Positions 1-64,000 of a DNA stretch of 64,000 nucleotides are shown piece after piece (position 1 is the stretch's first letter; the number at the start of each line of letters is the position of its first letter). Both the position numbers and the translations under genes were made by a program. This DNA comes from Fibrobacter sp. UWB10 (GTDB lineage Bacteria; Fibrobacterota; Fibrobacteria; Fibrobacterales; Fibrobacteraceae). The stretch spans positions 124,001-188,000 of the forward strand of contig NZ_FXUE01000004.1 of assembly GCF_900182935.1 (NCBI RefSeq), read 5' to 3'. The notes under the pieces were generated by a model that was not told the DNA's origin, did not search any database, and worked only from the letters and a program-made list of their open reading frames with translations.

Positions 1-729
1 CGTGTGTTGCAGAAAAAGCAACATCTGCCGGCTCATGCGCTTCCTGCCGCGAAGGAAATCCTGGATTTGTCCGGCCGTGAGGCCGAATACTTTGACTTGC
101 TGTTCTCCGCAGCAGTAACCAAGGATAAAGCCAAGCGTGAAGAACTGATGGCAAAAGCCCTCGGTCTTAGGGACGTGGAACGCCATAGTCTGCAGGCAGC
201 CGAACTCAAACTGCTCGAAAACTGGTGGATTCCGGCTGTTCGCGCTTACCTTGAACTGAACGGTGGCGTTGTTAACGTAAAACAGATTTCACGCGACTTG
301 TGCCCCCCGATTACCGAGGCTCAAGCACAAGAAGCGATCGATACATTGCTCGAAGTCGGCCTGGTCAAGAAGATGGCTTCGGGTAAACTTGCTATTACGG
401 ATACCCATTTGACGGCTGGCGGCCCCGAAAAGAAGCTCGCAGTACGTCATTTCCAGAAAGAAGTGCTCGCTTTGGCTAGCAATGCACTTGACAACATTCC
501 CGTCGATGAAAGAAATATTTCTACTCTTACATTGTCTGTGGATCAGTCTTGCTTCGACGACTTAGGTGATATGCTTAGGGAATTTAGGCGTCTGGTCCAA
601 AAGAGGGTGGACAGTGCCAAGAATCCCGACCGGGTAATGCAGCTTTCGATGGCCTTTTATCCGATTGCACGTAAGGGCGGTGTCCGTACCGTTGATTCTG
701 TGGAGGGCGACAAAAGGGAGTCCAAATGA
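1..729 (+). CDS. TIGR02147-type regulator (5' end missing)
   Basis: The reading frame is open from base 1, so the gene begins before the window; the GTG at 4 is internal and has no ribosome binding site. About 242 residues remain. They resemble the C-terminal part of the TIGR02147 family, an HTH-containing family that is expanded in Fibrobacter: a HLPAHALPAAKEILDLSGRE stretch, a winged-helix-like middle, and a C-terminal LDNIPVDERNISTLTLSVDQ region. The role is presumed transcriptional; the DNA-binding N-terminus is not visible. The stop overlaps the start of the next gene by 4 nt (ATGA at 726-729), so it is probably co-translated with the lipoprotein. Family assignment is by pattern recognition. 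Confidence 0.75.
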   Translation, partial: RVLQKKQHLPAHALPAAKEILDLSGREAEYFDLLFSAAVTKDKAKREELMAKALGLRDVERHSLQAAELKLLENWWIPAVRAYLELNGGVVNVKQISRDLCPPITEAQAQEAIDTLLEVGLVKKMASGKLAITDTHLTAGGPEKKLAVRHFQKEVLALASNALDNIPVDERNISTLTLSVDQSCFDDLGDMLREFRRLVQKRVDSAKNPDRVMQLSMAFYPIARKGGVRTVDSVEGDKRESK

Positions 730-2030
730 AGAAATGGGTGTGGCATATAGGATCGGCCGTGATGGGCATGCTGGTTGCAGCATGTACCAATGGTGAGCCA
801 AACAACGCGAGTACTACGCTTGAGACGGAGAACTCGGTTGCTCTTGTTGTGCAGCTAAGCGATGGCTCGCCTGCTGCTCGTACCAAGGTCTTGGTGCGTC
901 CTGCGGACTTTTTGGCTGGCGCTAATAATTTGAAGCTTGAAAAGAGTGCAAAGGGTGAATCTCCGGTAGTTGAATCCGATTCTTCTCTTGGTATCTTGAA
1001 TTTGGAAACCGACGAGAAGGGCCGGTTGAACCTCCCGAGACTCAAACCTGGTGCCTATAATATTGAAGCTCGTCAGGATACCGCGAAGGCATTTGTGCGT
1101 GTGGTGATGACTGATGCATCCCGTGATTCTGTCGTGCTTAAGGTTGAACCGACGGGCGCTGTTTCGGGTCAGGTGAACTTGCCTGAAAGCGAATCGACCG
1201 TGACGGTGGCTGTGAAGGGACTTGATTACTTTGTTGAAACTGACACTGCCGGTAAGTTCAAGTTCTCGAAGCTCCCGAAGGGCATGATCAACTTGGTCGG
1301 TTTCGTATACCGTACCTACAAGACTCTCGATATGAACGGCGAACCTTCGACCATCAGTAACTTGATGACGGTGGGTAACCGCAATGCAAAGATTGAATCT
1401 AAGAAGACTACCGAAGATATCGTGATCGGCCAGAAGATTGTGCCTGCAAACGATACGGTTATCGAAAAGGATGTCTACCCGGTTTACAAATTTGCTGACT
1501 TTGAGGACAGCACCTATGGCTGGTATATTTCTAGGTCTAAGTATGCCGAGGCAGAACTGGATGCCGAAAAGAACGTGGCTGGCCGTAAAGGCATGTCTGC
1601 TCATTTCGTGTACCAGAATGATTCCAACGCCAACTGGGCCTTGATGGGACGTGCCTTGAACGGAATGGTTGACATGAGTAAGCTTGATTCCGTTGAATTC
1701 TGGGCTCGTTCCGGACTCAGCGATTCGGCTCAGTGGATCAGCGTCTCGTTCGATGTGCTTCTCGATTCTATCGCTCTCGATAGCACTGGCTACGAAAACG
1801 GTAAGGCTTGGGTGCACTTGGAACTTGATACCGCCTGGCAGCGTTTCGTGGTGACTCCGAAAGACTTGATCGAACCCGACGAACACAATATCGGTGGCAA
1901 CATCGGTTGGGATGAAGTCAAGAAACACGTGACGAACTTGAACTTCTTCGGTGGTGGTGTTACGGAAGGGACCCCTTACGAAATGTGGGTCGACGACATC
2001 ACGATTTACGGTGTCAAGAACCTTGAATAG
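726..2030 (+). CDS. Lipoprotein with carboxypeptidase-like and C-terminal sugar-binding-like domains
   Basis: A 434-aa protein with a lipoprotein signal peptide (MKKWVWHIGSAVMGMLVAAC); the lipobox VAAC gives a lipidated Cys at residue 20. Residues about 35-150 look like a carboxypeptidase-regulatory/SpaA-like beta-sandwich (AARTKVLVRPADF, LPRLKPGAYNIEA), and a second short repeat follows at about 155-200 (GKFKFSKLPKGMINLVGFVY). The last 180 residues (YKFADFEDSTYGWY to MWVDDITIYGV) resemble a galactose-binding-like/CBM11-type jelly roll. It starts inside the stop codon of the preceding regulator, so the two form an operon. This fits an outer-membrane or periplasmic surface lipoprotein; substrate and function are unknown. 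Confidence 0.75.
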   Translation: MKKWVWHIGSAVMGMLVAACTNGEPNNASTTLETENSVALVVQLSDGSPAARTKVLVRPADFLAGANNLKLEKSAKGESPVVESDSSLGILNLETDEKGRLNLPRLKPGAYNIEARQDTAKAFVRVVMTDASRDSVVLKVEPTGAVSGQVNLPESESTVTVAVKGLDYFVETDTAGKFKFSKLPKGMINLVGFVYRTYKTLDMNGEPSTISNLMTVGNRNAKIESKKTTEDIVIGQKIVPANDTVIEKDVYPVYKFADFEDSTYGWYISRSKYAEAELDAEKNVAGRKGMSAHFVYQNDSNANWALMGRALNGMVDMSKLDSVEFWARSGLSDSAQWISVSFDVLLDSIALDSTGYENGKAWVHLELDTAWQRFVVTPKDLIEPDEHNIGGNIGWDEVKKHVTNLNFFGGGVTEGTPYEMWVDDITIYGVKNLE

Positions 2031-2042
2031 TCTTTAATCCAA

Positions 2043-2108
2043 TGGATAAAATGTCAATGAAAAGTGCCCTCCGGGGCACTTTTTTTTGCGTTCCTGAAAA
2101 TAATTTTT
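2043..2108 (+). promoter_or_regulatory. Regulon site A and -10-like element of the first GH43 gene
   Basis: TGGATAAAATGTCAA (2043-2057, centre 2050) has a degenerate left arm and a perfect GTCAA right arm. TAATTTTT begins at 2101, exactly 51 nt from the centre. The start codon is at 2154. Confidence 0.65.
2062..2088 (+). terminator. Rho-independent terminator
   Basis: The stem AGTGCCC/GGGCACT with a TCCG loop is followed by eight T. It ends the regulator-lipoprotein operon and lies between the palindrome at 2043 and the TAATTTTT element at 2101 of the next promoter. Confidence 0.85.
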
Positions 2109-2153
2109 GAGTTAAGAAGGTTTGGTTGTGTTTATGCCTTCGAAGGAGTCCAT

Positions 2154-4382
2154 ATGGATCTTAGGAATGTTTGGAATTTTGCTGGTCTGAAAAAGACCGC
2201 TTGTATGGTTGCGGGTCTTGCCGCATTTGGCTTGGCCGACAACCCGATTTCTAGTTATCACTACTTGGCTGACCCAGGTGCTGCCGCCGATGATACTTAT
2301 TTCTACGTCATTACCGATTCGGATGACCCTGCTGCATCTAATGCCAATGGCTATAATATCAAGGCCCTTTACGGTTTCCGTACCAAGGATATGAAGAACT
2401 GGACCGACTTCGGTATCATTTACGACGCGCGTAAGGTGGACGGTATCGGCGATATCTGGGCATCCGGCATTGCGGTGAACCCCAACGACCATAGACTTTA
2501 CATCGTGTTCCCCGATGGTGGTGGCGGCGGTATCGGCCTTATCGGTGCCGACAGCATTGCCGGCCCCTGGACGAACCCGGTCTCTGGCAACAAGAAACTC
2601 ATCAACAACTGGGGTGGCGGCATCTCGGATTGCGACGGCATCGGCTGGTGTTTTGACCCGGCAATCTTCTTCGATGACGACGGTACAGGCTACTTCACCT
2701 TTGGTGGCGGTAGCAGCGATAGCCGCCCGGCGAACAACAACAATAACGATATCTTCAACATTTACAAGTTGAACAAGGATATGAAGGGCTTCGATGTAAG
2801 CACCAAGACTCACCTGAAGATTGGTGGTCCGAAGGCGATGGAAGCCTCGTACATCCACAAGTATAAGGGCAAGTATTACCTCTCTTACAGTACTGCCGAT
2901 TTGCGTATTGCGTACGGCATGTCCAACAACCCCATGGGTCCCTACGAATACAAGGGAATCTTCATGGGTAACCCGAACATTGGCGGCCAGAACATCAATG
3001 CGAACAACAACAACCACCATGGCATTGCCGAATTCAAGGGCCACTGGTATGTCGCTTATCATGACCGCCGCATTGCGAACGGTTACGACGGCTTGGAAAA
3101 GATTCCTGCCGATGACGGTAAGGCGAATCCGGTGCCGGCATTCCACCGCAGTGTGAGCGTTGACGAGTTCTACTACAACAGCGACGGCACCATGAAGGAA
3201 CTGACCTTCACGAAGGAAGGCCCGAAGCAGATTGAAAACTTCGATCCGTACGACTGGTACCCGGCTCTCACGAGTTCCAAGCAGAAGGGCATCCGTAGCC
3301 GTTCCAACTGGAGCCCGGGCAAGGTCGCTGAGCACCTGTTGCTCCCGCTTTCTTCCAAGGAATCCTGGATCCGCGTGAGTGGCGTTGACTTTGGTACTGC
3401 GGCCACCGGTTTCGTGGTGCAGGCGGCAAGTGCAGCCGACGGCAACAAGATTGAAATCCACACGGGTTCTGCGACGGGTACGCTCGCTGGCACTTGTACC
3501 TTGAAGAATACCGGCAACAAGTCGACCTTCGCCGAAAATTCTTGCGAAGTTACTGGCCTCAAGGGCATCGTGGAAAATGTATTCCTGGTGTTCAAGGGTT
3601 CTCAGGATTCGACCATGGCCATTAAGGCTTGGGGCTTCGAAGGCAGCGGAACCACTCCGCCGACTCCGCAGACTCCTTATGGCGACAAGGCTGTGACGAT
3701 TCCGGCCAAGATCGAAGCAGAAAACTATGACGTTCCGGGTACGGGCCGCGGTGGCGATGTCGATTCTTACAGCGACAACGATTCCGAAAATCAGGGCGAT
3801 GCCGATTTCCGTTCCGACTTGGGTGTCGATATCGTGCTGGGTGGTACCGGCAAGGCTATTGGTTACACCGCTGCTGGCGAATGGTTGGAATACTCGATTG
3901 TGGTTCCTGAAGATGGCAGCTACGCTATCAAGGCTTCGGCTTCTACAGGCATGGAAAACGGCGCAAGCTTCTGCCTGCTTGTTGATGGCAAGGCTGTGGG
4001 CGATACCGTGAAGGTCCCGCAGACGGGTGAAGACTGGAGCGTTTACGAAGAATTCGATGCTGGTTCTGCTACCCTGACCAAGGGCGAACACATTGTCCGC
4101 CTGGTGGTTACCGGTGACAACGTGAACGTGGACTGGTTCTCGATTGGCGAGACGACCACGGGAATTCATCAGAATGCCAAGCTGAATGTTGCCTCTGTTT
4201 CGACTTACGACGTGTTCGATTTGAGCGGCAAGAAGATTGCAAGCTTTAAGGCCCGCAACATGATCGAAGCTTCCAAGATGTGGCGCGACGGTTCCGTGAA
4301 GGGTTCTGAAAAGGCCCGCGGCGTGAACTTGATTCGTAACCGCACCAGCGGCATGGTGACCAAAATTCGCACCACGAAGTAA
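2154..4382 (+). CDS. GH43 arabinofuranosidase/xylosidase-type enzyme with two CBM6 and a C-terminal tail
   Basis: A 742-aa secreted enzyme. ATG 2154 is chosen because AAGGAG lies just upstream and a signal peptide follows (KKTACMVAGLAAFGLA, then DNPISS); the frame extends further upstream but without a signal. The GH43 five-blade propeller spans about residues 27-355. Its catalytic acids are the Asp of YLADPG, the Asp of CFDPAIFFDDDG and the Glu of MEASYIHK. A CBM6-like module follows at about 361-495 (SWIRVSGVDFGTAAT), then a second CBM6 at about 515-662 (IPAKIEAENYDVPG, GEWLEYSI, NVDWFSIG), then a tail at 666-742 with YDVFDLSGKKIASF and LIRNR. It probably removes arabinose or xylose from arabinoxylan outside the cell. 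It is a close paralogue of the next gene. Exact specificity cannot be read from the sequence. Confidence 0.9.
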   Translation: MDLRNVWNFAGLKKTACMVAGLAAFGLADNPISSYHYLADPGAAADDTYFYVITDSDDPAASNANGYNIKALYGFRTKDMKNWTDFGIIYDARKVDGIGDIWASGIAVNPNDHRLYIVFPDGGGGGIGLIGADSIAGPWTNPVSGNKKLINNWGGGISDCDGIGWCFDPAIFFDDDGTGYFTFGGGSSDSRPANNNNNDIFNIYKLNKDMKGFDVSTKTHLKIGGPKAMEASYIHKYKGKYYLSYSTADLRIAYGMSNNPMGPYEYKGIFMGNPNIGGQNINANNNNHHGIAEFKGHWYVAYHDRRIANGYDGLEKIPADDGKANPVPAFHRSVSVDEFYYNSDGTMKELTFTKEGPKQIENFDPYDWYPALTSSKQKGIRSRSNWSPGKVAEHLLLPLSSKESWIRVSGVDFGTAATGFVVQAASAADGNKIEIHTGSATGTLAGTCTLKNTGNKSTFAENSCEVTGLKGIVENVFLVFKGSQDSTMAIKAWGFEGSGTTPPTPQTPYGDKAVTIPAKIEAENYDVPGTGRGGDVDSYSDNDSENQGDADFRSDLGVDIVLGGTGKAIGYTAAGEWLEYSIVVPEDGSYAIKASASTGMENGASFCLLVDGKAVGDTVKVPQTGEDWSVYEEFDAGSATLTKGEHIVRLVVTGDNVNVDWFSIGETTTGIHQNAKLNVASVSTYDVFDLSGKKIASFKARNMIEASKMWRDGSVKGSEKARGVNLIRNRTSGMVTKIRTTK

Positions 4383-4401
4383 AGTTTTATAAATAAAACC
4401 A

Positions 4402-4467
4402 TTGACAAAAAGTCAAAGAAAAGTGTCCTCCGGGGCACTTTTTTTGGTGCTTTTGAAGATAATTTTA
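4402..4467 (+). promoter_or_regulatory. Regulon site B and -10-like element of the second GH43 gene
   Basis: TTGACAAAAAGTCAA (4402-4416, centre 4409) has perfect 5-nt arms. TAATTTTA begins at 4460, 51 nt from the centre. The start codon is at 4509. Confidence 0.75.
4421..4446 (+). terminator. Rho-independent terminator
   Basis: AAGTGTCC pairs with GGGCACTT (one G-T pair) around a TCCG loop and is followed by a T run. It is nearly identical to the hairpin at 2062, which suggests that the promoter-terminator region was duplicated together with the GH43 gene. Confidence 0.85.
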
Positions 4468-4508
4468 AAGATGGAAGGTGTGGTGTTTTACCTTCAGAGG
4501 AGTCCTTT

Positions 4509-6737
4509 ATGGATGTTTGGAATGTGAAAGGCCTGAAGAAGGCCGCGTGTTTGGTCATGGGTTTGGCGGCTTTCGGCCTTGCCGACAACCCGATTTCTAC
4601 TTACCATTACCTGGCAGACCCGGGTGCTGCCGCTGACGATGAGTACTTCTATATCATCACGGACTCCGATGACCCGGCTCCGTACAATTCTAACGGTTAC
4701 AAGATTTACGCCCTTTATGCATTCCGCAGTAGGGATATGCAGAACTGGACCGACTTTGGCATTATTTACGATGCCCGTAAGGTAAGCGGCATTAACGACA
4801 TTTGGGCTTCTGGCATTGCCGTACACAACGGCACGTTCTATATCGTGTTCCCCGATGGCGGTGGCGGCGGCATTGGCTACATCAAGGCTCCTGCAATTGA
4901 AGGCCCCTGGACAAACGCCGTGGGTAATGGCAAGGACAAGCTTGTCGGCGGTCGCGGCATCATCGGCTGCGATGGCGTTTCGTGGTGCTTTGACCCGGGT
5001 ATCTTTATCGATGATGACGGCACGACCTACGTGACGTGGGGCGGCGGCGAAAGCAACAGCCGTCCGAACACCGACAACTTCGATATCGTCAAGCTGAACG
5101 ATGCGAAGAATGCTCCGGTGGGTAACGGCAGCCACGTGAAGGTGAACAACTTGCCGACCCGCAAGATGCTCGAAGCGTCTTACATCCATAAGCACAAGGG
5201 CACTTACTATTTCTCGTACAGTACCGGTTGGCAGCAGGGTGCACCTACCATTGACTACGGTACTTCTAACAACGTAATGGGCCCGTACACTTGGAAGGGC
5301 ACCATTCTCGGCGACCCGAGCATGAACGGCCGCAGCATCAACGGCAACAACAACCACCATGGTATCGCCGAATTCAAGGGCCACTCTTATGTTGTCTATC
5401 ATGACCGCCGTATTGCCAAGGGCCACAACGGCCTGGAAATTATTCCGGCCGATGACGGTCAGCCGAAACCGAACGAAGGCTATCACCGTAGCGTTTCCGT
5501 AGACGAAATGTTCTACAACGCCGACGGTACAATTAAGCAGGTGGTTTGCACCAACGAAGGTCCGGAACAGATTGAAAACTTCGATCCGTACGATTGGTAT
5601 CCGGCTCTCACGAGTTCCAAGCAGAAGGGCATTCGCAGCCGCTCTAACTTTGTGCAGGGTAGGGCCGCAGAACATGTATTGCTTCCGCTTTCGACCAAGG
5701 AATCTTGGCTGCGCGTTTCGGGTGTTGATTTCGGTACTGCAGCGACGGCCTTCAAGGTTGAAGCCGCAAGCGCTGGCGACGGCAACAAGATTGAAATCCG
5801 CACGGGTTCTGCAACGGGTACGCTCGCAGGTACTTGTAACCTCAAGAATACCGGCAACAAGAATACTTATGCCGAAACCACTTGCGAAGTGGAAGGCTTG
5901 AAGGGCATTGTAAAGCAGCTGTTCTTGGTGTTCAAGGGCGCTCAGGATTCTACCATGGCTGTTAAGGCCTGGGGCTTCGAAGGCAGTGGCTCGACTCCTC
6001 CCACACCGCAGTCTCCGTTCGGCGGCAAGGCTTGGGAAATTCCGGGCAAAATCGAAGTCGAAAACTTCGATGAACCGGGTGTCGGCCGCGGCAGCGAAAT
6101 CAAGTCTTACAGCGAAAACGATTCCGACGACCATGGCATTGAAAATGGTGGCACGAGCTACCGCGAAGGTACCGGTGTCGATATTTATAAGAAGGCGACC
6201 GGCTACGTGGTGGGCTACAACCAGTCTGGCGAATGGCTCGAATACACCGTGAACGTGAAGGAAGATGGCGATTACACCATGTACGCTTCTGTCGCAACGG
6301 ACAATTCTACCGCTGGATTCTCGCTGTCTATCGATGACAACAAGATTGCCGACGTCGCAGTCTCTGGTTCCAGCTGGGATGACTTTGCCAATGTGAAAGC
6401 CAATGTGTCTCTGAAGGCTGGCGAACATATTCTGCGCATGACGGTGACAGGCGACTGGTTCGATATTGACTACATCAACTTCGTTGCAGGCAAGGACGCT
6501 CCGGAAGGTACAACTGGCCTGGCTGGCGATATGAAACTGAATGTGGCCAAGGTTGCTCACTTCGACGTGTTTGACTTGAGCGGCAAGAAGGTGGCAAGCT
6601 TTACGGCCCGCAACATGGCCGAAGCTTCCAAGCTCTGGCAGAGTGGTTCCATTCAGGGTAGCGAAAAGGCTCAGGGAATTAGCCTGATTCGCAACCGCGC
6701 AAACGGTGCAATTGCCAAGGTGCGCACTACCAAATAA
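4509..6737 (+). CDS. GH43 enzyme with two CBM6 and a C-terminal tail (paralogue of preceding gene)
   Basis: A 742-aa secreted enzyme preceded by AGGAG. The signal peptide (KKAACLVMGLAAFGLA) ends before DNPIST. GH43 catalytic residues lie in YLADPGAAADD, CFDPGIFIDDDG and MLEASYIHK. A first CBM6-like module lies at about 356-490 (SWLRVSGVDFGTAATAF), a second CBM6 at about 510-660 (IPGKIEVENFDEPG, GEWLEYTVNV, WFDIDYINF), and the tail at 667-742 (FDVFDLSGKKVASF, LIRNR). It has the same order and length as its upstream neighbour and many identical segments, so it is a tandem duplicate. The sequences have diverged around the substrate cleft (for example GWQQGAPTIDYGTSN here), so the two may differ in specificity. 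Arabinoxylan debranching is inferred from family and context. Confidence 0.9.
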   Translation: MDVWNVKGLKKAACLVMGLAAFGLADNPISTYHYLADPGAAADDEYFYIITDSDDPAPYNSNGYKIYALYAFRSRDMQNWTDFGIIYDARKVSGINDIWASGIAVHNGTFYIVFPDGGGGGIGYIKAPAIEGPWTNAVGNGKDKLVGGRGIIGCDGVSWCFDPGIFIDDDGTTYVTWGGGESNSRPNTDNFDIVKLNDAKNAPVGNGSHVKVNNLPTRKMLEASYIHKHKGTYYFSYSTGWQQGAPTIDYGTSNNVMGPYTWKGTILGDPSMNGRSINGNNNHHGIAEFKGHSYVVYHDRRIAKGHNGLEIIPADDGQPKPNEGYHRSVSVDEMFYNADGTIKQVVCTNEGPEQIENFDPYDWYPALTSSKQKGIRSRSNFVQGRAAEHVLLPLSTKESWLRVSGVDFGTAATAFKVEAASAGDGNKIEIRTGSATGTLAGTCNLKNTGNKNTYAETTCEVEGLKGIVKQLFLVFKGAQDSTMAVKAWGFEGSGSTPPTPQSPFGGKAWEIPGKIEVENFDEPGVGRGSEIKSYSENDSDDHGIENGGTSYREGTGVDIYKKATGYVVGYNQSGEWLEYTVNVKEDGDYTMYASVATDNSTAGFSLSIDDNKIADVAVSGSSWDDFANVKANVSLKAGEHILRMTVTGDWFDIDYINFVAGKDAPEGTTGLAGDMKLNVAKVAHFDVFDLSGKKVASFTARNMAEASKLWQSGSIQGSEKAQGISLIRNRANGAIAKVRTTK

Positions 6738-6764
6738 GTTTCCCATAAACACATCCAACCAGGA

Positions 6765-6788
6765 GGACACCCCCGAATGGGGGTGCCC
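6765..6788 (+). other. Strong hairpin between GH43 and GH30 genes
   Basis: CACCCCC (6768-6774) and GGGGGTG (6779-6785) form a perfect 7-bp stem with a GAAT loop, extended by two GC pairs. No T run follows, so this may be a processing or mRNA-stability element rather than a classical terminator. Confidence 0.6.
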
Positions 6789-6831
6789 TTCCTTCCGGAA
6801 AAAAACGCTTGATTTTGAAATTACGAGAATG

Positions 6832-6839
6832 TATTTTAA
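6832..6839 (+). promoter_or_regulatory. Probable -10-like element of the GH30 gene, without the regulon palindrome
   Basis: TATTTTAA lies 39 nt before the ATG at 6871, matching the position of the TAWTTTTW elements of the neighbours. No TTGAY-N5-RTCAA palindrome lies 51 nt upstream of it. Confidence 0.4.
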
Positions 6840-6870
6840 TATCGGGAGTTGTGTTAAAAAGGAGTATAAG

Positions 6871-8961
6871 ATGACAATCCAAAAAATTGCAAAGAGTGTG
6901 GGTCTCGCCTTTGGAGTGGCGGGCCTATGGAGCGCGGCAACGGCGGCAACCGTCAATGTTGACGTGACTGAAGAGCATCAGGTTATCCGTGGTTTCGGTG
7001 GCATGGTGCATAACCAGTGGCAAGGCGGTGGCGGACTTTCCGAAGCCGATGCTAAGCTTGCATTCGGTACGGGCGATGGCCAGATTGGCCTGAATACGCT
7101 GCGTATTCCGGTGTATGCAAATTCCAGTGACTTCAACAAGGAAGTTCAGGCCGCAAAGTATGCCAAAAAGTACGCCGGCGACGATTTTATCTTGTATGCA
7201 ACGCCGTGGACTTCTCCGTATGCGGGTGCAAACCAGCACATGTCTTCTTCGAACTACCAGAAGTACGTGGACCACCTGAACAACTTCAACGATTACATGA
7301 AGAACCAGGGCGTTCCCCTGTACGCCATCTCCATCAGTAACGAACCGGACTGGTGCGGTGAATGGGCTTGCTGGAGCGCTGACGAAATCTACAACTTCAC
7401 CAAGGGCTATGCCGATAAGATGCGCAAGAACGGCGCCAAGGTGATTTCGACGGAATCTTTCCGCTACGACAAGAACCTTTACAACAAGGTGCTGAACGAT
7501 GCTAACGCCCTCAAGAACTGGGATATTCTCGGTGCGCACTTCTACGCCTCTGAAGCTTCTACCGGCGATAATTTCTTCCAGTATAGCCTTGCTGACCAGA
7601 AGAATGTGGAACGCTGGATGACGGAACACTACACCGAAAGCCAGGGCAGTGGTAACTACTGGCGTACCGTGATGCGTACCGGTGACCAGGCGAACCAAAA
7701 CAAGTTGGATACCGTGCGCGCTATGGACGTGGCTTACGAAATGTTCCGCGGACTTGCCATCGGTAACTTCAATCAGTACACTTGGTGGTACATCCGTCGT
7801 TGCTATGGCCTGATTATGGAAAAGGACTTTGGCAACAAGCTCAGCATTCCGCAGAACGAAATCGGTAAGGTTTCTAAGCGCGGTTACATTATGAGCCAGT
7901 ACGCTCGATTCATCCGTCCGGGTGCAATCCGCGTGGGTGCTACTCAAAAGCCCGAAGCCAACTTGTTCGCTAGCGCTTACAAGAGCTCCGAAGGCGACTC
8001 TGTGATTGTGGTGCTTGTGAACCGCGATTACAAGAATACCAAGAGTGTGACGGTGAACGTGAAGGGTGCCGATGTGGAATCCTTCCACGTGTATACCACG
8101 AGTGAAGCTAAGAATGCGAAGTATGAAGGCGAAGTCGAAGCCAAGAACGGTTCTGTGACCATTACCATGGATCCGGGTAACACGAGCAATAAGGACTGCA
8201 TTGTGACGCTCGTGGGTGTTGGTACTCCGGCGGAACCTGTGCCGCGCGAACCGTTTGGCGGCAAGGCTGTGGAACTCCCGGGCAAGATTGAAGCCGAAAA
8301 CTTTGACGTTCCGGGTACCGGCAAGGAAAACAAGACCTATTACGACTCCGATTCCGAAAACCATGCTTGCACCGACGAAGACAAGACGGCCGAATGCTCC
8401 AAGGTTCGTGAAGATACGGGCGTCGATATTTACAAGAAGTCCTCTGGCGCTGTCGTAGTGGGCCATAACCAGGCTGGCGAATGGCTCGAATATACTGTGA
8501 ACGTGAAGGAAGCCGGCGAATACACGATGACCGCTTCTGTTGCGACTGCCAATTCGGATCCGGGCTTTACGCTTTCGATCGATGGCAAGTCCCTGGCCGA
8601 GGTTCCGGTTTCCGGTTCCAGCTGGGATGAATTTAAGGATGTCACGGCCAAGGTGACGCTCCCTGCCGGCGAACACATTCTCCGCCTGGAAGTGACGACT
8701 TCTTGGTTTGACATTGACTACCTCAAGTTCGAAAAGCCCTGCGATGACTGCAATACGACTATTGCTGGCGCTAGCTTGAGCTTGCCGACCGAAGCTGAAA
8801 ACTACCGCATTTTCGATATCAACGGAAGCTACCTCGGTATGGTTAAGGCATCGAGCATGCCGGAACTCCGTACCAATGCGGCTAACCTTGTGAAGCGCGG
8901 TGGCGCCTACCTGGCTAAGTCTATGAATGGTCGTACCAAGCTCATTCAGGTGACTAAATAA
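6871..8961 (+). CDS. GH30 (GH30_8-like) glucuronoxylanase with CBM6 and C-terminal tail
   Basis: A 696-aa secreted endoxylanase. ATG 6871 has AAGGAG upstream and begins a signal peptide (GLAFGVAGLWSAATA); the frame runs further upstream but without these signals. The GH30 domain covers about residues 28-450. The acid/base Glu158 sits in SISNEPDW and the nucleophile Glu252 in WMTEHYTES. The motif WWYIRRCYGLI keeps the arginines that, in the GH30_8 subfamily, bind the 4-O-methylglucuronic acid side chain, so appendage-dependent cleavage of glucuronoxylan is likely. CBM6 lies at about 465-621 (LPGKIEAENFDVPG) and the tail at 628-696 (YRIFDINGSYLGMV, LVKRGGAYLAKS). The CBM6 has a short cysteine-containing insert near DEDKTAECSK. 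The tail is close to that of the next gene. Confidence 0.93.
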   Translation: MTIQKIAKSVGLAFGVAGLWSAATAATVNVDVTEEHQVIRGFGGMVHNQWQGGGGLSEADAKLAFGTGDGQIGLNTLRIPVYANSSDFNKEVQAAKYAKKYAGDDFILYATPWTSPYAGANQHMSSSNYQKYVDHLNNFNDYMKNQGVPLYAISISNEPDWCGEWACWSADEIYNFTKGYADKMRKNGAKVISTESFRYDKNLYNKVLNDANALKNWDILGAHFYASEASTGDNFFQYSLADQKNVERWMTEHYTESQGSGNYWRTVMRTGDQANQNKLDTVRAMDVAYEMFRGLAIGNFNQYTWWYIRRCYGLIMEKDFGNKLSIPQNEIGKVSKRGYIMSQYARFIRPGAIRVGATQKPEANLFASAYKSSEGDSVIVVLVNRDYKNTKSVTVNVKGADVESFHVYTTSEAKNAKYEGEVEAKNGSVTITMDPGNTSNKDCIVTLVGVGTPAEPVPREPFGGKAVELPGKIEAENFDVPGTGKENKTYYDSDSENHACTDEDKTAECSKVREDTGVDIYKKSSGAVVVGHNQAGEWLEYTVNVKEAGEYTMTASVATANSDPGFTLSIDGKSLAEVPVSGSSWDEFKDVTAKVTLPAGEHILRLEVTTSWFDIDYLKFEKPCDDCNTTIAGASLSLPTEAENYRIFDINGSYLGMVKASSMPELRTNAANLVKRGGAYLAKSMNGRTKLIQVTK

Positions 8962-8987
8962 GCTTCGAATTTAGGCGAAATTTTGCA

Positions 8988-9017
8988 AAAAATCCCGGAT
9001 TGTTTCCGGGATTTTTC
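8988..9017 (+). terminator. Rho-independent terminator
   Basis: AATCCCGGA (8991-8999) pairs with TCCGGGATT (9005-9013), then a T run. It ends the GH30 gene. Confidence 0.85.
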
Positions 9018-9022
9018 GTTTG

Positions 9023-9088
9023 TTGACGGTTTGTCCATAGAAAAACGAGCCTTTTTTTGATGATTTGGGCGATTTGAGGGTAATTTTA
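9023..9088 (+). promoter_or_regulatory. Regulon site C and -10-like element of the first CE6 gene
   Basis: TTGACGGTTTGTCCA (9023-9037, centre 9030) has one mismatch in the right arm. TAATTTTA begins at 9081, 51 nt from the centre. The start codon is at 9112. Confidence 0.7.
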
Positions 9089-9111
9089 GAGTGTTGCAAA
9101 AGGAGTGTGAA

Positions 9112-10716
9112 ATGGATATCAAGAAGATTTCCGAGTTTTTGACCCCGGCCCTTTGGCTTGCGGGTGGGCTGATGATGCTTGCGACCGTTGCAAATGCAGC
9201 ACCGGACCCGAACTTCCACATTTACATTGCGTATGGCCAGTCCAACATGGAAGGCAATGCGACGAACTTTGACAAGAATGTCGACGGTAAGGAACATCCT
9301 CGCGTAAAGATGTTCGCAACGACGTCTTGCAGTAACCTTGGTCGCCCGACAGTGGGCGAGATGTACCCGGCAGTGCCTCCGATGTTCAAGTGCAACCAGG
9401 GCCTTTCTCCGGCAGACTGGTTTGGCCGCCATATGGCAGACTCCCTGCCCGATGTGACAATCGGTATTATTCCGGTGGCGCAGGGCGGCACGAGTATCCG
9501 CCTGTTCGACCCCGATGACTACAAGAATTATCTTAATTCTGCCGAAAGCTGGCTGAAGAACGGTGCCAAGGCTTACGGTGACGATGGTAACGCCATGGGC
9601 CGTATTATCGAAGTGGCCAAGAAGGCTCAAGAAAAAGGCGTCATCAAGGGCATTATCTTCCACCAGGGCGAAACCGATGGCGGCATGAGCAATTGGGAAC
9701 AGATTGTCAAGAAGACTTACGAATACATGCTCACGCAGCTGGGCCTTAAAGCAGAAGAAACCCCGTTTGTCGCCGGCGAAATGGTGGACGGCGGTTCTTG
9801 CGCGGGCTTTAACAGCCGCGTGCACAATCTTTCCAAGTACATCGTCAACTTTGGCGTGGCAAGCTCCAAGGGCTACGGAAGCAAGGGCGACGGCCTCCAC
9901 TTTACCGTAGAAGGCTACCGCGGCATGGGTCAGCGTTACGCCCAGGAAATGCTCAAGCTTGTGAATGTGACTCCGGTGGATCCTGAACCGCAGACTCCGT
10001 TCAAGGGAGAAGCTCTTGCGATTCCGGGCAAGATTGAGGTCGAAGATTTCGATATTCCGGGTAAGGGCCGGAACGAAGACGGTACCACCAACGATTCTTA
10101 CAGCGACGATAGCGAAAACCACGGCGATTCCGACTACCGCAAGGATACCGGCGTAGACCTTTACAAGAAGGCTACCGGAATTGCCGCTGGCTACAACACT
10201 ACCGGCGACTGGCTCGAATGGACTGTCAATGTTGCCGAAGCAGGCGATTACACCGCTGCAGCTTCTGTTGCTACCGACGGTACGGGTTCCTTTACGCTCT
10301 CTATCGATGGCAAGTCCATTGGCGAATTTACGGTCACGGGTTCTAGCTACGATGATTTCACCGAAGTCAAGCAGAAGGTGACTCTCCCGGCCGGTAAGCA
10401 TATCCTGCGCATGGATGTGACGCAGCAATACTTTGATATCGACTACATCAGCTTCTCGACGGAGCAGAATCCTTGCGATGGTTGCGAAGCACCTTGTGCC
10501 GATTGCAACACAAAGATTGCCGACGTGCGTCTGAACATGCCGACCGAAGCCGAAAACTTCCGCCTTTTCGACATGAACGGTACCTATCTTGGCGTGGTCC
10601 GCGCAACGGGCAAGGCGGAACTCCGCAAGAATGCCGCAAGCCTGGTCAAGCGAGGAGGATCCTACATGGCGAAGTCCATGAACGGCCGCACGATGATGAT
10701 TCAGGTGGCAAAATAG
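9112..10716 (+). CDS. CE6 acetyl xylan esterase with CBM6 and C-terminal tail
   Basis: A 534-aa secreted esterase. ATG 9112 follows AAAAGGAG and starts a signal peptide ending at VANA. The SGNH-type CE6 domain (sialate-O-acetylesterase-like fold) covers about residues 30-290. Ser44 lies in YGQSNMEGN, a conserved block is IIFHQGETD, and Asp260/His263 lie in GDGLHF. It removes acetyl groups from xylan, which opens the backbone to the GH30 and GH43 neighbours. CBM6 lies at about 304-448 (IPGKIEVEDFDIPGKG), followed by a short Cys-rich linker (NPCDGCEAPCADC), and the tail at about 470-534 (FRLFDMNGTYLGVV). Architecture matches the CE6-CBM6-tail esterases known from the F. succinogenes xylan cluster. 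Confidence 0.9.
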   Translation: MDIKKISEFLTPALWLAGGLMMLATVANAAPDPNFHIYIAYGQSNMEGNATNFDKNVDGKEHPRVKMFATTSCSNLGRPTVGEMYPAVPPMFKCNQGLSPADWFGRHMADSLPDVTIGIIPVAQGGTSIRLFDPDDYKNYLNSAESWLKNGAKAYGDDGNAMGRIIEVAKKAQEKGVIKGIIFHQGETDGGMSNWEQIVKKTYEYMLTQLGLKAEETPFVAGEMVDGGSCAGFNSRVHNLSKYIVNFGVASSKGYGSKGDGLHFTVEGYRGMGQRYAQEMLKLVNVTPVDPEPQTPFKGEALAIPGKIEVEDFDIPGKGRNEDGTTNDSYSDDSENHGDSDYRKDTGVDLYKKATGIAAGYNTTGDWLEWTVNVAEAGDYTAAASVATDGTGSFTLSIDGKSIGEFTVTGSSYDDFTEVKQKVTLPAGKHILRMDVTQQYFDIDYISFSTEQNPCDGCEAPCADCNTKIADVRLNMPTEAENFRLFDMNGTYLGVVRATGKAELRKNAASLVKRGGSYMAKSMNGRTMMIQVAK

Positions 10717-10762
10717 GCCTATTTTGCCCTAGTTGTCAGCTAAAGTTTACAAAAGGATTGGG

Positions 10763-10796
10763 AAAACCCCGGAATGTTTCCGGGGTTTTGCTTTTG
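10763..10796 (+). terminator. Rho-independent terminator
   Basis: AAAACCCCGGA pairs with TCCGGGGTTTT around a short loop, followed by GCTTTTG. It is similar to the hairpin at 8988, as expected if the CE6 genes duplicated together with their control region. Confidence 0.85.
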
Positions 10797-10862
10797 TTGA
10801 CTATTTATCCATAAGTTTTGGCCTTTTTTACGTAAAAAAGGCAATTTTTGAGGGTAATTTTA
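10797..10862 (+). promoter_or_regulatory. Regulon site D and -10-like element of the second CE6 gene
   Basis: TTGACTATTTATCCA (10797-10811, centre 10804) is degenerate in the right arm. TAATTTTA begins at 10855, 51 nt from the centre. The start codon is at 10885. Confidence 0.65.
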
Positions 10863-10884
10863 GGGTATTGCAAAGGAGTGTGGT

Positions 10885-12558
10885 ATGGACCTTAAAAAAG
10901 TCTCTGAATTTTTAACCCCGGCCCTGTGGCTTGTCGGCGGGCTCATGATGCTTGCGTCGCTTGCCAGTGCGGCGCCGAACCCCAATTTCCATATTTATAT
11001 CGCTTACGGCCAGTCGAACATGGCCGGTAACGGCGAAATCGTGCCTTCCGTGGACCAGGCCACGAATCCCAAGAATTTCTTGATGCTTGCTTCGCACAAC
11101 GCCAATGCGAGCCAGCGTAGCGGCAAGACGACTCAGTCTATCAAGACGGGCGAATGGTACCCGGCAATCCCGCCGATGTTCCACCCCTTCGAAAATCTTT
11201 CCCCGGCGGACTACTTCGGCCGCGCCATGGTCGATTCCCTGCCGGGCGTTACCGTGGGTATTATCCCGGTGGCTATCGGTGCGGTGAGCATCAAGGCTTT
11301 CGACAAGGACCAGTACAAGGCTTATTTCAGTTCTGCGGCAAGTTATATCCAGAACTGGGCGAAAGACTACGATTCCAACCCTTACCAGAGAATTGTGGAC
11401 CTGGGCAAGAAGGCTAAGGAAGTGGGCGTCATCAAGGGCTTTATTTTCCACCAGGGCGAAACCGATGGATCTGGCACCGAATGGCAGAACAATGTATACA
11501 AGACCTACAAGGACATTGTAAACGCTCTTGAACTGGACGAAAACGAAGTCCCGTTTGTTGCCGGCGAAATGATGAACGACCCCACGGGTAACTCCGGCCA
11601 GGGCAGCTGCTGCAGCTCCAAGAACGGCGGTATTGCGCAGCTGAAGAGCAAGTTCAAGAAGTTCGGTCTGGCTTCTTCTCAGGGGCTGAAGGGTAACGGC
11701 AAGGACCCCTACCACTTTGGCCGTGAAGGCGTGATTGAACTCGGCAAGCGTTACTGTTCCGAAATGCTCAAGCTTATTGACAAGACGATTGACCCGGATG
11801 CTCCGGCAGTGAACCTGGTTGACCCGAGTCAGTCAACCGTTCCGGACGAACCGCCTGAGGAATATGGTCCGTATGGCGAAGCGCCGGCAAAGATTCCGGG
11901 TACCATTGAAGTCGAAGAATACAACAAGGGTGGTGCCGACAAGGGCTACTACGATTTGAGCAAGGGCAACGAAGGCGGCAAGTTCCGCAAGAACGATGTG
12001 GACATTTACCAGCCGAACATGGGCCTGGTCGTTGGCCACTGCCAGACGGGTGAATGGCTCAAGTACACCGTGAAGGTGGAAGCCGACGGCGAATACGAAA
12101 TTTCTGCGCTTGTGGCTAGCGACAATACGACGGGCGGCTTCGAGCTGTATATGGACGATACCCGCATCGGAGAAAAGATCGTGAGCGAAGGCAAGGGCTT
12201 TACCAGCTTTACGACGGTGAGCGGCGGCAAGGCTAGCCTGAAGGCGGGCGAGCACGAGCTGAAACTTGAAATCGTAGGCGACTGGATTGATATCGACAAT
12301 ATTGAATTCAAGGCAGTCCAGAGTGACGAGCCTCCGAGCGGGATTGATGCGATTCGCCTGAACATGACCGAAGCTGAAAGCAACTTCAACTTGTTCGATA
12401 TGCAGGGCAAGCATGTGGCAAGCTTCAATGCCTCAGGCATGGATGCGGCAGTCCGCATGGTCAAGGAAGGTGTCAAGGGTATCCGCCAGGGAGTGTATTT
12501 GGTTCGCTCTGCCGGCAAGATGGGCATTAAGCAAAAGGTGGTGACCTATGAAAAGTAA
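10885..12558 (+). CDS. CE6 acetyl xylan esterase paralogue with CBM6 and C-terminal tail
   Basis: A 557-aa secreted esterase with AAAGGAG upstream of ATG 10885. The N-terminus (MDLKKVSEFLTPALWLVGGL) is nearly the same as in the preceding gene, and the signal peptide ends near ASA. Ser44 lies in YGQSNMAGN, the block FIFHQGETDG is kept, and His277 lies in DPYHFGREG. A Cys pair (GSCCSSKNGG) is an insertion relative to the paralogue. CBM6 lies at about 336-476 and is more divergent (IPGTIEVEEYNKGG, GEWLKYTVKV, WIDIDNIEF). The tail at 482-557 contains FNLFDMQGKHVASF and GIRQGVYLVRSAGK. It is a tandem duplicate of the upstream CE6. A 27-codon reading frame overlaps its 3' end by 11 nt. Confidence 0.9.
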   Translation: MDLKKVSEFLTPALWLVGGLMMLASLASAAPNPNFHIYIAYGQSNMAGNGEIVPSVDQATNPKNFLMLASHNANASQRSGKTTQSIKTGEWYPAIPPMFHPFENLSPADYFGRAMVDSLPGVTVGIIPVAIGAVSIKAFDKDQYKAYFSSAASYIQNWAKDYDSNPYQRIVDLGKKAKEVGVIKGFIFHQGETDGSGTEWQNNVYKTYKDIVNALELDENEVPFVAGEMMNDPTGNSGQGSCCSSKNGGIAQLKSKFKKFGLASSQGLKGNGKDPYHFGREGVIELGKRYCSEMLKLIDKTIDPDAPAVNLVDPSQSTVPDEPPEEYGPYGEAPAKIPGTIEVEEYNKGGADKGYYDLSKGNEGGKFRKNDVDIYQPNMGLVVGHCQTGEWLKYTVKVEADGEYEISALVASDNTTGGFELYMDDTRIGEKIVSEGKGFTSFTTVSGGKASLKAGEHELKLEIVGDWIDIDNIEFKAVQSDEPPSGIDAIRLNMTEAESNFNLFDMQGKHVASFNASGMDAAVRMVKEGVKGIRQGVYLVRSAGKMGIKQKVVTYEK

Positions 12559-12631
12559 TGAAATTTCAATTATCAAGCAGATTGCGTTCTTCTCGGTAGT
12601 CGCGGTCGTGCTCGGATTCCTTTACGGTTAG
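12548..12631 (+). CDS. 27-aa predicted single-span membrane peptide overlapping the CE6 stop
   Basis: ATG 12548 lies 11 nt inside the CE6 gene in another frame and encodes 27 residues up to TAG at 12629: MKSNEISIIKQ, then a hydrophobic run IAFFSVVAVVLGFLYG. A charged N-terminus followed by one membrane span is typical of small membrane peptides. The overlap suggests translational coupling with the esterase; no separate Shine-Dalgarno is obvious. A clear terminator follows at 12659, so the reading frame sits inside the transcript. Function is unknown. Chance occurrence is possible at this length. Confidence 0.45.
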   Translation: MKSNEISIIKQIAFFSVVAVVLGFLYG

Positions 12632-12658
12632 GACTTAAACTCTCTCTCTTTTGAATTA

Positions 12659-12686
12659 CCCCTGATTGCAAAATCAGGGGTTTTTG
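12659..12686 (+). terminator. Rho-independent terminator
   Basis: CCCCTGATT (12659-12667) and AATCAGGGG (12672-12680) form a perfect 9-bp stem with a GCAA loop, then TTTTTGTTTT. Confidence 0.92.
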
Positions 12687-12713
12687 TTTTGGAGCCTATT
12701 TTGACGCCTATCT

Positions 12714-12779
12714 TTGACAATTTGTCAAAGGATTATGTGGGAAAAGGGGGTATTTTCCCCCGTTTTTAGGGTAATTTTA
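12714..12779 (+). promoter_or_regulatory. Regulon site E and -10-like element (best palindrome)
   Basis: TTGACAATTTGTCAA (12714-12728, centre 12721) is a near-perfect palindrome over 15 bp. TAATTTTA begins at 12772, 51 nt from the centre. The start codon is at 12831. It lies clear of the upstream terminator. Confidence 0.8.
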
Positions 12780-12830
12780 CTATAAAGAAATTTGCATGGG
12801 CGGTGGTGCGCCCGCAAAAGGAGTCTTAAC

Positions 12831-15155
12831 ATGGGATGGTTTAAAAGTTTGGGCATTGCCCTCGCTAGTTCTTGTGCAGTTTACGCTGTAACAGTTAACA
12901 ATCCGATTATGTATGTCGATAGCCCGGACCCCTCGATTGTCCGCGTTGACGACGCCTATTACATGGTCACGACGACCATGCATTTTGCCCCGGGCGTGCC
13001 CGTTTTCAAGAGCACCGATTTGGCCCAGTGGCGCACGGTGGGGTATGCTTACCAGACGCTCACCAACAATGACCAGCAAAACCTGAATGGCGGCAAGGAC
13101 GCCTATGGTAAGGGTTCTTGGGCGTCGAGCATTCGTTACCACAAGGGATTTTTCTACGTGCTGACTCCGTCTTACACGACGGGTAAAACTCATTTGTACA
13201 AAACCGCCGACGTGGAAAGCGGCCAGTGGTCCGAAGTGCAGCTTCCGTTCTACCACGACCCTTCTCTGTTCTTCGATGATGACGGCACCGTGTGGGTGTT
13301 TTACGGCAGCGGCGACCAGATCAGCTATGTGCAGTTGAATGACGATGCGAGCGGCGTCAAGCAGGGCGGCAAGAGCGGCAAGCTTGGCGGTGTGAGCGTG
13401 AACCAGGCAACCGGTAAGAGCGGCTATATTGTGCAGCAGGAAGGCTCGCACATGGAAAAGGTGAACGGCGAATACTACCTGTTCACGATTTCCTGGCCGA
13501 ATGGCTCCTGCCGTACCGAAGTGGTTTACCGTTCCAAGAGCCTGCTTTCGGGCTATACCGGTAGGGTGTTCTTGGCCGATAACGGCGTTGCGCAGGGTGG
13601 CATCTTTGATACGCCCGAAGGCAAGTGGTATGCACTTTTGTTCCGCGATTCCGGCCCGGTTGGCCGTATGTCGCACTTGGTGCCGATGGAATGGAAAGAC
13701 GGCTGGCCCGTGCCCACGAGCGGTTCCAAGGCCCCTTCTACAATTGACTTGCCGGAATCTCCGCTGCCGGGCTACGGCATGGTGACTTCTGATGACTTTG
13801 AATCTGGCGAACTTGCTCTTGAATGGCAGTTCAACCATAACCCCGATAACAAGAACTGGAGCTTGTCTGCAAATCCGGGCTTCTACCGCATTACTACGAG
13901 CCGCACTGATAGCCGCGTGGTGAATGCGAAGAACACCTTGACCCAGCGCTCTTTTGGCCCCAAGTGCTCTGGCCGTACGCTTGTCGATGGCACCGGCATG
14001 AAGGATGGCGATATGGCTGGCCTCGTTGCCCTGCAGGACGACAAGGGCTTTGTGGCGCTCGCTAAAGATGGCGGTAGCTACAAGGTGGTGATGTACACCG
14101 GAAACAAGAATGGTGAAAGCCTGAAGGATAGCAAGGCGATTTCTGGTTCCAAGGTTTACCTGCGAATTGATTTTGACTTGCCGATTGACCGCGGCACCGC
14201 CTACTTCTACTACAGTACCGATGGCAATACTTGGTCAAAAATCGGTAGCGACGTGAAGCTCAATTACGACCTCCACATGTTCGTGGGCGTCCGTTGGGGC
14301 CTCTTCAACTTTGCGACCAAGCAGGCCGGTGGTTACGCAGACTTTGATTGGTTCAAGGTCGGTACCGACGTGAACGATGAAATTTATCTCGATGGCGCTG
14401 GCTCTGAACCTGTTCCGCAGACTCCGTTCTGCGCTGCTGGTGAAAATTGCCCTGCCGTTGCGCTCCCGGGCAAGATCGAAGCAGAAAACTTCGACGTTCC
14501 GGGCAAGGGTAAAGATGGCACCTCTTACTATGACGCCGATTCCGAAAACCACGGCGATAGCGATTACCGCAAGGGCACGGGCGTTGACCTTTACAAGAAG
14601 GCGACCGGCGTCATTGTGGGCTACAACAGCGAAGGCGACTGGCTCGAATACACCGTGAACGTAAAGGAAGCAGGTGATTACACCATGTTCGCGGCTGTTG
14701 CTGCGGCTGGCTCTACCTCGAGCTTCAAGCTCTCCCTGGACGGCAAGGACATTACCGAAGAAATCGCGGTGCCGGCAGCAAGCTCCGGCGAAGAGAATTA
14801 CGACGATTACAACAAGGTGAAGGCCAATGTAACGCTCCCTGCTGGCGAACATGTGCTCCGCTTTACGGTTACTGGCGCCTGGCTCGATATTGACTACTTC
14901 ACATTCGTGAAGGGCGCAAACGCTACGGACCCGGAACCGATTGATCCGACGGGTATCGCAAATGCAGTGCGCTACGATGTGCAGGCCGAACAGGTTTACC
15001 GCGTGTATGGCCTGAACGGAAACTTTGTGGGCTCCGTGTTTGCGACAAGTGCAAGCGAGGCTCAGTCTAAGGTGCGCGCCATGGTTTCGGAAAAGGGCGT
15101 GTACCTGATTAGAGCGAAGAATGGGATGGTTCATCGCTTTACGGTAACGAAGTAA
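12831..15155 (+). CDS. GH43 beta-xylosidase-type enzyme with C-terminal beta-sandwich, CBM6 and tail
   Basis: A 774-aa secreted enzyme; ATG 12831 follows AAAAGGAG and the signal peptide is GIALASSCAVYA. The GH43 propeller covers about residues 22-310, with acids in DSPDPSIVR, YHDPSLFFDDDG and EGSHMEK. About 320-510 is the beta-xylosidase C2-like concanavalin-type sandwich (SDDFESGELALEWQFNHNP to GGYADFDWFKVG), which closes the active site in the xylosidase-type GH43 subfamilies. CBM6 follows at about 543-693 (LPGKIEAENFDVPGKG), then the tail at 708-774 (YRVYGLNGNFVGSV, KGVYLIRAKNG). It probably releases xylose or arabinose from short xylo-oligosaccharides or branches. The CE1-type gene follows 24 nt downstream, so the two form an operon. 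Confidence 0.9.
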   Translation: MGWFKSLGIALASSCAVYAVTVNNPIMYVDSPDPSIVRVDDAYYMVTTTMHFAPGVPVFKSTDLAQWRTVGYAYQTLTNNDQQNLNGGKDAYGKGSWASSIRYHKGFFYVLTPSYTTGKTHLYKTADVESGQWSEVQLPFYHDPSLFFDDDGTVWVFYGSGDQISYVQLNDDASGVKQGGKSGKLGGVSVNQATGKSGYIVQQEGSHMEKVNGEYYLFTISWPNGSCRTEVVYRSKSLLSGYTGRVFLADNGVAQGGIFDTPEGKWYALLFRDSGPVGRMSHLVPMEWKDGWPVPTSGSKAPSTIDLPESPLPGYGMVTSDDFESGELALEWQFNHNPDNKNWSLSANPGFYRITTSRTDSRVVNAKNTLTQRSFGPKCSGRTLVDGTGMKDGDMAGLVALQDDKGFVALAKDGGSYKVVMYTGNKNGESLKDSKAISGSKVYLRIDFDLPIDRGTAYFYYSTDGNTWSKIGSDVKLNYDLHMFVGVRWGLFNFATKQAGGYADFDWFKVGTDVNDEIYLDGAGSEPVPQTPFCAAGENCPAVALPGKIEAENFDVPGKGKDGTSYYDADSENHGDSDYRKGTGVDLYKKATGVIVGYNSEGDWLEYTVNVKEAGDYTMFAAVAAAGSTSSFKLSLDGKDITEEIAVPAASSGEENYDDYNKVKANVTLPAGEHVLRFTVTGAWLDIDYFTFVKGANATDPEPIDPTGIANAVRYDVQAEQVYRVYGLNGNFVGSVFATSASEAQSKVRAMVSEKGVYLIRAKNGMVHRFTVTK

Positions 15156-15179
15156 GGACCCATAAAAAAGGAGCGAAGG

Positions 15180-16679
15180 ATGTTTGGTATGAAAAATTTG
15201 GGCAAGGTGGTGCTTGCCTTCGCAAGTGTTGCGCTGCTTACGGGTCATGCTGTTGCTGACAACATCACAGTTGACGGAAAATCCCGCAGCATGCTCGTGT
15301 ATGCTCCGTCGGGAATCGAAAAGAATCGCCCGCTCATCATTCAGATGCACGGCATGAACCAAGATGCCCCCTACCAGAAGAATGCGGCGAAGTGGGAATC
15401 CATTGCCGATACCGCGCGCTTTGTGGTGGTGTTCCCCAACGGCGAAAATAAGGCCTGGGACATCGGTGGCAATAAAGACATCAATTTTATCAAGGCCATC
15501 ATCAACGAGATGTACAACAAGTACGGCATTGATAAAAACCGTGTGTACGTTTCGGGATTTTCGATGGGTGGCATGATGAGTTACCATGTGGCAAACAAGA
15601 TGGGCGACCAGATTGCGGCTATTGCGCCTGTTTCGGGTGGCGGTGGCGTGAATTCGCCCAAGCGCGCCATGCCGATTATGCATACGCACGGTACCACCGA
15701 CGACGTGGTGAATTATAACAGCACCGTGAATACCCTGAAGGGCTGGGTCAATGCGCAAAAATGCTCCAGCAATTCGCAGAAGATCAAGCCGTATCCGTCG
15801 ACCAAGCCGGGCTCTGCCGCATCGCTTGAAATCTGGAGCGGCTGCACCGATGGTGTCGAAGTGCGCTTGCTGACTATTGATGGCAAGGGCCACTGGTATT
15901 CCATGGACGAAGCCGTGAGCGTGAACACAAGCGTGGAAATCTGGAATTTTGTGAAGAACTACTCGCTGGACGGTTCCAGCATTACTCCGCCGACCCCTGC
16001 GATTGTCGTTCCCACGAACCGCGAAGAAGTCTTTAACGGAGGCTTTGATTCGAGCGCCGTGGCTTGGGACTTGCAGACGCATGGTGACGCTCAGGCCACC
16101 GGCGATGCGAAAGACGGCAAGTACAAGCTCGATATTTCGGCAATCGGCACACAGAATTACCAGGTGCAGCTGATCCAGCACGACTTGCGCCTTGTAAAGG
16201 ACCAGTGGTACGAAATCAGTTTTGATGCCAGTGCAAGTGCAGCCCGCACGCTCGAAGTGAACGTAGAACAGCATACCGATCCGTGGGCTAGCTACCTCAA
16301 GGAAAAGCAGAACTTCGAAATCGGTACAGATGTAAAGAACTTCAAGTTCAATTTCCAGATGACTGCCGCTACCGATACCAACAGCCGCTTGAGCTTTAAT
16401 GCGGGCGCTGCGACGGGCTCGCTCACCTTGGATAATGTGGTGCTTAAAAAGATCGATGCCCCGACGGATCCGGAATTGACTGGCATTGCACCGAAAATGG
16501 GCTCGGTTGTCGCTGCTACCGCCGAATATGCGGTATATAGCCTCTCCGGCAAACGCCTCGGAACGGTAAAAATTCGCCATGCGACGGAAACGGAGACTTT
16601 GTTGAAGGCCAAATTCGGGAAGGGCGTCTACATGCTCCGTAGCGAGAACGGCAAAAAGACCTTGTTCCATGTTAAATAA
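15180..16679 (+). CDS. CE1-type (feruloyl/acetyl) esterase with CBM4/9-like module and tail
   Basis: A 499-aa secreted alpha/beta-hydrolase with AAGGAG before ATG 15180. The signal peptide covers about residues 1-28. The esterase domain covers about residues 29-270: oxyanion region MHGMNQDAP, nucleophile Ser128 in GFSMGG, and a probable catalytic His in GKGHWYSMD. It resembles the CE1/PHB-depolymerase-like group that cleaves ferulate or acetate from xylan. Unlike most neighbours it lacks CBM6; instead about residues 286-424 (NGGFDSSAVAWDL to LTLDNVVLKKI) resemble a CBM4/9 jelly roll. The tail is at 435-499 (YAVYSLSGKRLGTV, KGVYMLRSENG). It lies 24 nt after the GH43 gene and has no promoter site of its own. 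Confidence 0.85.
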   Translation: MFGMKNLGKVVLAFASVALLTGHAVADNITVDGKSRSMLVYAPSGIEKNRPLIIQMHGMNQDAPYQKNAAKWESIADTARFVVVFPNGENKAWDIGGNKDINFIKAIINEMYNKYGIDKNRVYVSGFSMGGMMSYHVANKMGDQIAAIAPVSGGGGVNSPKRAMPIMHTHGTTDDVVNYNSTVNTLKGWVNAQKCSSNSQKIKPYPSTKPGSAASLEIWSGCTDGVEVRLLTIDGKGHWYSMDEAVSVNTSVEIWNFVKNYSLDGSSITPPTPAIVVPTNREEVFNGGFDSSAVAWDLQTHGDAQATGDAKDGKYKLDISAIGTQNYQVQLIQHDLRLVKDQWYEISFDASASAARTLEVNVEQHTDPWASYLKEKQNFEIGTDVKNFKFNFQMTAATDTNSRLSFNAGAATGSLTLDNVVLKKIDAPTDPELTGIAPKMGSVVAATAEYAVYSLSGKRLGTVKIRHATETETLLKAKFGKGVYMLRSENGKKTLFHVK

Positions 16680-16741
16680 AAACGGTCGCTTTTATCGGTA
16701 AAAATTGCTGAAATTCGCTTAAATTCAGAAATAATATGACA

Positions 16742-16777
16742 AACGGCATTGACAAATAGTCAACGCCGTTTTGCTTT
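16742..16777 (+). terminator. Rho-independent terminator enclosing regulon site F
   Basis: AACGGC pairs with GCCGTT and TTGAC with GTCAA inside it, followed by TTTTGCTTTT. The palindrome of the next promoter is therefore also the upper stem of this terminator. Confidence 0.75.
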
Positions 16778-16814
16778 TCTGGGTGAGTTTTCCCTTTTTT
16801 TAAGAATATTTTTT
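16749..16814 (+). promoter_or_regulatory. Regulon site F and -10-like element of the GH27 gene
   Basis: TTGACAAATAGTCAA (16749-16763, centre 16756) has perfect arms. TATTTTTT begins at 16807, 51 nt from the centre. The start codon is at 16846. Confidence 0.75.
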
Positions 16815-16845
16815 TAGGTGTAAATATCATCATGGAGTGATGAAG

Positions 16846-18669
16846 ATGTTTGGCTTAAAAAAATACTCGTTCGGCGGGGCTATCGCCCTTGCTTTTTGTG
16901 GTTTGGCCTCTCAGGCTTTTGCGCATCCTGACAGCTTGGTGCTTACGCCCCCGCTGGGGTGGAACAGCTGGAACGTGTTCCACGAAAACATCAACGAAAA
17001 GCAGATTCAGGAAATCGCCGATGCCATGGTGTCTTCTGGCTTGAAGGACGCGGGCTATATTTACCTGAACCTCGACGACAACTGGATGGATACCAAGCGC
17101 GATGCGCAAGGCAACCTCCAGAATAATCCGAAAACCTTCCCGAGCGGCATGAAGGCCATTGCCGATTACGTGCATGCGAAGGGCCTTAAGTTCGGCCTTT
17201 ACGGCGACCGCGGCAAACGTACTTGCCACCATTACAACAGCAAATGGGATAGCCAGAGCGGTTCCAACGGTCACGAAGAACAGGATGCCAAGAAACTCGC
17301 CGAATGGGGTGTTGACTACTGGAAGTACGACAACTGCGATTCTGACCCGAATACCCAGGAAAAAGATTACACCGCTATGTCTAAGGCTCTCCGCAATTCC
17401 GGACGCGACATCGTGTTCAGCATTTGCATGTGGGAATACAAGGAGTGGATGCCAAAAATTGCGAACCTCTGGCGTACCACTTTCGACATTGGCCCTGAAT
17501 GGATTTCGACTTCTTGGTATCGCGGCGTCTACGAAATTATTGATGCCAACAACAAGTACTGGCAGATTGCAAAACCCGGCCACTGGAATGACCCGGACAT
17601 GCTCGAAGTGGGCAACAGGGGGCTCTCTTACGAAGAACAGCGCTCCCAGATGACGATGTGGTCCATTATGGCGGCTCCCATCATGATCAGTTCCGATGTT
17701 CGCAGCATGAGCAACGAAACCAAGGAACTCTACCTGAACAAGGACATGATTGCCATCAACCAGGATTCTTTGGGCGTTCAGGGACACCGCATCTCTGACA
17801 AGCAAGGCAAGCAGGTCTGGACCAAACCCTTGAAGAATGGCGACCTTGCCGTGGCACTCCTCAATAACAACAATTCTACCCAGACTGTGGAATGCAACTT
17901 TGCAGACATTGGCGTAGAAGGCGAAGTGGAAGTTCGCGATGCCTGGAAAAAGAAGGATTTGGGCCCGCTTTCGCACGTTTCTATCGAACTTCCGGCTCAC
18001 GGCTCGGCACTCCTCCGCTTGGTTTTAAAGCCGGTTCCGCGCGCTCCGTTCAAGGGCGAAGCTCTCGCTATTCCGGGCAAGATCGAAGTCGAAGATTTCG
18101 ACATTAACGGCGTGGGCCAGGGCAATACCACCTATAACGAAAGCGATACCGAAAACCATGGCGATTCTGACTATCGCCCGGGTACCGGTGTCGACCTTTA
18201 CAAGAAGGCGTCTGGCATCATTGTCGGTTACAACCAGGCGGGCGAATGGCTTGAATACACCGTGAAGGTGGCAAAGACCGGAACTTACACGATGAACGCC
18301 TCCGTGGCTTCTGCCAACAGCACGTCAAGCTTCAAGCTCTCCATGGACGGCAAGGACATTACCGAAGAAATCGCAGTGCCTGCAGCAACCGCCGGTGAAG
18401 ACAACTATGACGAATACAATACGGTCGAAGCCAAGGTGAGCCTCACCGAAGGCGAACACGTTCTCCGCTTTACGGTTACCGGCGACTGGATGGACATTGA
18501 CTATATCGAGTTCTGCGAGGGCGAAACCTGCAATACCACGGGCCTGCACAAGGCAATCCCCGCGGCTGTGCGCAACACCAATTCTCCGCGTCTCTTGAAG
18601 AAGGGCAATGCCGTGTTCATCGAAAAGAACGGCAAGCGCTTTGACCTGACGGGTCACCGCATCAAGTAA
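16846..18669 (+). CDS. GH27 alpha-galactosidase with CBM6 and C-terminal tail
   Basis: A 607-aa secreted enzyme. ATG 16846 is preferred over GTG 16837 and ATG 16840 because TGGAG at 16833-16837 is well spaced to it and neighbouring proteins also begin MFG. The signal peptide is AIALAFCGLASQAFA. The GH27 barrel covers about residues 25-300: PPLGWNSWNVF, nucleophile Asp162 in YWKYDNC, and acid/base in HWNDPDML. A C-terminal beta domain follows to about 395. CBM6 lies at about 408-556 (IPGKIEVEDFDINGVG). The short tail (565-607) ends RFDLTGHRIK, a different ending from most neighbours but shared with the GH5 enzyme at 25454. It removes alpha-galactosyl side chains of xylan or galactomannan. Confidence 0.92.
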   Translation: MFGLKKYSFGGAIALAFCGLASQAFAHPDSLVLTPPLGWNSWNVFHENINEKQIQEIADAMVSSGLKDAGYIYLNLDDNWMDTKRDAQGNLQNNPKTFPSGMKAIADYVHAKGLKFGLYGDRGKRTCHHYNSKWDSQSGSNGHEEQDAKKLAEWGVDYWKYDNCDSDPNTQEKDYTAMSKALRNSGRDIVFSICMWEYKEWMPKIANLWRTTFDIGPEWISTSWYRGVYEIIDANNKYWQIAKPGHWNDPDMLEVGNRGLSYEEQRSQMTMWSIMAAPIMISSDVRSMSNETKELYLNKDMIAINQDSLGVQGHRISDKQGKQVWTKPLKNGDLAVALLNNNNSTQTVECNFADIGVEGEVEVRDAWKKKDLGPLSHVSIELPAHGSALLRLVLKPVPRAPFKGEALAIPGKIEVEDFDINGVGQGNTTYNESDTENHGDSDYRPGTGVDLYKKASGIIVGYNQAGEWLEYTVKVAKTGTYTMNASVASANSTSSFKLSMDGKDITEEIAVPAATAGEDNYDEYNTVEAKVSLTEGEHVLRFTVTGDWMDIDYIEFCEGETCNTTGLHKAIPAAVRNTNSPRLLKKGNAVFIEKNGKRFDLTGHRIK

Positions 18670-18698
18670 TTTGCTACTCCAAAATACTCCTAAGAAAA

Positions 18699-18731
18699 AG
18701 AGGCTCCGCTAGCGATAGCGGGGCTTTTTTT
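18699..18731 (+). terminator. Rho-independent terminator
   Basis: CCGCTA pairs with TAGCGG around GCGA, extended by flanking pairs, then seven T. It ends the GH27 gene. Confidence 0.85.
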
Positions 18732-18801
18732 ATGCGTCTCACTCGCGTTGTTGTCGCGTTTTGTTGGCATCGTTTTTGCGACTTGATTACATCTTTGACT
18801 A

Positions 18802-18867
18802 TTGAAATTTCTGCAAAGGTATTTGGCTTTGAAGGGGTGAAAATCGTTGGTGCAAGATATAATTTTA
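18802..18867 (+). promoter_or_regulatory. Degenerate regulon-like site and -10-like element of the GH127 gene
   Basis: TTGAAATTTCTGCAA (18802-18816) keeps TTGA and CAA ends only. Its centre (18809) is 51 nt before TAATTTTA at 18860, the same spacing as the strong sites. The start codon is at 18903. Confidence 0.4.
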
Positions 18868-18902
18868 TAAAGGATAAATTGGTTTAAAAAGGATGGTATA
18901 AG

Positions 18903-21587
18903 ATGTTTGGAATCAATACAAAAAAAATCGCTTGCGTTACCCTTGCTGTGGTAGGAGGTCTCGTCACTCAAGGGTATTCGCAAGACGTTCTTTATCCTGA
19001 TATGTTCGCGTTGAACGAAGTTCAACTGCTTGACGGTCCGTTAAAAGAACGCCAAGACTTGAACGTAGAAACCCTGCTGAGTTACGACGTGGACCGCCTT
19101 CTGGCGCCGTTCTACGAAGAAGCGGGCATGCGGCCGAAAGCATCCAAGTTCCCGAACTGGGCTGGTTTGGACGGGCATGTGCTCGGGCATTACCTGAGTG
19201 CACTTGCGATGCATTACGCCGACAATGACGACATTCAGGTTAAAGAACGGTTGGAATATGTCTTGAAAGAACTCAAAACCATTCAGGACCAGAATTCCAA
19301 GGACAATAACTTCAAGGGCTACATTAGCGGCGTGCCCAACGGCAAAAAGATGTGGCTCAGCATGAAGAGCGGAAATGCCGGCGCCCAGAATGGTTATTGG
19401 GTGCCGTGGTACAACATTCACAAGCTTTACGCGGGCCTGCGCGATGCCTACATTTATGCAGGCTATGAACAGGCTAAGACCATGTTCTTGGCTCTTTGTG
19501 ATTGGGGCCTTACAATTACGGGCGGCCTCAACGATTCCAAGATGGAATCGATGCTCGGCACGGAACATGGCGGCATGGCCGAAGTCTATGCCGACGCCTA
19601 CGCGCTCACCAAACAAGACAAGTACTTGAAAGAGGCCAAACGCTGGTCGCACAAATGGCTTTTGAACGCCATGTCTGCAAACAACGATAACCTTACGAAC
19701 GTGCATGCGAATACGCAGGTGCCGAAAGTCGTGGGCTTTGCGCGCGTTGCCGAACTCACTAACGATGCGACCTATGTAAAGGGCTCTGAATATTTCTGGG
19801 ACCGCGTGGTCAACAAGCGCAGCATCGCTATCGGCGGCAACAGCATTTCGGAACATTTCCCTTCTTTCGATAATCACAAAAAGTATGTGGAAGAGCGCGA
19901 AGGACCGGAATCTTGCAACACCTACAACATGCTCAAGCTCACGGAACGCCTGTTCAATATGGACCATAGTGCCAAGCAGGCGGATTTCTATGAACGCGCA
20001 CTCTTTAACCATATTTTATCCACAATACATCCAAAACATGGCGGGTACGTGTACTTCACTCCTGCACGTCCCCGCCATTACCGCGTGTATTCCAAGGTGA
20101 ATGCAGCCATGTGGTGCTGCGTGGGTTCGGGCATGGAAAACCCGGCCAAGTACAACCAGTTTATTTACACCAAAGACGGCGACAAACTTTACGTAAACCT
20201 CTTTGCTGCATCCATTTTGAATTGGAAGGCGAAGAACGTGCAAATCAAGCAAGAGACCGCATTCCCGAAGGGTGAAAGTTCCAAGTTCACCGTTACCGGC
20301 TCCGGCTCTTTCGACATGCAGATTCGTCACCCGTACTGGGTCAAGGAAGGCGAATTCAAGGTGATCGTGAACGGCGATACCGTGGTCAAAAAATCGGACC
20401 CGTCGAGCTACGTGTCGGCCGGAAAATCTTGGAAGAGCGGCGATGTGATCGAAGTGCTTTACCCGATGTACACGCATGTCGAAGAATTGCCCAATGTGTC
20501 TGATTACGTGGCGCTTTTGCATGGCCCGATCGTGCTTTCTGCAAAAACGGGAACCGCAAACCTGAACGGCCTCGTAGCCGATGACGGTCGCTGGAGCCAT
20601 ATTGCCTCGGGTGCGCTGGAATCCCTCGATCAGGCTCCTATGCTCGCAAGCAAGAAAGAAGATATCCCCTCGAAGCTTGAACCTGTAAAGGGCGAACCGC
20701 TGCACTTTAAGGCCCCGTACCTGTTCGCAAACAAGAAAGACGGCGGCTTGCTTCTGGAACCCTTCTACGAAGTGCATGACGCCCGTTACATGATGTATTG
20801 GATGGTGCTTACGGACCCCTCGATTCTGGAACGCCTGAAAAAGGAACAGGAAGAAGCCCTGGCGCTCGACGAAAAGACGGTTGACAAGGTGGCTCCTGGT
20901 GAGCAACAGCCTGAAGTGGATCACCAGATGAAGACCGAAAATACGACCTCTGGTACGGCAAACGGTGAATTCTACCGCGACGCAGGTAAGTGCAATGCGG
21001 GCGACGGTGGCATGATCAGCTACGTGCTCGAAACCAATAGCGAAGATTCCTTGAGCCTGATGGTTCGCTACTGGGGCAACGAATCCTGCTCGCGCACCTT
21101 TGATATCATGATCGATGGCGAAAAGCTTGCGACCGAAAGCATCGAAGGCAAGTGGAACAAGAAGGAATTCGTGAACGAAGTCTATGCGATTCCCGATGCC
21201 ATGGTCAAGGGCAAAAAAGAAGTCCGCGTGACGTTCAAGGCGGGTGCCGGCAACATGGTGGGTGGCCTTTATGGCGTGCGCCTGCTGCGCAACAAACCCA
21301 AGCCGGAACCGACGACGAATATTGCGGCCAAGGTGAAATCTTCGCTCAACTTGAAGGCCCGCGTTTACGGTGGAGAATTGCAGATTGATGCCGGAACCGC
21401 GCTTTCGCAGGGCTATACCGCCAGAATTTTCAGCATGAACGGTCGCTTAGTAAAATCGCAGGCGCTTGCGGCGGGGCAATCCAGCTTCAGCATCGGCCTT
21501 GGCGACATGCAAAACGGCATGTACATTTTGAAGATCCAGCGCGAAGGCTTTAGCTACGGCACGACGATTTTCAGAAAAAACCGATAA
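18903..21587 (+). CDS. GH127-type beta-L-arabinofuranosidase with T9SS-like tail
   Basis: An 894-aa secreted enzyme; AAAAGGA precedes ATG 18903 and the signal peptide ends near GYSQ. The (alpha/alpha)6 domain of the GH127/DUF1680 family covers about residues 35-540 (LLDGPLKERQDLN, GHYLSALAMHYA, HGGMAEVYADAYALT). The zinc-cysteine centre is visible: Glu336 and Cys338 in ESCNTYNM, and Cys405-Cys406 in MWCCVGSGMENP. By alignment with the characterised Bifidobacterium enzyme, Cys405 is the nucleophile. About residues 680-800 look like a DUF6805-type beta domain. No CBM6 is present. The tail (about 815-894; YTARIFSMNGRLVKS, QNGMYILKIQ) is the most classical Por-secretion tail in the window. It probably removes beta-L-arabinofuranose; a related family with the same fold (GH146) is an alternative. 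Confidence 0.88.
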   Translation: MFGINTKKIACVTLAVVGGLVTQGYSQDVLYPDMFALNEVQLLDGPLKERQDLNVETLLSYDVDRLLAPFYEEAGMRPKASKFPNWAGLDGHVLGHYLSALAMHYADNDDIQVKERLEYVLKELKTIQDQNSKDNNFKGYISGVPNGKKMWLSMKSGNAGAQNGYWVPWYNIHKLYAGLRDAYIYAGYEQAKTMFLALCDWGLTITGGLNDSKMESMLGTEHGGMAEVYADAYALTKQDKYLKEAKRWSHKWLLNAMSANNDNLTNVHANTQVPKVVGFARVAELTNDATYVKGSEYFWDRVVNKRSIAIGGNSISEHFPSFDNHKKYVEEREGPESCNTYNMLKLTERLFNMDHSAKQADFYERALFNHILSTIHPKHGGYVYFTPARPRHYRVYSKVNAAMWCCVGSGMENPAKYNQFIYTKDGDKLYVNLFAASILNWKAKNVQIKQETAFPKGESSKFTVTGSGSFDMQIRHPYWVKEGEFKVIVNGDTVVKKSDPSSYVSAGKSWKSGDVIEVLYPMYTHVEELPNVSDYVALLHGPIVLSAKTGTANLNGLVADDGRWSHIASGALESLDQAPMLASKKEDIPSKLEPVKGEPLHFKAPYLFANKKDGGLLLEPFYEVHDARYMMYWMVLTDPSILERLKKEQEEALALDEKTVDKVAPGEQQPEVDHQMKTENTTSGTANGEFYRDAGKCNAGDGGMISYVLETNSEDSLSLMVRYWGNESCSRTFDIMIDGEKLATESIEGKWNKKEFVNEVYAIPDAMVKGKKEVRVTFKAGAGNMVGGLYGVRLLRNKPKPEPTTNIAAKVKSSLNLKARVYGGELQIDAGTALSQGYTARIFSMNGRLVKSQALAAGQSSFSIGLGDMQNGMYILKIQREGFSYGTTIFRKNR

Positions 21588-21589
21588 AA

Positions 21590-21739
21590 TTGAGAACATT
21601 TCGCGGAATTTGAGAACATGAATTCTGCGGAATGCTTGGTTTTGCGCTTAATTCTGTTAAATTTTAGTTAATTTAGGATATTTTGCTAATATAGAACTAT
21701 ATTTACCATATAAAATTTGAGAACATTTTAAAAGTTCTC
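21590..21739 (+). promoter_or_regulatory. Control region of the fibro-slime gene: three TTGAGAACAT repeats and a hairpin
   Basis: TTGAGAACAT occurs at 21590, 21610 and 21717. GAGAAC (21719-21724) and GTTCTC (21734-21739) form an inverted repeat that ends about 12 nt before the start codon, close to the ribosome binding site. No TTGAY-N5-RTCAA site is present, so this gene is controlled differently from the hemicellulases. Confidence 0.45.
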
Positions 21740-21751
21740 CGGGATGGATAT

Positions 21752-24700
21752 ATGGTAAATTGGGTGAATAAGTTCAAAATGGCGGCCTTGGCCGCCGCTT
21801 TGGGCACAGGCGTTGCCTCGGCAGAAAAGACGGTGGTGTTTTTTACGCCGTGGTCGAATACCAATGCAGTCTTGTTCATGAACGGCGATTCCGTGGCGAC
21901 AATGACTGCGCTTGACAATTATTGTGGCTGGTTCAAGGCGACCGTCGACGCTCCCGAAAAGAATTTCAACGTCTACTTCAAACAGACCGTTGGCCTGAAT
22001 TACGTGGGTGCCGAAGGCATGGTGACCGAAGAACCCATGACCGCGGGCGAAATTTCGCTCGATTCCGTGGCCGCGCTTTCGGACACCATTTGGGTGCAGG
22101 GCTACAAGACCGACGTTCCGGCGCAGTTTTCGAGCTACCCTGGCGTACTCGGCGATTGCCCGCTCAAAAAAATTCCCGTGACCGTTTATGACTGGTTGCA
22201 CGGTACCAAAGGCGACGGCAACGGCAGCGGCAAAAATGGCGACCCCGCAAACGGTGTCAGTGCCGACTTTGGTTCGGGCGGATGTTCCGGCAAAGACAAG
22301 GCTGTGACAGGCATGGTCGAATACAACCTCGGCGAAAACGGAGTCCCCGTGCGCGCAGATCCGTTCCCCGAAAAATGCAAGATTACGGAACATCTCGACA
22401 GTTGGTTTTTGTCCGAAGTCATCGCCAAAGACGACGAAGGCAACGAATACACCAACATGACTTGCCGCGACCTTTATGTGTCTATGGACGACGAAGGATT
22501 TTGGCTTGCCGAAGTTTCCAAAGACCAGATTTCTAAAGGCAACGAGGCCAATTCGGACGGCATGTTCCTGCTGGACGATTTTGAATTTCTCGACGAAGCG
22601 AAAACAGTTCCGAACCCTTATTACGACCAACTGAAGGGAACAAAAATCGGAAAGCATAACTTCGGTTATGCCGCAAAAATCCAGGCGACGTTTGAATACG
22701 TTCCGGGGCAGTATTTTGATTTTTACGGCGACGACGATGTGTGGGTATTTATCGATCACCGCCTGGCGGTAGACATTGGTGGGCAGCATGGCCAGGTGGC
22801 GGGCGCTGTGGATCTCGATACCATCGGGCAGAATACGGGCGACAAACTTGTTCCCGGCAAAATCTATGACTTCCATATTTTCTATGTGGAACGTCATACG
22901 GGCTCTTCGAATTTCCGCATGCGTACCTCGATTGATTTGCAGGTCGATGCGTCAATCTTCTTGTCGTCGGACAATCGCGACGGCGGCACCACATACGAAG
23001 TCTGGCAGATAAACAAGAAGAACAAGCTTTCTTGCAACTTTGATGCAAATTCAACCGAGCTCGATACGACCGGTGGCGTGTCTACCTTCAAGCTTACGGG
23101 TGGAAACCTCGCAGGGCCAGAAATTCTGGGCATTGGCACCCATTACGAAGGTATCAAGATTACGAGCGATTCGACGTTCTCCATTGACTCTGCAGCGATT
23201 GTTTCTAGCTTTGCGCTTGCCCCCGGCCATTACTTTTTAGAGATCACGCTCAAAGCGGATCCGAGTCAAATGGTGAAGGTCGAAATTACGGTGCCCTCTT
23301 ATTCTGTGCCGAGTGTTGCGTTTGCAAAAGAAGACTGGACGATTCTCGGTAAAGAGGTTTCGGGCGACACCGCCCAAATTGGCCCCTGGGCGTATGCGAC
23401 TTACCAGGTGAACATTACCTTCTTTGAAGAATGGGCGAAGGTCAACAATTACAACCGCAAGATTAACCTTTCTTTCTCGAACCCGGATATCGATATTTTA
23501 GATACGGTGGGCGGCAAGAAAATCAATGCCGTGACTCTCGACGAAAACGGTCGCGCCACGTTCTACGTACATGCGAATTCCCCTGTGTCGGGCGTGAACC
23601 TTACGGCCAAGGGCGCTGCAGCGGGTGTTTCGGTGTGGAGTAACTTGAAATTTGCCGAACCGCCTGCACCCCGTGTAGAACGCGCTATTGTGGTAGATAG
23701 AAACGGTGACGGCCGTGCAGATAGTTTGTATGTGCATTTCGAACGTTCTATCAAGGGCAGTAGTCAACTTGATTCAATCCAGTTTACTTTTGGCGAATCG
23801 TTCCAACCGACATCGAAATTCAAGGTGATAAACGAAACCGATATCGTGATTACGGCTGAAGACATGACCGGCGAAGGTTGCAGCAAGAGCGTTTGCGGCT
23901 TTGGCAGCAGGCAATTTACGGGCGATGCGTCCGGTGTTTACACAGGGACTTTGAACAATTGGTTCACCTACAAAAACGAAGGCGAAGTAAGCAACTTCTA
24001 CATCGAAAATGAACCGGTAAGCGATGGCGTTGGCCCTATTGTTCTTGCGGCTTCGAAAACCGAAAGCAAAGACGGAAGCAGAATCTTGAACATTACCTTT
24101 AGCGAAGCGATTACAGATGAATCCAGGTCCGCCTTTGCCGAGATGTTTGAATTCACCTGCATACGTTCGGGCTCGAATCAGGTGCCCGAAAAGCCTGTAT
24201 TGCAGAGCGGTTTGGGCGCGCAAATGATGCTGGTTTATGCCGTAAGCGAAATGGATGCGGTGCTCCCGAATGCCGGAGACATGATCCGCTTTGCGCCTCG
24301 CGGCTCTGCTCGTGATTTGGTCGGCAATGCGCCACATGCCGAAAACCCGTGGGTCGTAATTACCGGAAACCAGGATCTCGGCGTAGAAAATCCAGGCGTT
24401 GTCGCTCTTGGCGAAGACCCGTACGACATCATCAAGAACAATTCCGTAACGCAGCCGAAGCTCATTACGGGCACAACGCAGACTGCCCAGCAGATAGCGG
24501 ATTCCTTGGGCGTGCAAGGGTCGCTTCTTGATTTCGATATCGCAAAAATCATGGTGGAACAGACGAAAAATGCGGTCGATGCTCTTGAAATCTTTGTCAA
24601 GTCGCGCATCGGGAGCGAAACCGATTACGACACGACTATTACGAGCATTAGCGAACAAGAAGCGCTTGCGCAATTGTTCAACGATATCCGCGTGAATCTG

Positions 24701-25342
24701 TTAGACACGTCGTACGGATTTAGCGAACAGACCATCAATGGAATCTTGGACGGCTCAATTACTGAAGAAAACTACAAGAACTTTGTGGGCGAACAGGAAC
24801 TTGGCGTGATTGCGACCATGACCGAAGCCAATATCGATGCAAGCCGCGACACGACCATTACCATAGGCGGCGTTACAACGGTAACTCAGGGCGACATGTT
24901 CGAATTGATTCGCAGCGGAAAATTGGATGCCGAACTCGCCGAGGCGGGGGTGAGCGAAAAACTGGTCGAGGCGATCAAGCGGGGCGATGTGACCGAATAC
25001 AACCTCGAAGAATACCGCAGCGGCGAAAAGACGGTTGTGGCCGACAATGCAGTGGAACTTTACTACCGCACGCATTATTTTAGCCAATTTGGCCAGTATG
25101 TGGGCGGAACGTCGGGTTCCATCAAGTGTTCCGACAAAGAAGTGTACGGCGACGAAGGCTGCCTCAAAAACAAGGGTAAAGTGTTCCTGGCCTGGAACAT
25201 GCGCTCCAAAAACGGGCGTTTGGTGGGTACAGGCGTCTATATTGCGCGTCTCGAAGTCAAAATTGTGGTAGACGGCAAGAATACGGTGCACCGCACGCAC
25301 GATTACCTATGGGGCGTACGCCGCGGAAAATCGGGTTTTTAA
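21752..25342 (+). CDS. Fibro-slime domain surface protein (1196 aa)
   Basis: A large exported protein; GGGA precedes ATG 21752 and the signal peptide is KMAALAAALGTGVASA. An N-terminal beta domain (about 26-135) is followed by the fibro-slime domain at about 145-405: VYDWLHGTKGDGNG, FDFYGDDDVWVFIDHRLAVD, and KIYDFHIFYVERHTGSSNFR. This PA14-like domain is known from F. succinogenes proteins found in cellulose-binding fractions. Several Ig-like or beta-sandwich segments follow to about 870, then a hydrophilic alpha-rich part (about 900-1110). The C-terminus (VFLAWNMRSKNGRLVGTGVYIARLE) looks like a FlgD-Ig/T9SS-type ending. It probably helps adhesion to plant cell walls. It lacks catalytic motifs, CBM6 and the regulon site. 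Confidence 0.85.
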   Translation: MVNWVNKFKMAALAAALGTGVASAEKTVVFFTPWSNTNAVLFMNGDSVATMTALDNYCGWFKATVDAPEKNFNVYFKQTVGLNYVGAEGMVTEEPMTAGEISLDSVAALSDTIWVQGYKTDVPAQFSSYPGVLGDCPLKKIPVTVYDWLHGTKGDGNGSGKNGDPANGVSADFGSGGCSGKDKAVTGMVEYNLGENGVPVRADPFPEKCKITEHLDSWFLSEVIAKDDEGNEYTNMTCRDLYVSMDDEGFWLAEVSKDQISKGNEANSDGMFLLDDFEFLDEAKTVPNPYYDQLKGTKIGKHNFGYAAKIQATFEYVPGQYFDFYGDDDVWVFIDHRLAVDIGGQHGQVAGAVDLDTIGQNTGDKLVPGKIYDFHIFYVERHTGSSNFRMRTSIDLQVDASIFLSSDNRDGGTTYEVWQINKKNKLSCNFDANSTELDTTGGVSTFKLTGGNLAGPEILGIGTHYEGIKITSDSTFSIDSAAIVSSFALAPGHYFLEITLKADPSQMVKVEITVPSYSVPSVAFAKEDWTILGKEVSGDTAQIGPWAYATYQVNITFFEEWAKVNNYNRKINLSFSNPDIDILDTVGGKKINAVTLDENGRATFYVHANSPVSGVNLTAKGAAAGVSVWSNLKFAEPPAPRVERAIVVDRNGDGRADSLYVHFERSIKGSSQLDSIQFTFGESFQPTSKFKVINETDIVITAEDMTGEGCSKSVCGFGSRQFTGDASGVYTGTLNNWFTYKNEGEVSNFYIENEPVSDGVGPIVLAASKTESKDGSRILNITFSEAITDESRSAFAEMFEFTCIRSGSNQVPEKPVLQSGLGAQMMLVYAVSEMDAVLPNAGDMIRFAPRGSARDLVGNAPHAENPWVVITGNQDLGVENPGVVALGEDPYDIIKNNSVTQPKLITGTTQTAQQIADSLGVQGSLLDFDIAKIMVEQTKNAVDALEIFVKSRIGSETDYDTTITSISEQEALAQLFNDIRVNLLDTSYGFSEQTINGILDGSITEENYKNFVGEQELGVIATMTEANIDASRDTTITIGGVTTVTQGDMFELIRSGKLDAELAEAGVSEKLVEAIKRGDVTEYNLEEYRSGEKTVVADNAVELYYRTHYFSQFGQYVGGTSGSIKCSDKEVYGDEGCLKNKGKVFLAWNMRSKNGRLVGTGVYIARLEVKIVVDGKNTVHRTHDYLWGVRRGKSGF

Positions 25343-25349
25343 CTTTCCA

Positions 25350-25414
25350 TTGACATTATGTCAAAAGAATCTCCTTTTAGGGGGTTCTTTTTTTTCGTTT
25401 AAAAGGTAATTTAT
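25350..25414 (+). promoter_or_regulatory. Regulon site G and -10-like element of the GH5 gene
   Basis: TTGACATTATGTCAA (25350-25364, centre 25357) is a perfect palindrome. TAATTTAT begins at 25407, 50 nt from the centre, the only spacing that is not 51. The start codon is at 25454. Confidence 0.75.
25366..25396 (+). terminator. Rho-independent terminator
   Basis: AGAATCTCC pairs with GGGGGTTCT (two G-T pairs) around TTTTA, followed by eight or more T. It ends the fibro-slime gene and lies just after regulon site G. Confidence 0.8.
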
Positions 25415-25453
25415 AATCAGGTTGTTTGAAAGGTGGAAAAGGAAGGTGTTCTT

Positions 25454-27115
25454 ATGAAGTTTGGTTTTAAGGTCAGGCATGTTGCCTGTGGTATTTTGGC
25501 TGCAATGGCCATTTCGTCGGTGAGTTCCTTCGCGGTAACGAGCCAGTTCCGCGGCGTGAACTGGGCCGATAAACGTGACAATTTCGTGTCAGACGTGCTG
25601 GTGCTTTCGGGCATGAGCCTGTCGGACAATTACCAGTCGGCATCTGTGGTGGCAGACCGCGTTATCGGGCAGTTCCAGGAGCTGTTCGGCACCAACAGCG
25701 TGCGCATTCCGGTGAACGAACCCACGGTTCTCAAGTTCTGGGATACCTACACGGGTGTTATCGATATGGGCCTTTCCAAGGGCCGCATCGTGATGGGCTA
25801 CTGGGGCCCCGCACAGCCTTCGGGCCCGAAAAATATGAATGATTGGTGGAGCATGTGGGCAAAAATCGTCGAAAAATACGGCGACCACCCGAATGCCTAT
25901 TTTGAAATCTTCAATGAACCGCACATGTACAGCAAAACGGAACTGCGCGATCTTTATGCCCAATGGCTGAGCAAGTTCCCGAATGTGCCGCGCGACCACA
26001 TTCTGCTCGACGGCTCGGGCCTTGCGTGGAATGTGCCCGACATTGCCGACGACCCGCGCTTCGAAGGTTGCCTTTTCGCGGTGCACGAATACACGTTCTG
26101 GAACATGAGCATTACCACCGAACAGGGCTGGAAAAACAGCTTCAAGGGCAAAGTGGGCAAGTACGTTGACCGCACGGTGTGTACGGAATGGGGCGGTGCC
26201 ATGAGCCCTGGTGACAAGGCGGGCGTGCATTACGACTACATGGACTATAATTCTACTCCGACGAATTACTTTATGGCCTACATTCGCGGCATGTCCGATC
26301 AATTGCGCGAATGGGAAATGGGCAGTTTTTACTGGCCGGGGTTGCGTGATGGTGACTGGTATAGTATGACCAAGCGCAGCGGCGAAGGGGCGAACATCAA
26401 GCTCCAAATCGTGAACCAGTCGGGCGTAGACCGCATGAAAATGGCCTGGGCCGACACTGTCGAAACGAACCCGCCAGAACGCAAGGCATACGGTGACAAG
26501 GTTGCCGAAATTCCGGGAAAAATCGAGGCCGAAAATTACGACGAGGGCGGTAACCGCTTCAGTTTCTACGACAAAGATGCTACCAACAAGGGCGAAACTT
26601 ATCGCGAAGACGCTGTGGATGTCGTTACCCTGGATGGTGCGACTTGCAATGGTGACGCTTGCAAGGGTTACGCGATTGGTTACACCGAGGCGGGCGAGTG
26701 GCTTGAATATAGCGTGAAGGTCGCTGCCGATGGCAAGTACGGCGTTCGCGCGAATGTAGCGACCGCTTCCGAAACTTCAAAAATCCAGTTGCTTGTCGAC
26801 GGCAAGGTGCTTCTCGATACCATTACATTCGAAAAGGTCGACACAACCTGGAATGTATACAAACAAGTTAATCTCGGAGCCGCAAGCCTTACTGTCGGCG
26901 AACACATTCTAAGGCTTGTCATTGCAGGTAGCTATGTGAATGTAGACTGGCTAGAGTTCTGCGAAAAAGAAACTTGCGAAGACAAGACAGGAATCCGTGC
27001 CATCGCTCCGGCGGCGGTTTCTAAGGCGGCTCCGCGCCTGCGCAAACAAGGCGGCAAGCTCTTTGTCGAAAAGAACGGCGTGCGCTTTGACTTGACCGGA
27101 CACCGTATCAAATAA
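25454..27115 (+). CDS. GH5 glycoside hydrolase with CBM6 and C-terminal tail
   Basis: A 553-aa secreted enzyme. ATG 25454 is preferred over GTG 25433 because GGAAGG lies 8 nt upstream and the signal peptide (ACGILAAMAISSVSSFA) follows directly. The GH5 barrel covers about residues 30-340: RGVNWADKRDN, SVRIPVNEP, acid/base Glu155 in FEIFNEPH, and nucleophile Glu245 in VCTEWGG. CBM6 lies at about 353-502 (IPGKIEAENYDEGG, GEWLEYSVKV, YVNVDWLEF). The short tail ends VRFDLTGHRIK, nearly identical to that of the GH27 enzyme. GH5 specificities range over glucan, mannan and xylan; context suggests a hemicellulose target, but the subfamily cannot be fixed from the sequence alone. Confidence 0.88.
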   Translation: MKFGFKVRHVACGILAAMAISSVSSFAVTSQFRGVNWADKRDNFVSDVLVLSGMSLSDNYQSASVVADRVIGQFQELFGTNSVRIPVNEPTVLKFWDTYTGVIDMGLSKGRIVMGYWGPAQPSGPKNMNDWWSMWAKIVEKYGDHPNAYFEIFNEPHMYSKTELRDLYAQWLSKFPNVPRDHILLDGSGLAWNVPDIADDPRFEGCLFAVHEYTFWNMSITTEQGWKNSFKGKVGKYVDRTVCTEWGGAMSPGDKAGVHYDYMDYNSTPTNYFMAYIRGMSDQLREWEMGSFYWPGLRDGDWYSMTKRSGEGANIKLQIVNQSGVDRMKMAWADTVETNPPERKAYGDKVAEIPGKIEAENYDEGGNRFSFYDKDATNKGETYREDAVDVVTLDGATCNGDACKGYAIGYTEAGEWLEYSVKVAADGKYGVRANVATASETSKIQLLVDGKVLLDTITFEKVDTTWNVYKQVNLGAASLTVGEHILRLVIAGSYVNVDWLEFCEKETCEDKTGIRAIAPAAVSKAAPRLRKQGGKLFVEKNGVRFDLTGHRIK

Positions 27116-27126
27116 GTGTTTCGGCA

Positions 27127-27192
27127 TTGACAACTTGTCAACGAGAACTCCCGAAAAGGGAGTTCTTTTTTTGACATCAAAAGGTATTTTTT
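27127..27192 (+). promoter_or_regulatory. Regulon site H and -10-like element of the GH141-like gene
   Basis: TTGACAACTTGTCAA (27127-27141, centre 27134) is a near-perfect palindrome. TATTTTTT begins at 27185, 51 nt from the centre. The start codon is at 27224. Confidence 0.78.
27143..27172 (+). terminator. Rho-independent terminator
   Basis: AGAACTCCC (27144-27152) pairs perfectly with GGGAGTTCT (27158-27166), loop GAAAA, followed by a T run. It ends the GH5 gene. Confidence 0.9.
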
Positions 27193-27223
27193 TTACTGGT
27201 GTGGATTTTTCGTGAGGTTTCTT

Positions 27224-29830
27224 ATGAATACAAAGATTCTTTCTTTGGCGTTTGGCTGCACGCTCGCTTTTGCCGGTGCTGCCGCTGCTGCCACCCAGGC
27301 AACGTTCTATGTTTCTCCTTCTGGAAGCGATGCTGCCGCGGGTACAAAAGATGCTCCGTTCAAGACGATCACGCAGGCACAAAAAGCCGTGCGTGCCATT
27401 AATGGCTCCATGACAGGCGACATCGAAGTCATTCTCCGCGAAGGCACCTACGCGCTCCCCGCAACAATCAACTTTGACGAACGTGACGGCGGTAAAGACG
27501 GCCACTACGTGCGTTATAAAGCGGCCGATGGCGAAAAGCCCTTGATTACCGGCGGTATGGGCATTACCGGCTGGACCATTCACGACGAGGCGAACAACAT
27601 CTGGAAAGCCGAAGGCGTCGATGGCCGTTTCCGCCAGCTTTACGTGAACAACCGCAAGGCGGTTCGCGCTTGTTTCCCCAACGTGATTGCCGCAAACGAA
27701 AAGGGCAACGGCGGTTTCGACCACGATTTCGTGCGCCTCACGAAGGTGGACTCTTCGGGCCGCGCCTTCGATGTCTCCGCCGACTACGTCAAGAATATCA
27801 AGAACATCGAAGATGTCGAAATCCACTTGATGATTGCCTGGTCCGAAAACATCTTGCGCCTGGAAAAGGCCCAGGTAAACGGCGGCACCGCAAAGCTCAT
27901 CCCCAAGGATCCTGAACGCACCAAGCTGTTCCACCGCGCTTTCCCCATGCTCGGCACCGCCTTCATGAGCAATCCGCCCAAGCAGCAGGTTTTCTACTTG
28001 GAAAATTCTTACGACTTGATTGACGCTCCGGGTGAATGGTACCTGGACGAAAAGAATCAAACGCTTTATTACAAGCCCCGTGAAGGCGAAAGCATGGCGA
28101 CTGCCCACGTGGTTGCACCCCGCCTCAATACTTTGTTCAGCGTTTTGGGTAAAGACACCAAGAACAAAGTGGGCTACATGAGCTTCGAAGGCCTCATCTT
28201 TGCTCATTCCAACTATACCCGCCCGAGCGAAGAAGGTTTTTTGGATTTGCAGGCAGCAAACTTCAATGTAGATGTTCTTCCGGATCCGGGTCGCGGAAAC
28301 TGGGAAAAGTTGAACAGTAACAAGTATTTGCTGTGGCGCCCCGATGCGGCTTTCCGCGTCGAAAATGCGCATCATTTTTTGGTGCAGGGTAACGTATTCT
28401 CGCAGATTGCAGCCACGGGCCTCGACTTTGTCTCGGGCACTAACGATGACATGATCCAGGGCAATGCCTTCTTTGAAATCGGTGCCGCGGGCATTATGCT
28501 GGGCAAGTTCTATCAGGATTCTACGACCGAAATCCATATCGCTTACAACCCGAGCGACAAGGACGAAATCAGCACCCGCGATACGGTCAAGAACAACCTG
28601 GTCACCAACGTGACGAACGAACATCAGGGTGCCGTAGGTATTGGCGCCGGTTACCCCCGCTATGTGGTAATCGAACATAACGAAGTTTCTTACACTTATT
28701 ACTCCGGTATTTCCATTGGCTTTGGCTGGACAAAGAATCAGACTGCCATGACCAATAACCATGTGAACTGGAACGAAATTCACCACATTGCCCGCCTGCT
28801 TTGCGACTCCGGCCCGATTTACACTTTGAGTAACCAGGGCACCGGTAGCGAAATCCAGCACAACTATATCCACGATAACGGAACTTCCAAGTGGGCCGAC
28901 TACTGGAATGTGCCCATCTACCTGGACGAAGGCTCCAGCGGCTTTACCGTGAAGGAAAACGTGTTCAAGAATTCCCCTGCAGGCGTGGGCCAGAATCAGG
29001 CGGGTCAGAATAATCTCCAGCAGTCCAACAACTATTACAGCGATGACGTCGTGAACAACGCCGGTATCGAAAAGTCCTTCCGTTACATCCGCGACATCAA
29101 GGAAATTCCGCTCGCCGACTTTAACGGTGCTGTGGAACAGACCCCGTACAAGGCTCAGTTCACCCTTCCGGGAATCGTGCAGCTCGAAGACTACGATGAA
29201 GGTGGCCAGAGCGTATCGTTCTACGACAAGGACTTTGTGAACGAAGGCGGCGTGTACCGCGAAGACGGTGTCGACATTGTGCAGGTGGATTCTGCTGACG
29301 CCAGCAAGGGCTATGCCATTGGTTACACCCAGGCAGGCGAATGGCTTGAATACTCTGTGAACGTGGTGACCGCAAGCAAGTTCGTGTTCCGCGCCAGTGT
29401 GGCAGACGGCCTTGAAGGCGGTGGCATTCGCCTCTTCATTGACGGCAAGGCTGTAACTGATACCATTGCGGTACCGCAGACCGAAGATTGGAACACCTAT
29501 ACGCTCATGGACGGCGAAACTAGCGAAATCGAAAAGGGCGACCATGTGCTTCGCGTGCAGTTTACCGGTAGCTATGTGAATCTGGACTGGATCCAGTTCG
29601 CGCTCACCAAGGAAGAACTTAACACCACCGGCATTCGCGACTACAGCGTGAACTTCATGCCGAATGCGGATCGCTCTCTGAAGGTGTTTAACGCAAGCGG
29701 TCGCCTGATGGGTGTCGTCAATAACCGCGCAGGCCTCTCGATCACCGAAACCTTGAAACAGGCTGGCCTTGCAAAGGGAATCTACCTGGTGCTTGGCGCC
29801 GGCAAGACGCTCCGCGTGCAGCTCAAGTAG
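27224..29830 (+). CDS. GH141-like right-handed beta-helix enzyme with CBM6 and tail
   Basis: An 868-aa secreted protein. ATG 27224 follows GAGG and precedes a signal peptide ending AAAAATQA; GTG 27212 is a weaker alternative. Residues about 28-620 form a right-handed parallel beta-helix: TFYVSPSGSDAAAGTKDAPF and FKTITQAQKAVRAI are typical of such enzymes, and later coils include NHVNWNEIHHIARLLCDSG and GSEIQHNYIHDNG. The combination resembles family GH141, which contains an alpha-L-fucosidase and a xylanase; a polysaccharide lyase-like fold is the alternative. CBM6 lies at about 646-795 (LPGIVQLEDYDEGG, GEWLEYSVNV, YVNLDWIQF). The tail (about 803-868) has LKVFNASGRLMGVV and KGIYLVLGAGK. The reaction is not certain. 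Confidence 0.75.
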   Translation: MNTKILSLAFGCTLAFAGAAAAATQATFYVSPSGSDAAAGTKDAPFKTITQAQKAVRAINGSMTGDIEVILREGTYALPATINFDERDGGKDGHYVRYKAADGEKPLITGGMGITGWTIHDEANNIWKAEGVDGRFRQLYVNNRKAVRACFPNVIAANEKGNGGFDHDFVRLTKVDSSGRAFDVSADYVKNIKNIEDVEIHLMIAWSENILRLEKAQVNGGTAKLIPKDPERTKLFHRAFPMLGTAFMSNPPKQQVFYLENSYDLIDAPGEWYLDEKNQTLYYKPREGESMATAHVVAPRLNTLFSVLGKDTKNKVGYMSFEGLIFAHSNYTRPSEEGFLDLQAANFNVDVLPDPGRGNWEKLNSNKYLLWRPDAAFRVENAHHFLVQGNVFSQIAATGLDFVSGTNDDMIQGNAFFEIGAAGIMLGKFYQDSTTEIHIAYNPSDKDEISTRDTVKNNLVTNVTNEHQGAVGIGAGYPRYVVIEHNEVSYTYYSGISIGFGWTKNQTAMTNNHVNWNEIHHIARLLCDSGPIYTLSNQGTGSEIQHNYIHDNGTSKWADYWNVPIYLDEGSSGFTVKENVFKNSPAGVGQNQAGQNNLQQSNNYYSDDVVNNAGIEKSFRYIRDIKEIPLADFNGAVEQTPYKAQFTLPGIVQLEDYDEGGQSVSFYDKDFVNEGGVYREDGVDIVQVDSADASKGYAIGYTQAGEWLEYSVNVVTASKFVFRASVADGLEGGGIRLFIDGKAVTDTIAVPQTEDWNTYTLMDGETSEIEKGDHVLRVQFTGSYVNLDWIQFALTKEELNTTGIRDYSVNFMPNADRSLKVFNASGRLMGVVNNRAGLSITETLKQAGLAKGIYLVLGAGKTLRVQLK

Positions 29831-29850
29831 AGTTTACTCCTTGCCTAATT

Positions 29851-29881
29851 GCCACCTGGGATTCCTTCCGGGTGGCTTTTT
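29851..29881 (+). terminator. Rho-independent terminator
   Basis: GCCACC pairs with GGTGGC with further pairs inside, then TTTTT. It closes the left half of the hemicellulose locus. Confidence 0.85.
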
Positions 29882-29934
29882 CATCTATGATTGGTTATAT
29901 TTATGATGTTCGACCATTCAGGAGGTAACATAGA

Positions 29935-31092
29935 ATGTTGCGAGTCGGAAATTTTTTTGTATATGGTGCGGTTTGCGCATTGTCTTCGATGTTGTTCGTT
30001 GCCTGCGGTGGTGACTCGGCCTCGTCTAGCTCGGGCGAAGATACTCGGTCTGTGATAGACAGCTTGATGGAAGCCTATTCGATTACAGTCGAAAATGACA
30101 AATTGGTAATGTCTATTAATGATACGGTTGACAAGAAAAAACAAGTTATCTCTTTCGAGGAAACTATTTGGCCGTCTTGGAAGTGTCTTGTTAAAAATGA
30201 AAAGTTTCAGTGGGGCATAGTAGATGAATCTTTTAAGATGGATTCCTATAAATACCTATTTGTAGGAGATACCTTGGTTCTGTTTTCTGAGCGATTCAAT
30301 GGATCTTTTGAAAGTGATGGCAGCATGTATGTCGGGGGATCTGCCGGAAATATTGAAGGAACGTGGACTCCTACGTCTTGTTCGTACAGGGAATCTAAAA
30401 AAGAGACGGTGTGTCGCGATGGAAATAGTCGGATAGGCACAGATATAAGAATTGCGAAGAACACCGTCTCGTTTATTGCTCCTGGCAGCGTGTCTGATGT
30501 GTTGGATTCTTCAGACGTATTGGAACTCAAGCGTGTTGATTTTGGGTACAAGATTAATGGTGTTCGTACCTATCTGTATAAATCGCTTTATACCGGGAAA
30601 GTTGTCGAATTCCGAGCCACAAGCTTAATGGTGTATCCCTATATAGGTGATGATGAAACTGTGTATCCTGAGTATACTGATGAACAGCTAGAATCCCTTG
30701 GTATAGAAAGCCTTTCGATTACGGATACCGGAGAAACGTTCAAAATTGGCGGAAAAACATATTCTGTAGAAATTACTAGAGCGGAGTATTTGGATGGCGG
30801 GGACTATGAATCTAGCCTATTTGCTGAACTGCAGGTGACATCGGATAGTACGACTTGTACCTATTATGACGAACGTACCAAAGAAATTCCCAAGTTCCTG
30901 TGCTCAGAAGAAAATGCCAAGTACATTAAGGATTTTACGGACAGTGTAGATGCGTCCGGTAATGCTTTTACCCTCGCGCATAACTATGAAAAGAATAACA
31001 AGACGAAATTCTTTGCTTGCCTGAAAAAGATTCTTCCGGAACCGACTGGTACGGCTAAAAAATTCGATAAATTGACCGAATTTGACATGTAG
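29935..31092 (+). CDS. Lipoprotein of unknown function
   Basis: A 385-aa protein with AGGAGG before ATG 29935. A lipoprotein signal (VCALSSMLFVACGGDSASSS) gives a lipidated Cys, and a serine-rich linker follows, as is usual for surface lipoproteins of Fibrobacter. No enzymatic motif is recognised. The body is beta-rich with several cysteines (PSWKCLV, SCSYRESKKETVCRDG, DSTTCTYYDERTKEIPKFLC) that may form disulfides. It carries none of the CBM6, tail or regulon features of the adjacent hemicellulases. Base composition is more AT-rich than theirs, so it probably belongs to a different regulatory group. Function unknown. Confidence 0.7.
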   Translation: MLRVGNFFVYGAVCALSSMLFVACGGDSASSSSGEDTRSVIDSLMEAYSITVENDKLVMSINDTVDKKKQVISFEETIWPSWKCLVKNEKFQWGIVDESFKMDSYKYLFVGDTLVLFSERFNGSFESDGSMYVGGSAGNIEGTWTPTSCSYRESKKETVCRDGNSRIGTDIRIAKNTVSFIAPGSVSDVLDSSDVLELKRVDFGYKINGVRTYLYKSLYTGKVVEFRATSLMVYPYIGDDETVYPEYTDEQLESLGIESLSITDTGETFKIGGKTYSVEITRAEYLDGGDYESSLFAELQVTSDSTTCTYYDERTKEIPKFLCSEENAKYIKDFTDSVDASGNAFTLAHNYEKNNKTKFFACLKKILPEPTGTAKKFDKLTEFDM

Positions 31093-31153
31093 AATCGACC
31101 ATAAGCTTATTTTTTGCTTTTAGCTATTGCTTTTTCTAATTTAATTTTATAAA

Positions 31154-31175
31154 ATTGAATTGTATGCAATTAAAT
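31154..31175 (+). promoter_or_regulatory. Candidate OhrR-type operator upstream of the peroxidase gene
   Basis: AATTG (31158-31162) and CAATT (31167-31171) flank TATG, with further ATTG/AAAT flanks. This AT-rich palindrome resembles OhrR boxes of other bacteria and lies 23 nt before the ATG at 31198, with an OhrR-like MarR encoded in the same operon. Confidence 0.5.
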
Positions 31176-31197
31176 CTATAAAACGCGGAGGCAAAAT

Positions 31198-31740
31198 ATG
31201 ACCATCTACGATTACACGCTCACCGACGGCAAAGGAAACGAAGTCCCGCTCGCAAATTTCAAGGGCAAGGTAATGCTCATCGTGAACACGGCGACCGGCT
31301 GCGGCTTCACGCCGCATTACAAGCCCATCGAACAGATGTACTCCGATTTCCACGACAAGGGTTTCGAAGTCATCGATGTTCCCTGCAACCAGTTCAAAGG
31401 CCAGACTCCCGGTACCGATGAAGAAATCCACGAATTCTGCACGCTCCATTACGGCACCGAATTCCCGCAGATGAAAAAGTCCGACGTGAACGGCCCCGAT
31501 GAACTCCCGCTCTACACCTACCTGAAATCGCAGAAAGGTTTTGAAGGTTTCGGGTTCGGCGTGAAGGCCGCCGCCATGGCGCTTTTGCTCAAGAGCATCG
31601 ACAAGGACTACAAGAAAAATCCCGATATCAAATGGAACTTCACCAAGTTCGTCGTGGACCGCGAAGGCAATGTAGTTGCACGCTTCGAACCCACCGCCGA
31701 CATGGACGCCGTGCGCGCCTGTGTAGAGAAACTGCTCTAG
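31198..31740 (+). CDS. Glutathione peroxidase-family thiol peroxidase
   Basis: A 180-aa cytosolic protein with CGGAGG upstream of ATG 31198. The GPx fold is clear: DYTLTDGKGNEVPLANFKGK, the peroxidatic Cys35 in NTATGCGFTPHY, the VPCNQFKGQTPG block, and WNFTKFVVDREGNVV. The active-site residue is cysteine, not selenocysteine, so it probably uses thioredoxin and reduces organic hydroperoxides or H2O2. It is 8 nt upstream of an OhrR-like MarR gene, which fits peroxide-induced control by that regulator. Length is usual for the family. Confidence 0.93.
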   Translation: MTIYDYTLTDGKGNEVPLANFKGKVMLIVNTATGCGFTPHYKPIEQMYSDFHDKGFEVIDVPCNQFKGQTPGTDEEIHEFCTLHYGTEFPQMKKSDVNGPDELPLYTYLKSQKGFEGFGFGVKAAAMALLLKSIDKDYKKNPDIKWNFTKFVVDREGNVVARFEPTADMDAVRACVEKLL

Positions 31741-31748
31741 GAACCCCC

Positions 31749-32174
31749 ATGAACTGTCCCCAGCTAAAACTCGAAAACCAGCTGTGCTTTCCGCTGTACG
31801 CCGCGTCCAAAGAAATCACGCGCCGCTACGCCCCGTACCTGGAACCGCTTGACCTCACGTACACGCAGTACATTGTGATGCTTGTGCTGTGGGAAGAAAA
31901 GAAGTGCAACGTCTCTGAACTCGGCAAAAAGCTATTCCTCGATTCGGGCACGCTCACCCCGCTTCTGAAAAAGCTCGAAGCCAAGGGCTACATCCAGCGT
32001 ACCCGCGAACAAAGCGACGAACGCTGCCTTTCCGTAAGCCTCACCCCCGAAGGCGAATCGCTCAAGCGCAAAGCTGCAAGCGTCCCCAAGTCCATGGCCA
32101 GCTGCGTCAACCTCTCCGACACCGAAGCCAAGACCCTGTACACCCTGCTGTACAAGGTCTTGGAAGGGCTTTAA
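31749..32174 (+). CDS. MarR-family regulator, OhrR-like
   Basis: A 141-aa winged-helix regulator. ATG 31749 is 8 nt after the peroxidase stop. The N-terminus LENQLCFPLYAASKEI has a cysteine (Cys13) where OhrR proteins carry their peroxide-sensing Cys. The recognition helix region is NVSELGKKLFLDSGTLTPLL, and the wing (RTREQSDERCLSVSLT) includes the conserved DxR motif. It probably represses itself and the peroxidase, and is released upon oxidation by organic hydroperoxides. Its 3' end overlaps a 43-aa reading frame on the other strand by 4 nt. Two collapsed copies of this gene lie at 34192 and 36198. Confidence 0.9.
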   Translation: MNCPQLKLENQLCFPLYAASKEITRRYAPYLEPLDLTYTQYIVMLVLWEEKKCNVSELGKKLFLDSGTLTPLLKKLEAKGYIQRTREQSDERCLSVSLTPEGESLKRKAASVPKSMASCVNLSDTEAKTLYTLLYKVLEGL

Positions 32175-32302
32175 TTCAACTCGCCATGAGTTGTTAAAGG
32201 ATCCGACGACGAAGCTTGCAGCAGCTGGGCCTGGTGCTTGAGTTCAACCACTCTCACTGTAGGGGTTGAGTATTCTTTTTTCTGTTCGATTTCTTTTTTC
32301 AT
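32171..32302 (-). CDS. 43-aa small protein downstream of the beta-solenoid gene
   Basis: On the minus strand ATG 32302 opens 43 codons ending at 32171: MKKEIEQKKEYSTPTVRVVE, then LKHQAQLLQASSSDP. A charged start followed by Y-x-TP-x-V-x-V-V-E-L and a Leu-Leu-x-x-Ser stretch resembles a class of short proteins common in the Fibrobacterota-Bacteroidota group; their role is unknown. It begins 28 nt after the stop of the beta-solenoid gene and is probably co-transcribed with it. It converges on marR, sharing a TTAA at the stops. No strong Shine-Dalgarno is visible. Confidence 0.5.
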   Translation of the reverse strand: MKKEIEQKKEYSTPTVRVVELKHQAQLLQASSSDPLTTHGELN

Positions 32303-32329
32303 ATTTATCAACTCGTATTATTAAATGTT

Positions 32330-34114
32330 TTACTTGTTTAAATAAACGCCCTTGGCCATGCGGCCTGCGTCGCGGACAGAACGGCCCTTCAGGTCGTAAG
32401 TATGCGTCGTGCGGTTCAGGCGGATTTCTCCGGTACGGCTGTTGAACTGGCCAATGACAGTTGTATGTTCTTCGCCTTCTTTTTTACCATCAACGACAAC
32501 AATGTTCATCACCTCCGGAAGATCGTCATCGATGGAGGCAATCGGGCGCAAACTGCTGCCATTATTCACATTAACACTTTGGACCGGACTCTTGTAGATA
32601 TAGCCACGGAACGGCTTGATGAAGGCGCCTTCGCCCACCTTGACAAACTGGCCAACAGAGATGTCAGACGTGGCGGTACCCGCAAAGCCATAGGCTGCAG
32701 CCTTGTTCGTACCCAACACTTCCGGACTGTTGGCATCCCAGGTTTTGCCTTGGACAACGCCACGGAATACATAATTACCATACTGATTGTAATCATCAGA
32801 CTGCATTACATCAAAATCACCATCCTCTGTCGGAGTCGCCTTAAGAACAAGGTCAGTCGTTTTTTTGATTACAATGTTCGTTGCATTGGATTTGAGCTTG
32901 ATTAAATACGGCTTGTACGCTTCCATCGTATATGATACACTTAACCAATTACTGTACCAAACAAAATCCACAGCCACATACTTATTATTACTTTTATCAA
33001 CGCCTATGCCGAGGAACATGTAGACCTGATCTAAATTCTCGATTTCTTCAGCCTTGATTTCGAACGGGAACATAATAGTGGAATAATTATTTCCCCCCAC
33101 GACAACAGGGAACGTACGTTTAAAAATAATCGTGTCAACAACCATATCCTTCGCAAAGTTCACAGCTTCATTGCCGCTATAATCGCCGTCAATAATACCA
33201 ATAGTCTTGCTACCAGGAGTTACAATTTCGGCAGCTTTTGCTGGGCGCATGAAAGGATTTTCTTCAATACTTCCTTCTACATCATCGACGGTAACAGTAC
33301 CGACAAATCCATCAGATCCTCCAATGCTATAAGGAGCATTCTTTCCCTTTATTGCTATAACTTTAGCAACATCTTTTGTAATTGTAACTTTTCCACAGGA
33401 CCCTTCGTCTGCACGGCCAATGCCGGCAGCTCCGTCACCTCCCATTGCTATAATTTTACCGCCACTGATAGTTATATCGCCACACTTCGATTCTGCACTA
33501 TAACCGCCACCGCCAATGCCAGCTGCATATTGACCACCAGCGGCGGTAATTTCACCAGCTTCGATAACGATATTGCCAATAGCATCATCCTTACAAGAGC
33601 CAATGCCGGCCGAAGTGTAACCTCCCACTGCTTTAATTTTACCACCTTTGATAACGAGATGGCCACAATTTGTATAACGGTTACAGCCGATACCAGTTCC
33701 ATAACCATTGCTACTTGCTTCAAGGGAACCATCACCCTCAATTGTCATCGTATATTTTTGGCCATCTTTATCTTCTGGCACCTGGACGCCCGGGTAACTT
33801 TCATAATACCCCTTCATGATATTTTTCCCCCTAAGATCGAGGGTACAGTTCCCCAGACAGCTAATACCAGCCGACCTAAACTGACCTTCATTCACACCAA
33901 GAACTTCAGCGTTTGAAAGCATGATTTTAGCATTGTTGGCGACTAAAATTCTGACCTTCCTTTTAGTCCCATCAATGGTACCAGATATGACATCGCCATC
34001 CTTTAGCAAAAGTTCTTCACCAACTTCAGGGACTACTGAGATATTGTATGCCTTTCCTGCAAACGATGTTGAAGCAGCAAATAAAGCAAAAAATATAGGG
34101 TATATGCATTTCAT
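32330..34114 (-). CDS. Secreted beta-solenoid repeat protein
   Basis: A 594-aa exported protein; AAGGAGTC precedes ATG 34114 and the signal peptide is CIYPIFFALFAASTSFA. Residues about 100-270 hold glycine-rich repeats of about 29 residues with the core I-x-I-x-G-G-x-I-x-A-x-G-G-x-x-A-A-G-I-G, for example GDITISGGKIIAMGG and GAAGIG, which would stack as a beta-solenoid. The rest has beta-rich segments (YSTIMFPFEI, KAAAYGFAGTATSDISVGQF). The C-terminus (IRLNRTTHTYDLKGRSV, KGVYLNK) resembles a secretion tail. No catalytic motif is seen; a surface or adhesive role is possible. It is a paralogue of the next gene upstream on this strand. Confidence 0.75.
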   Translation of the reverse strand: MKCIYPIFFALFAASTSFAGKAYNISVVPEVGEELLLKDGDVISGTIDGTKRKVRILVANNAKIMLSNAEVLGVNEGQFRSAGISCLGNCTLDLRGKNIMKGYYESYPGVQVPEDKDGQKYTMTIEGDGSLEASSNGYGTGIGCNRYTNCGHLVIKGGKIKAVGGYTSAGIGSCKDDAIGNIVIEAGEITAAGGQYAAGIGGGGYSAESKCGDITISGGKIIAMGGDGAAGIGRADEGSCGKVTITKDVAKVIAIKGKNAPYSIGGSDGFVGTVTVDDVEGSIEENPFMRPAKAAEIVTPGSKTIGIIDGDYSGNEAVNFAKDMVVDTIIFKRTFPVVVGGNNYSTIMFPFEIKAEEIENLDQVYMFLGIGVDKSNNKYVAVDFVWYSNWLSVSYTMEAYKPYLIKLKSNATNIVIKKTTDLVLKATPTEDGDFDVMQSDDYNQYGNYVFRGVVQGKTWDANSPEVLGTNKAAAYGFAGTATSDISVGQFVKVGEGAFIKPFRGYIYKSPVQSVNVNNGSSLRPIASIDDDLPEVMNIVVVDGKKEGEEHTTVIGQFNSRTGEIRLNRTTHTYDLKGRSVRDAGRMAKGVYLNK

Positions 34115-34191
34115 ATAATGACTCCTTCTTCTAAATGGGCTTTCGCCTTTACACTGCGTAAAATATACATTTTTTTTACAATGGTTAAGTT

Positions 34192-34230
34192 GTCGAAAAC
34201 CAGCTGTGCTTCCCTCTGTACAAGGTCTTA
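34192..34230 (+). pseudogene. Collapsed copy of the marR gene (scar 1)
   Basis: About 39 nt match the start of marR (31771-31799, TCGAAAACCAGCTGTGCTT) joined directly to its end (CTGTACAAGGTCTT, 32148 onward). The joint is at a CTGTAC shared by both parts, as expected for deletion between short direct repeats. It abuts the 3' end of the upstream beta-solenoid gene. Confidence 0.65.
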
Positions 34231-36117
34231 CTTGTTTAAATAAACGCCCTTTGCCATGCGGTTTCCACCGCGGACAGAACGACCCTTCAGGTCGTAGGTG
34301 CGCGTCGTACGGTTCAGACGGATTTTCCCTGTACGGCTGTTGAACTGGCCAATAACCGTCGTCTGTTCCGAGCCATCCTTTTCTCTGTCAACAATAATAA
34401 CCTCCATCTCGTCCGGAAGGTCGTCGACAGGTGCGGGCTGGTACAAGGCATGGGACTGCGCCCGCGGTGCTGATTGCGGTACCGGCTTTTTATAGATATA
34501 GGCGCGGAACGGCTTGATGTAGGCTCCTTCGCCCACCTTGACAAACTGGCCAATCGAGATATCTGTAGCGGATGAACCCGCAAAGCCGTAGGCCGCGGCC
34601 TTGGCTGTTCCCTCGATTTCTGGATCGGTAGCATCCCAGGTTTTTGTTTGTACAACGCCACGGAACACGAAATCACCATATGCACTATAATCGTCGTCCT
34701 GCGCCACGTCGTATGCATCAGCGTCGGTCGGACTAGCCTTGAGCACAAGCGGGTTCGTATTATTTATGGAAATACTCGTTTTTCCAGACTCAAGCTGGAT
34801 TAGATACGGCTTGTACGCTTCAAGCTTGGCAGTGCCGTAATTACATTTTGTGTTAGATTGTTCATTGCACCAGACCCGTTCCACAGCCACATACTTATGG
34901 TTTGTGCTATCAATGCCTATGCCGAGGAACGAAACAACCTGTTTTACGTTTCCAACTTTATTTGCGCTGATTTCGAATGGGAACATGATAGTAGAATAAT
35001 TATTTTCACCATCGATGGCAGGGAAGGTGCGTTTAAAAATAACATTATCAACAGACGCATCTTCTGTAAGGCTCAAGGCGTCTTCGCCGTTATAATTGCC
35101 GTTAATAAAGGCGACGGTCTTGCTACCAGCGGTTTCAACATCAACAAGTGCCGCAGGGAATTCAAAGGAACTCTTTGCAATAGGCCCCATAACAACTCCA
35201 CCGATAGTAATCGTAGAGGCAGATTCCTCATCCCCAACATTGATGCTATAGGGAGCATCAATCCCCTTTGTTGCCATAACCTTAGTTATGTCATTGGTAA
35301 TTATAATATCGCCACTTTTTCCTTGATCACCATTGCCTACGCCGGCAGCTTGTTTACCAGCCGTCGCTTCAACTTCGCCACCACTGATTGTTATAGCGCC
35401 ACTGGTTCCTCCATTGCCACTGCCTATGCCGGCTGCATAACTACCACCCATTGCTGTAACAATACCGCCTCTGATTGTTATAGCGGCGCTTACTCCACTT
35501 GAGCCGCTGCCTATGCCGGCAGCTTGAGGGCCACCCGTTGCTGTAACTTCGCCACCACTGATTGTTATATTACCGCAGGTTCCTCTACCGCCGCTGCCTA
35601 TGCCGGCTGCATAACTACCACCCGTTGCTGTAACAATACCGCCACGGATAATTATATTACCACAGTTTTTTTTACCAAACTCGGCGTCATTGTCACTATA
35701 ACCACCGCCTATGCCGGCGCCATAACCGCTGCTTCTAGCATCAAGGGAGCCATTGCCCTCAATCACTAACGTATATTCATCACCTGCTCCTTCATTTTTC
35801 GCAGCTTGAATGCCAGGAAATTCATCATAAAAACCCTTCACTGTATTAGAGCCTTTGAGAACGACGGTACAATTACCCAGGCAGGTAAGGCCCGCCCACG
35901 GGCAACCTTTTGAGTTGGAGCTGTTGATTGTCGCGTCACTGAGTGTGACCTTGGCATCGTTGGCGATGGAGATCTTGATTTTATTTTGAAGCGAGCCCGT
36001 CAGGACATCGCCATTCTGCGCTGTATAATTGCCTGTTAACGTAGAAAGATCGACTGTCGCAGCAAACGGTGCCGTAGCAGCAAATAAAGCAAAAAACATA
36101 GGGTATATGCATTTCAT
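34228..36117 (-). CDS. Secreted beta-solenoid repeat protein (tandem paralogue)
   Basis: A 629-aa exported protein. ATG 36117 is chosen because AAGGAATC lies upstream and the signal peptide CIYPMFFALFAATAPFAA matches the paralogue; the frame continues upstream but has no signal there. It contains about five 29-residue glycine-rich repeats at about 120-290 (GNITISGGEVTATGG, AITIRGGIVTAMGGSYAAGI), one or two more than the paralogue. The second half and tail (YDLKGRSVRGGNRMAKGVYL) are very similar. Change in repeat number between the copies suggests slippage or recombination. Function unknown; extracellular location expected. Confidence 0.75.
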   Translation of the reverse strand: MKCIYPMFFALFAATAPFAATVDLSTLTGNYTAQNGDVLTGSLQNKIKISIANDAKVTLSDATINSSNSKGCPWAGLTCLGNCTVVLKGSNTVKGFYDEFPGIQAAKNEGAGDEYTLVIEGNGSLDARSSGYGAGIGGGYSDNDAEFGKKNCGNIIIRGGIVTATGGSYAAGIGSGGRGTCGNITISGGEVTATGGPQAAGIGSGSSGVSAAITIRGGIVTAMGGSYAAGIGSGNGGTSGAITISGGEVEATAGKQAAGVGNGDQGKSGDIIITNDITKVMATKGIDAPYSINVGDEESASTITIGGVVMGPIAKSSFEFPAALVDVETAGSKTVAFINGNYNGEDALSLTEDASVDNVIFKRTFPAIDGENNYSTIMFPFEISANKVGNVKQVVSFLGIGIDSTNHKYVAVERVWCNEQSNTKCNYGTAKLEAYKPYLIQLESGKTSISINNTNPLVLKASPTDADAYDVAQDDDYSAYGDFVFRGVVQTKTWDATDPEIEGTAKAAAYGFAGSSATDISIGQFVKVGEGAYIKPFRAYIYKKPVPQSAPRAQSHALYQPAPVDDLPDEMEVIIVDREKDGSEQTTVIGQFNSRTGKIRLNRTTRTYDLKGRSVRGGNRMAKGVYLNK

Positions 36118-36197
36118 ATAATGATTCCTTGTTATAAGTCCATTTTCGCTTTTAAGCCGCGCGAAATATACATTTTTTTTTACAATGGTTAAGTTGT

Positions 36198-36247
36198 CGA
36201 AAACCAGCTGTGCTTCCCGCTGTACAAGGTTTTGGAAGGGTTTGGGG
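36198..36247 (+). pseudogene. Collapsed copy of the marR gene (scar 2)
   Basis: The same joint as scar 1, but longer at the 3' side: the marR start is joined at CTGTAC to AAGGTTTTGGAAGGG, which corresponds to the real C-terminal codons. The flanking sequence TTTACAATGGTTAAGTTG is shared with scar 1, so the duplicated unit is scar plus solenoid gene. Confidence 0.65.
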
Positions 36248-36276
36248 CTCCTTAAAGAACTTTTGCTCAACCAATT

Positions 36277-37641
36277 CTACTTTATCTGCGATATGGCGTA
36301 AAGCGGACATATTTGAACGTGGCGAATTGCATTTTCCGCTTCGACATCGCAGTAGTCGAATTGCCCTAAGTTTTCAAGAGAAATACGATAAGCGTTCGAA
36401 AGATTTTTCTCGCGCATCATATTCCATAGGCTCTTCATGCCCCCCTGGGTATCTGCCTTGACCTCGATAGGCATGACATGCCCACCAAGGGAATCTACAT
36501 AATCCACTTCGGACTGGCTATTCTTTTGCATCCGCGTCCAATAGAATAATTCGTGCCGCATATTTGGCGTCTTGTTCCGTAAAAGTTCAAGCCCGGCAAC
36601 CATTTCTGCCAACGAGCCCTTGTTCACAAGATCCGTGGCACTTGCCGTGAGAATTGCAGAGATAGTCTCGGAAATGTCGCCAAGGGACATATTCATTAAA
36701 CGTAATTGCAAACCGGAATCGAGAAGCAGGTATTTTTGGTAAGACGGATCCGCTTCGCTCCCCAAAGGGAGTCCGTTTGCTGCAGAACGTGTTACGGGAG
36801 TGACAATTCCCGCAAGGGTAAGCAACTGCATGGCTTCACGGATTTTTTCTGTTTTGTAACCGTTCCCTACCTTTGCATACGTGAATTTCTTTGTGATTTG
36901 CAATGCCGCACTTCGGAATGCAGACCTGAGTAAAGTAGGGTCGACATTCTTCTTGTATTTGGCAAAATCATCTTCGTACGAAATCAGAATGTCGTCTTGG
37001 ATAGATTGACACTGTAGGTAGTCCTTGCTTTCAATCCACTTGGCGACTACTTCTGGCATTCCGCCCACCATGAGGTAGGTTCTGAAAAGTTCCACGAATT
37101 TATTGTGAACCGTTTCCGGCAACGGCTTATCGCTCGATGCCTGATCGCGGACTTTTAGAAGCTTGTCAAAACCATTTGCCTGCGCGAACTCGTCAAAGGT
37201 CATGGGGTACATGAACATGGAATGGATGCGGCCCACGCCAAAAGTCGGGAGTTCCTGGAGGGCGAATTCAAGCAGTGATCCGGCGGCAATCACATGCAAG
37301 CAGGGCAAATCCTCCTTGAAAAAACGGAGCGACATGATCGCTTCGGGGCAAAGCTGAACCTCATCTAGAAAAAGGAGCGTCTGTCCAGGAATAATAGGCC
37401 TGGCACTTATAGCGGAAATTTCAGCAACGATTCTATTCACATCCAGATTTTTGTTAAAAACCTCTTTGTATTCCGGATTCTTTTCAAAATTGATGCTGAC
37501 GCAATTTTCGAAGTGCTCACCCAGGTGTTCAACAGAACTAGATTTCCCTACTTGGCGTGCTCCACGTAGCAGTAGCGGCTTGTGGTCTTTCTGCTTGGAC
37601 CATTCCAACAAGAATCTGTCAATTTTTCGCTCAAAATACAT
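36277..37641 (-). CDS. AAA_14/DUF4143 ATPase
   Basis: A 454-aa protein if started at ATG 37641 (MYFERKIDRFLLEW, typical for the family); ATG 37662 in the same frame is an alternative. Walker A is LLLRGARQVGKSS, Walker B is LLFLDEVQLCPEA, and sensor-type residues follow in VIAAGSLLEFAL. The C-terminal DUF4143 domain contains FYWTRMQKNSQSEVDYV and PIEVKA, a restriction-endonuclease-like acidic/Lys pattern. Such ATPases are widespread and often mobile; their function is poorly known. It lies downstream of a DUF1016 nuclease gene on the same strand. A well-initiated 78-codon frame overlaps its start. Confidence 0.85.
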   Translation of the reverse strand: MYFERKIDRFLLEWSKQKDHKPLLLRGARQVGKSSSVEHLGEHFENCVSINFEKNPEYKEVFNKNLDVNRIVAEISAISARPIIPGQTLLFLDEVQLCPEAIMSLRFFKEDLPCLHVIAAGSLLEFALQELPTFGVGRIHSMFMYPMTFDEFAQANGFDKLLKVRDQASSDKPLPETVHNKFVELFRTYLMVGGMPEVVAKWIESKDYLQCQSIQDDILISYEDDFAKYKKNVDPTLLRSAFRSAALQITKKFTYAKVGNGYKTEKIREAMQLLTLAGIVTPVTRSAANGLPLGSEADPSYQKYLLLDSGLQLRLMNMSLGDISETISAILTASATDLVNKGSLAEMVAGLELLRNKTPNMRHELFYWTRMQKNSQSEVDYVDSLGGHVMPIEVKADTQGGMKSLWNMMREKNLSNAYRISLENLGQFDYCDVEAENAIRHVQICPLYAISQIK

Positions 37642-37784
37642 TCTAGAACCGCCTTCGGACATTTTCCAAAGAAAAATATAGTCAATTTTGGATATTTTCC
37701 AAACAAATAATTCGCCGTTTTCGGATATTTTCCAAAGAAATAATTCAAAAAATGCGATTTTAGCGGTTTTTCATCATTCTTCAT
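37548..37784 (-). CDS. 78-aa repeat-containing reading frame overlapping the ATPase start
   Basis: ATG 37784 on the minus strand has an excellent Shine-Dalgarno (AAAGGAGG about 7 nt upstream), better than that of the ATPase. The product begins MKNDEKPLKSHFLNYFFGKY and contains three copies of an 11-residue unit (FFGKYPKTANY, LFGKYPKLTIF, FFGKCPKAVLE), encoded by a 33-bp tandem repeat. Its last 30 or so codons overlap the ATPase coding start in another frame. It could be a leader that couples translation of the ATPase, a small basic protein, or the remnant of an older N-terminus after a frameshift. Not recognised. Confidence 0.4.
   Translation of the reverse strand: MKNDEKPLKSHFLNYFFGKYPKTANYLFGKYPKLTIFFFGKCPKAVLECILSEKLTDSCWNGPSRKTTSRYCYVEHAK
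37657..37740 (-). repeat. 33-bp tandem repeat, three copies
   Basis: GGAYATTTTCCAAASAAA starts at 37657, 37690 and 37723 on the plus strand, a period of exactly 33 bp (three helical turns, or 11 codons). It lies across the start region of the ATPase gene. Confidence 0.8.
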
Positions 37785-37822
37785 CAAAAAACCTCCTTTT
37801 TTACCGCCCCTCCATGAACGCG

Positions 37823-39025
37823 CTATTCGTCCTTTTTCCGAATGAGTCGTTTCGTAGTATGCATTTCCTTTTGCAGAAGGCGCATGCGCTCTTCCAACAG
37901 TTCCTTCGAAGGCAACGCATCTTTGATGCGGATGTTGTTGTATGTCGCGACCCCCATCGGCGTGCCCAGCCCACGGAAAGACCACTGTACATCGGTTGAA
38001 TCCATGTTGGAACAAATCAACAGCCCGATTGTCGGATTGTCTTCGGGTGCCTTCAGCAACTCATCTACCGCGTTCACGTAAAAGTTCAGCTTGCCGACAA
38101 ATTCCGGCTCAAACGGCTTTGCCTTCAGCTCGCAGGCGACGAAACAACGCAGGCGGATATGGTAAAACAGTAAGTCAATTTTGCGGCTTCGCCCACCAAC
38201 AAGTACCTCTTTTTGCCGTCCGATGAAGGCAAAACCCGTACCCATCTCAAGCAAGAGATCGGTGACATTCTTCGTAAGGGCATCTTCCAGTTCAGCCTCG
38301 TCGTAAATTTCGTGACCAACAGTCGCAAAGCCAAAATCGTAGTTCTCTTTCAGCACATCTTGAACAAGTTTGCTCTGCAAATCGGGCAGTTTTTCGGTAA
38401 AATTGTTGACTATCTTGCCTTGGTGGCTGTAAAGATCTGCCTTGATGCAGTTGATCAACGCAGCGCGGCTCATCCCTTGTTCCACAGTCTTTTTGATGTA
38501 AAACAGGGCCTCATCTACAGATTTGCATTTCGTGATAATTTCTACATGGTGACGCCAAGGGATACCGGCAAAGATTGCTGGTAATTCTGCACCAACTTGG
38601 TGCAGTTTTGCCATGTCTAATTCTGCAACAGGCTGTTGCAGTTTTTCTCTGTCAAGTCGGCTAGACTTAGTTTTGGCTAATTCTCTACCAGCTTGGTAGA
38701 GAATTTGATTAGCCCCTTTCTGCGTATAAAAACAGTACCATTTCTTCATAAACCACAGATTCGACACTGAAAATCCGTCTGCATTAGGGAACTCCCGCCG
38801 CAAATCCAGGCTGAGCTGTTCCACGACTCCCGTACCCCAGCGCTCCTCGGCCTTTTTGCGCACCAAGTCGCGCCCTAGCAGCCAGTTGAACTGCAGTTTT
38901 TCGGCATTTACCTTGATGACCGCCTTTACCTGTGCCGAGCGGTAACGCTGCTTTAGTTCCGTAATCCAGTTGATGTAATCAGAATCAATATGGATATTGT
39001 GAGATTCAATCTTTCGATTGCTCAT
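37823..39025 (-). CDS. DUF1016 (YhcG-like) PDDEXK nuclease-family protein
   Basis: A 400-aa protein; ATG 39025 follows AGAGAGG. The N-terminal DUF1016 helical domain (about 10-130) includes LQFNWLLGRDLVRKKAEERW and FSVSNLWFMKKWYCFY. The C-terminal nuclease domain (about 200-360) has the PD-(D/E)xK signature RKIDLLFYH and CFVACELKA, and ends with PTIGLLICS. An internal low-complexity segment rich in KLQQPVAELDMAKLHQVGAEL separates the two. Members are often found close to restriction-modification and mobile genes; the biological role is unsettled. The ATPase gene is downstream on the same strand, so an operon is likely. Confidence 0.88.
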   Translation of the reverse strand: MSNRKIESHNIHIDSDYINWITELKQRYRSAQVKAVIKVNAEKLQFNWLLGRDLVRKKAEERWGTGVVEQLSLDLRREFPNADGFSVSNLWFMKKWYCFYTQKGANQILYQAGRELAKTKSSRLDREKLQQPVAELDMAKLHQVGAELPAIFAGIPWRHHVEIITKCKSVDEALFYIKKTVEQGMSRAALINCIKADLYSHQGKIVNNFTEKLPDLQSKLVQDVLKENYDFGFATVGHEIYDEAELEDALTKNVTDLLLEMGTGFAFIGRQKEVLVGGRSRKIDLLFYHIRLRCFVACELKAKPFEPEFVGKLNFYVNAVDELLKAPEDNPTIGLLICSNMDSTDVQWSFRGLGTPMGVATYNNIRIKDALPSKELLEERMRLLQKEMHTTKRLIRKKDE

Positions 39026-39396
39026 AAAAAACCTCTCTTTAATAACAATACGAAGGCGCAAATACGCAGACGCACAACGTATGTTGAGCCTTAGCTTTCT
39101 AGTAGTTTTATTTGGGAAGCTCTTGCGGTGCTGTTGGCGGGGGCTTTCCCCGGCGTTACCTGGCGCGGCTTTCGCCACACACTCGAGCAGGCTGCTTCTC
39201 CTGCCAGCTATCCAACAACATCAACAAGAAGGTTGATGAACCCCACCGCGGATGCACGTACGGGCGCATGGCCTATGCCGACTGTCGCAGGGATTGTCGT
39301 AATACGAGGGTAAATATAAACAATTGAAATCAGCAAGTCAATGTAAAGAGCAAACCATTGCTTTTTGGACGCTGCGGAATTAGTTTTCTCTGTATC
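39026..39396. other. Gene-poor stretch with a GC-rich block and a perfect inverted repeat
   Basis: No convincing gene. About 39110-39280 is much more GC-rich than its surroundings and lacks a recognisable protein in any frame. CATCAAC (39219-39225) and GTTGATG (39232-39238) form a perfect 7-bp stem with loop AAGAAG. It separates the minus-strand nuclease gene from a plus-strand hypothetical gene. Confidence 0.5.
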
Positions 39397-39699
39397 ATGT
39401 TCAACGCATCGCTGTCGTGGGTCAAAAGCGCGAAAGTCTTTCTGAAAGTCCAGGCGGGCACGGGCGACAACCTGCTCGAAGAAGACATTCGGGAAGGGTT
39501 CACCGACTATTGCCTATGGTCCATGTTCCGGCCGGAAAGCATTGACACCGACGGCGAACTCGACATGGAATGCCTGGACAGCGGCATGGCCCTGTTCAGG
39601 GAAAACTGCACCCCCGAAGAGGCGCTGGAATCGAGCTACCGGCAAGCCTTCGAAAAAGATTACGACAAGGACGACGTCGTGGTATTGATGGAAGAGTGA
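39397..39699 (+). CDS. Hypothetical acidic protein (100 aa)
   Basis: ATG 39397 gives 100 residues: MFNASLSWVKSAKVFLKVQA, then an acidic body (DNLLEEDIREGFTDY, DTDGELDMECLDSG) ending QAFEKDYDKDDVVVLMEE. No signal peptide or membrane segment and no family recognised. No good Shine-Dalgarno is visible at this start or at an upstream TTG (39358). Codon usage looks genuine (GGC, GAC, CTG rich), closer to the hemicellulase genes than to the AT-rich genes that follow, so it is probably real, but the start is uncertain. Confidence 0.45.
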   Translation: MFNASLSWVKSAKVFLKVQAGTGDNLLEEDIREGFTDYCLWSMFRPESIDTDGELDMECLDSGMALFRENCTPEEALESSYRQAFEKDYDKDDVVVLMEE

Positions 39700-39724
39700 C
39701 AGGCTCTTTTCTGTTTATATGGCG

Positions 39725-39750
39725 AAAAAAGCGCCGCTGAGAGCGGCGCC
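39725..39750 (-). terminator. Rho-independent terminator (minus strand)
   Basis: GCGCCGCT (39731-39738) and AGCGGCGC (39742-39749) form a perfect 8-bp stem; read on the minus strand it is followed by TTTTTT. It ends the two small genes upstream on that strand. Confidence 0.85.
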
Positions 39751-39754
39751 GTGT

Positions 39755-39925
39755 TTACCATTGTCTTTGATTGCTTGTTATATGCCATCCGGATCCCTCT
39801 GGACAGCGGTAAACATGCATCGTTATACCTGTTGCAATTCTGCGTTGGTTGGCGACAATGTTCGCCTCAGATTCAGAATGGTACAGGTTCTTTTTCTTGC
39901 CATCTTTGCCACTACAAGAACACAC
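39755..39925 (-). CDS. 56-aa small protein with CPxGSGWHITS motif
   Basis: GTG 39925 on the minus strand has a perfect AGGAGG 5 nt upstream (within the end of the preceding small gene). It encodes 56 residues: MCSCSGKDGKKKNLYHSESE, a middle part EANIVANQRRIATGITM, and HVYRCPEGSGWHITSNQRQW. The Y-x-C-P-x-x-x-G-W-H-I-T-S block resembles small zinc-ribbon-like proteins common in phages and bacteria; here the cysteines CxC at the start and one Cys in the block could bind metal. It overlaps the previous gene by 1 nt (TAGTG) and is followed directly by a terminator, so the two small genes are an operon. Function unknown. Confidence 0.7.
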   Translation of the reverse strand: MCSCSGKDGKKKNLYHSESEANIVANQRRIATGITMHVYRCPEGSGWHITSNQRQW

Positions 39926-40068
39926 TATTTCCTCCTTCCCTGGTACTTAACATCTGTCGGATTGCAAATACGCGATTTGTTTTTCATCGCATCGAGATAC
40001 TGCTCGTTGAACCCCGTTGTACCCTTGTTGGAGTTGTTCATGTTGCTAACGTTATCTTCTGGTTTCAT
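39925..40068 (-). CDS. 47-aa small hydrophilic protein
   Basis: ATG 40068 on the minus strand follows AAAGGATAAAAAAG and encodes 47 residues: MKPEDNVSNMNNSNKGTTGF, NEQYLDAMKNKSRIC, NPTDVKYQGRRK. It is asparagine- and lysine-rich with no hydrophobic segment. Its final codons GGAAGGAGG double as the ribosome binding site of the next gene, and its TAG overlaps that gene's GTG, so the two are translationally coupled. Not recognised. Confidence 0.65.
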   Translation of the reverse strand: MKPEDNVSNMNNSNKGTTGFNEQYLDAMKNKSRICNPTDVKYQGRRK

Positions 40069-40125
40069 CTTTTTTATCCTTTGAATCTCCAAGGCTGAAT
40101 TACCTTAGGAGCAAGAACAAAAATA

Positions 40126-40150
40126 CCTTGATAGCAGTTGCTAAACAAGG
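40126..40150 (-). terminator. Probable terminator of the 483-aa gene (minus strand)
   Basis: CCTTG/CAAGG and TAGCA/TGCTA pair in one hairpin; on the minus strand TATTTTTG follows. Confidence 0.55.
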
Positions 40151-40216
40151 CGTTTCGTGAACCGGGAAAAAACTGAAAAAGGGGGCAAAAAGAAAAAAAG
40201 GGGGTAAGAGAACTTT

Positions 40217-41668
40217 TTACACCATTTTTGTCATAACTTGCTGGTAGAGCTTTTTGATGTCAACTGCATTAAATGCGTCATGATTATTTTTGTAGGTGTC
40301 GTAACTGGTTTGAATGGGGATTGCCTTGGCGGTTGAAAGAATGAACATTGCCCTGTAACATTGCAAAGGCATCTCGCTATAGTCTTTTTCTCCTAGCTCT
40401 TCAAAGTGCTTGTTTATATCTTTTTTGCTGACGCCTTTTAAAAAATTGCTGACGCCTGATTTCGATAAAATATCTGGTAATATTATCTCCATAGCCTCAT
40501 TAAAAGATGCGCCTTGTAATTTTAGTTCTGCTACTTCGGGCAGAGATATTTGTGAGATTGTATTTTCGTAAATGTCTATGTCTTGCTTGTTAGAAAGGGT
40601 GATTATTTCTCCGTAGGACCCTTGTTTTTTCAAATCCTTTATGCTGAATTTTCGTGCTTTTTTCTTGAATATGTCTTCGTCAAGCGTAATGCACGCTTGA
40701 ATTTTTTCTTTCTCTTTTATTTTTTCTAAATCGAAAATAGGATTGAGATCAAGGAAAGATCTCCATGTTGCGTGGGCTAATAAAGAAAGTGTCTTTACCA
40801 CTGAGCTTCCTTTTTCAAACTGCAAATATTTTGTATGAAGCCCAATAATGTTGTAATAACGTCCCATACAAAGTAAATTTTTTAATGGGGTCACGTAACC
40901 GGCAAAACATCCCTTTTTTTTAGAAGTTTTGTTTCCGAATGCGACCAAGGCTTCCTTAAAGAAAAGGGAAAGATCTTCTTCGCTAAAATCGCTAAAGTCT
41001 GATTTCTCGACCAATTCTTTGTACCAATCCCTGGCCATGTCTTGGTCCGCCTCGTTTGCGTCTTTATCTTGCTTTATAAAATCAAAGAATTTAGCGTGGT
41101 TCTCCTTCCATTCTTTCACTTGGCTATTGTTTAAATTGCTTTCCTTCTCATAAGGATAAATAAACAAGAAACGATTGAAGTAGCTTGCGGGTTCGATGTT
41201 TCTTTTGGAAAACATGAATGATGCCAGTGAATATATGAAATCTACTTCTGCCAATGCCAAAATATCAGCTTCGTTTAATTTGTACTCTCGTCGATAATTT
41301 TTTGTCCACTTTAAAAATTTATGACATTCCTCTTTTTGTAGAATAGATTTTTTTAGCTCAATAGGGTTCTCAGGAATTTTATCGGTTTTAAAGTGATGGC
41401 CGTAGCAATAATTGATAACGCTTATAATAGAATTTTTCGTTTTATTTAAGTGTGCAGTTGCTCTTGTGTAATCTTCAATTATTCGGCTATTAAAGTAGTC
41501 GATAAAGACGCTAATGAGAAGCTTGTGACAAGGTAGATCTTCTTTTGCGTTTAGCACTTTTTCTCGGATGACATTAAAGAAGAGCGAATGGTCCAGGAAT
41601 GTCTTCATGAACCTGTCGTAATCATAATAGAAGGCGAGACAATGGTGGTCCTTGTATTTTTCCGACAT
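40217..41668 (-). CDS. Unknown 483-aa cytosolic protein
   Basis: ATG 41668 follows AGAGG. The protein is charged and mostly helical, without signal peptide, membrane segment or recognisable catalytic motif. Features are a Tyr/Asp-rich start (DHHCLAFYYDYDRFMK), several Lys/Glu-rich helices (KIKEKEKIQACITLDED) and a C-terminal SGVSNFLKGVSKKDINKHFE. Codon use is AT-rich, unlike the hemicellulases, which suggests acquisition. It is the third gene of a minus-strand operon after an AgmX-type protein and a secreted protein (gaps of 34 and 28 nt). Confidence 0.7.
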   Translation of the reverse strand: MSEKYKDHHCLAFYYDYDRFMKTFLDHSLFFNVIREKVLNAKEDLPCHKLLISVFIDYFNSRIIEDYTRATAHLNKTKNSIISVINYCYGHHFKTDKIPENPIELKKSILQKEECHKFLKWTKNYRREYKLNEADILALAEVDFIYSLASFMFSKRNIEPASYFNRFLFIYPYEKESNLNNSQVKEWKENHAKFFDFIKQDKDANEADQDMARDWYKELVEKSDFSDFSEEDLSLFFKEALVAFGNKTSKKKGCFAGYVTPLKNLLCMGRYYNIIGLHTKYLQFEKGSSVVKTLSLLAHATWRSFLDLNPIFDLEKIKEKEKIQACITLDEDIFKKKARKFSIKDLKKQGSYGEIITLSNKQDIDIYENTISQISLPEVAELKLQGASFNEAMEIILPDILSKSGVSNFLKGVSKKDINKHFEELGEKDYSEMPLQCYRAMFILSTAKAIPIQTSYDTYKNNHDAFNAVDIKKLYQQVMTKMV

Positions 41669-41696
41669 AGTAAACCTCTTCTTTAATATCCAAGTT

Positions 41697-42350
41697 TTAT
41701 TTGCAATAAATTGCGCTTGTAACTTTCTTGGTTTTCTTCATCCCGTTATTGCTCATGCAAAAACCGCCATGAATATCGCCGATGAACTTAAGTGTGCCGT
41801 CTTTTCGGTAAATTTTCCAAGGTCCAAGATCCTCAATGTTTTGTGTTAGTAATGCACTAACAATGTCTTCTTTTGAAATGAATCGTTGAAATTCAGTTTG
41901 TGCGAATGTCGTGTCGGGGGTCGATAATTCAAATTCTCTATTGTAACCGCAGTTATAATAGTTTACGCCGAATTCCTGATCGTAATTGTTGAAGTATATA
42001 TCCCCGATATTGAATTCGTCTGTTTTAAAAACGCTGTAATTGCAGCTGTATGCTGCTGCATAGGGGTATATTTTGAATACAATGCCGTTTTTCGTGAATT
42101 CGCGTTCGTCGCGAGGGCTTCTGACGGTGTTGGATCCCCAAAATATTTCTCCTTCGTCTTCGAAAGAAGTCCCGTCATCGAAGGTTGGCCAGTGTTTGTA
42201 TACTTGAACGAATTGATCGTCGTTAAAAGCATAACATTTGTAGTAGAATACCATACTTTCGTCATAATTATCGCACATTGGATTTTTGGCGAATGCAAAG
42301 GGTAATAATGCCGTGAACAAGGCGAGTGTTGTAAAATATAAAAATCTCAT
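41697..42350 (-). CDS. Secreted protein of unknown function (217 aa)
   Basis: ATG 42350 is chosen because AAAGGA lies 6 nt upstream; ATG 42365 is the alternative. The signal peptide MRFLYFTTLALFTALLPFAF ends before AKNPMCDN. The mature protein is rich in Tyr, Phe, Asp and Asn and has seven or so cysteines (NPMCDNYDE, YYKCYAF, YSCNYSVF, YYNCGYN, GGFCMSNN, AIYCK) that suggest disulfides. No family recognised. It lies between the AgmX-type gene and the 483-aa gene in one probable operon. Confidence 0.7.
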   Translation of the reverse strand: MRFLYFTTLALFTALLPFAFAKNPMCDNYDESMVFYYKCYAFNDDQFVQVYKHWPTFDDGTSFEDEGEIFWGSNTVRSPRDEREFTKNGIVFKIYPYAAAYSCNYSVFKTDEFNIGDIYFNNYDQEFGVNYYNCGYNREFELSTPDTTFAQTEFQRFISKEDIVSALLTQNIEDLGPWKIYRKDGTLKFIGDIHGGFCMSNNGMKKTKKVTSAIYCK

Positions 42351-42384
42351 TTTAGTCCTTTGCATAAACGTGTTTTTGTTATAA

Positions 42385-43134
42385 TTATTCGCTAAATGTA
42401 AATGGAATTGTGACGGTTGTGTTGCCGGATTTCACTTTGTTGAACTTCCAGCGGCTTACATCGGCCTTGACCTCATCGTCAAATGCGCTGTAACCGGTTG
42501 TAGAATTGGCGACGGAGATGCTGATGATTTCGCCACCCGAAGCGATTGTGAATTTTAAGGAAACTTTACCCTGGAAACCAGGTTTCTTCTTTAGGAATTT
42601 GTTGTAAACGTGACGTAAACCTGGAGTACGCTGACGTACAACTTTCATGATGTCTGCAGCGGAACGGATTTCGGCGCCGTCGCTTATGTCGATATCTCTT
42701 TCAGACGGTGTCCTGATGGAACCTTTGGCTTTAGTGGCGATTCCGCCACCGCCGCCACCAAGTAAACCGGCAAGACCGTCACCAGTTCCATACGAATCAT
42801 TTCTGCGCGAATTCGTGTATTCTGAGTCGCACAGGTCTACTGCCGTCGAAACAAAGTCGACAAATTCAGGATGGTCTATGTTATTGTACAAATCTTTGTT
42901 GATATACAGGAATTCCGCTTCGCTGTATTCGTGTTGAAGCTTTTCCAAGACGCATTTGCATATCCACTTGTTTGCGTTTTGAGAACAATCCTCTACGAAA
43001 TATTCCCTTGTGTCCCAGGAATAATTGTAATCCTTGGTCTTGCTTTTTTTGCCGACAAGCGATGCCGCGCCTGCAGCCTGTGCAGATATGGACGTGGCGA
43101 CTAAGCCGAACAGTATGAATTTCAAATATTTCAT
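42385..43134 (-). CDS. Exported protein with AgmX/PglI (TonB-like) C-terminal domain
   Basis: A 249-aa protein; ATG 43134 follows AGGAAATTGACC and starts the signal peptide KFILFGLVATSISAQAAG. Residues about 20-100 are Cys-containing (DCSQNANKWICKCVLEKL), and a Gly-rich linker (GLAGLLGGGGGG) follows. The last 85 residues match the AgmX/PglI C-terminal, TonB-like domain: RQRTPGLRHVYNKFLKKKPG, FQGKVSLKFTIASGGEIISI, SAFDDEVKADVSRWKF. In related bacteria such domains sit in cell-envelope proteins of gliding or adventurous motility. It is the first gene of the three-gene minus-strand operon. Confidence 0.75.
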   Translation of the reverse strand: MKYLKFILFGLVATSISAQAAGAASLVGKKSKTKDYNYSWDTREYFVEDCSQNANKWICKCVLEKLQHEYSEAEFLYINKDLYNNIDHPEFVDFVSTAVDLCDSEYTNSRRNDSYGTGDGLAGLLGGGGGGIATKAKGSIRTPSERDIDISDGAEIRSAADIMKVVRQRTPGLRHVYNKFLKKKPGFQGKVSLKFTIASGGEIISISVANSTTGYSAFDDEVKADVSRWKFNKVKSGNTTVTIPFTFSE

Positions 43135-43398
43135 GGTCAATTTCCTATATATTGTAAAAATAATATAATTTGGTAGACAAAAAATGACATTTTAGCGTGT
43201 CTATATTTGGGCGTGACGTAAAACACACGATGAATAAGGAAAGGAACTTGATTCTTGACGGTCGGTGGTGGGGGAGTCGTCCCCCTGGTTTGTATAAAGT
43301 TTTCTTATATTTTTGCATGTCTTTTGTTTATATGGCCGGTGATGTTTTTTCTGAGGCTGATTTTTATATAGGTTTCAAAATGGAAAAATGTTCACATA

Positions 43399-44106
43399 AT
43401 GGTTTACGGCTATATACGCGTGAGTACCGACCGGCAAACGGTCGAAAATCAGCGCTTTGAAATAAGTCGGTTTGCGCAACAACAGAACCTGCAAATAGAC
43501 GGCTGGATTGAAGAAACGATCAGCGGTGCAAAGAATTACACTAAACGAGGACTCGGACGTCTTCTGAAAAAAGTGCGGAAGGGTGATTTGATTATCTGTG
43601 CCGAACTTTCACGCCTCGGACGCAGCTTGTTCATGATTATGGAAATTTTGAATATCTGCATGAACAAGGAATGCCGCGTATGGACAATTAAAGATGGTTA
43701 CCGCCTTGGAGACGACATTCAAAGTAAAGTTCTTGCGTTTGCATTTGGCCTTTCTGCTGAGATTGAGCGAAATTTGATAAGTCAGCGCACCAAAGAGGCT
43801 CTTGCTCGCAAAAAGGCGGAAGGGGTAATCCTTGGGCGCCCCAAAGGAAAATCACCTATTCCAAATCAGCAATGCGAAAAGAATCGCGATTGGATTCGCG
43901 AAATGATCTCTCGTGGCATGCCTAAGAGTGACATTGCCAAGAACCTGCACGTTGCACGCGGAACGCTTTACAGATTTCTTTCTAGTGCCGCGACAACTTC
44001 AACATCGGCCGGCAACCAATTGACAGAATGCAGCTCTGTCGTTTTCAACCATTTGGCGGCTTCATGTTCCAACAGGGTTAATTCTCCACCGATAACGGAA
44101 CAATAA
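43399..44106 (+). CDS. Serine recombinase (resolvase/invertase family)
   Basis: A 235-aa site-specific recombinase. The catalytic domain (1-140) has the nucleophile Ser9 in YIRVSTDRQ, then ELSRLGRSLFMIM and FGLSAEIERNLISQRTKEAL; the hinge carries GVILGRPKGK, and the C-terminal HTH is MPKSDIAKNLHVARGTLYRF. This is the Pin/Hin-like DNA invertase type. The normal product should end soon after residue 195; here the last 45 residues are read from the antisense of the NUDIX gene, overlapping it by 139 nt. This suggests that the original 3' end was lost by insertion or deletion. Target inversion sites were not identified. Confidence 0.88.
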   Translation: MVYGYIRVSTDRQTVENQRFEISRFAQQQNLQIDGWIEETISGAKNYTKRGLGRLLKKVRKGDLIICAELSRLGRSLFMIMEILNICMNKECRVWTIKDGYRLGDDIQSKVLAFAFGLSAEIERNLISQRTKEALARKKAEGVILGRPKGKSPIPNQQCEKNRDWIREMISRGMPKSDIAKNLHVARGTLYRFLSSAATTSTSAGNQLTECSSVVFNHLAASCSNRVNSPPITEQ

Positions 44107-44354
44107 AAGCAATGCATTGTCAAATGGAAAGTGGGGTAGTCATAGTCAACGGTGCAGAGAAAATCGCCGACGTTTACATCGATAGCGAGTTCTTCTTTCA
44201 ATTCGCGAGCGAGCGCTTGTTGCGGAGTTTCGCCAGGTTCCATCTTGCCGCCGGGAAATTCCCAACCGTCTTTGAATTCACCATAGCCTCGCTGAGTTGC
44301 GAAAATTTTGTCACCGTCTTTGATAATGCCTGCTACTACTTCGATGTGTTTCAT
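43968..44354 (-). CDS. NUDIX hydrolase (MutT-like nucleoside triphosphate pyrophosphatase)
   Basis: A 128-aa protein. The Nudix box is complete: GGKMEPGETPQQALARELKE followed by EL, fitting GX5EX7REUXEEXGU. The N-terminus MKHIEVVAGIIKDGDKIFAT is typical of the small MutT/CTP-pyrophosphohydrolase group that hydrolyses oxidised or non-canonical nucleotides. It starts 2 nt after the stop of the large helicase gene on the same strand, so the two are one operon. This NUDIX-helicase pairing is common in other bacteria. Its 3' end is overlapped by the convergent recombinase gene. Confidence 0.9.
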   Translation of the reverse strand: MKHIEVVAGIIKDGDKIFATQRGYGEFKDGWEFPGGKMEPGETPQQALARELKEELAIDVNVGDFLCTVDYDYPTFHLTMHCFYCSVIGGELTLLEHEAAKWLKTTELHSVNWLPADVEVVAALERNL

Positions 44355-44355
44355 G

Positions 44356-47256
44356 TTATCCTACTAAATAATCATAAATGTCCTGACGCACAGGTGTTTC
44401 TAGGGTATAGATAAACTTAACATAAGACTGATCTTTTCCGAGATCCTTGTTGAATTTTTTGAACTCTATAGGTTCCGACGATGTATGTAATCGTCCCAAA
44501 TAATAAAATTCCTTAGATGTTTTATCATCTTTGTTTTTTCGAACAAACAGGTCTATTTTTATACCAATTCTATCGGAATTCTGAATAGAAATGACATCTT
44601 TAGATGTTTTCTTTCGATTTACTTTAGAAATCCATTCTAAGGTCTTCTCGTCAATAAAACCGTCTTCGTAGCGAATCGATTCTTTAACGTTATCTCCTTT
44701 TTCATAATTGACAAAAATCGGAATTGTGTTTGTGTTTTTATCGTGCTTATAACCACCTATATTTTGGCTTACTTCATTTTTTTCCCAATCCAAAAGACGA
44801 CACACATCTTCGTAAGTGTATTTTTCGTAAAGGCAGAATGAAGTGTCCTTGTAGCGATGACCAAAATATTTTTTGTTGCGGAATAGACCGAACTTTACGA
44901 CTTCCGTCATTTGTCGCCGGAACTCATTATTGTCAAGTAGTTCATTGAACTTTGAGGAAATGCAAAAGTCGTTTCCATCGTTTTCGATGAATGTAACGTC
45001 AGCATAAGTGTCTTTAGCAGCGCCTGACGCAAATTGACCGGTTAAAATATTTTCAACATTCTTTCGAGTTTTTTCGTTGACGCTAATGCCGAAATCGTTT
45101 TGCATTTTACTCATCACCCGGGACATGACATTCCCGTTATTTTCACCTAACAGCTCATCAAGAATCAGAAGTTCGTGCAATCGCTTGCCATTTGCAAATT
45201 TCGTTGAGACATATTCCAGGTACTTTTCTTCGATGGTACTGAAATCAACTTTGTATTCGTCCTTCTCGACTTTCTTCAGAAATTTATGATACGAACCTAA
45301 AGATGCATTTTCAAAAATACGCATGACGTCGATTTCGCCGTATTCTTCATAATCCATTAAACTTGGAATTCTGCCCAATTTATATTTCAGGTTTTTATAG
45401 CATTCCTTGATTAGCTTCATCTCGCTGAAATTGGCGGAATCGATGGATTCATAAATCCGCTTGCGAGCAATTTCATCAAAGTGGATAGTGGAAGCTCCTT
45501 CTAGAGCTTTTACGCCTTGACGAACATATCGCCGGATGTTGTCCTTATTGTATGTTCGGTCGCCAGAAAGGGCAATAGGAATCATGTAGTTATTGCTGTA
45601 ATTCCCGATAAAATCGAGAATCATCACGAATTCTTTGTCTTCTGCCTTACGTAATCCGCGCCCTAGTTGCTGCACAAAGATGATGGGTGATTCTGTTGGG
45701 CGAAGCATCAAAATCTGATTCACTTGCGGAATGTCGATGCCTTCGTTGAAGATGTCTACCGTGAAAATGTAATCGAGACCGTTGTCGCGATTATCGTTTT
45801 CCAATTGCTTTACGGCTTGTTCTCTCGCCTCTTGGGAATCGGCTCCCGACAAAGCAATTGTTTTATATCCTCGCTTGTTGAACTTTTGGGAAAGTTCCTT
45901 TGATTCTTCTAGCGAACTACAAAAAGCAAGACCTTTTACGCGATTTCCGCTGTGACCGAAATATTCTGCTTTTTCAATAATGTAATTGACGCGCTCGTCA
46001 CAGACGAGTTTTGCGAAATCTCTCTTTTCTTTCTCTTCTCCATCGACAAAGATGTCCGTTATGCCGTAATAATGGAATGGACAAAGAAGGTTGAGCCGCA
46101 TGGCTTCTTGCAAGCGGATTTCGTGGGCGATGTTGTGATCAAAAGCGGCGTAGACGTCAAATTTGTCGCTACGGTCAGGCGAGGCTGTCATGCCAATCCA
46201 CAAATCGGGATTAAAATACGCCATCATTTTTTGATAACTTTCAGCACCTACGCGATGTGCTTCATCAACAACGATAAGCTGAAATTCGTCTTTTGCAAAA
46301 TCGTTAAAATGGGTTGCCATGGTTTGCATAGTCGCAAAGACGAAATCACGGTCTGTTTCCTGTGATGAGCCGGAGTACAAACCGAAGGTTTTTGTATCTC
46401 CAAATACGTTCTTGAAAGATTCTATGGCATTGCGCAAGATTTGTTCACGGTGAACAAGAAAAAGAGCCCGTTTAGGGTTGATTTCTCTCATTGCGAAAGC
46501 GGCTGCGTATGTTTTACCCGTTCCTGTGGCTGAAATTAGCAGCGCTTTGTGTTCGCCCATGGCGCGGATTTCGTTCAGCTTTTGAATAAATTCCAATTGC
46601 ATGGAATTTGGTTCAAGTAAAATCTGCTCAAGTGAGACCGTTTTCGATTCGTTGATGGCTGCTTCTTTTTCTAGGGCTATTTTTTGTCGCTGGAGTTCCC
46701 GACGAATTCGCTTTTGCTCGATATAAATCTGAGCGTATTCGTTAAGGACTGTATCTGAAGCAGAGAATGCGTTCGGACTATTCCAAAGTTCGTTGAAGTC
46801 GTTGATGACATTCTTGCATAAAGCTTCGTCTTCTTCAACAGAATAGCAGGTGTTCCATTCTTTATTAATAGCAAGGGCGTTCCCAGTAAGGTTCGAGCTG
46901 CCAATAGTGACGCTGACAACCCTATTTTTGAAAAAGAGATAACCCTTGGTGTGGAATCCTCGTATATTTTTGTCGCAACGAAGAATTTTTAATTCGATAT
47001 TTGAATATTTCGAAAGTGCCCTGAGGGCTGATGGCTCGGTAAATGTTAGATAATCCGTTGTGAGAATTTTTCCGGGAACATTTCTTTTTTCTAGCTCTAG
47101 CAAAGTTTGCTTTAATGGTGCCAATCCACTACGTGAAATAAACGCCACGCTAATAATGAATTTATCGCATTTTGATAATTCGTTGTCAAGAAACGCCTGC
47201 ATGGTGTTTCCAGGAGCGTTTGAAATAAATAGCGGATTTGATGAAGAAATTTCCAT
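44356..47256 (-). CDS. PLD-like nuclease, DEAD/DEAH helicase and DUF3427 protein
   Basis: A 966-aa protein. About 1-190 is a phospholipase D-like domain with the motif FHTKGYLFFKN and SVTIGSSNLTGNAL. The superfamily 2 helicase core (about 230-600) has Walker A ISATGTGKTYAAAFA, box II IVVDEAHRVG, motif III GMTASPDRSD, motif V FNEGIDIPQ and motif VI FVQQLGRGLRKAE. The last part, about 620-966, is DUF3427-like (FCLYEKYTYEDVCRLLDWEK). Proteins of this build occur in defence islands and are thought to process foreign DNA. The initiator (ATG 47256) has no good Shine-Dalgarno. It is co-transcribed with the NUDIX gene. Confidence 0.9.
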   Translation of the reverse strand: MEISSSNPLFISNAPGNTMQAFLDNELSKCDKFIISVAFISRSGLAPLKQTLLELEKRNVPGKILTTDYLTFTEPSALRALSKYSNIELKILRCDKNIRGFHTKGYLFFKNRVVSVTIGSSNLTGNALAINKEWNTCYSVEEDEALCKNVINDFNELWNSPNAFSASDTVLNEYAQIYIEQKRIRRELQRQKIALEKEAAINESKTVSLEQILLEPNSMQLEFIQKLNEIRAMGEHKALLISATGTGKTYAAAFAMREINPKRALFLVHREQILRNAIESFKNVFGDTKTFGLYSGSSQETDRDFVFATMQTMATHFNDFAKDEFQLIVVDEAHRVGAESYQKMMAYFNPDLWIGMTASPDRSDKFDVYAAFDHNIAHEIRLQEAMRLNLLCPFHYYGITDIFVDGEEKEKRDFAKLVCDERVNYIIEKAEYFGHSGNRVKGLAFCSSLEESKELSQKFNKRGYKTIALSGADSQEAREQAVKQLENDNRDNGLDYIFTVDIFNEGIDIPQVNQILMLRPTESPIIFVQQLGRGLRKAEDKEFVMILDFIGNYSNNYMIPIALSGDRTYNKDNIRRYVRQGVKALEGASTIHFDEIARKRIYESIDSANFSEMKLIKECYKNLKYKLGRIPSLMDYEEYGEIDVMRIFENASLGSYHKFLKKVEKDEYKVDFSTIEEKYLEYVSTKFANGKRLHELLILDELLGENNGNVMSRVMSKMQNDFGISVNEKTRKNVENILTGQFASGAAKDTYADVTFIENDGNDFCISSKFNELLDNNEFRRQMTEVVKFGLFRNKKYFGHRYKDTSFCLYEKYTYEDVCRLLDWEKNEVSQNIGGYKHDKNTNTIPIFVNYEKGDNVKESIRYEDGFIDEKTLEWISKVNRKKTSKDVISIQNSDRIGIKIDLFVRKNKDDKTSKEFYYLGRLHTSSEPIEFKKFNKDLGKDQSYVKFIYTLETPVRQDIYDYLVG

Positions 47257-47329
47257 GAAAATGTATTGGGAAAACGTTCGTTTAAACGGAACACTTGCGA
47301 AAAAAATCGCAGAAAAAAAATGAAATCAG

Positions 47330-47384
47330 TTGACAAGAAAAATTTCTTTGGCTATATTACGTAGTGCACATGCGTGCATTCTAC
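47330..47384 (+). promoter_or_regulatory. Consensus promoter and palindrome for the GNAT gene
   Basis: TTGACA (47330-47335), 17 nt, then TATATT (47353-47358). Around the expected start of transcription lies TGCAC-ATGC-GTGCA (47365-47378) with outer GTAG/CTAC arms, a candidate operator or 5' hairpin. Confidence 0.7.
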
Positions 47385-47439
47385 ATTTTTCAACTTAACG
47401 CCTCGCAGTTTTTGCTTGTCCGCGAGGAAGGAGATAAAG

Positions 47440-47997
47440 ATGAATAATCTTGTGAACATCGGTTGCGTCGGTATTTGGCTCGATGAAATAGTGCCCTGCC
47501 TTGAAGATTCAAGTACTGGAGAAATTAAGGAAACCGTCGTCTTTAAAATCGAAAGCCGTTCTTTCCTAAAGAAATTCACCAAGAAAAATGGATGGGAAAT
47601 CAACTGGATCGAAATGCCACAAGACACGGAAGTCTACGCATTGGCGCTAAAGGAAAATAACGAAATTCAGGGACTTGTTGGCGTCAAAAATATGCCTGAT
47701 AGTAAGGCTGTCTATTTGCACTGGGCCTGCTGTGCTCCCCAAAACAACAAGCATGCGTTTGGAACACAGAAATACAAGGGTGTCGGAGGGCACCTGTTTG
47801 CCATTGCAATAGATAAATCAATACAATGGGGGTACGACGGCGTTATTTACGGATATGCCCTTAACAAAACTCTGTTAATTCACTATATTGAACGAATGGG
47901 ATGCTCGCATATAGGGATTCTTCATCCGTATCATTTTATGCTGGGTCCTCTCAATGCAAGGAAATTACTGGAGACCTACACCTATGAATGGAATTAA
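47440..47997 (+). CDS. GNAT-like acetyltransferase
   Basis: A 185-aa protein; AAGGAG precedes ATG 47440. A GNAT-like fold is suggested by VYALALKENNEIQGLVGVK, VYLHWACCAPQNNKH, and the acceptor region YKGVGGHLFAIAIDKSIQWG, which resembles the acetyl-CoA loop (x-G-x-G), followed by YALNKTLLIHYIERMG. It overlaps a 62-aa gene by 14 nt. A toxin role is possible, as in GNAT toxin-antitoxin pairs, but here the presumed toxin comes first. Function inferred from fold only. Confidence 0.65.
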   Translation: MNNLVNIGCVGIWLDEIVPCLEDSSTGEIKETVVFKIESRSFLKKFTKKNGWEINWIEMPQDTEVYALALKENNEIQGLVGVKNMPDSKAVYLHWACCAPQNNKHAFGTQKYKGVGGHLFAIAIDKSIQWGYDGVIYGYALNKTLLIHYIERMGCSHIGILHPYHFMLGPLNARKLLETYTYEWN

Positions 47998-48172
47998 AAA
48001 AAATGCCGACATCTTGGCGGATATCAGAATTCCATTTTCTGCGGTTCCGAATCCGTACAAAGACCCGCCACCATGTAAGCTGAACCTTTTGGAATTAGCC
48101 AAATATGCGGATTCTGCGGGAAAAGATATTAGCGAGCTAACCCCTGAGGAAATCGCTATGTTTAGGATTTGA
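47984..48172 (+). CDS. 62-aa protein overlapping the GNAT gene (possible partner)
   Basis: ATG 47984 lies inside the GNAT 3' end, with CTGGAG upstream. The product begins MNGIKKNADILADIRIPFSA, then NPYKDPPPCKLNLLELAKYA, and ends DISELTPEEIAMFRI. The last part resembles the short helical ends of small antitoxin or adaptor proteins. Overlap of 14 nt with the GNAT gene implies translational coupling. A hairpin terminator follows. Not recognised with certainty. Confidence 0.6.
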   Translation: MNGIKKNADILADIRIPFSAVPNPYKDPPPCKLNLLELAKYADSAGKDISELTPEEIAMFRI

Positions 48173-48199
48173 TCTTCCAGAGAGTGTCTTTTTTTTCGA

Positions 48200-48229
48200 G
48201 AAACCGGTCCAAAGGGGCCGGTTTTTTGC
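48200..48229 (+). terminator. Rho-independent terminator
   Basis: AACCGG (48202-48207) pairs with CCGGTT (48218-48223), then TTTTTT. It ends the GNAT/62-aa pair. Confidence 0.85.
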
Positions 48230-48311
48230 TATTCGCGTCAAAATAGGCTGAATGTCATTTTTTTACGCTCGAATTTGATTATTTTTGTGTTCAAAGAAAA
48301 GGAACGTTTAA

Positions 48312-49439
48312 ATGGGACAGAGAAAGCCCGAATTTACTTTTATTGATTTATTTGCTGGTATTGGTGGATTTCACACGGCAATGCATTCCGTTGGTGGAAA
48401 ATGCGTTTTTGCAAGTGAATGGGATAAAAATGCTCGAATAACTTACGAAGAAAATTACAAGGCGATTGAGCCGGACCTTTTTGAAAAAGATGAGGATGGG
48501 GAATATAAGTTTTTCAATGCAGACATAAACGATGTTGAGTTAGACAAAGTTCCAGATTTTGATGTCCTTTGCGGAGGCTTCCCTTGCCAGGCCTTTTCAA
48601 TTGCCGGAAAACGCAAAGGTTTTGAAGATACTCGAGGAACACTTTTTTTTAATATCGCAGCAATTGTTAATCATAAAATAAAAATTGGAAAAAAGCCTAA
48701 GGTTCTTTTCCTTGAGAACGTTAAAGGTCTAAAAAATCATGACCATGGAAAAACGCTCGAAACGTTATTGCGTGTATTGAAAGAAGATTTGGAATATGAA
48801 GTCAAAACAATGGTCTTGAATGCCAAATATTTTGGCGTACCGCAAAATAGAGAAAGGTTGTTCTTTATTTGTTGGGATAAGGAACAGTGCGTGGCTGAAG
48901 ACTTTAAATTTCCCCTTGGCCTTGATAAGAATTTGAAATCAATATTTGAAAAAGATCAATTGCAAAATGTTATTTCAACGAAGGTTTCTGACATTCTTGA
49001 ACCGGACTCGTCTATTCCGGAAAAAATGACGATCAGCGACAAGATGTGGATTGGTCATCAATTACGCAAAGAACGTAATAGGGCGAACGGGAAAGGATTT
49101 GGGTATTCTTTGTTCAAAGAAGATGCCTCCTATTGTAGCACCATTTCCGCACGTTATTGGAAAGACGGCAGTGAAATTCTGATTGATCAGTCAAAGAAGA
49201 AAAAAAATCCTCGTAAACTAACTCCTGTTGAAGCTGGTCGTTTGCAAGGGTATAAGATTGTCGGCAATGGTTGGAAGGATCCGCAAGCGGCAAACAACCA
49301 AAACAACAAGAATAAGTTGCCAACTATGAGAATTGTGGTGTCAAATAAAGAGGCTTATCATCAATTCGGCAATAGCGTTGCTGTTCCTGTGATTAGAACC
49401 TTGGCGAAAGAAATTAAGAAACAACTATTGGAGGTGTGA
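48312..49439 (+). CDS. DNA cytosine-5 methyltransferase
   Basis: A 375-aa C5-MTase with all main motifs: I FIDLFAGIGGFHTAM, IV GGFPCQAFSIAGKRKG (catalytic Cys), VI LFLENVKGL, VIII PQNRERLFFI, X QFGNSVAVPVIRTLA, and a target-recognition region at about 230-300 (WIGHQLRKERNR). It should protect host DNA against the nuclease encoded two genes downstream. The start ATG 48312 follows AAAGGAACG. The next gene begins 1 nt after the stop. Recognition sequence is unknown; the resemblance to the LlaJI system suggests an asymmetric GACGC-like site, but this is inference. Confidence 0.92.
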   Translation: MGQRKPEFTFIDLFAGIGGFHTAMHSVGGKCVFASEWDKNARITYEENYKAIEPDLFEKDEDGEYKFFNADINDVELDKVPDFDVLCGGFPCQAFSIAGKRKGFEDTRGTLFFNIAAIVNHKIKIGKKPKVLFLENVKGLKNHDHGKTLETLLRVLKEDLEYEVKTMVLNAKYFGVPQNRERLFFICWDKEQCVAEDFKFPLGLDKNLKSIFEKDQLQNVISTKVSDILEPDSSIPEKMTISDKMWIGHQLRKERNRANGKGFGYSLFKEDASYCSTISARYWKDGSEILIDQSKKKKNPRKLTPVEAGRLQGYKIVGNGWKDPQAANNQNNKNKLPTMRIVVSNKEAYHQFGNSVAVPVIRTLAKEIKKQLLEV

Positions 49440-49440
49440 T

Positions 49441-51423
49441 ATGCCTTTAGGAAATTTAATTGAAAACGTCCAATCGTTCTTTAACAGTTCTCGACAGATG
49501 GCTAATAATCTGCCCGATGTCGTGTTGTCCGATGATTATTGTCGAGGTTTAAGGGAACTTTTACTTCGTTTTTATCCAAATGGAGTTGAGTGTAAAAAAA
49601 GTTTTTTCCAAGTAACAACGGATAGACAACTCAAGATTGTGTGTCCTAATCAATATTTGCTTTTTGCATCGATTGCGCATGACTGCGCTATAGTCCTAAA
49701 AAATTATTTTGACTTTCTTGATGGCTCAATCAAGAATGAATACGCTGCATTAGTGAACGACTTGCAAAGAGAATTTGCTGGCAGAGCAAAAAAATTTGAT
49801 GATGCGACAGAAGATATTCTTGATGAAGTTGATGCATGGTTGATTAATCATAATTGCACTGCATACATAGAACATTGCGGAGAATATCCGGAAGATCGGC
49901 ATTCGCTTTGTTTCTTCCTAGCAGCGTTTGGAGTAAAGAATTTTAAAGACGGAGATGGCTTTAGGCCAACAAAGGATTTGTTTAAGGGATATATTTTATC
50001 TATCACGCCCCTTCAAAGCGAATCTGCTGGATTTCTAGGCTATTTTGCGTATAACTTGACCACACAACCAGAGCTCTTTGATCGGTTGTCAGCGATTGTC
50101 AATCAAGACAATGCTGAGGTGATTGCAACATCTGCGCGACAAATAATTCTTTATGGGGCTCCTGGCACTGGAAAATCCTATAAAATCAACGATACTGAAA
50201 GAGGGTACGGTTTAAGAACTATAGACAAGGAGCTTAAATTCCGCACCACATTCCATCCTGATTATGATTACGCTCAATTTGTCGGTTCGTACAAACCAAT
50301 AGAAACGTCAAATACTCCTATATTAAATAAAGACGATCTATCGCGCGAATTGAGACGATTCATGGCGGAGCAGCGTCCCAATCCAGTTCATAAATTTGCA
50401 TCGTGCTATTTCAAGTCATTAAAAAGGCTATCCGCAGAAGAAAAGAGAGAACTTTTTGATGAAGCTGCAATACCAGAGTCTGTGCAAAACGCTGAAGTTC
50501 CCAAGGCTATATCTATCGCGGGATTTCTGGATAAGAGAAACAACTCATCATCCATTACATATTCATTCGTTCCGCAGGTTTTTGCAAAAGCTTATGTAAA
50601 AGCATGGTCAGAGTATCTTAAAGCGATAGATCAGGATCAAAACGCTATAGGGGAAAAGGTTTATCTGGTAATTGAAGAAATAAATCGAGGGAATTGCGCC
50701 CAGATTTTTGGCGACATATTTCAGCTACTCGATAGAGAGTGCGGCCATTCCGCATATCCGATAGATATTGACTCGGATTTTGCAAAATACATTGAAAATG
50801 AATTGAAAAATAATACAGACGTAGAGGATGCTTGGGGTAAATACAAGAATAAAATTCAGGAATGGGATAGTTCCGTGCAAGGAGAAGAACGTGCAGGCGA
50901 TGATTTTTGCAAAATCGCACTTCCTCCGAATTTCAACATTCTTGCCACGATGAACACAAGCGACCAGTCGTTGTTCCCAATGGACAGCGCGTTTAAACGC
51001 CGCTTTGACTGGGAGTATGTGCCGATCAAGTACAAAAGTGATGCGACATGTGGTGCAGAATGGAACGCCGATCAATTTGATATTTCTGTTGGAAATTCCC
51101 GCTATATGTGGCTTGACTTCTTGAAAGCAGTAAATGCAAATATCAGCAAAGTAACTAGAAGTGAAGACAAGCAGATGGGCGAGTTCTTCATAAAGCATTC
51201 TGTTGATTATAAGGAATTCCGCTCCAAAGTTCTGTTCTATCTTTGGGATTCCGTGTATAAAGATGAAGAAGGTAATGGCGACGCGAAAAAGGTGTTTCAT
51301 TTCAGGCTTGAAGGCGAAGAAGATAAAACGTTGACGTTCCAGTCGCTTTTTGAAGGGAACGATGAAACCCAGATAACGCGTATAGCAACAATTATGTCTA
51401 ATTTAGACGTTGACCCCGCATAG
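49441..51423 (+). CDS. McrB-like AAA+ motor of the LlaJI-type restriction system
   Basis: A 660-aa protein with TTGGAGG before ATG 49441. The N-terminal part (1-220) is a DNA-interacting domain of unknown type. The AAA+ module has Walker A ILYGAPGTGKSYKIN (about 240), Walker B VYLVIEEINRGNCAQIFGDI, and the McrB-type sensor ATMNTSDQSLFPMDSAFKRR followed by FDW. It resembles McrB and the LlaJI.R1 subunit, which use nucleotide hydrolysis (GTP in McrB) for translocation. It works with the nuclease subunit downstream, whose gene starts 46 nt after this stop. Confidence 0.9.
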   Translation: MPLGNLIENVQSFFNSSRQMANNLPDVVLSDDYCRGLRELLLRFYPNGVECKKSFFQVTTDRQLKIVCPNQYLLFASIAHDCAIVLKNYFDFLDGSIKNEYAALVNDLQREFAGRAKKFDDATEDILDEVDAWLINHNCTAYIEHCGEYPEDRHSLCFFLAAFGVKNFKDGDGFRPTKDLFKGYILSITPLQSESAGFLGYFAYNLTTQPELFDRLSAIVNQDNAEVIATSARQIILYGAPGTGKSYKINDTERGYGLRTIDKELKFRTTFHPDYDYAQFVGSYKPIETSNTPILNKDDLSRELRRFMAEQRPNPVHKFASCYFKSLKRLSAEEKRELFDEAAIPESVQNAEVPKAISIAGFLDKRNNSSSITYSFVPQVFAKAYVKAWSEYLKAIDQDQNAIGEKVYLVIEEINRGNCAQIFGDIFQLLDRECGHSAYPIDIDSDFAKYIENELKNNTDVEDAWGKYKNKIQEWDSSVQGEERAGDDFCKIALPPNFNILATMNTSDQSLFPMDSAFKRRFDWEYVPIKYKSDATCGAEWNADQFDISVGNSRYMWLDFLKAVNANISKVTRSEDKQMGEFFIKHSVDYKEFRSKVLFYLWDSVYKDEEGNGDAKKVFHFRLEGEEDKTLTFQSLFEGNDETQITRIATIMSNLDVDPA

Positions 51424-51468
51424 GATCCGGATCCTGCGTAATAGAACATGTCGCGATAGGCTTGTTGC

Positions 51469-53457
51469 ATGATTTTTCTATTTGAAGAGTTCCCTTACGA
51501 TCCGACTTTTTTGAAAACCGTCATCGGTTATGGTGACGGCGATTCTAAAAGTCGGAGTAAAAGCGGATTTAATACGGAAACAATAAAGGCTGGAGTAAAA
51601 ATTGATGGTGTTGGCTATTGTTTTTACAATGGTCAGCCGGTTTTTGTGCTGCCCAAGGTATTTCTTGAATACGAAAAAGATGAGCGAGGAAATGTCGTAA
51701 AGGATGAACGCGGAAATGATGTACGGAAGGCTTTTGACATACAGATAAATCGTAAGGGTGAAGACGTTTTTGGCGGACAAAACGATCTGGAAAATGCGTC
51801 TCTTGTGCCTGAACTACGCCATTTTTTCTCATCGTTGTCTCTTTGGCTTTATTCTGCTATTGACAAGTACCACAAGAAGGGAAATAAGGATAGTGGAGTT
51901 GAAACTCCTCCGCAAACAGAACATCGGCGGCTTAAAAAGAGTGACCGATATGCCACATTGCTTGATGTTATGAGCAGTATGGAACTGTTCTATAAAAAGA
52001 ATCAAAGTCTTTTTGTCTTTATCGCAAAGAACAAACATAGCGACAATCACAAAATAAACTGGCAGCGTACCGTCAACAAAACGATTCCTTTTATACAAAA
52101 CGGAGTTCCCATTTACATGAACCCCGTAAACAAAGTCAAGGTTTTTGATTTAGATGATCGTCTGTTGGTTCTTTATTTTTCCGCAATGAAATATATCCAG
52201 GATAAGTTTGGATATCAGATGCCGCAAAGCGAGTTCTATCAGCCGCTCAGAATGATTGAGATGGAACGGCTTTTGGAAAACGAACGTGGCCTGCGTGAAC
52301 TCAAGAAAATAAAGTACAAGTATTTTGAAGATAGGCTTGTTAAGCTTTATAATATCATGGAAGCCTTCTTCGCATGGGGCGCCCGATATAGCAATACGAA
52401 TAATAATGCGCAGGAATACCTGATCGCCAATTCGTTCAACAATGTGTTTGAGGCTATGATAGATGAATTGATTGGTGATCCTGAATTTGCGGATTTGAAG
52501 GATAATGAAGATGGCAAGATTATTGATCATCTTTATAGAGAAAAATCATTGATTTTCTCTTCTGGCTGCAATGATGATGTTTGGCATATAGGTGATAGTA
52601 AGTATTATCAAGATGCCAAGGACATTGAGGATACGTCCATTGCAAAGCAATATACGTATGCCAAAAATATGATACAGAATTTCTTTAGTCCTCAATACTT
52701 TAATGATGGCGAAAGTCATGATGCGAATGATGTGCACCATGGCATTCGTTATAGAGATAAATTGACTGAAGGCTATAGCGTTACTCCAAACTTCTTTATT
52801 CGTGGTTTTGTTCCAAAATACGAGGAATCTTCACAATATTCTTCTGATTACTTCATCAAGCGAGGTGATGGAACTCCTTTGATTCGTTTGGCGCAAGAGA
52901 AAGGTCAAAATAATGTTGAATCAGAAGAAGCGATGATAGAGCGGATGTGGAAAAACCGCAATCGCCATTTCAAAAATCGACTTTTTGATCGAGATACATT
53001 GCTGCTTCAGATTTATGACGTTAATTTCTTATATGTGCTCAAGGCGTTCACTTCTAAGCATTCGTCTCTTCGTGAAGAATTCAAGAATGAAGCCCGTGAT
53101 AAGTTCCGCAAGAATTTTTTGAATTTACTCAGGAAAAAGTATTATTTCTGGGCGCTTTATTTGCCAAATTGGCAAGATGATGGTTATACAGAAAACCTTG
53201 AAACGTTTGTTAATGACAATTTCCGAGCGCTTGTGGGCCGTGTGTTTCGGTCAGAAGCAACGCCAAAATGTCTAATTCTAGCATTGGAACGAGAAGTTGT
53301 TGACAATTCAGAGGAAGGCTCCGATGATGATTATCGGAAAATCAAGGGAATTGTTGATGACAATAATTGTGACGTTTTTAGCCTGTTGCCCGAAGAAATA
53401 TGGGGTGATGGGCTAATCCGACGCGATGACATGCGCGGTTGGCTAATGCCCCAATAG
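51469..53457 (+). CDS. LlaJI-like restriction endonuclease subunit
   Basis: A 662-aa protein starting MIFLFEEFPYDPTFLKTVIG; a clear Shine-Dalgarno is absent. Resemblance is to the LlaJI restriction endonuclease family (LlaJI.R2). A PD-(D/E)xK-like core is suggested by DDVWHIGDSKYYQDAKDI (about 370-385; Asp-Ser-Lys) preceded by an acidic stretch. The middle contains repeated KDERGNVVKDERGNDVRK sequence. It should act with the McrB-like motor to cut unmethylated DNA. Codon usage is AT-rich like its two neighbours, so the whole three-gene module was probably acquired together. Confidence 0.8.
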   Translation: MIFLFEEFPYDPTFLKTVIGYGDGDSKSRSKSGFNTETIKAGVKIDGVGYCFYNGQPVFVLPKVFLEYEKDERGNVVKDERGNDVRKAFDIQINRKGEDVFGGQNDLENASLVPELRHFFSSLSLWLYSAIDKYHKKGNKDSGVETPPQTEHRRLKKSDRYATLLDVMSSMELFYKKNQSLFVFIAKNKHSDNHKINWQRTVNKTIPFIQNGVPIYMNPVNKVKVFDLDDRLLVLYFSAMKYIQDKFGYQMPQSEFYQPLRMIEMERLLENERGLRELKKIKYKYFEDRLVKLYNIMEAFFAWGARYSNTNNNAQEYLIANSFNNVFEAMIDELIGDPEFADLKDNEDGKIIDHLYREKSLIFSSGCNDDVWHIGDSKYYQDAKDIEDTSIAKQYTYAKNMIQNFFSPQYFNDGESHDANDVHHGIRYRDKLTEGYSVTPNFFIRGFVPKYEESSQYSSDYFIKRGDGTPLIRLAQEKGQNNVESEEAMIERMWKNRNRHFKNRLFDRDTLLLQIYDVNFLYVLKAFTSKHSSLREEFKNEARDKFRKNFLNLLRKKYYFWALYLPNWQDDGYTENLETFVNDNFRALVGRVFRSEATPKCLILALEREVVDNSEEGSDDDYRKIKGIVDDNNCDVFSLLPEEIWGDGLIRRDDMRGWLMPQ

Positions 53458-53460
53458 ACA

Positions 53461-53645
53461 TTTTTTTAAATGCGAACGCACTGCGTTCGCATTCGCGTTA
53501 GGGATAGTGACCCCTTGGGGCGGAGACGCGCTTGCGCGGCTCCGTTGCAAGAGCGGCGCGGGGGTGCCGCAGGCGCGCACGGGGCGCCTTGCGATATAGC
53601 CCGACCCGGCGAAGGGTGACAGGGGCCAACCGAGCCGGGGAACGC
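53461..53645. repeat. GC-rich palindromic intergenic block
   Basis: A sharply GC-rich stretch of about 180 bp inside an AT-rich region. It begins with a perfect palindrome TGCGAACGCA-C-TGCGTTCGCA (53471-53491) and continues with many G/C-rich near-palindromes (GACGCGC, GCGCGCAC, GGGGCGCC). No gene is recognisable. It could be a REP-like intergenic repeat family or a structured RNA. Confidence 0.55.
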
Positions 53646-54035
53646 TTATGCATCATTTGAATTTTCCCAATATATTCTTGGCAACTCATAGCCGTCATGG
53701 CTGATTTCGCTTCCATCAATGTTTTCTAGCCCAGAATTCAATTCGATGTTCAAATTTTCAAGTTGCGTGTTGACTTTTGATAAAAAAACATCGTCGCTGT
53801 AATCCCCGGCTTCAAGATAGTCAACAGTCTTTGCGTAGATATGCGCTATACGCATGGCTTTATAAGCTTTTTTGTATACAGTTAGGTCTTCTTTTGTGTG
53901 CGGGGTGAAGTTCATATCTTCATTCTGAGCCCACGTGACCCATTTCTTGTCTTTCTGTTTTACGTATATGTTCCTGATGCACTCTGCAATTTCCTTGATG
54001 TACATTTCATGGTATTCAAAAACTCCGCCGGACAT
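53646..54035 (-). CDS. Hypothetical protein (129 aa)
   Basis: ATG 54035 follows GGAGGAAAT, a strong ribosome binding site. The sequence MSGGVFEYHEMYIKEIAECI is followed by a helical charged body (VYKKAYKAMRIAHIYAKTVD), then an acidic C-terminus ending PRIYWENSNDA. No membrane segment or known family. It is divergent from the TM2-domain gene. Confidence 0.65.
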   Translation of the reverse strand: MSGGVFEYHEMYIKEIAECIRNIYVKQKDKKWVTWAQNEDMNFTPHTKEDLTVYKKAYKAMRIAHIYAKTVDYLEAGDYSDDVFLSKVNTQLENLNIELNSGLENIDGSEISHDGYELPRIYWENSNDA

Positions 54036-54101
54036 ATTTCCTCCATGTTGAAAATAGTTCTATTAAGATGATTGCTTGTGCGTAATTTATATCCACACGT
54101 T

Positions 54102-54647
54102 ATGGTGGTCAAGACCATTCACCGCGAGCTATTGAGAAGCCAATTGCAGTTTGAAGGTATAGGAAGGTCAAAAAATCTGATATCGCTTGACAGGGTATTC
54201 GATAAGATATACTTTTGGAATGTGCAGGCTGAAAATTCAAATGTAGAAGAACGTTATTCCCCGAGGAAGGATCGCACGGCGGCATGGCTCCTGGCGCTTT
54301 TGGGTTATTTCGGCGTTTTCGACTTTTACATGAAGCATCCCGTAAAGGGGTGTGTCAAACTGAGTGCCATGATTGCGTCGAATGCATGTGCATTTCTTAC
54401 TGCAAATGGTGGCGACGGCGTTCTGTTGCTTATTTGTCATTCGCTCGAAGTTGTTTTTGTCTGGAATGTGTTCGACATGTTCCTACTTTCGAGAGGCCGT
54501 TATCGAGATGGAGATGGACGCTACGTGAAGAAAGAAACGCGGGATGCCACTGTCTTATTTTGGCTTGTTATAGTGTTGCCAGTCGTTATAGTTGTGTTTC
54601 TTGTTGTTAGTTTCTTAACCGGAACGCTCCGGCTACCGGTTGCGTGA
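54102..54647 (+). CDS. TM2-domain membrane protein
   Basis: ATG 54102 gives 181 residues; TTG 54072 would add ten. No clear Shine-Dalgarno supports either start. Residues about 55-140 match a TM2-like domain: KDRTAAWLLALLGYFGVFDF, a Gly/Lys turn (MKHPVKGCVKLSAM) and FVWNVFDMFLLSRGRYRDGD. A third hydrophobic segment (VLFWLVIVLPVVIVVFLVVS) near the C-terminus is a further membrane span. TM2 proteins are small inner-membrane proteins of unclear function. The N-terminal 50 residues are soluble and not recognised. Confidence 0.6.
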   Translation: MVVKTIHRELLRSQLQFEGIGRSKNLISLDRVFDKIYFWNVQAENSNVEERYSPRKDRTAAWLLALLGYFGVFDFYMKHPVKGCVKLSAMIASNACAFLTANGGDGVLLLICHSLEVVFVWNVFDMFLLSRGRYRDGDGRYVKKETRDATVLFWLVIVLPVVIVVFLVVSFLTGTLRLPVA

Positions 54648-54720
54648 ATTTTCAAGGCGGGGTTGTAAAATTTTATTGCTCCCCTTGCCACGTTTGGCGA
54701 TATTAGGTACATTAACGCCC

Positions 54721-54759
54721 GACGCGATTCTCTGTCAAATGGAGAACCGCGTCTTTTTT
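54721..54759 (+). terminator. Rho-independent terminator
   Basis: GACGCGATTCTC (54721-54732) pairs with GAGAACCGCGTC (54742-54753) with small bulges, followed by six T. It ends the TM2-domain gene. Confidence 0.8.
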
Positions 54760-54831
54760 ATTCCAGAATTTCGGGGTAAAGGGGACGCCTCTAACATCAA
54801 CTAGCCGCGAACGCGGCTACATGGAGGCTGC

Positions 54832-55170
54832 ATGGCTAAAAAGAATGATATGGCGGTTGCGCCAGTCAAATCGGAGTTTCCTCTCATCGACGAAACCCTG
54901 CTCAAATCGCGGATATATACCATCCGCGGGGTCAAGGTGATGCTCGATGCAGATTTGGCCGAGATTTACGGCTACGAGACGAGATTTTTTAATCGTCAGG
55001 TGAAAAACAACATTGATCGATTTGCGGAGGATTTTCGGTTTCAATTGAATGAGGATGAAATGCAAAACTTGATGTGCAAAAAATGCACATCAAGTTGGGG
55101 TGGAACACGAAACTGCATTGTGGAAAACCAGCAGTTGATTGGGGGTGATTTATTCTGTTCAAAAATGTAG
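54832..55170 (+). pseudogene. ORF6N-domain protein, C-terminally truncated
   Basis: ATG 54832 follows GGAGG and encodes 112 residues. About 23-85 match an ORF6N domain: LLKSRIYTIRGVKVMLDADL, AEIYGYETRFFNRQVKNNID, RFAEDFRFQLNEDEMQNL. In intact relatives the domain continues GGxRxxPxxFTEQGV and a C-terminal domain follows; here it stops being recognisable after WGGTRN and ends at 55170. It is therefore a remnant that may still make a short protein. A perfect hairpin AGCCGCG/CGCGGCT (54803-54818) lies just before the ribosome binding site. Confidence 0.6.
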
Positions 55171-55225
55171 CACTGCCGAAGAGGAGTAAAAAAAACATGT
55201 ATTTCAATTTGTATTGTAATGTGTA

Positions 55226-55254
55226 TTGACATGTATCTATACATTTTCTATAAT
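55226..55254 (+). promoter_or_regulatory. Consensus promoter with operator-like palindrome for the toxin-antitoxin pair
   Basis: TTGACA (55226-55231), 17 nt, then TATAAT (55249-55254). Within the spacer ATGTAT-CT-ATACAT (55231-55244) is a perfect inverted repeat, a likely autoregulatory operator. Confidence 0.8.
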
Positions 55255-55268
55255 AGAGAGGACGATAG

Positions 55269-55511
55269 ATGAATATCACAAGGCACGCTTTTGAGAGGAT
55301 GCGTGAAAGAGGATTCACCGTGGAAATGCTCGGAAAGGTTCTGCGGAGAAAAGGCTTGGTACGCGACCCATCTGATAAAGAAGGTGTTTCTAAAATCATT
55401 ACCGAAGTTGATGATCGATTTTGGGCGTTATTTGTCTCTGACGATTTGAAAACTTTGATAACTGTAAGGAGAGCTCATGAAGACGAAGTGCAAAAAGCGC
55501 GAGAAGGTTAG
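55269..55511 (+). CDS. Toxin-like protein of a type II toxin-antitoxin pair (DUF4258/BrnT-like)
   Basis: An 80-aa protein with AGAGGA before ATG 55269: MNITRHAFERMRERGFTVEM, then DDRFWALFVSDDLKTLITVR, ending RAHEDEVQKAREG. The small alpha-beta build with an N-terminal HAxxRMRERG and a C-terminal LITVRR strand resembles the DUF4258/BrnT group of RNase-like toxins. It overlaps the antitoxin gene by 35 nt. Toxicity has not been shown for this copy. Confidence 0.75.
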   Translation: MNITRHAFERMRERGFTVEMLGKVLRRKGLVRDPSDKEGVSKIITEVDDRFWALFVSDDLKTLITVRRAHEDEVQKAREG

Positions 55512-55812
55512 GCTGCCCAAGGGGTTCAAGCTGGTTGACGATTTCTTGTCTAAAGAGGAGATTGAAGCGCTTGAAAACGACACATCGATGAGAGATCCGA
55601 TGGTTATCACCGGCGGTCATGAGTCGGAGACGCTGGAGGAATCCATTGCGCGTATCAGTCGCGCTATTGCCGAGGCCAAGGAAGAAAAGAAGATGTATTC
55701 CATAAGGCTCAAGGTCAAGACGGTGGAATCGATCAAACGCAAGGCCGCCGCCGCGGGCATCCCTTACCAGACTTACGTGAACGTGTTGCTCGACAACGCC
55801 GCATCTGCCTGA
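55477..55812 (+). CDS. CopG/BrnA-like antitoxin
   Basis: A 111-aa protein; ATG 55477 lies within the toxin gene and follows AAGGAGAGCTC. The N-terminal half (KGFKLVDDFLSKEEIEALEN) is charged and probably binds the toxin. The C-terminus is a ribbon-helix-helix: MYSIRLKVKTVESIKRKAAA followed by GIPYQTYVNVLLDNA. It should bind the palindrome at 55231 and repress the operon together with the toxin. Confidence 0.78.
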   Translation: MKTKCKKREKVRLPKGFKLVDDFLSKEEIEALENDTSMRDPMVITGGHESETLEESIARISRAIAEAKEEKKMYSIRLKVKTVESIKRKAAAAGIPYQTYVNVLLDNAASA

Positions 55813-55857
55813 TGTGAGTGTCAACAGATGGTGTTGACTTCCCGCTACCCACTCCCA

Positions 55858-55923
55858 TTGATAAAAAATCAATAAAAAGTGTCTTTTGGGGCGGTTTTTA
55901 GCCTGTTTTTGGGGCTAATTTTA
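55858..55923 (+). promoter_or_regulatory. Regulon site I and -10-like element of the GH95 gene
   Basis: TTGATAAAAAATCAA (55858-55872, centre 55865) has perfect arms. TAATTTTA begins at 55916, 51 nt from the centre. The start codon is at 55952. Confidence 0.75.
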
Positions 55924-55951
55924 TTGTGGTTGGAAATTTTTAGGAGTTCTT

Positions 55952-58918
55952 ATGAAGACGCTGGGCTTAGTGTTTGGTACTTTGGCGTGTGCTGCTGTGT
56001 TTACGGCCGCGGCCGAAAATCCCCTAAAACTGTGGTACAATAGCGATGCGGGTACCTCGTTTACCGATGCTTTGCCCATTGGCAACGGCTACATGGGCGG
56101 CATTGTCTACGGTGGCGTTGCAAAAGACATTATCGGCCTGAACGAAAGTACCGTATGGTCGGGCGGCCCTGGCGACAACAACAAGCAGGGCGCTGCAAGC
56201 CACTTGAAAGATGCCCGCGATGCCATGTTCCGTGGCGACTACCGCACGGCAGAATCCATTGTATCTAATTATATGATTGGTCCGGGCCCGGCAAGTTTCC
56301 AGCCGGTGGGCGATTTGGTGATTACTACGTCGCATTCGGGCGCTACCAATTACCGCCGCGAACTCGACCTGAAAACAGCTATTGCCAAGACCACCTATTC
56401 GGCAGGCGGCGTCAACTACACCCGCGAATATTTTGCAAGCTACCCGGACCACGTGATCGTGGTGCGCCTCACGGCTGACAAGAGCGGCTCGGTGAGCTTT
56501 GGCGCCACCATGACGACTCCGCACCGCAGCAACAGCATGTCCAGCAGCGGCAACACGCTTGTTTACGACGTGACGGTGAATTCCATCAAGTTCCAGAATC
56601 GCCTGAACGTGGTGGCCGACGGCGGTACGGTTTCGGTCGCGAACGGCAAAATCAACGTGCAGGGCGCAAACTCCGCAATGCTCGTGCTCACCACGGCTAC
56701 GAATTTCAAGTCATATAACGATGTCTCGGGCAATCCGGGCGCAATCGCAACCGAGATTATGTCGAAGGTCGCAAAAAAATCTTACGATGACTTGCTTGCC
56801 GCGCACCTCAAGGATTACCAGACGATTTTCAATCGCGTCTCTTTGAACTTGGGCGAACCCGACAAGAGCGCAGGCGACATTACCAGCACTCGCGTCAAGA
56901 ATTTCAATTCCACGAACGACCCCTCGCTTGTTGAATTGCATTACCAATTCGGTCGTTACTTGCTGATTTCGAGCTCGCGCAAGGGTGGCCAGCCGGCTAA
57001 CCTGCAGGGCATTTGGAACAAGGATACAAGCCCGGTTTGGGGCAGTAAGTATACCACCAACATCAACCTCGAAATGAACTACTGGCCGGTCGAAACGGCT
57101 AACCTTGGCGAATGCGTGTGGCCGCTCATCGATAAAATCAAGAGCATGGTGCCGCAGGGCGAAAAGACGGCTAAGGTGCACTGGGGCGTTGACGAAGGCT
57201 GGGTGGAACACCACAATACCGACCTTTGGAACCGTACCGCTCCGATTGATGGCGCTTGGGGCTTGTGGCCTACGGGCGCAGGCTGGCTGAGCACGCACTT
57301 GTGGGAACATTTCTTGTTCAACCCGACTGACAAGGCGTATTTGCAGGATGTCTATTCTACCATGAAGGGGGCGGCGCTCTTCTTTGTGAATAGCCTTATC
57401 GAAGAGCCCGAAACCGGCAACAAGTACTTGGTCACGGCGCCGAGCGATTCTCCGGAAAACGATCACGGTGGTTACAATGTGTGCTTTGGCCCGACCATGG
57501 ATAACCAGATTATTCGCGACGTGCTGAATTACACCATCGAGGCTTCCAAGATTCTGGGCGTCGACGAAGAGGCCCGCGCCAAGATGGAAGCGGTGGTAAA
57601 GCGGCTCCCGCCTACAAAGACGGGTAAGTATGGCCAGATTACGGAATGGCTGCAGGATTGGGATGACCCGAACAACAAGAACCGCCATATTTCGCACTTG
57701 TACGGCCTTTTCCCGAGCGCACAGATTACGCCCGAAGAGACCCCTGACCTGATCAAGGGCGCAGGCGTTACGCTTAAGCAGCGCGGTGACGATGCGACCG
57801 GCTGGTCGCTCGCTTGGAAGATCAATTTCTGGGCGCGCATGCACGACGGCGATCACGCTTACACCATGATTCGCATGCTGCTGACGCCGAACAAGACTTA
57901 TAATAATTTGTTCGATTCCCACCCGCCGTTCCAGATTGATGGTAACTTCGGTGCGGTCTCGGGCGTGAACGAAATGCTCATGCAGAGCCATAACGGCAGA
58001 ATCAACCTGTTGCCGGCACTGCCTTCTCAGTGGAAGGACGGTAGCATCAAGGGTATTCGTGCCCGTGGCGGTTTCGAAATTGATTCTATGGCCTGGAAGG
58101 GCGGCAAGCTCGCCTATGTGGCCATCAAGTCCGATGTGGGCCAGACGCTGAACATTGTGAATGGTTCTAACAAGTTCACCACGACGACGATCCCGGGCAA
58201 GGTTTACGAATTCGACGGCAACCTCAAGCTCACGAATCAGCCGTTCGAACCGGTGGTCATTCCGGGCAAGATTCAGGCCGAAGCTTATGTTGCTATGGAT
58301 GGCGTTCAGATTGAACCCGACGAAGAAGGCGAACCGAATCTCGGCTGGATTAACGATGGCGACTACAGCGAATACTTGGTGAAGGTTCCGGCTGCAGGTG
58401 TTTACAAACTTACCGCCCGCGTGGCCTCTGGCGCCGAAGAAAAGTCGACCATTACGGTGTCCGATTCTACGGGAAAGGCGCTTGCGACGCTTACGGTGGA
58501 CCCCGCAAAGACTGAAGGTTGGAATGACTGGTACGAAACTTCGACCGCGATCGATTTGCCCAAGGGCGAACAGAAACTCAAGTTCACTTATAACGGAAGC
58601 GATACGTACCTGATGAATGTGGACTGGTTCAGTTTCGATAGCGATCCGACGGCGATTCCGACGGCGGTGCGTGTGGCAAGCGCACTCTCGGTTCGCCAAG
58701 TGTCTATGGCCCGCGCCTCGGTGGCCCTGATGGTGAATGCTGATGGCGATTTTGAAGCCCGCCTGTATACGGCGAACGGCAATATGGTGGCTAAACGGCA
58801 GGGTAGCGGGAATTCGCTGGTGGAATTCGGCAAAAATGGCCGCCTGCTGCAAGGGACCTACATTGCGGTTGTCAAGAGCGGCAACCTGCAAAAAACGCTC
58901 AAAATCAAGGCATATTGA
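55952..58918 (+). CDS. GH95 alpha-fucosidase/galactosidase with CBM6/35-like module and tail
   Basis: A 988-aa secreted enzyme; TAGGAG precedes ATG 55952 and the signal peptide is LVFGTLACAAVFTAAA. The GH95 N-terminal sandwich (PIGNGYMGGIVYGGV, LNESTVWSGGPGDNN) leads to the helical barrel at about 285-700: QPANLQGIWNKDTSPVWGSK, TTNINLEMNYWPVETANLGE, and APSDSPENDHGG. A C-terminal sandwich follows. A CBM6/35-like module lies at about 769-897 (IPGKIQAEAYVAMDG, YLMNVDWFSF). The tail is at about 905-988 (ARLYTANGNMVAKR, LLQGTYIAVVKSG). It probably removes alpha-L-fucose or alpha-L-galactose from xyloglucan or xylan side chains. Confidence 0.9.
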   Translation: MKTLGLVFGTLACAAVFTAAAENPLKLWYNSDAGTSFTDALPIGNGYMGGIVYGGVAKDIIGLNESTVWSGGPGDNNKQGAASHLKDARDAMFRGDYRTAESIVSNYMIGPGPASFQPVGDLVITTSHSGATNYRRELDLKTAIAKTTYSAGGVNYTREYFASYPDHVIVVRLTADKSGSVSFGATMTTPHRSNSMSSSGNTLVYDVTVNSIKFQNRLNVVADGGTVSVANGKINVQGANSAMLVLTTATNFKSYNDVSGNPGAIATEIMSKVAKKSYDDLLAAHLKDYQTIFNRVSLNLGEPDKSAGDITSTRVKNFNSTNDPSLVELHYQFGRYLLISSSRKGGQPANLQGIWNKDTSPVWGSKYTTNINLEMNYWPVETANLGECVWPLIDKIKSMVPQGEKTAKVHWGVDEGWVEHHNTDLWNRTAPIDGAWGLWPTGAGWLSTHLWEHFLFNPTDKAYLQDVYSTMKGAALFFVNSLIEEPETGNKYLVTAPSDSPENDHGGYNVCFGPTMDNQIIRDVLNYTIEASKILGVDEEARAKMEAVVKRLPPTKTGKYGQITEWLQDWDDPNNKNRHISHLYGLFPSAQITPEETPDLIKGAGVTLKQRGDDATGWSLAWKINFWARMHDGDHAYTMIRMLLTPNKTYNNLFDSHPPFQIDGNFGAVSGVNEMLMQSHNGRINLLPALPSQWKDGSIKGIRARGGFEIDSMAWKGGKLAYVAIKSDVGQTLNIVNGSNKFTTTTIPGKVYEFDGNLKLTNQPFEPVVIPGKIQAEAYVAMDGVQIEPDEEGEPNLGWINDGDYSEYLVKVPAAGVYKLTARVASGAEEKSTITVSDSTGKALATLTVDPAKTEGWNDWYETSTAIDLPKGEQKLKFTYNGSDTYLMNVDWFSFDSDPTAIPTAVRVASALSVRQVSMARASVALMVNADGDFEARLYTANGNMVAKRQGSGNSLVEFGKNGRLLQGTYIAVVKSGNLQKTLKIKAY

Positions 58919-58980
58919 TAACTTGTCCACGCGAAATGCCCTTTCGCGTGGAATTTTGGCCTTTTTTGGGGCTAATTTTA
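58915..58980 (+). promoter_or_regulatory. Regulon site J and -10-like element of a GH43 gene
   Basis: TTGATAACTTGTCCA (58915-58929, centre 58922) includes the stop codon of the GH95 gene. TAATTTTA begins at 58973, 51 nt from the centre. The start codon is at 59031. Confidence 0.7.
58927..58957 (+). terminator. Rho-independent terminator
   Basis: CCACGCGAAA (58927-58936) and TTTCGCGTGG (58942-58951) form a perfect 10-bp stem, then AATTTT. It starts inside the right arm of regulon site J. Confidence 0.8.
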
Positions 58981-59030
58981 GAGGGGTGAGTAAAGAAAAT
59001 CGCTCCAGTGGGGGCGTAAAGGGATGAATT

Positions 59031-61094
59031 ATGATGTTTGTGAAGAACATTAAGGCGGCTGTCGCCTTGGTTGGTTTCGGGCTTTGCACGCAGGCCATGG
59101 CCGAAAACCCGCTTATCCAGACTTATTATTCTCCGGACCCGGCGCCTGTCGTGTTCGGCGATACGCTTTGCACCTATTCCGGCAACGACGAGGGCGGTAG
59201 CTTTTTTACGATGCACGGCTGGCGCGTATCGTGCACCACGGATATGGTGAACTGGACCGACATGAACACCCTCATTTTGGAAGCGGGTGACTTCAACGGT
59301 TCTGCCAAGAAAAACGGCGACTGGGCATCTCAATGTATTCGCCGCAATGACAAGTACTATTATTACGTGACTGTGGAATCCACCCGCGGCGGCCGCGCCG
59401 TCAACGTGGCCGTGTCTGACAAGAAGGAAGGCCCCTTCAAGGATGCACTGAACGGCAAGCACCTGGCGGGCCCCAACTGGGACTACATCGACCCTACCGT
59501 ATTTATTGACGACGATGGCCAGGCATGGCTTTACTGGGGTAACCCCAAGCTTTATTACTGCCCCCTCAAGGAGAACATGATTGAATGCGCAAGCGACATC
59601 AAGGTCTCCGACATGAGCACCTTTAACGGCAAGTATACCGAAGGCCCGTGGATCCACAAGCGCGGAAAAAAATATTACATGATTTACGCCGCCGGTGGCA
59701 TTCCCGAATCCATTGACTATTCCTGGAGTGATTCCCCGACGGGTCCTTGGACCTACAAGGGCGTCATTATGCCGAAAAGCGAACCGGGTGCCGCGTTCAC
59801 CGTCCACTCCGGCATTGTCGACTTCAAGGGCCGCAGCTTCTTCTTCTATCACAACCAGAAGAACGTGAAGGGTGGCGGCTACAGCCGTTCTACCGCTATC
59901 GAAGAATTCACCTGGAATGCCGACGGTACCATTCCCACGATCCGCGCTACCAACAATGGCGTCGTGAAGCCCATCAAGAACCTTGACCCGTTCGTGCGCG
60001 TGGAAGCCGAAACCAAGTCCTGGGTGGGCGGCATGACAGTCAATACGTCGGGCGGCTACACCATCATCGAACATGTGAAGGCTCAAAACGGTGCGGTTTA
60101 CCTGACCAATATGGGTAACAGCTTCTATACCAAGGTACGCTCTGTTGACATGGGCGACGGTGCCGACCGCATTATCGTTTGCACCAGGGGTAACGGCGGT
60201 AAGCTGGAACTCCATGCCGGCTCCGAAAACGGTGCGCTCCTTGCTACAATGAATATTCCGTCTAGTTCTGCCTGGCAAGAAAATTCGTTCGACTTGACTG
60301 ATGCCGCAGGCGTCGATGACTTGTTCTTCGTGGTAAAGCAGGGCGGGTTCGATTTTGACTACTGGTACATGGAAAGCGAAAAGACCGCTGTGCCGCAGAC
60401 TCCTTACAAGGAAGTGGCTGCAAAGATTCCGGGCAAGATCGAAGCCGAAAATTACGACGTGGGCGGCCACAATAAGGCCTTCTACGACAACGACCGCGAA
60501 AACCAGGGCAAGGCCTACCGCGAAGACGAAGTCGACGTCGTAGACATTAGCGATTCCAAGTGTGGCGACGCCGCATGCTCGGGCTATGCTATCGGTTACA
60601 CGAACGATGGCGAATGGGTGGAATATACCATCAATGTCACGGCGGATGCCAAGTACGACATTACGGCGAATGTGGCGACCGCCTTCGAAACTTCTGCAAT
60701 GCAGCTGTTCATTGACGACAAGGAAATCACGGAATCGGTTGTTGCCCCGAAGGTCGACAGCGTATGGACTACGTACAAGGTGATAGACGTGGGTTCCGTG
60801 GATCTCAAGAAGGGCGAACATGTGCTCAAGCTCTTGATTACCGGCGGTTATTTGAATGTCGACTGGATTCAGTTCACTGATCCGAATGCAACGACGATTG
60901 CCCGCGAAGTGCGCTTGGCTCCTCAGGCCAATGTTTCGTACAATGTGTTTGGGGCAACGGGTAAGTTCCTTGGCCGCGTCGATAACGTGGGTGCCAACCT
61001 TACTCAAACCCTTAAGAATGCTGGCTTCGCAAACGGTGTGTACATTATGCGTGCCGTGGGCCTGAACAAGACCCTCCGCGTACAAGTCCGTTAG
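59031..61094 (+). CDS. GH43 enzyme with two CBM6-like modules and a C-terminal tail
   Basis: A 687-aa secreted enzyme with AAAGGG upstream of ATG 59031 (ATG 59034 also possible). The signal peptide ends QAMA. GH43 acids are in YYSPDPAPVVF, YIDPTVFIDDDG and KYTEGPWIHK. A CBM6-like module lies at about 320-452 (FVRVEAETKSWVGG), a second at about 466-618 (IPGKIEAENYDVGG, GEWVEYTINV, YLNVDWIQF). The tail (624-687) has YNVFGATGKFLGRV and NGVYIMRAVG. It differs from the tandem GH43 pair at 2154-6737 in its propeller (DTLCTYSGNDEGGSFF), so probably a different subfamily; xylosidase or arabinosidase activity is expected. Confidence 0.9.
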   Translation: MMFVKNIKAAVALVGFGLCTQAMAENPLIQTYYSPDPAPVVFGDTLCTYSGNDEGGSFFTMHGWRVSCTTDMVNWTDMNTLILEAGDFNGSAKKNGDWASQCIRRNDKYYYYVTVESTRGGRAVNVAVSDKKEGPFKDALNGKHLAGPNWDYIDPTVFIDDDGQAWLYWGNPKLYYCPLKENMIECASDIKVSDMSTFNGKYTEGPWIHKRGKKYYMIYAAGGIPESIDYSWSDSPTGPWTYKGVIMPKSEPGAAFTVHSGIVDFKGRSFFFYHNQKNVKGGGYSRSTAIEEFTWNADGTIPTIRATNNGVVKPIKNLDPFVRVEAETKSWVGGMTVNTSGGYTIIEHVKAQNGAVYLTNMGNSFYTKVRSVDMGDGADRIIVCTRGNGGKLELHAGSENGALLATMNIPSSSAWQENSFDLTDAAGVDDLFFVVKQGGFDFDYWYMESEKTAVPQTPYKEVAAKIPGKIEAENYDVGGHNKAFYDNDRENQGKAYREDEVDVVDISDSKCGDAACSGYAIGYTNDGEWVEYTINVTADAKYDITANVATAFETSAMQLFIDDKEITESVVAPKVDSVWTTYKVIDVGSVDLKKGEHVLKLLITGGYLNVDWIQFTDPNATTIAREVRLAPQANVSYNVFGATGKFLGRVDNVGANLTQTLKNAGFANGVYIMRAVGLNKTLRVQVR

Positions 61095-61099
61095 CCCCT

Positions 61100-64000
<2,901 letters not shown>

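What the first reader, a model, noticed from the sequence alone, without database searches (positions are those of the whole stretch)
48312..53457. LlaJI-like restriction-modification system with only one methyltransferase
Dcm-like MTase, McrB-like motor and LlaJI-like nuclease are consecutive genes. The lactococcal LlaJI system needs two C5-methyltransferases because its site is asymmetric; here only one is present. Either the site is different, one enzyme methylates both strands, or host DNA is hemimethylated. The first may define a new specificity.
Basis: partly seen in the sequence, partly recalled or inferred. Interest (0 to 1): 0.57.

Follow-up and report, generated by a model that had tools for sequence, protein, structure and literature searches.

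The report
Mosaic restriction system with swapped reader
A gut bacterium related to Fibrobacter carries a three-gene DNA-cutting defence whose single methylase is probably sufficient because its predicted target is symmetric; its parts look like a natural graft of a site-reading module and its matching methylase onto a cutting engine whose relatives mostly carry a methylated-DNA-reading domain.

Summary
The three genes are real, intact and adjacent: C5-methyltransferase M (48312-49439), McrB-like motor R1 (49441-51423) and PF09563 nuclease R2 (51469-53457). It is the only PF00145 C5-MTase in the 3.48-Mb genome. The puzzle dissolves: M's target-recognition domain is 63% identical to an SsoII-type MTase (CCNGG, palindromic) and 36% to Dcm, so one MTase can protect both strands. 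One MTase is also the usual arrangement: 38 of 51 classical LlaJI-type loci counted in the phylum have one. More interesting is the build. R1 is a mosaic: its first ~225 residues match only two classical R1 proteins (40%), which sit beside near-identical MTases (89-91%), while its motor and R2 belong to a divergent "class B" whose other R1 heads are mostly the methylcytosine-reading McrB domain (PF12102). A sister locus (L034) shows the same swap with another reader and MTase. The same MTase family also sits beside SNF2-MORC-HNH operons, next to a free-standing protein homologous to another R1 head. I read this as a plug-in "reader + MTase" module moved between restriction engines, here probably converting a type IV-like chassis into a modification-blocked type II system. 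Reader function and CCNGG are predictions.

The parts
48312..49439 (+). M: C5-cytosine methyltransferase, 375 aa, SsoII/Dcm-type target-recognition domain (TRD about residues 236-296)
   Evidence: PF00145 270 bits; TRD 63% to SsoII-type L084, 36% to E. coli Dcm L083; whole-length alignment with all C5 motifs
49441..50130 (+). R1 head, residues 1-230: predicted DNA site reader; no Pfam domain
   Evidence: 40%/39% over 225 aa to heads of L080/L048 only; no Pfam hit
50131..51423 (+). R1 motor: McrB-like AAA+ of class B (GAPGTGKS 50155-50178, EEINR 50674-50688, NTSD 50953-50964)
   Evidence: 68% over 424 aa to L032, 34% to classical L048/L080; motifs
51469..53457 (+). R2: class B long LlaJI/McrC-like PD-(D/E)XK nuclease, 662 aa (E328, D332, D376-S-K378)
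   Evidence: PF09563 38.4 bits; 77% to L034, 72% to L023; conserved catalytic residues in the class B alignment of 22
53458..53492 (.). right edge of the acquired cassette: homology to the same-species genome resumes at 53492

Best explanation
It is a three-gene, McrBC-like type II restriction-modification system with a palindromic CCNGG-type target. M methylates both strands of the symmetric site, so one MTase protects the host. The N-terminal head of R1 binds the unmodified site; the McrB-like ring then pumps DNA and R2 cuts when the complex is engaged; methylation by M blocks recognition. The head and M are a matched module from classical LlaJI-type systems that has been joined, just 5' of the Walker A motif, to a motor and nuclease of class B, whose other members mostly carry the methylcytosine-reading McrB head and no adjacent MTase. 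Shown by sequence: gene set, intact motifs, single C5-MTase, mosaic ancestry, reader-MTase linkage. Inferred: CCNGG, that the head reads DNA, translocation and cleavage, and that the class B relatives are methyl-dependent.
For: TRD 37 of 59 aligned positions identical to the SsoII-type MTase of pKPN2, 22 of 61 to Dcm; SsoII-like systems recognise CCNGG and methylate the inner C (PMC3695355, passages). Mosaic: window vs L048/L080 M 89-91%, head 39-40%, motor 34%, R2 19% or no hit; window vs L034 M 38% over 165 aa only, head no hit, motor 60%, R2 77%. Second case: L034 vs L062/L077 M 91%, head 42-45%, motor 33%, R2 no hit. All 3 of 3 head-family members in 167 genomes lie directly 3' of this MTase. 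In LlaJI, R1 is the sole specificity subunit and R2 the presumed nuclease (PMC1459862). PF12102 head in 9 of 11 class B R1 proteins without a paired MTase and 0 of 6 with one (Fisher p 0.002); E. coli McrB itself hits PF12102 above cut-off.
Against: CCNGG sites are not clearly depleted in 356 kb of the genome (observed/expected 0.90 and 0.95, unremarkable), so there is no footprint of long-standing restriction. The same MTase also pairs with unrelated R1 heads (L102, L104), so MTase identity does not fix one reader. The head fold is unknown: AlphaFold2 gave pLDDT 40 and 68 and no structural match. The 9/11 vs 0/6 grouping was set by me after seeing the loci; with the strict rule (MTase immediately 5' of R1) it is 9 of 13 vs 0 of 4 (p about 0.03 by hand). 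An adjacent SauUSI-like enzyme would be expected to attack Cm5CNGG.
Confidence: 0.72

Rival explanations
1. A true LlaJI-like system with an asymmetric site, protected on one strand only (hemimethylated host) or by one MTase with two specificities.
For: R2 is a PF09563 protein; characterised LlaJI recognises GACGC/GCGTC with two MTases (PMC1459862).
Against: The TRD is of the CCNGG palindromic type; 38 of 51 classical loci in the phylum also have one C5-MTase, so one is the norm, not a defect.
Confidence: 0.07
2. A CCWGG (Dcm-type) or CCGG palindromic site instead of CCNGG; otherwise as in the best explanation.
For: TRDs of this MTase class share the FGY...SARY.KDG.EIL core with E. coli Dcm.
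Against: 63% TRD identity to the SsoII type against 36% to Dcm; CCGG-type MTases were not compared.
Confidence: 0.25
3. R1-R2 is still a modification-dependent (type IV) nuclease like its class B relatives, and M is an unrelated neighbour.
For: Most other class B R1 proteins carry PF12102.
Against: The window R1 has no PF12102; its head family occurs only next to this MTase; M and R1 are 1 nt apart.
Confidence: 0.1
4. A non-functional chimera: recombination joined parts that no longer work together.
For: Junction inside R1, different ancestry of the two halves; no site depletion.
Against: All three frames and catalytic motifs intact; L034 shows a second intact junction of the same kind.
Confidence: 0.1

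Closest known systems
LlaJI (Lactococcus lactis pNP40)
   Same: McrB-like R1 that carries the site specificity plus a PD-(D/E)XK R2 of PF09563, MTase gene in the same operon
   Different: LlaJI has two C5-MTases for an asymmetric site; here one MTase with a CCNGG-type TRD, a divergent long R2 (662 aa) and an R1 head without known domain (the B3 head reported for LlaJI R1 is cited from passages of PMC12707154)
Classical one-MTase LlaJI-type loci L048 and L080 (Fibrobacteraceae)
   Same: MTase 89-91%, R1 head 39-40%
   Different: motor only 34% and R2 19% or no hit: a different engine
Class B McrBC-like pairs with a PF12102 head (e.g. L033)
   Same: motor and R2 of the same class
   Different: they carry the McrB-type methylcytosine-reading domain and no adjacent MTase
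SsoII / Ecl18kI / Kpn2kI R-M systems
   Same: MTase 52% overall, 63% in the TRD
   Different: those have one conventional REase and an MTase with an N-terminal regulatory region, absent here
MORC-SNF2-HNH R-M operons (Iyer 2008, PMC2292703)
   Same: in Fibrobacter they use the same MTase family with a stand-alone reader-like protein
   Different: unrelated restriction engine

Membership tests
LlaJI-type (McrBC-like type II) R-M | McrB-like AAA+ R1 with Walker A, Walker B and NxxD signature | tested here: met
   AAA_5; motifs; McrB chains in PDB hit
LlaJI-type (McrBC-like type II) R-M | R2 of PF09563 with PD-(D/E)XK residues | tested here: met
   38.4 bits vs cut-off 23.6; D376-S-K378 and E328/D332; class B and class A profiles align at E 6e-13
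LlaJI sensu stricto | two C5-MTases for an asymmetric site | tested here: not met
   one PF00145 gene in the genome; TRD palindromic type. Not filed as a LlaJI isoschizomer
LlaJI-type (McrBC-like type II) R-M | R1 head binds the unmodified site | not testable with these tools
   needs binding assay
LlaJI-type (McrBC-like type II) R-M | B3 fold of the R1 head | tested here: inconclusive
   models of low confidence, no fold match
Type IV McrBC | methylcytosine-reading head PF12102 | tested here: not met
   no PF12102 in window R1; E. coli McrB is hit
Type IV McrBC | no cognate MTase | tested here: not met
   intact MTase 1 nt upstream of R1
SsoII-type (CCNGG) MTases | TRD similarity | tested here: met
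   37 of 59 positions
SsoII-type (CCNGG) MTases | N-terminal regulatory region (residues 1-71) | tested here: not met
   window M begins at the catalytic domain; feature from PMC3695355
SsoII-type (CCNGG) MTases | m5C at CCNGG | not testable with these tools
   needs methylome

The most novel reading that the evidence does not exclude
A site reader and its matching MTase form a mobile specificity cassette that plugs into unrelated restriction engines: as the N-terminal head of classical LlaJI-type R1, as the head of a class B motor whose ancestors read methylcytosine (turning a modification-dependent chassis into a modification-blocked one), and as a free-standing protein in SNF2-MORC-HNH operons. 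The readers are one new, mostly helical DNA-recognition family for a CCNGG-type site.
Probability: 0.42. Interest if true: 0.78.

Novelty: new variant of a known kind. Interest (0 to 1): 0.6.

Why it matters
Whether modification-dependent (McrBC) and modification-blocked (LlaJI) restriction form an evolutionary continuum was left open in a review I saw in passages (PMC3874153). Here closely related class B chassis carry either a methyl-reading head without a paired MTase, or other heads with one, and two sister chassis (window, L034) carry unrelated reader-MTase pairs. That makes the conversion directly testable by head swapping, and points to uncharacterised readers that could be used to retarget McrBC-like nucleases.

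Tried and rejected
Second C5-MTase elsewhere in the genome: none. Site depletion as proof of specificity: uninformative. Fold of the R1 head: AlphaFold2 on 3 sequences failed (pLDDT 40); on 10 combined sequences pLDDT 68 for the best model, 53-56 for the others; Foldseek best E 0.63, VIA best Z 3.6: no assignment. Relatives of the head outside Fibrobacteraceae: none in genome contigs beyond L085/L086, which appear to be the same two loci, none in viral contigs, one chance hit at E 1 in plasmids; the free-standing 271-aa family: none in viral contigs or plasmids. These pattern-limited searches do not exclude distant relatives. Empty-site comparison: in the same-species genome the left side of the cassette falls on another contig, so only the right edge was fixed. 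A homology between the window head and the 271-aa/L107 family is suggestive only (hhalign E 6e-4; best of 100 column shuffles 0.028). hhalign of L102/L104/L091 heads against the window head: no match. The R1 head of L146, which has a more distant MTase and another McrBC engine, did not match either.

Full report
WHAT IS THERE. The window lies in G000:C4:124001-188000 of a 3.48-Mb, 10-contig genome. Relatives returned by a head search are Fibrobacteraceae, one named Fibrobacter succinogenes. M (48312-49439), R1 (49441-51423) and R2 (51469-53457) are consecutive intact ORFs on one strand. Domains: M PF00145; R1 AAA_5 only; R2 PF09563 at 38.4 bits. The genome holds one PF00145 and one PF09563 gene.

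WHY ONE METHYLASE IS ENOUGH. M aligns end to end with the MTase of Klebsiella plasmid pKPN2 (L084, 379 aa) and with E. coli Dcm (L083). Over window residues 236-296 it is identical to L084 at 37 of 59 positions and to Dcm at 22 of 61. That L084 is M.Kpn2kI is my inference from plasmid name, host and length; M.Kpn2kI is stated to be identical to M.SsoII, and SsoII-like systems to recognise CCNGG and methylate the inner C (PMC3695355, passages). A palindromic site needs one MTase. One MTase is also common: I fetched 84 loci (L023-L082, L090-L113) from the PF09563 hits (58 of 167 genomes positive). Of 64 classical (class A) R2 genes, 13 were dropped (contig edge or no R1 found); of the 51 counted, 38 have one C5-MTase within five genes upstream, 9 two, 4 none. 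L041 and L092 hold two R2 genes each and enter more than one class.

R1 IS A MOSAIC. R1 residues 1-225 match only the R1 heads of L048 and L080 (39-40%) among the 66 head sequences compared, and the head profile finds only these three genomes among 167. The MTases of those two loci are 89% and 91% identical to the window's. But the window motor is only 34% identical to theirs and R2 19% or no hit; instead the motor is 68% identical to L032 and R2 77% to L034. At DNA level M matches L104 best (85%, 48298-49434), homology to L048/L080 runs through the M/R1 junction to 49466, and homology to L032 starts at 50140, just 5' of Walker A. L034, whose R2 is the window's nearest relative in the tree (support 99), carries an unrelated head and a different MTase that match class A loci L062/L077 at 42-45% and 91%, with motor 33% and R2 no hit. 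So related chassis carry two different reader-MTase pairs, each found elsewhere on another chassis.

THE CHASSIS. Class B R1 proteins mostly carry PF12102 (MrcB_N): 9 of the 11 tested without an MTase paired to R1 (L024, 25, 27, 28, 33, 36, 38, 40, 43; not L026, L037), 0 of the 6 with one (window, L030, L032, L034, L035, L092) (Fisher p 0.002). I made the grouping after seeing the loci: L024, L027 and L040 do have a C5-MTase further upstream, behind two genes of which one is a ~714-733-aa protein (HATPase_c_3 shown for L024), and L035/L092 have it behind two genes and one gene. Under the strict rule (MTase immediately 5' of R1) the split is 9 of 13 against 0 of 4. Truncated or headless R1 (L023, L029, L039) were not tested. 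E. coli McrB hits PF12102 above its cut-off, and its DUF3578 head is described as the methylcytosine reader (PMC11090510, passages). In the R2 tree the MTase-paired members need 5 changes and are not clustered, so the head/MTase state has changed repeatedly.

THE MODULE IN OTHER ENGINES. The same MTase family occurs in 14 of 167 genomes at E up to 1e-60 (54-100% identity). Seven loci (L138-L143, L145) place it before a 265-279-aa protein; in L141 this is followed by an SNF2 helicase, a HATPase_c_3/MzaB-like protein and an HNH nuclease, and the other loci show the same gene sizes where the contig allows. That protein is homologous to the R1 head of L107 (blastp E to 1e-29; hhalign E 2e-27), a class A locus with the same MTase. 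All 8 of 8 clear members of this family lie directly 3' of this MTase (a ninth weak hit, G033, E 0.007 with stops, was set aside). On the MTase tree the engine labels need 6 changes, about as many as shuffled labels (mean 6.3). Another detached/fused pair: the 194-aa protein of L097 and the R1 head of L061 (39%), though their MTases fall in different clusters. Iyer 2008 (PMC2292703, passages) reports MORC-SNF2-HNH operons some of which encode a VP1/RAV DNA-binding protein, which supports reading the extra protein as the site reader; that VP1/RAV equals B3 is recalled. Whether the window head is itself kin to this family is only suggested: hhalign E 6e-4, collinear, best of 100 shuffles 0.028.

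AGAINST. L102 and L104 pair the same MTase with other heads. CCNGG is not clearly depleted. The head has no known fold. No experiment was possible.

LITERATURE. The LlaJI paper PMC1459862 was read in parts 1-3 of 6; the others only in passages. Searches for LlaJI/McrB with Fibrobacter, for McrB specificity-domain swaps and for Fibrobacter restriction-modification listed nothing describing this mosaic; only the top entries were seen, and most subscription journals are not held.

Noticed in passing
window 44356-47256 (-): A 966-aa PLD + helicase + DUF3427 protein with SauUSI architecture (PADLOC type IV model, 672 bits) lies 1 kb from the MTase. SauUSI targets Sm5CNGS (PMC3874153 table), which includes the predicted Cm5CNGG product. 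Relatives also sit beside the MTase in L104 and L107, and DUF3427 and this MTase family co-occur in 6 of 14 genomes (expected 2.2, P 0.01): a possible self-conflict, or a different specificity.
   Followed up: partly
L171 1-6912 (same-species genome): At the position left of window 53492 the sister genome has other genes: a C5-MTase (446 aa), a 469-aa protein that looks Sau3AI/MutH-like by eye, and a MORC-like 516-aa protein (by eye): a defence exchange hot spot.
   Followed up: partly
window 43399-44106 (+) and 43968-44354 (-): A resolvase gene and a NUDIX/MutT-like gene (by eye) flank the SauUSI-like gene; this block is shared with the same-species genome at 89% while 36252-37811 is 99.7%.
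   Followed up: no
L141 5519-11923 and relatives L138-L143, L145: Operon MTase, ~271-aa reader-like protein, SNF2 helicase, MzaB-like HATPase, HNH: an apparently uncharacterised R-M system in Fibrobacter.
   Followed up: partly
L080 and L055 MTase N-termini: Two MTases of quite different sequence (L055 is only 36% identical to the window M, L080 91%) share a very similar ~30-residue N-terminal extension, absent from the 375-aa window, L104 and L107 MTases: a possible recombination seam.
   Followed up: no
own genome, 356 kb sampled: GATC is strongly under-represented (0.47 of expectation).
   Followed up: no
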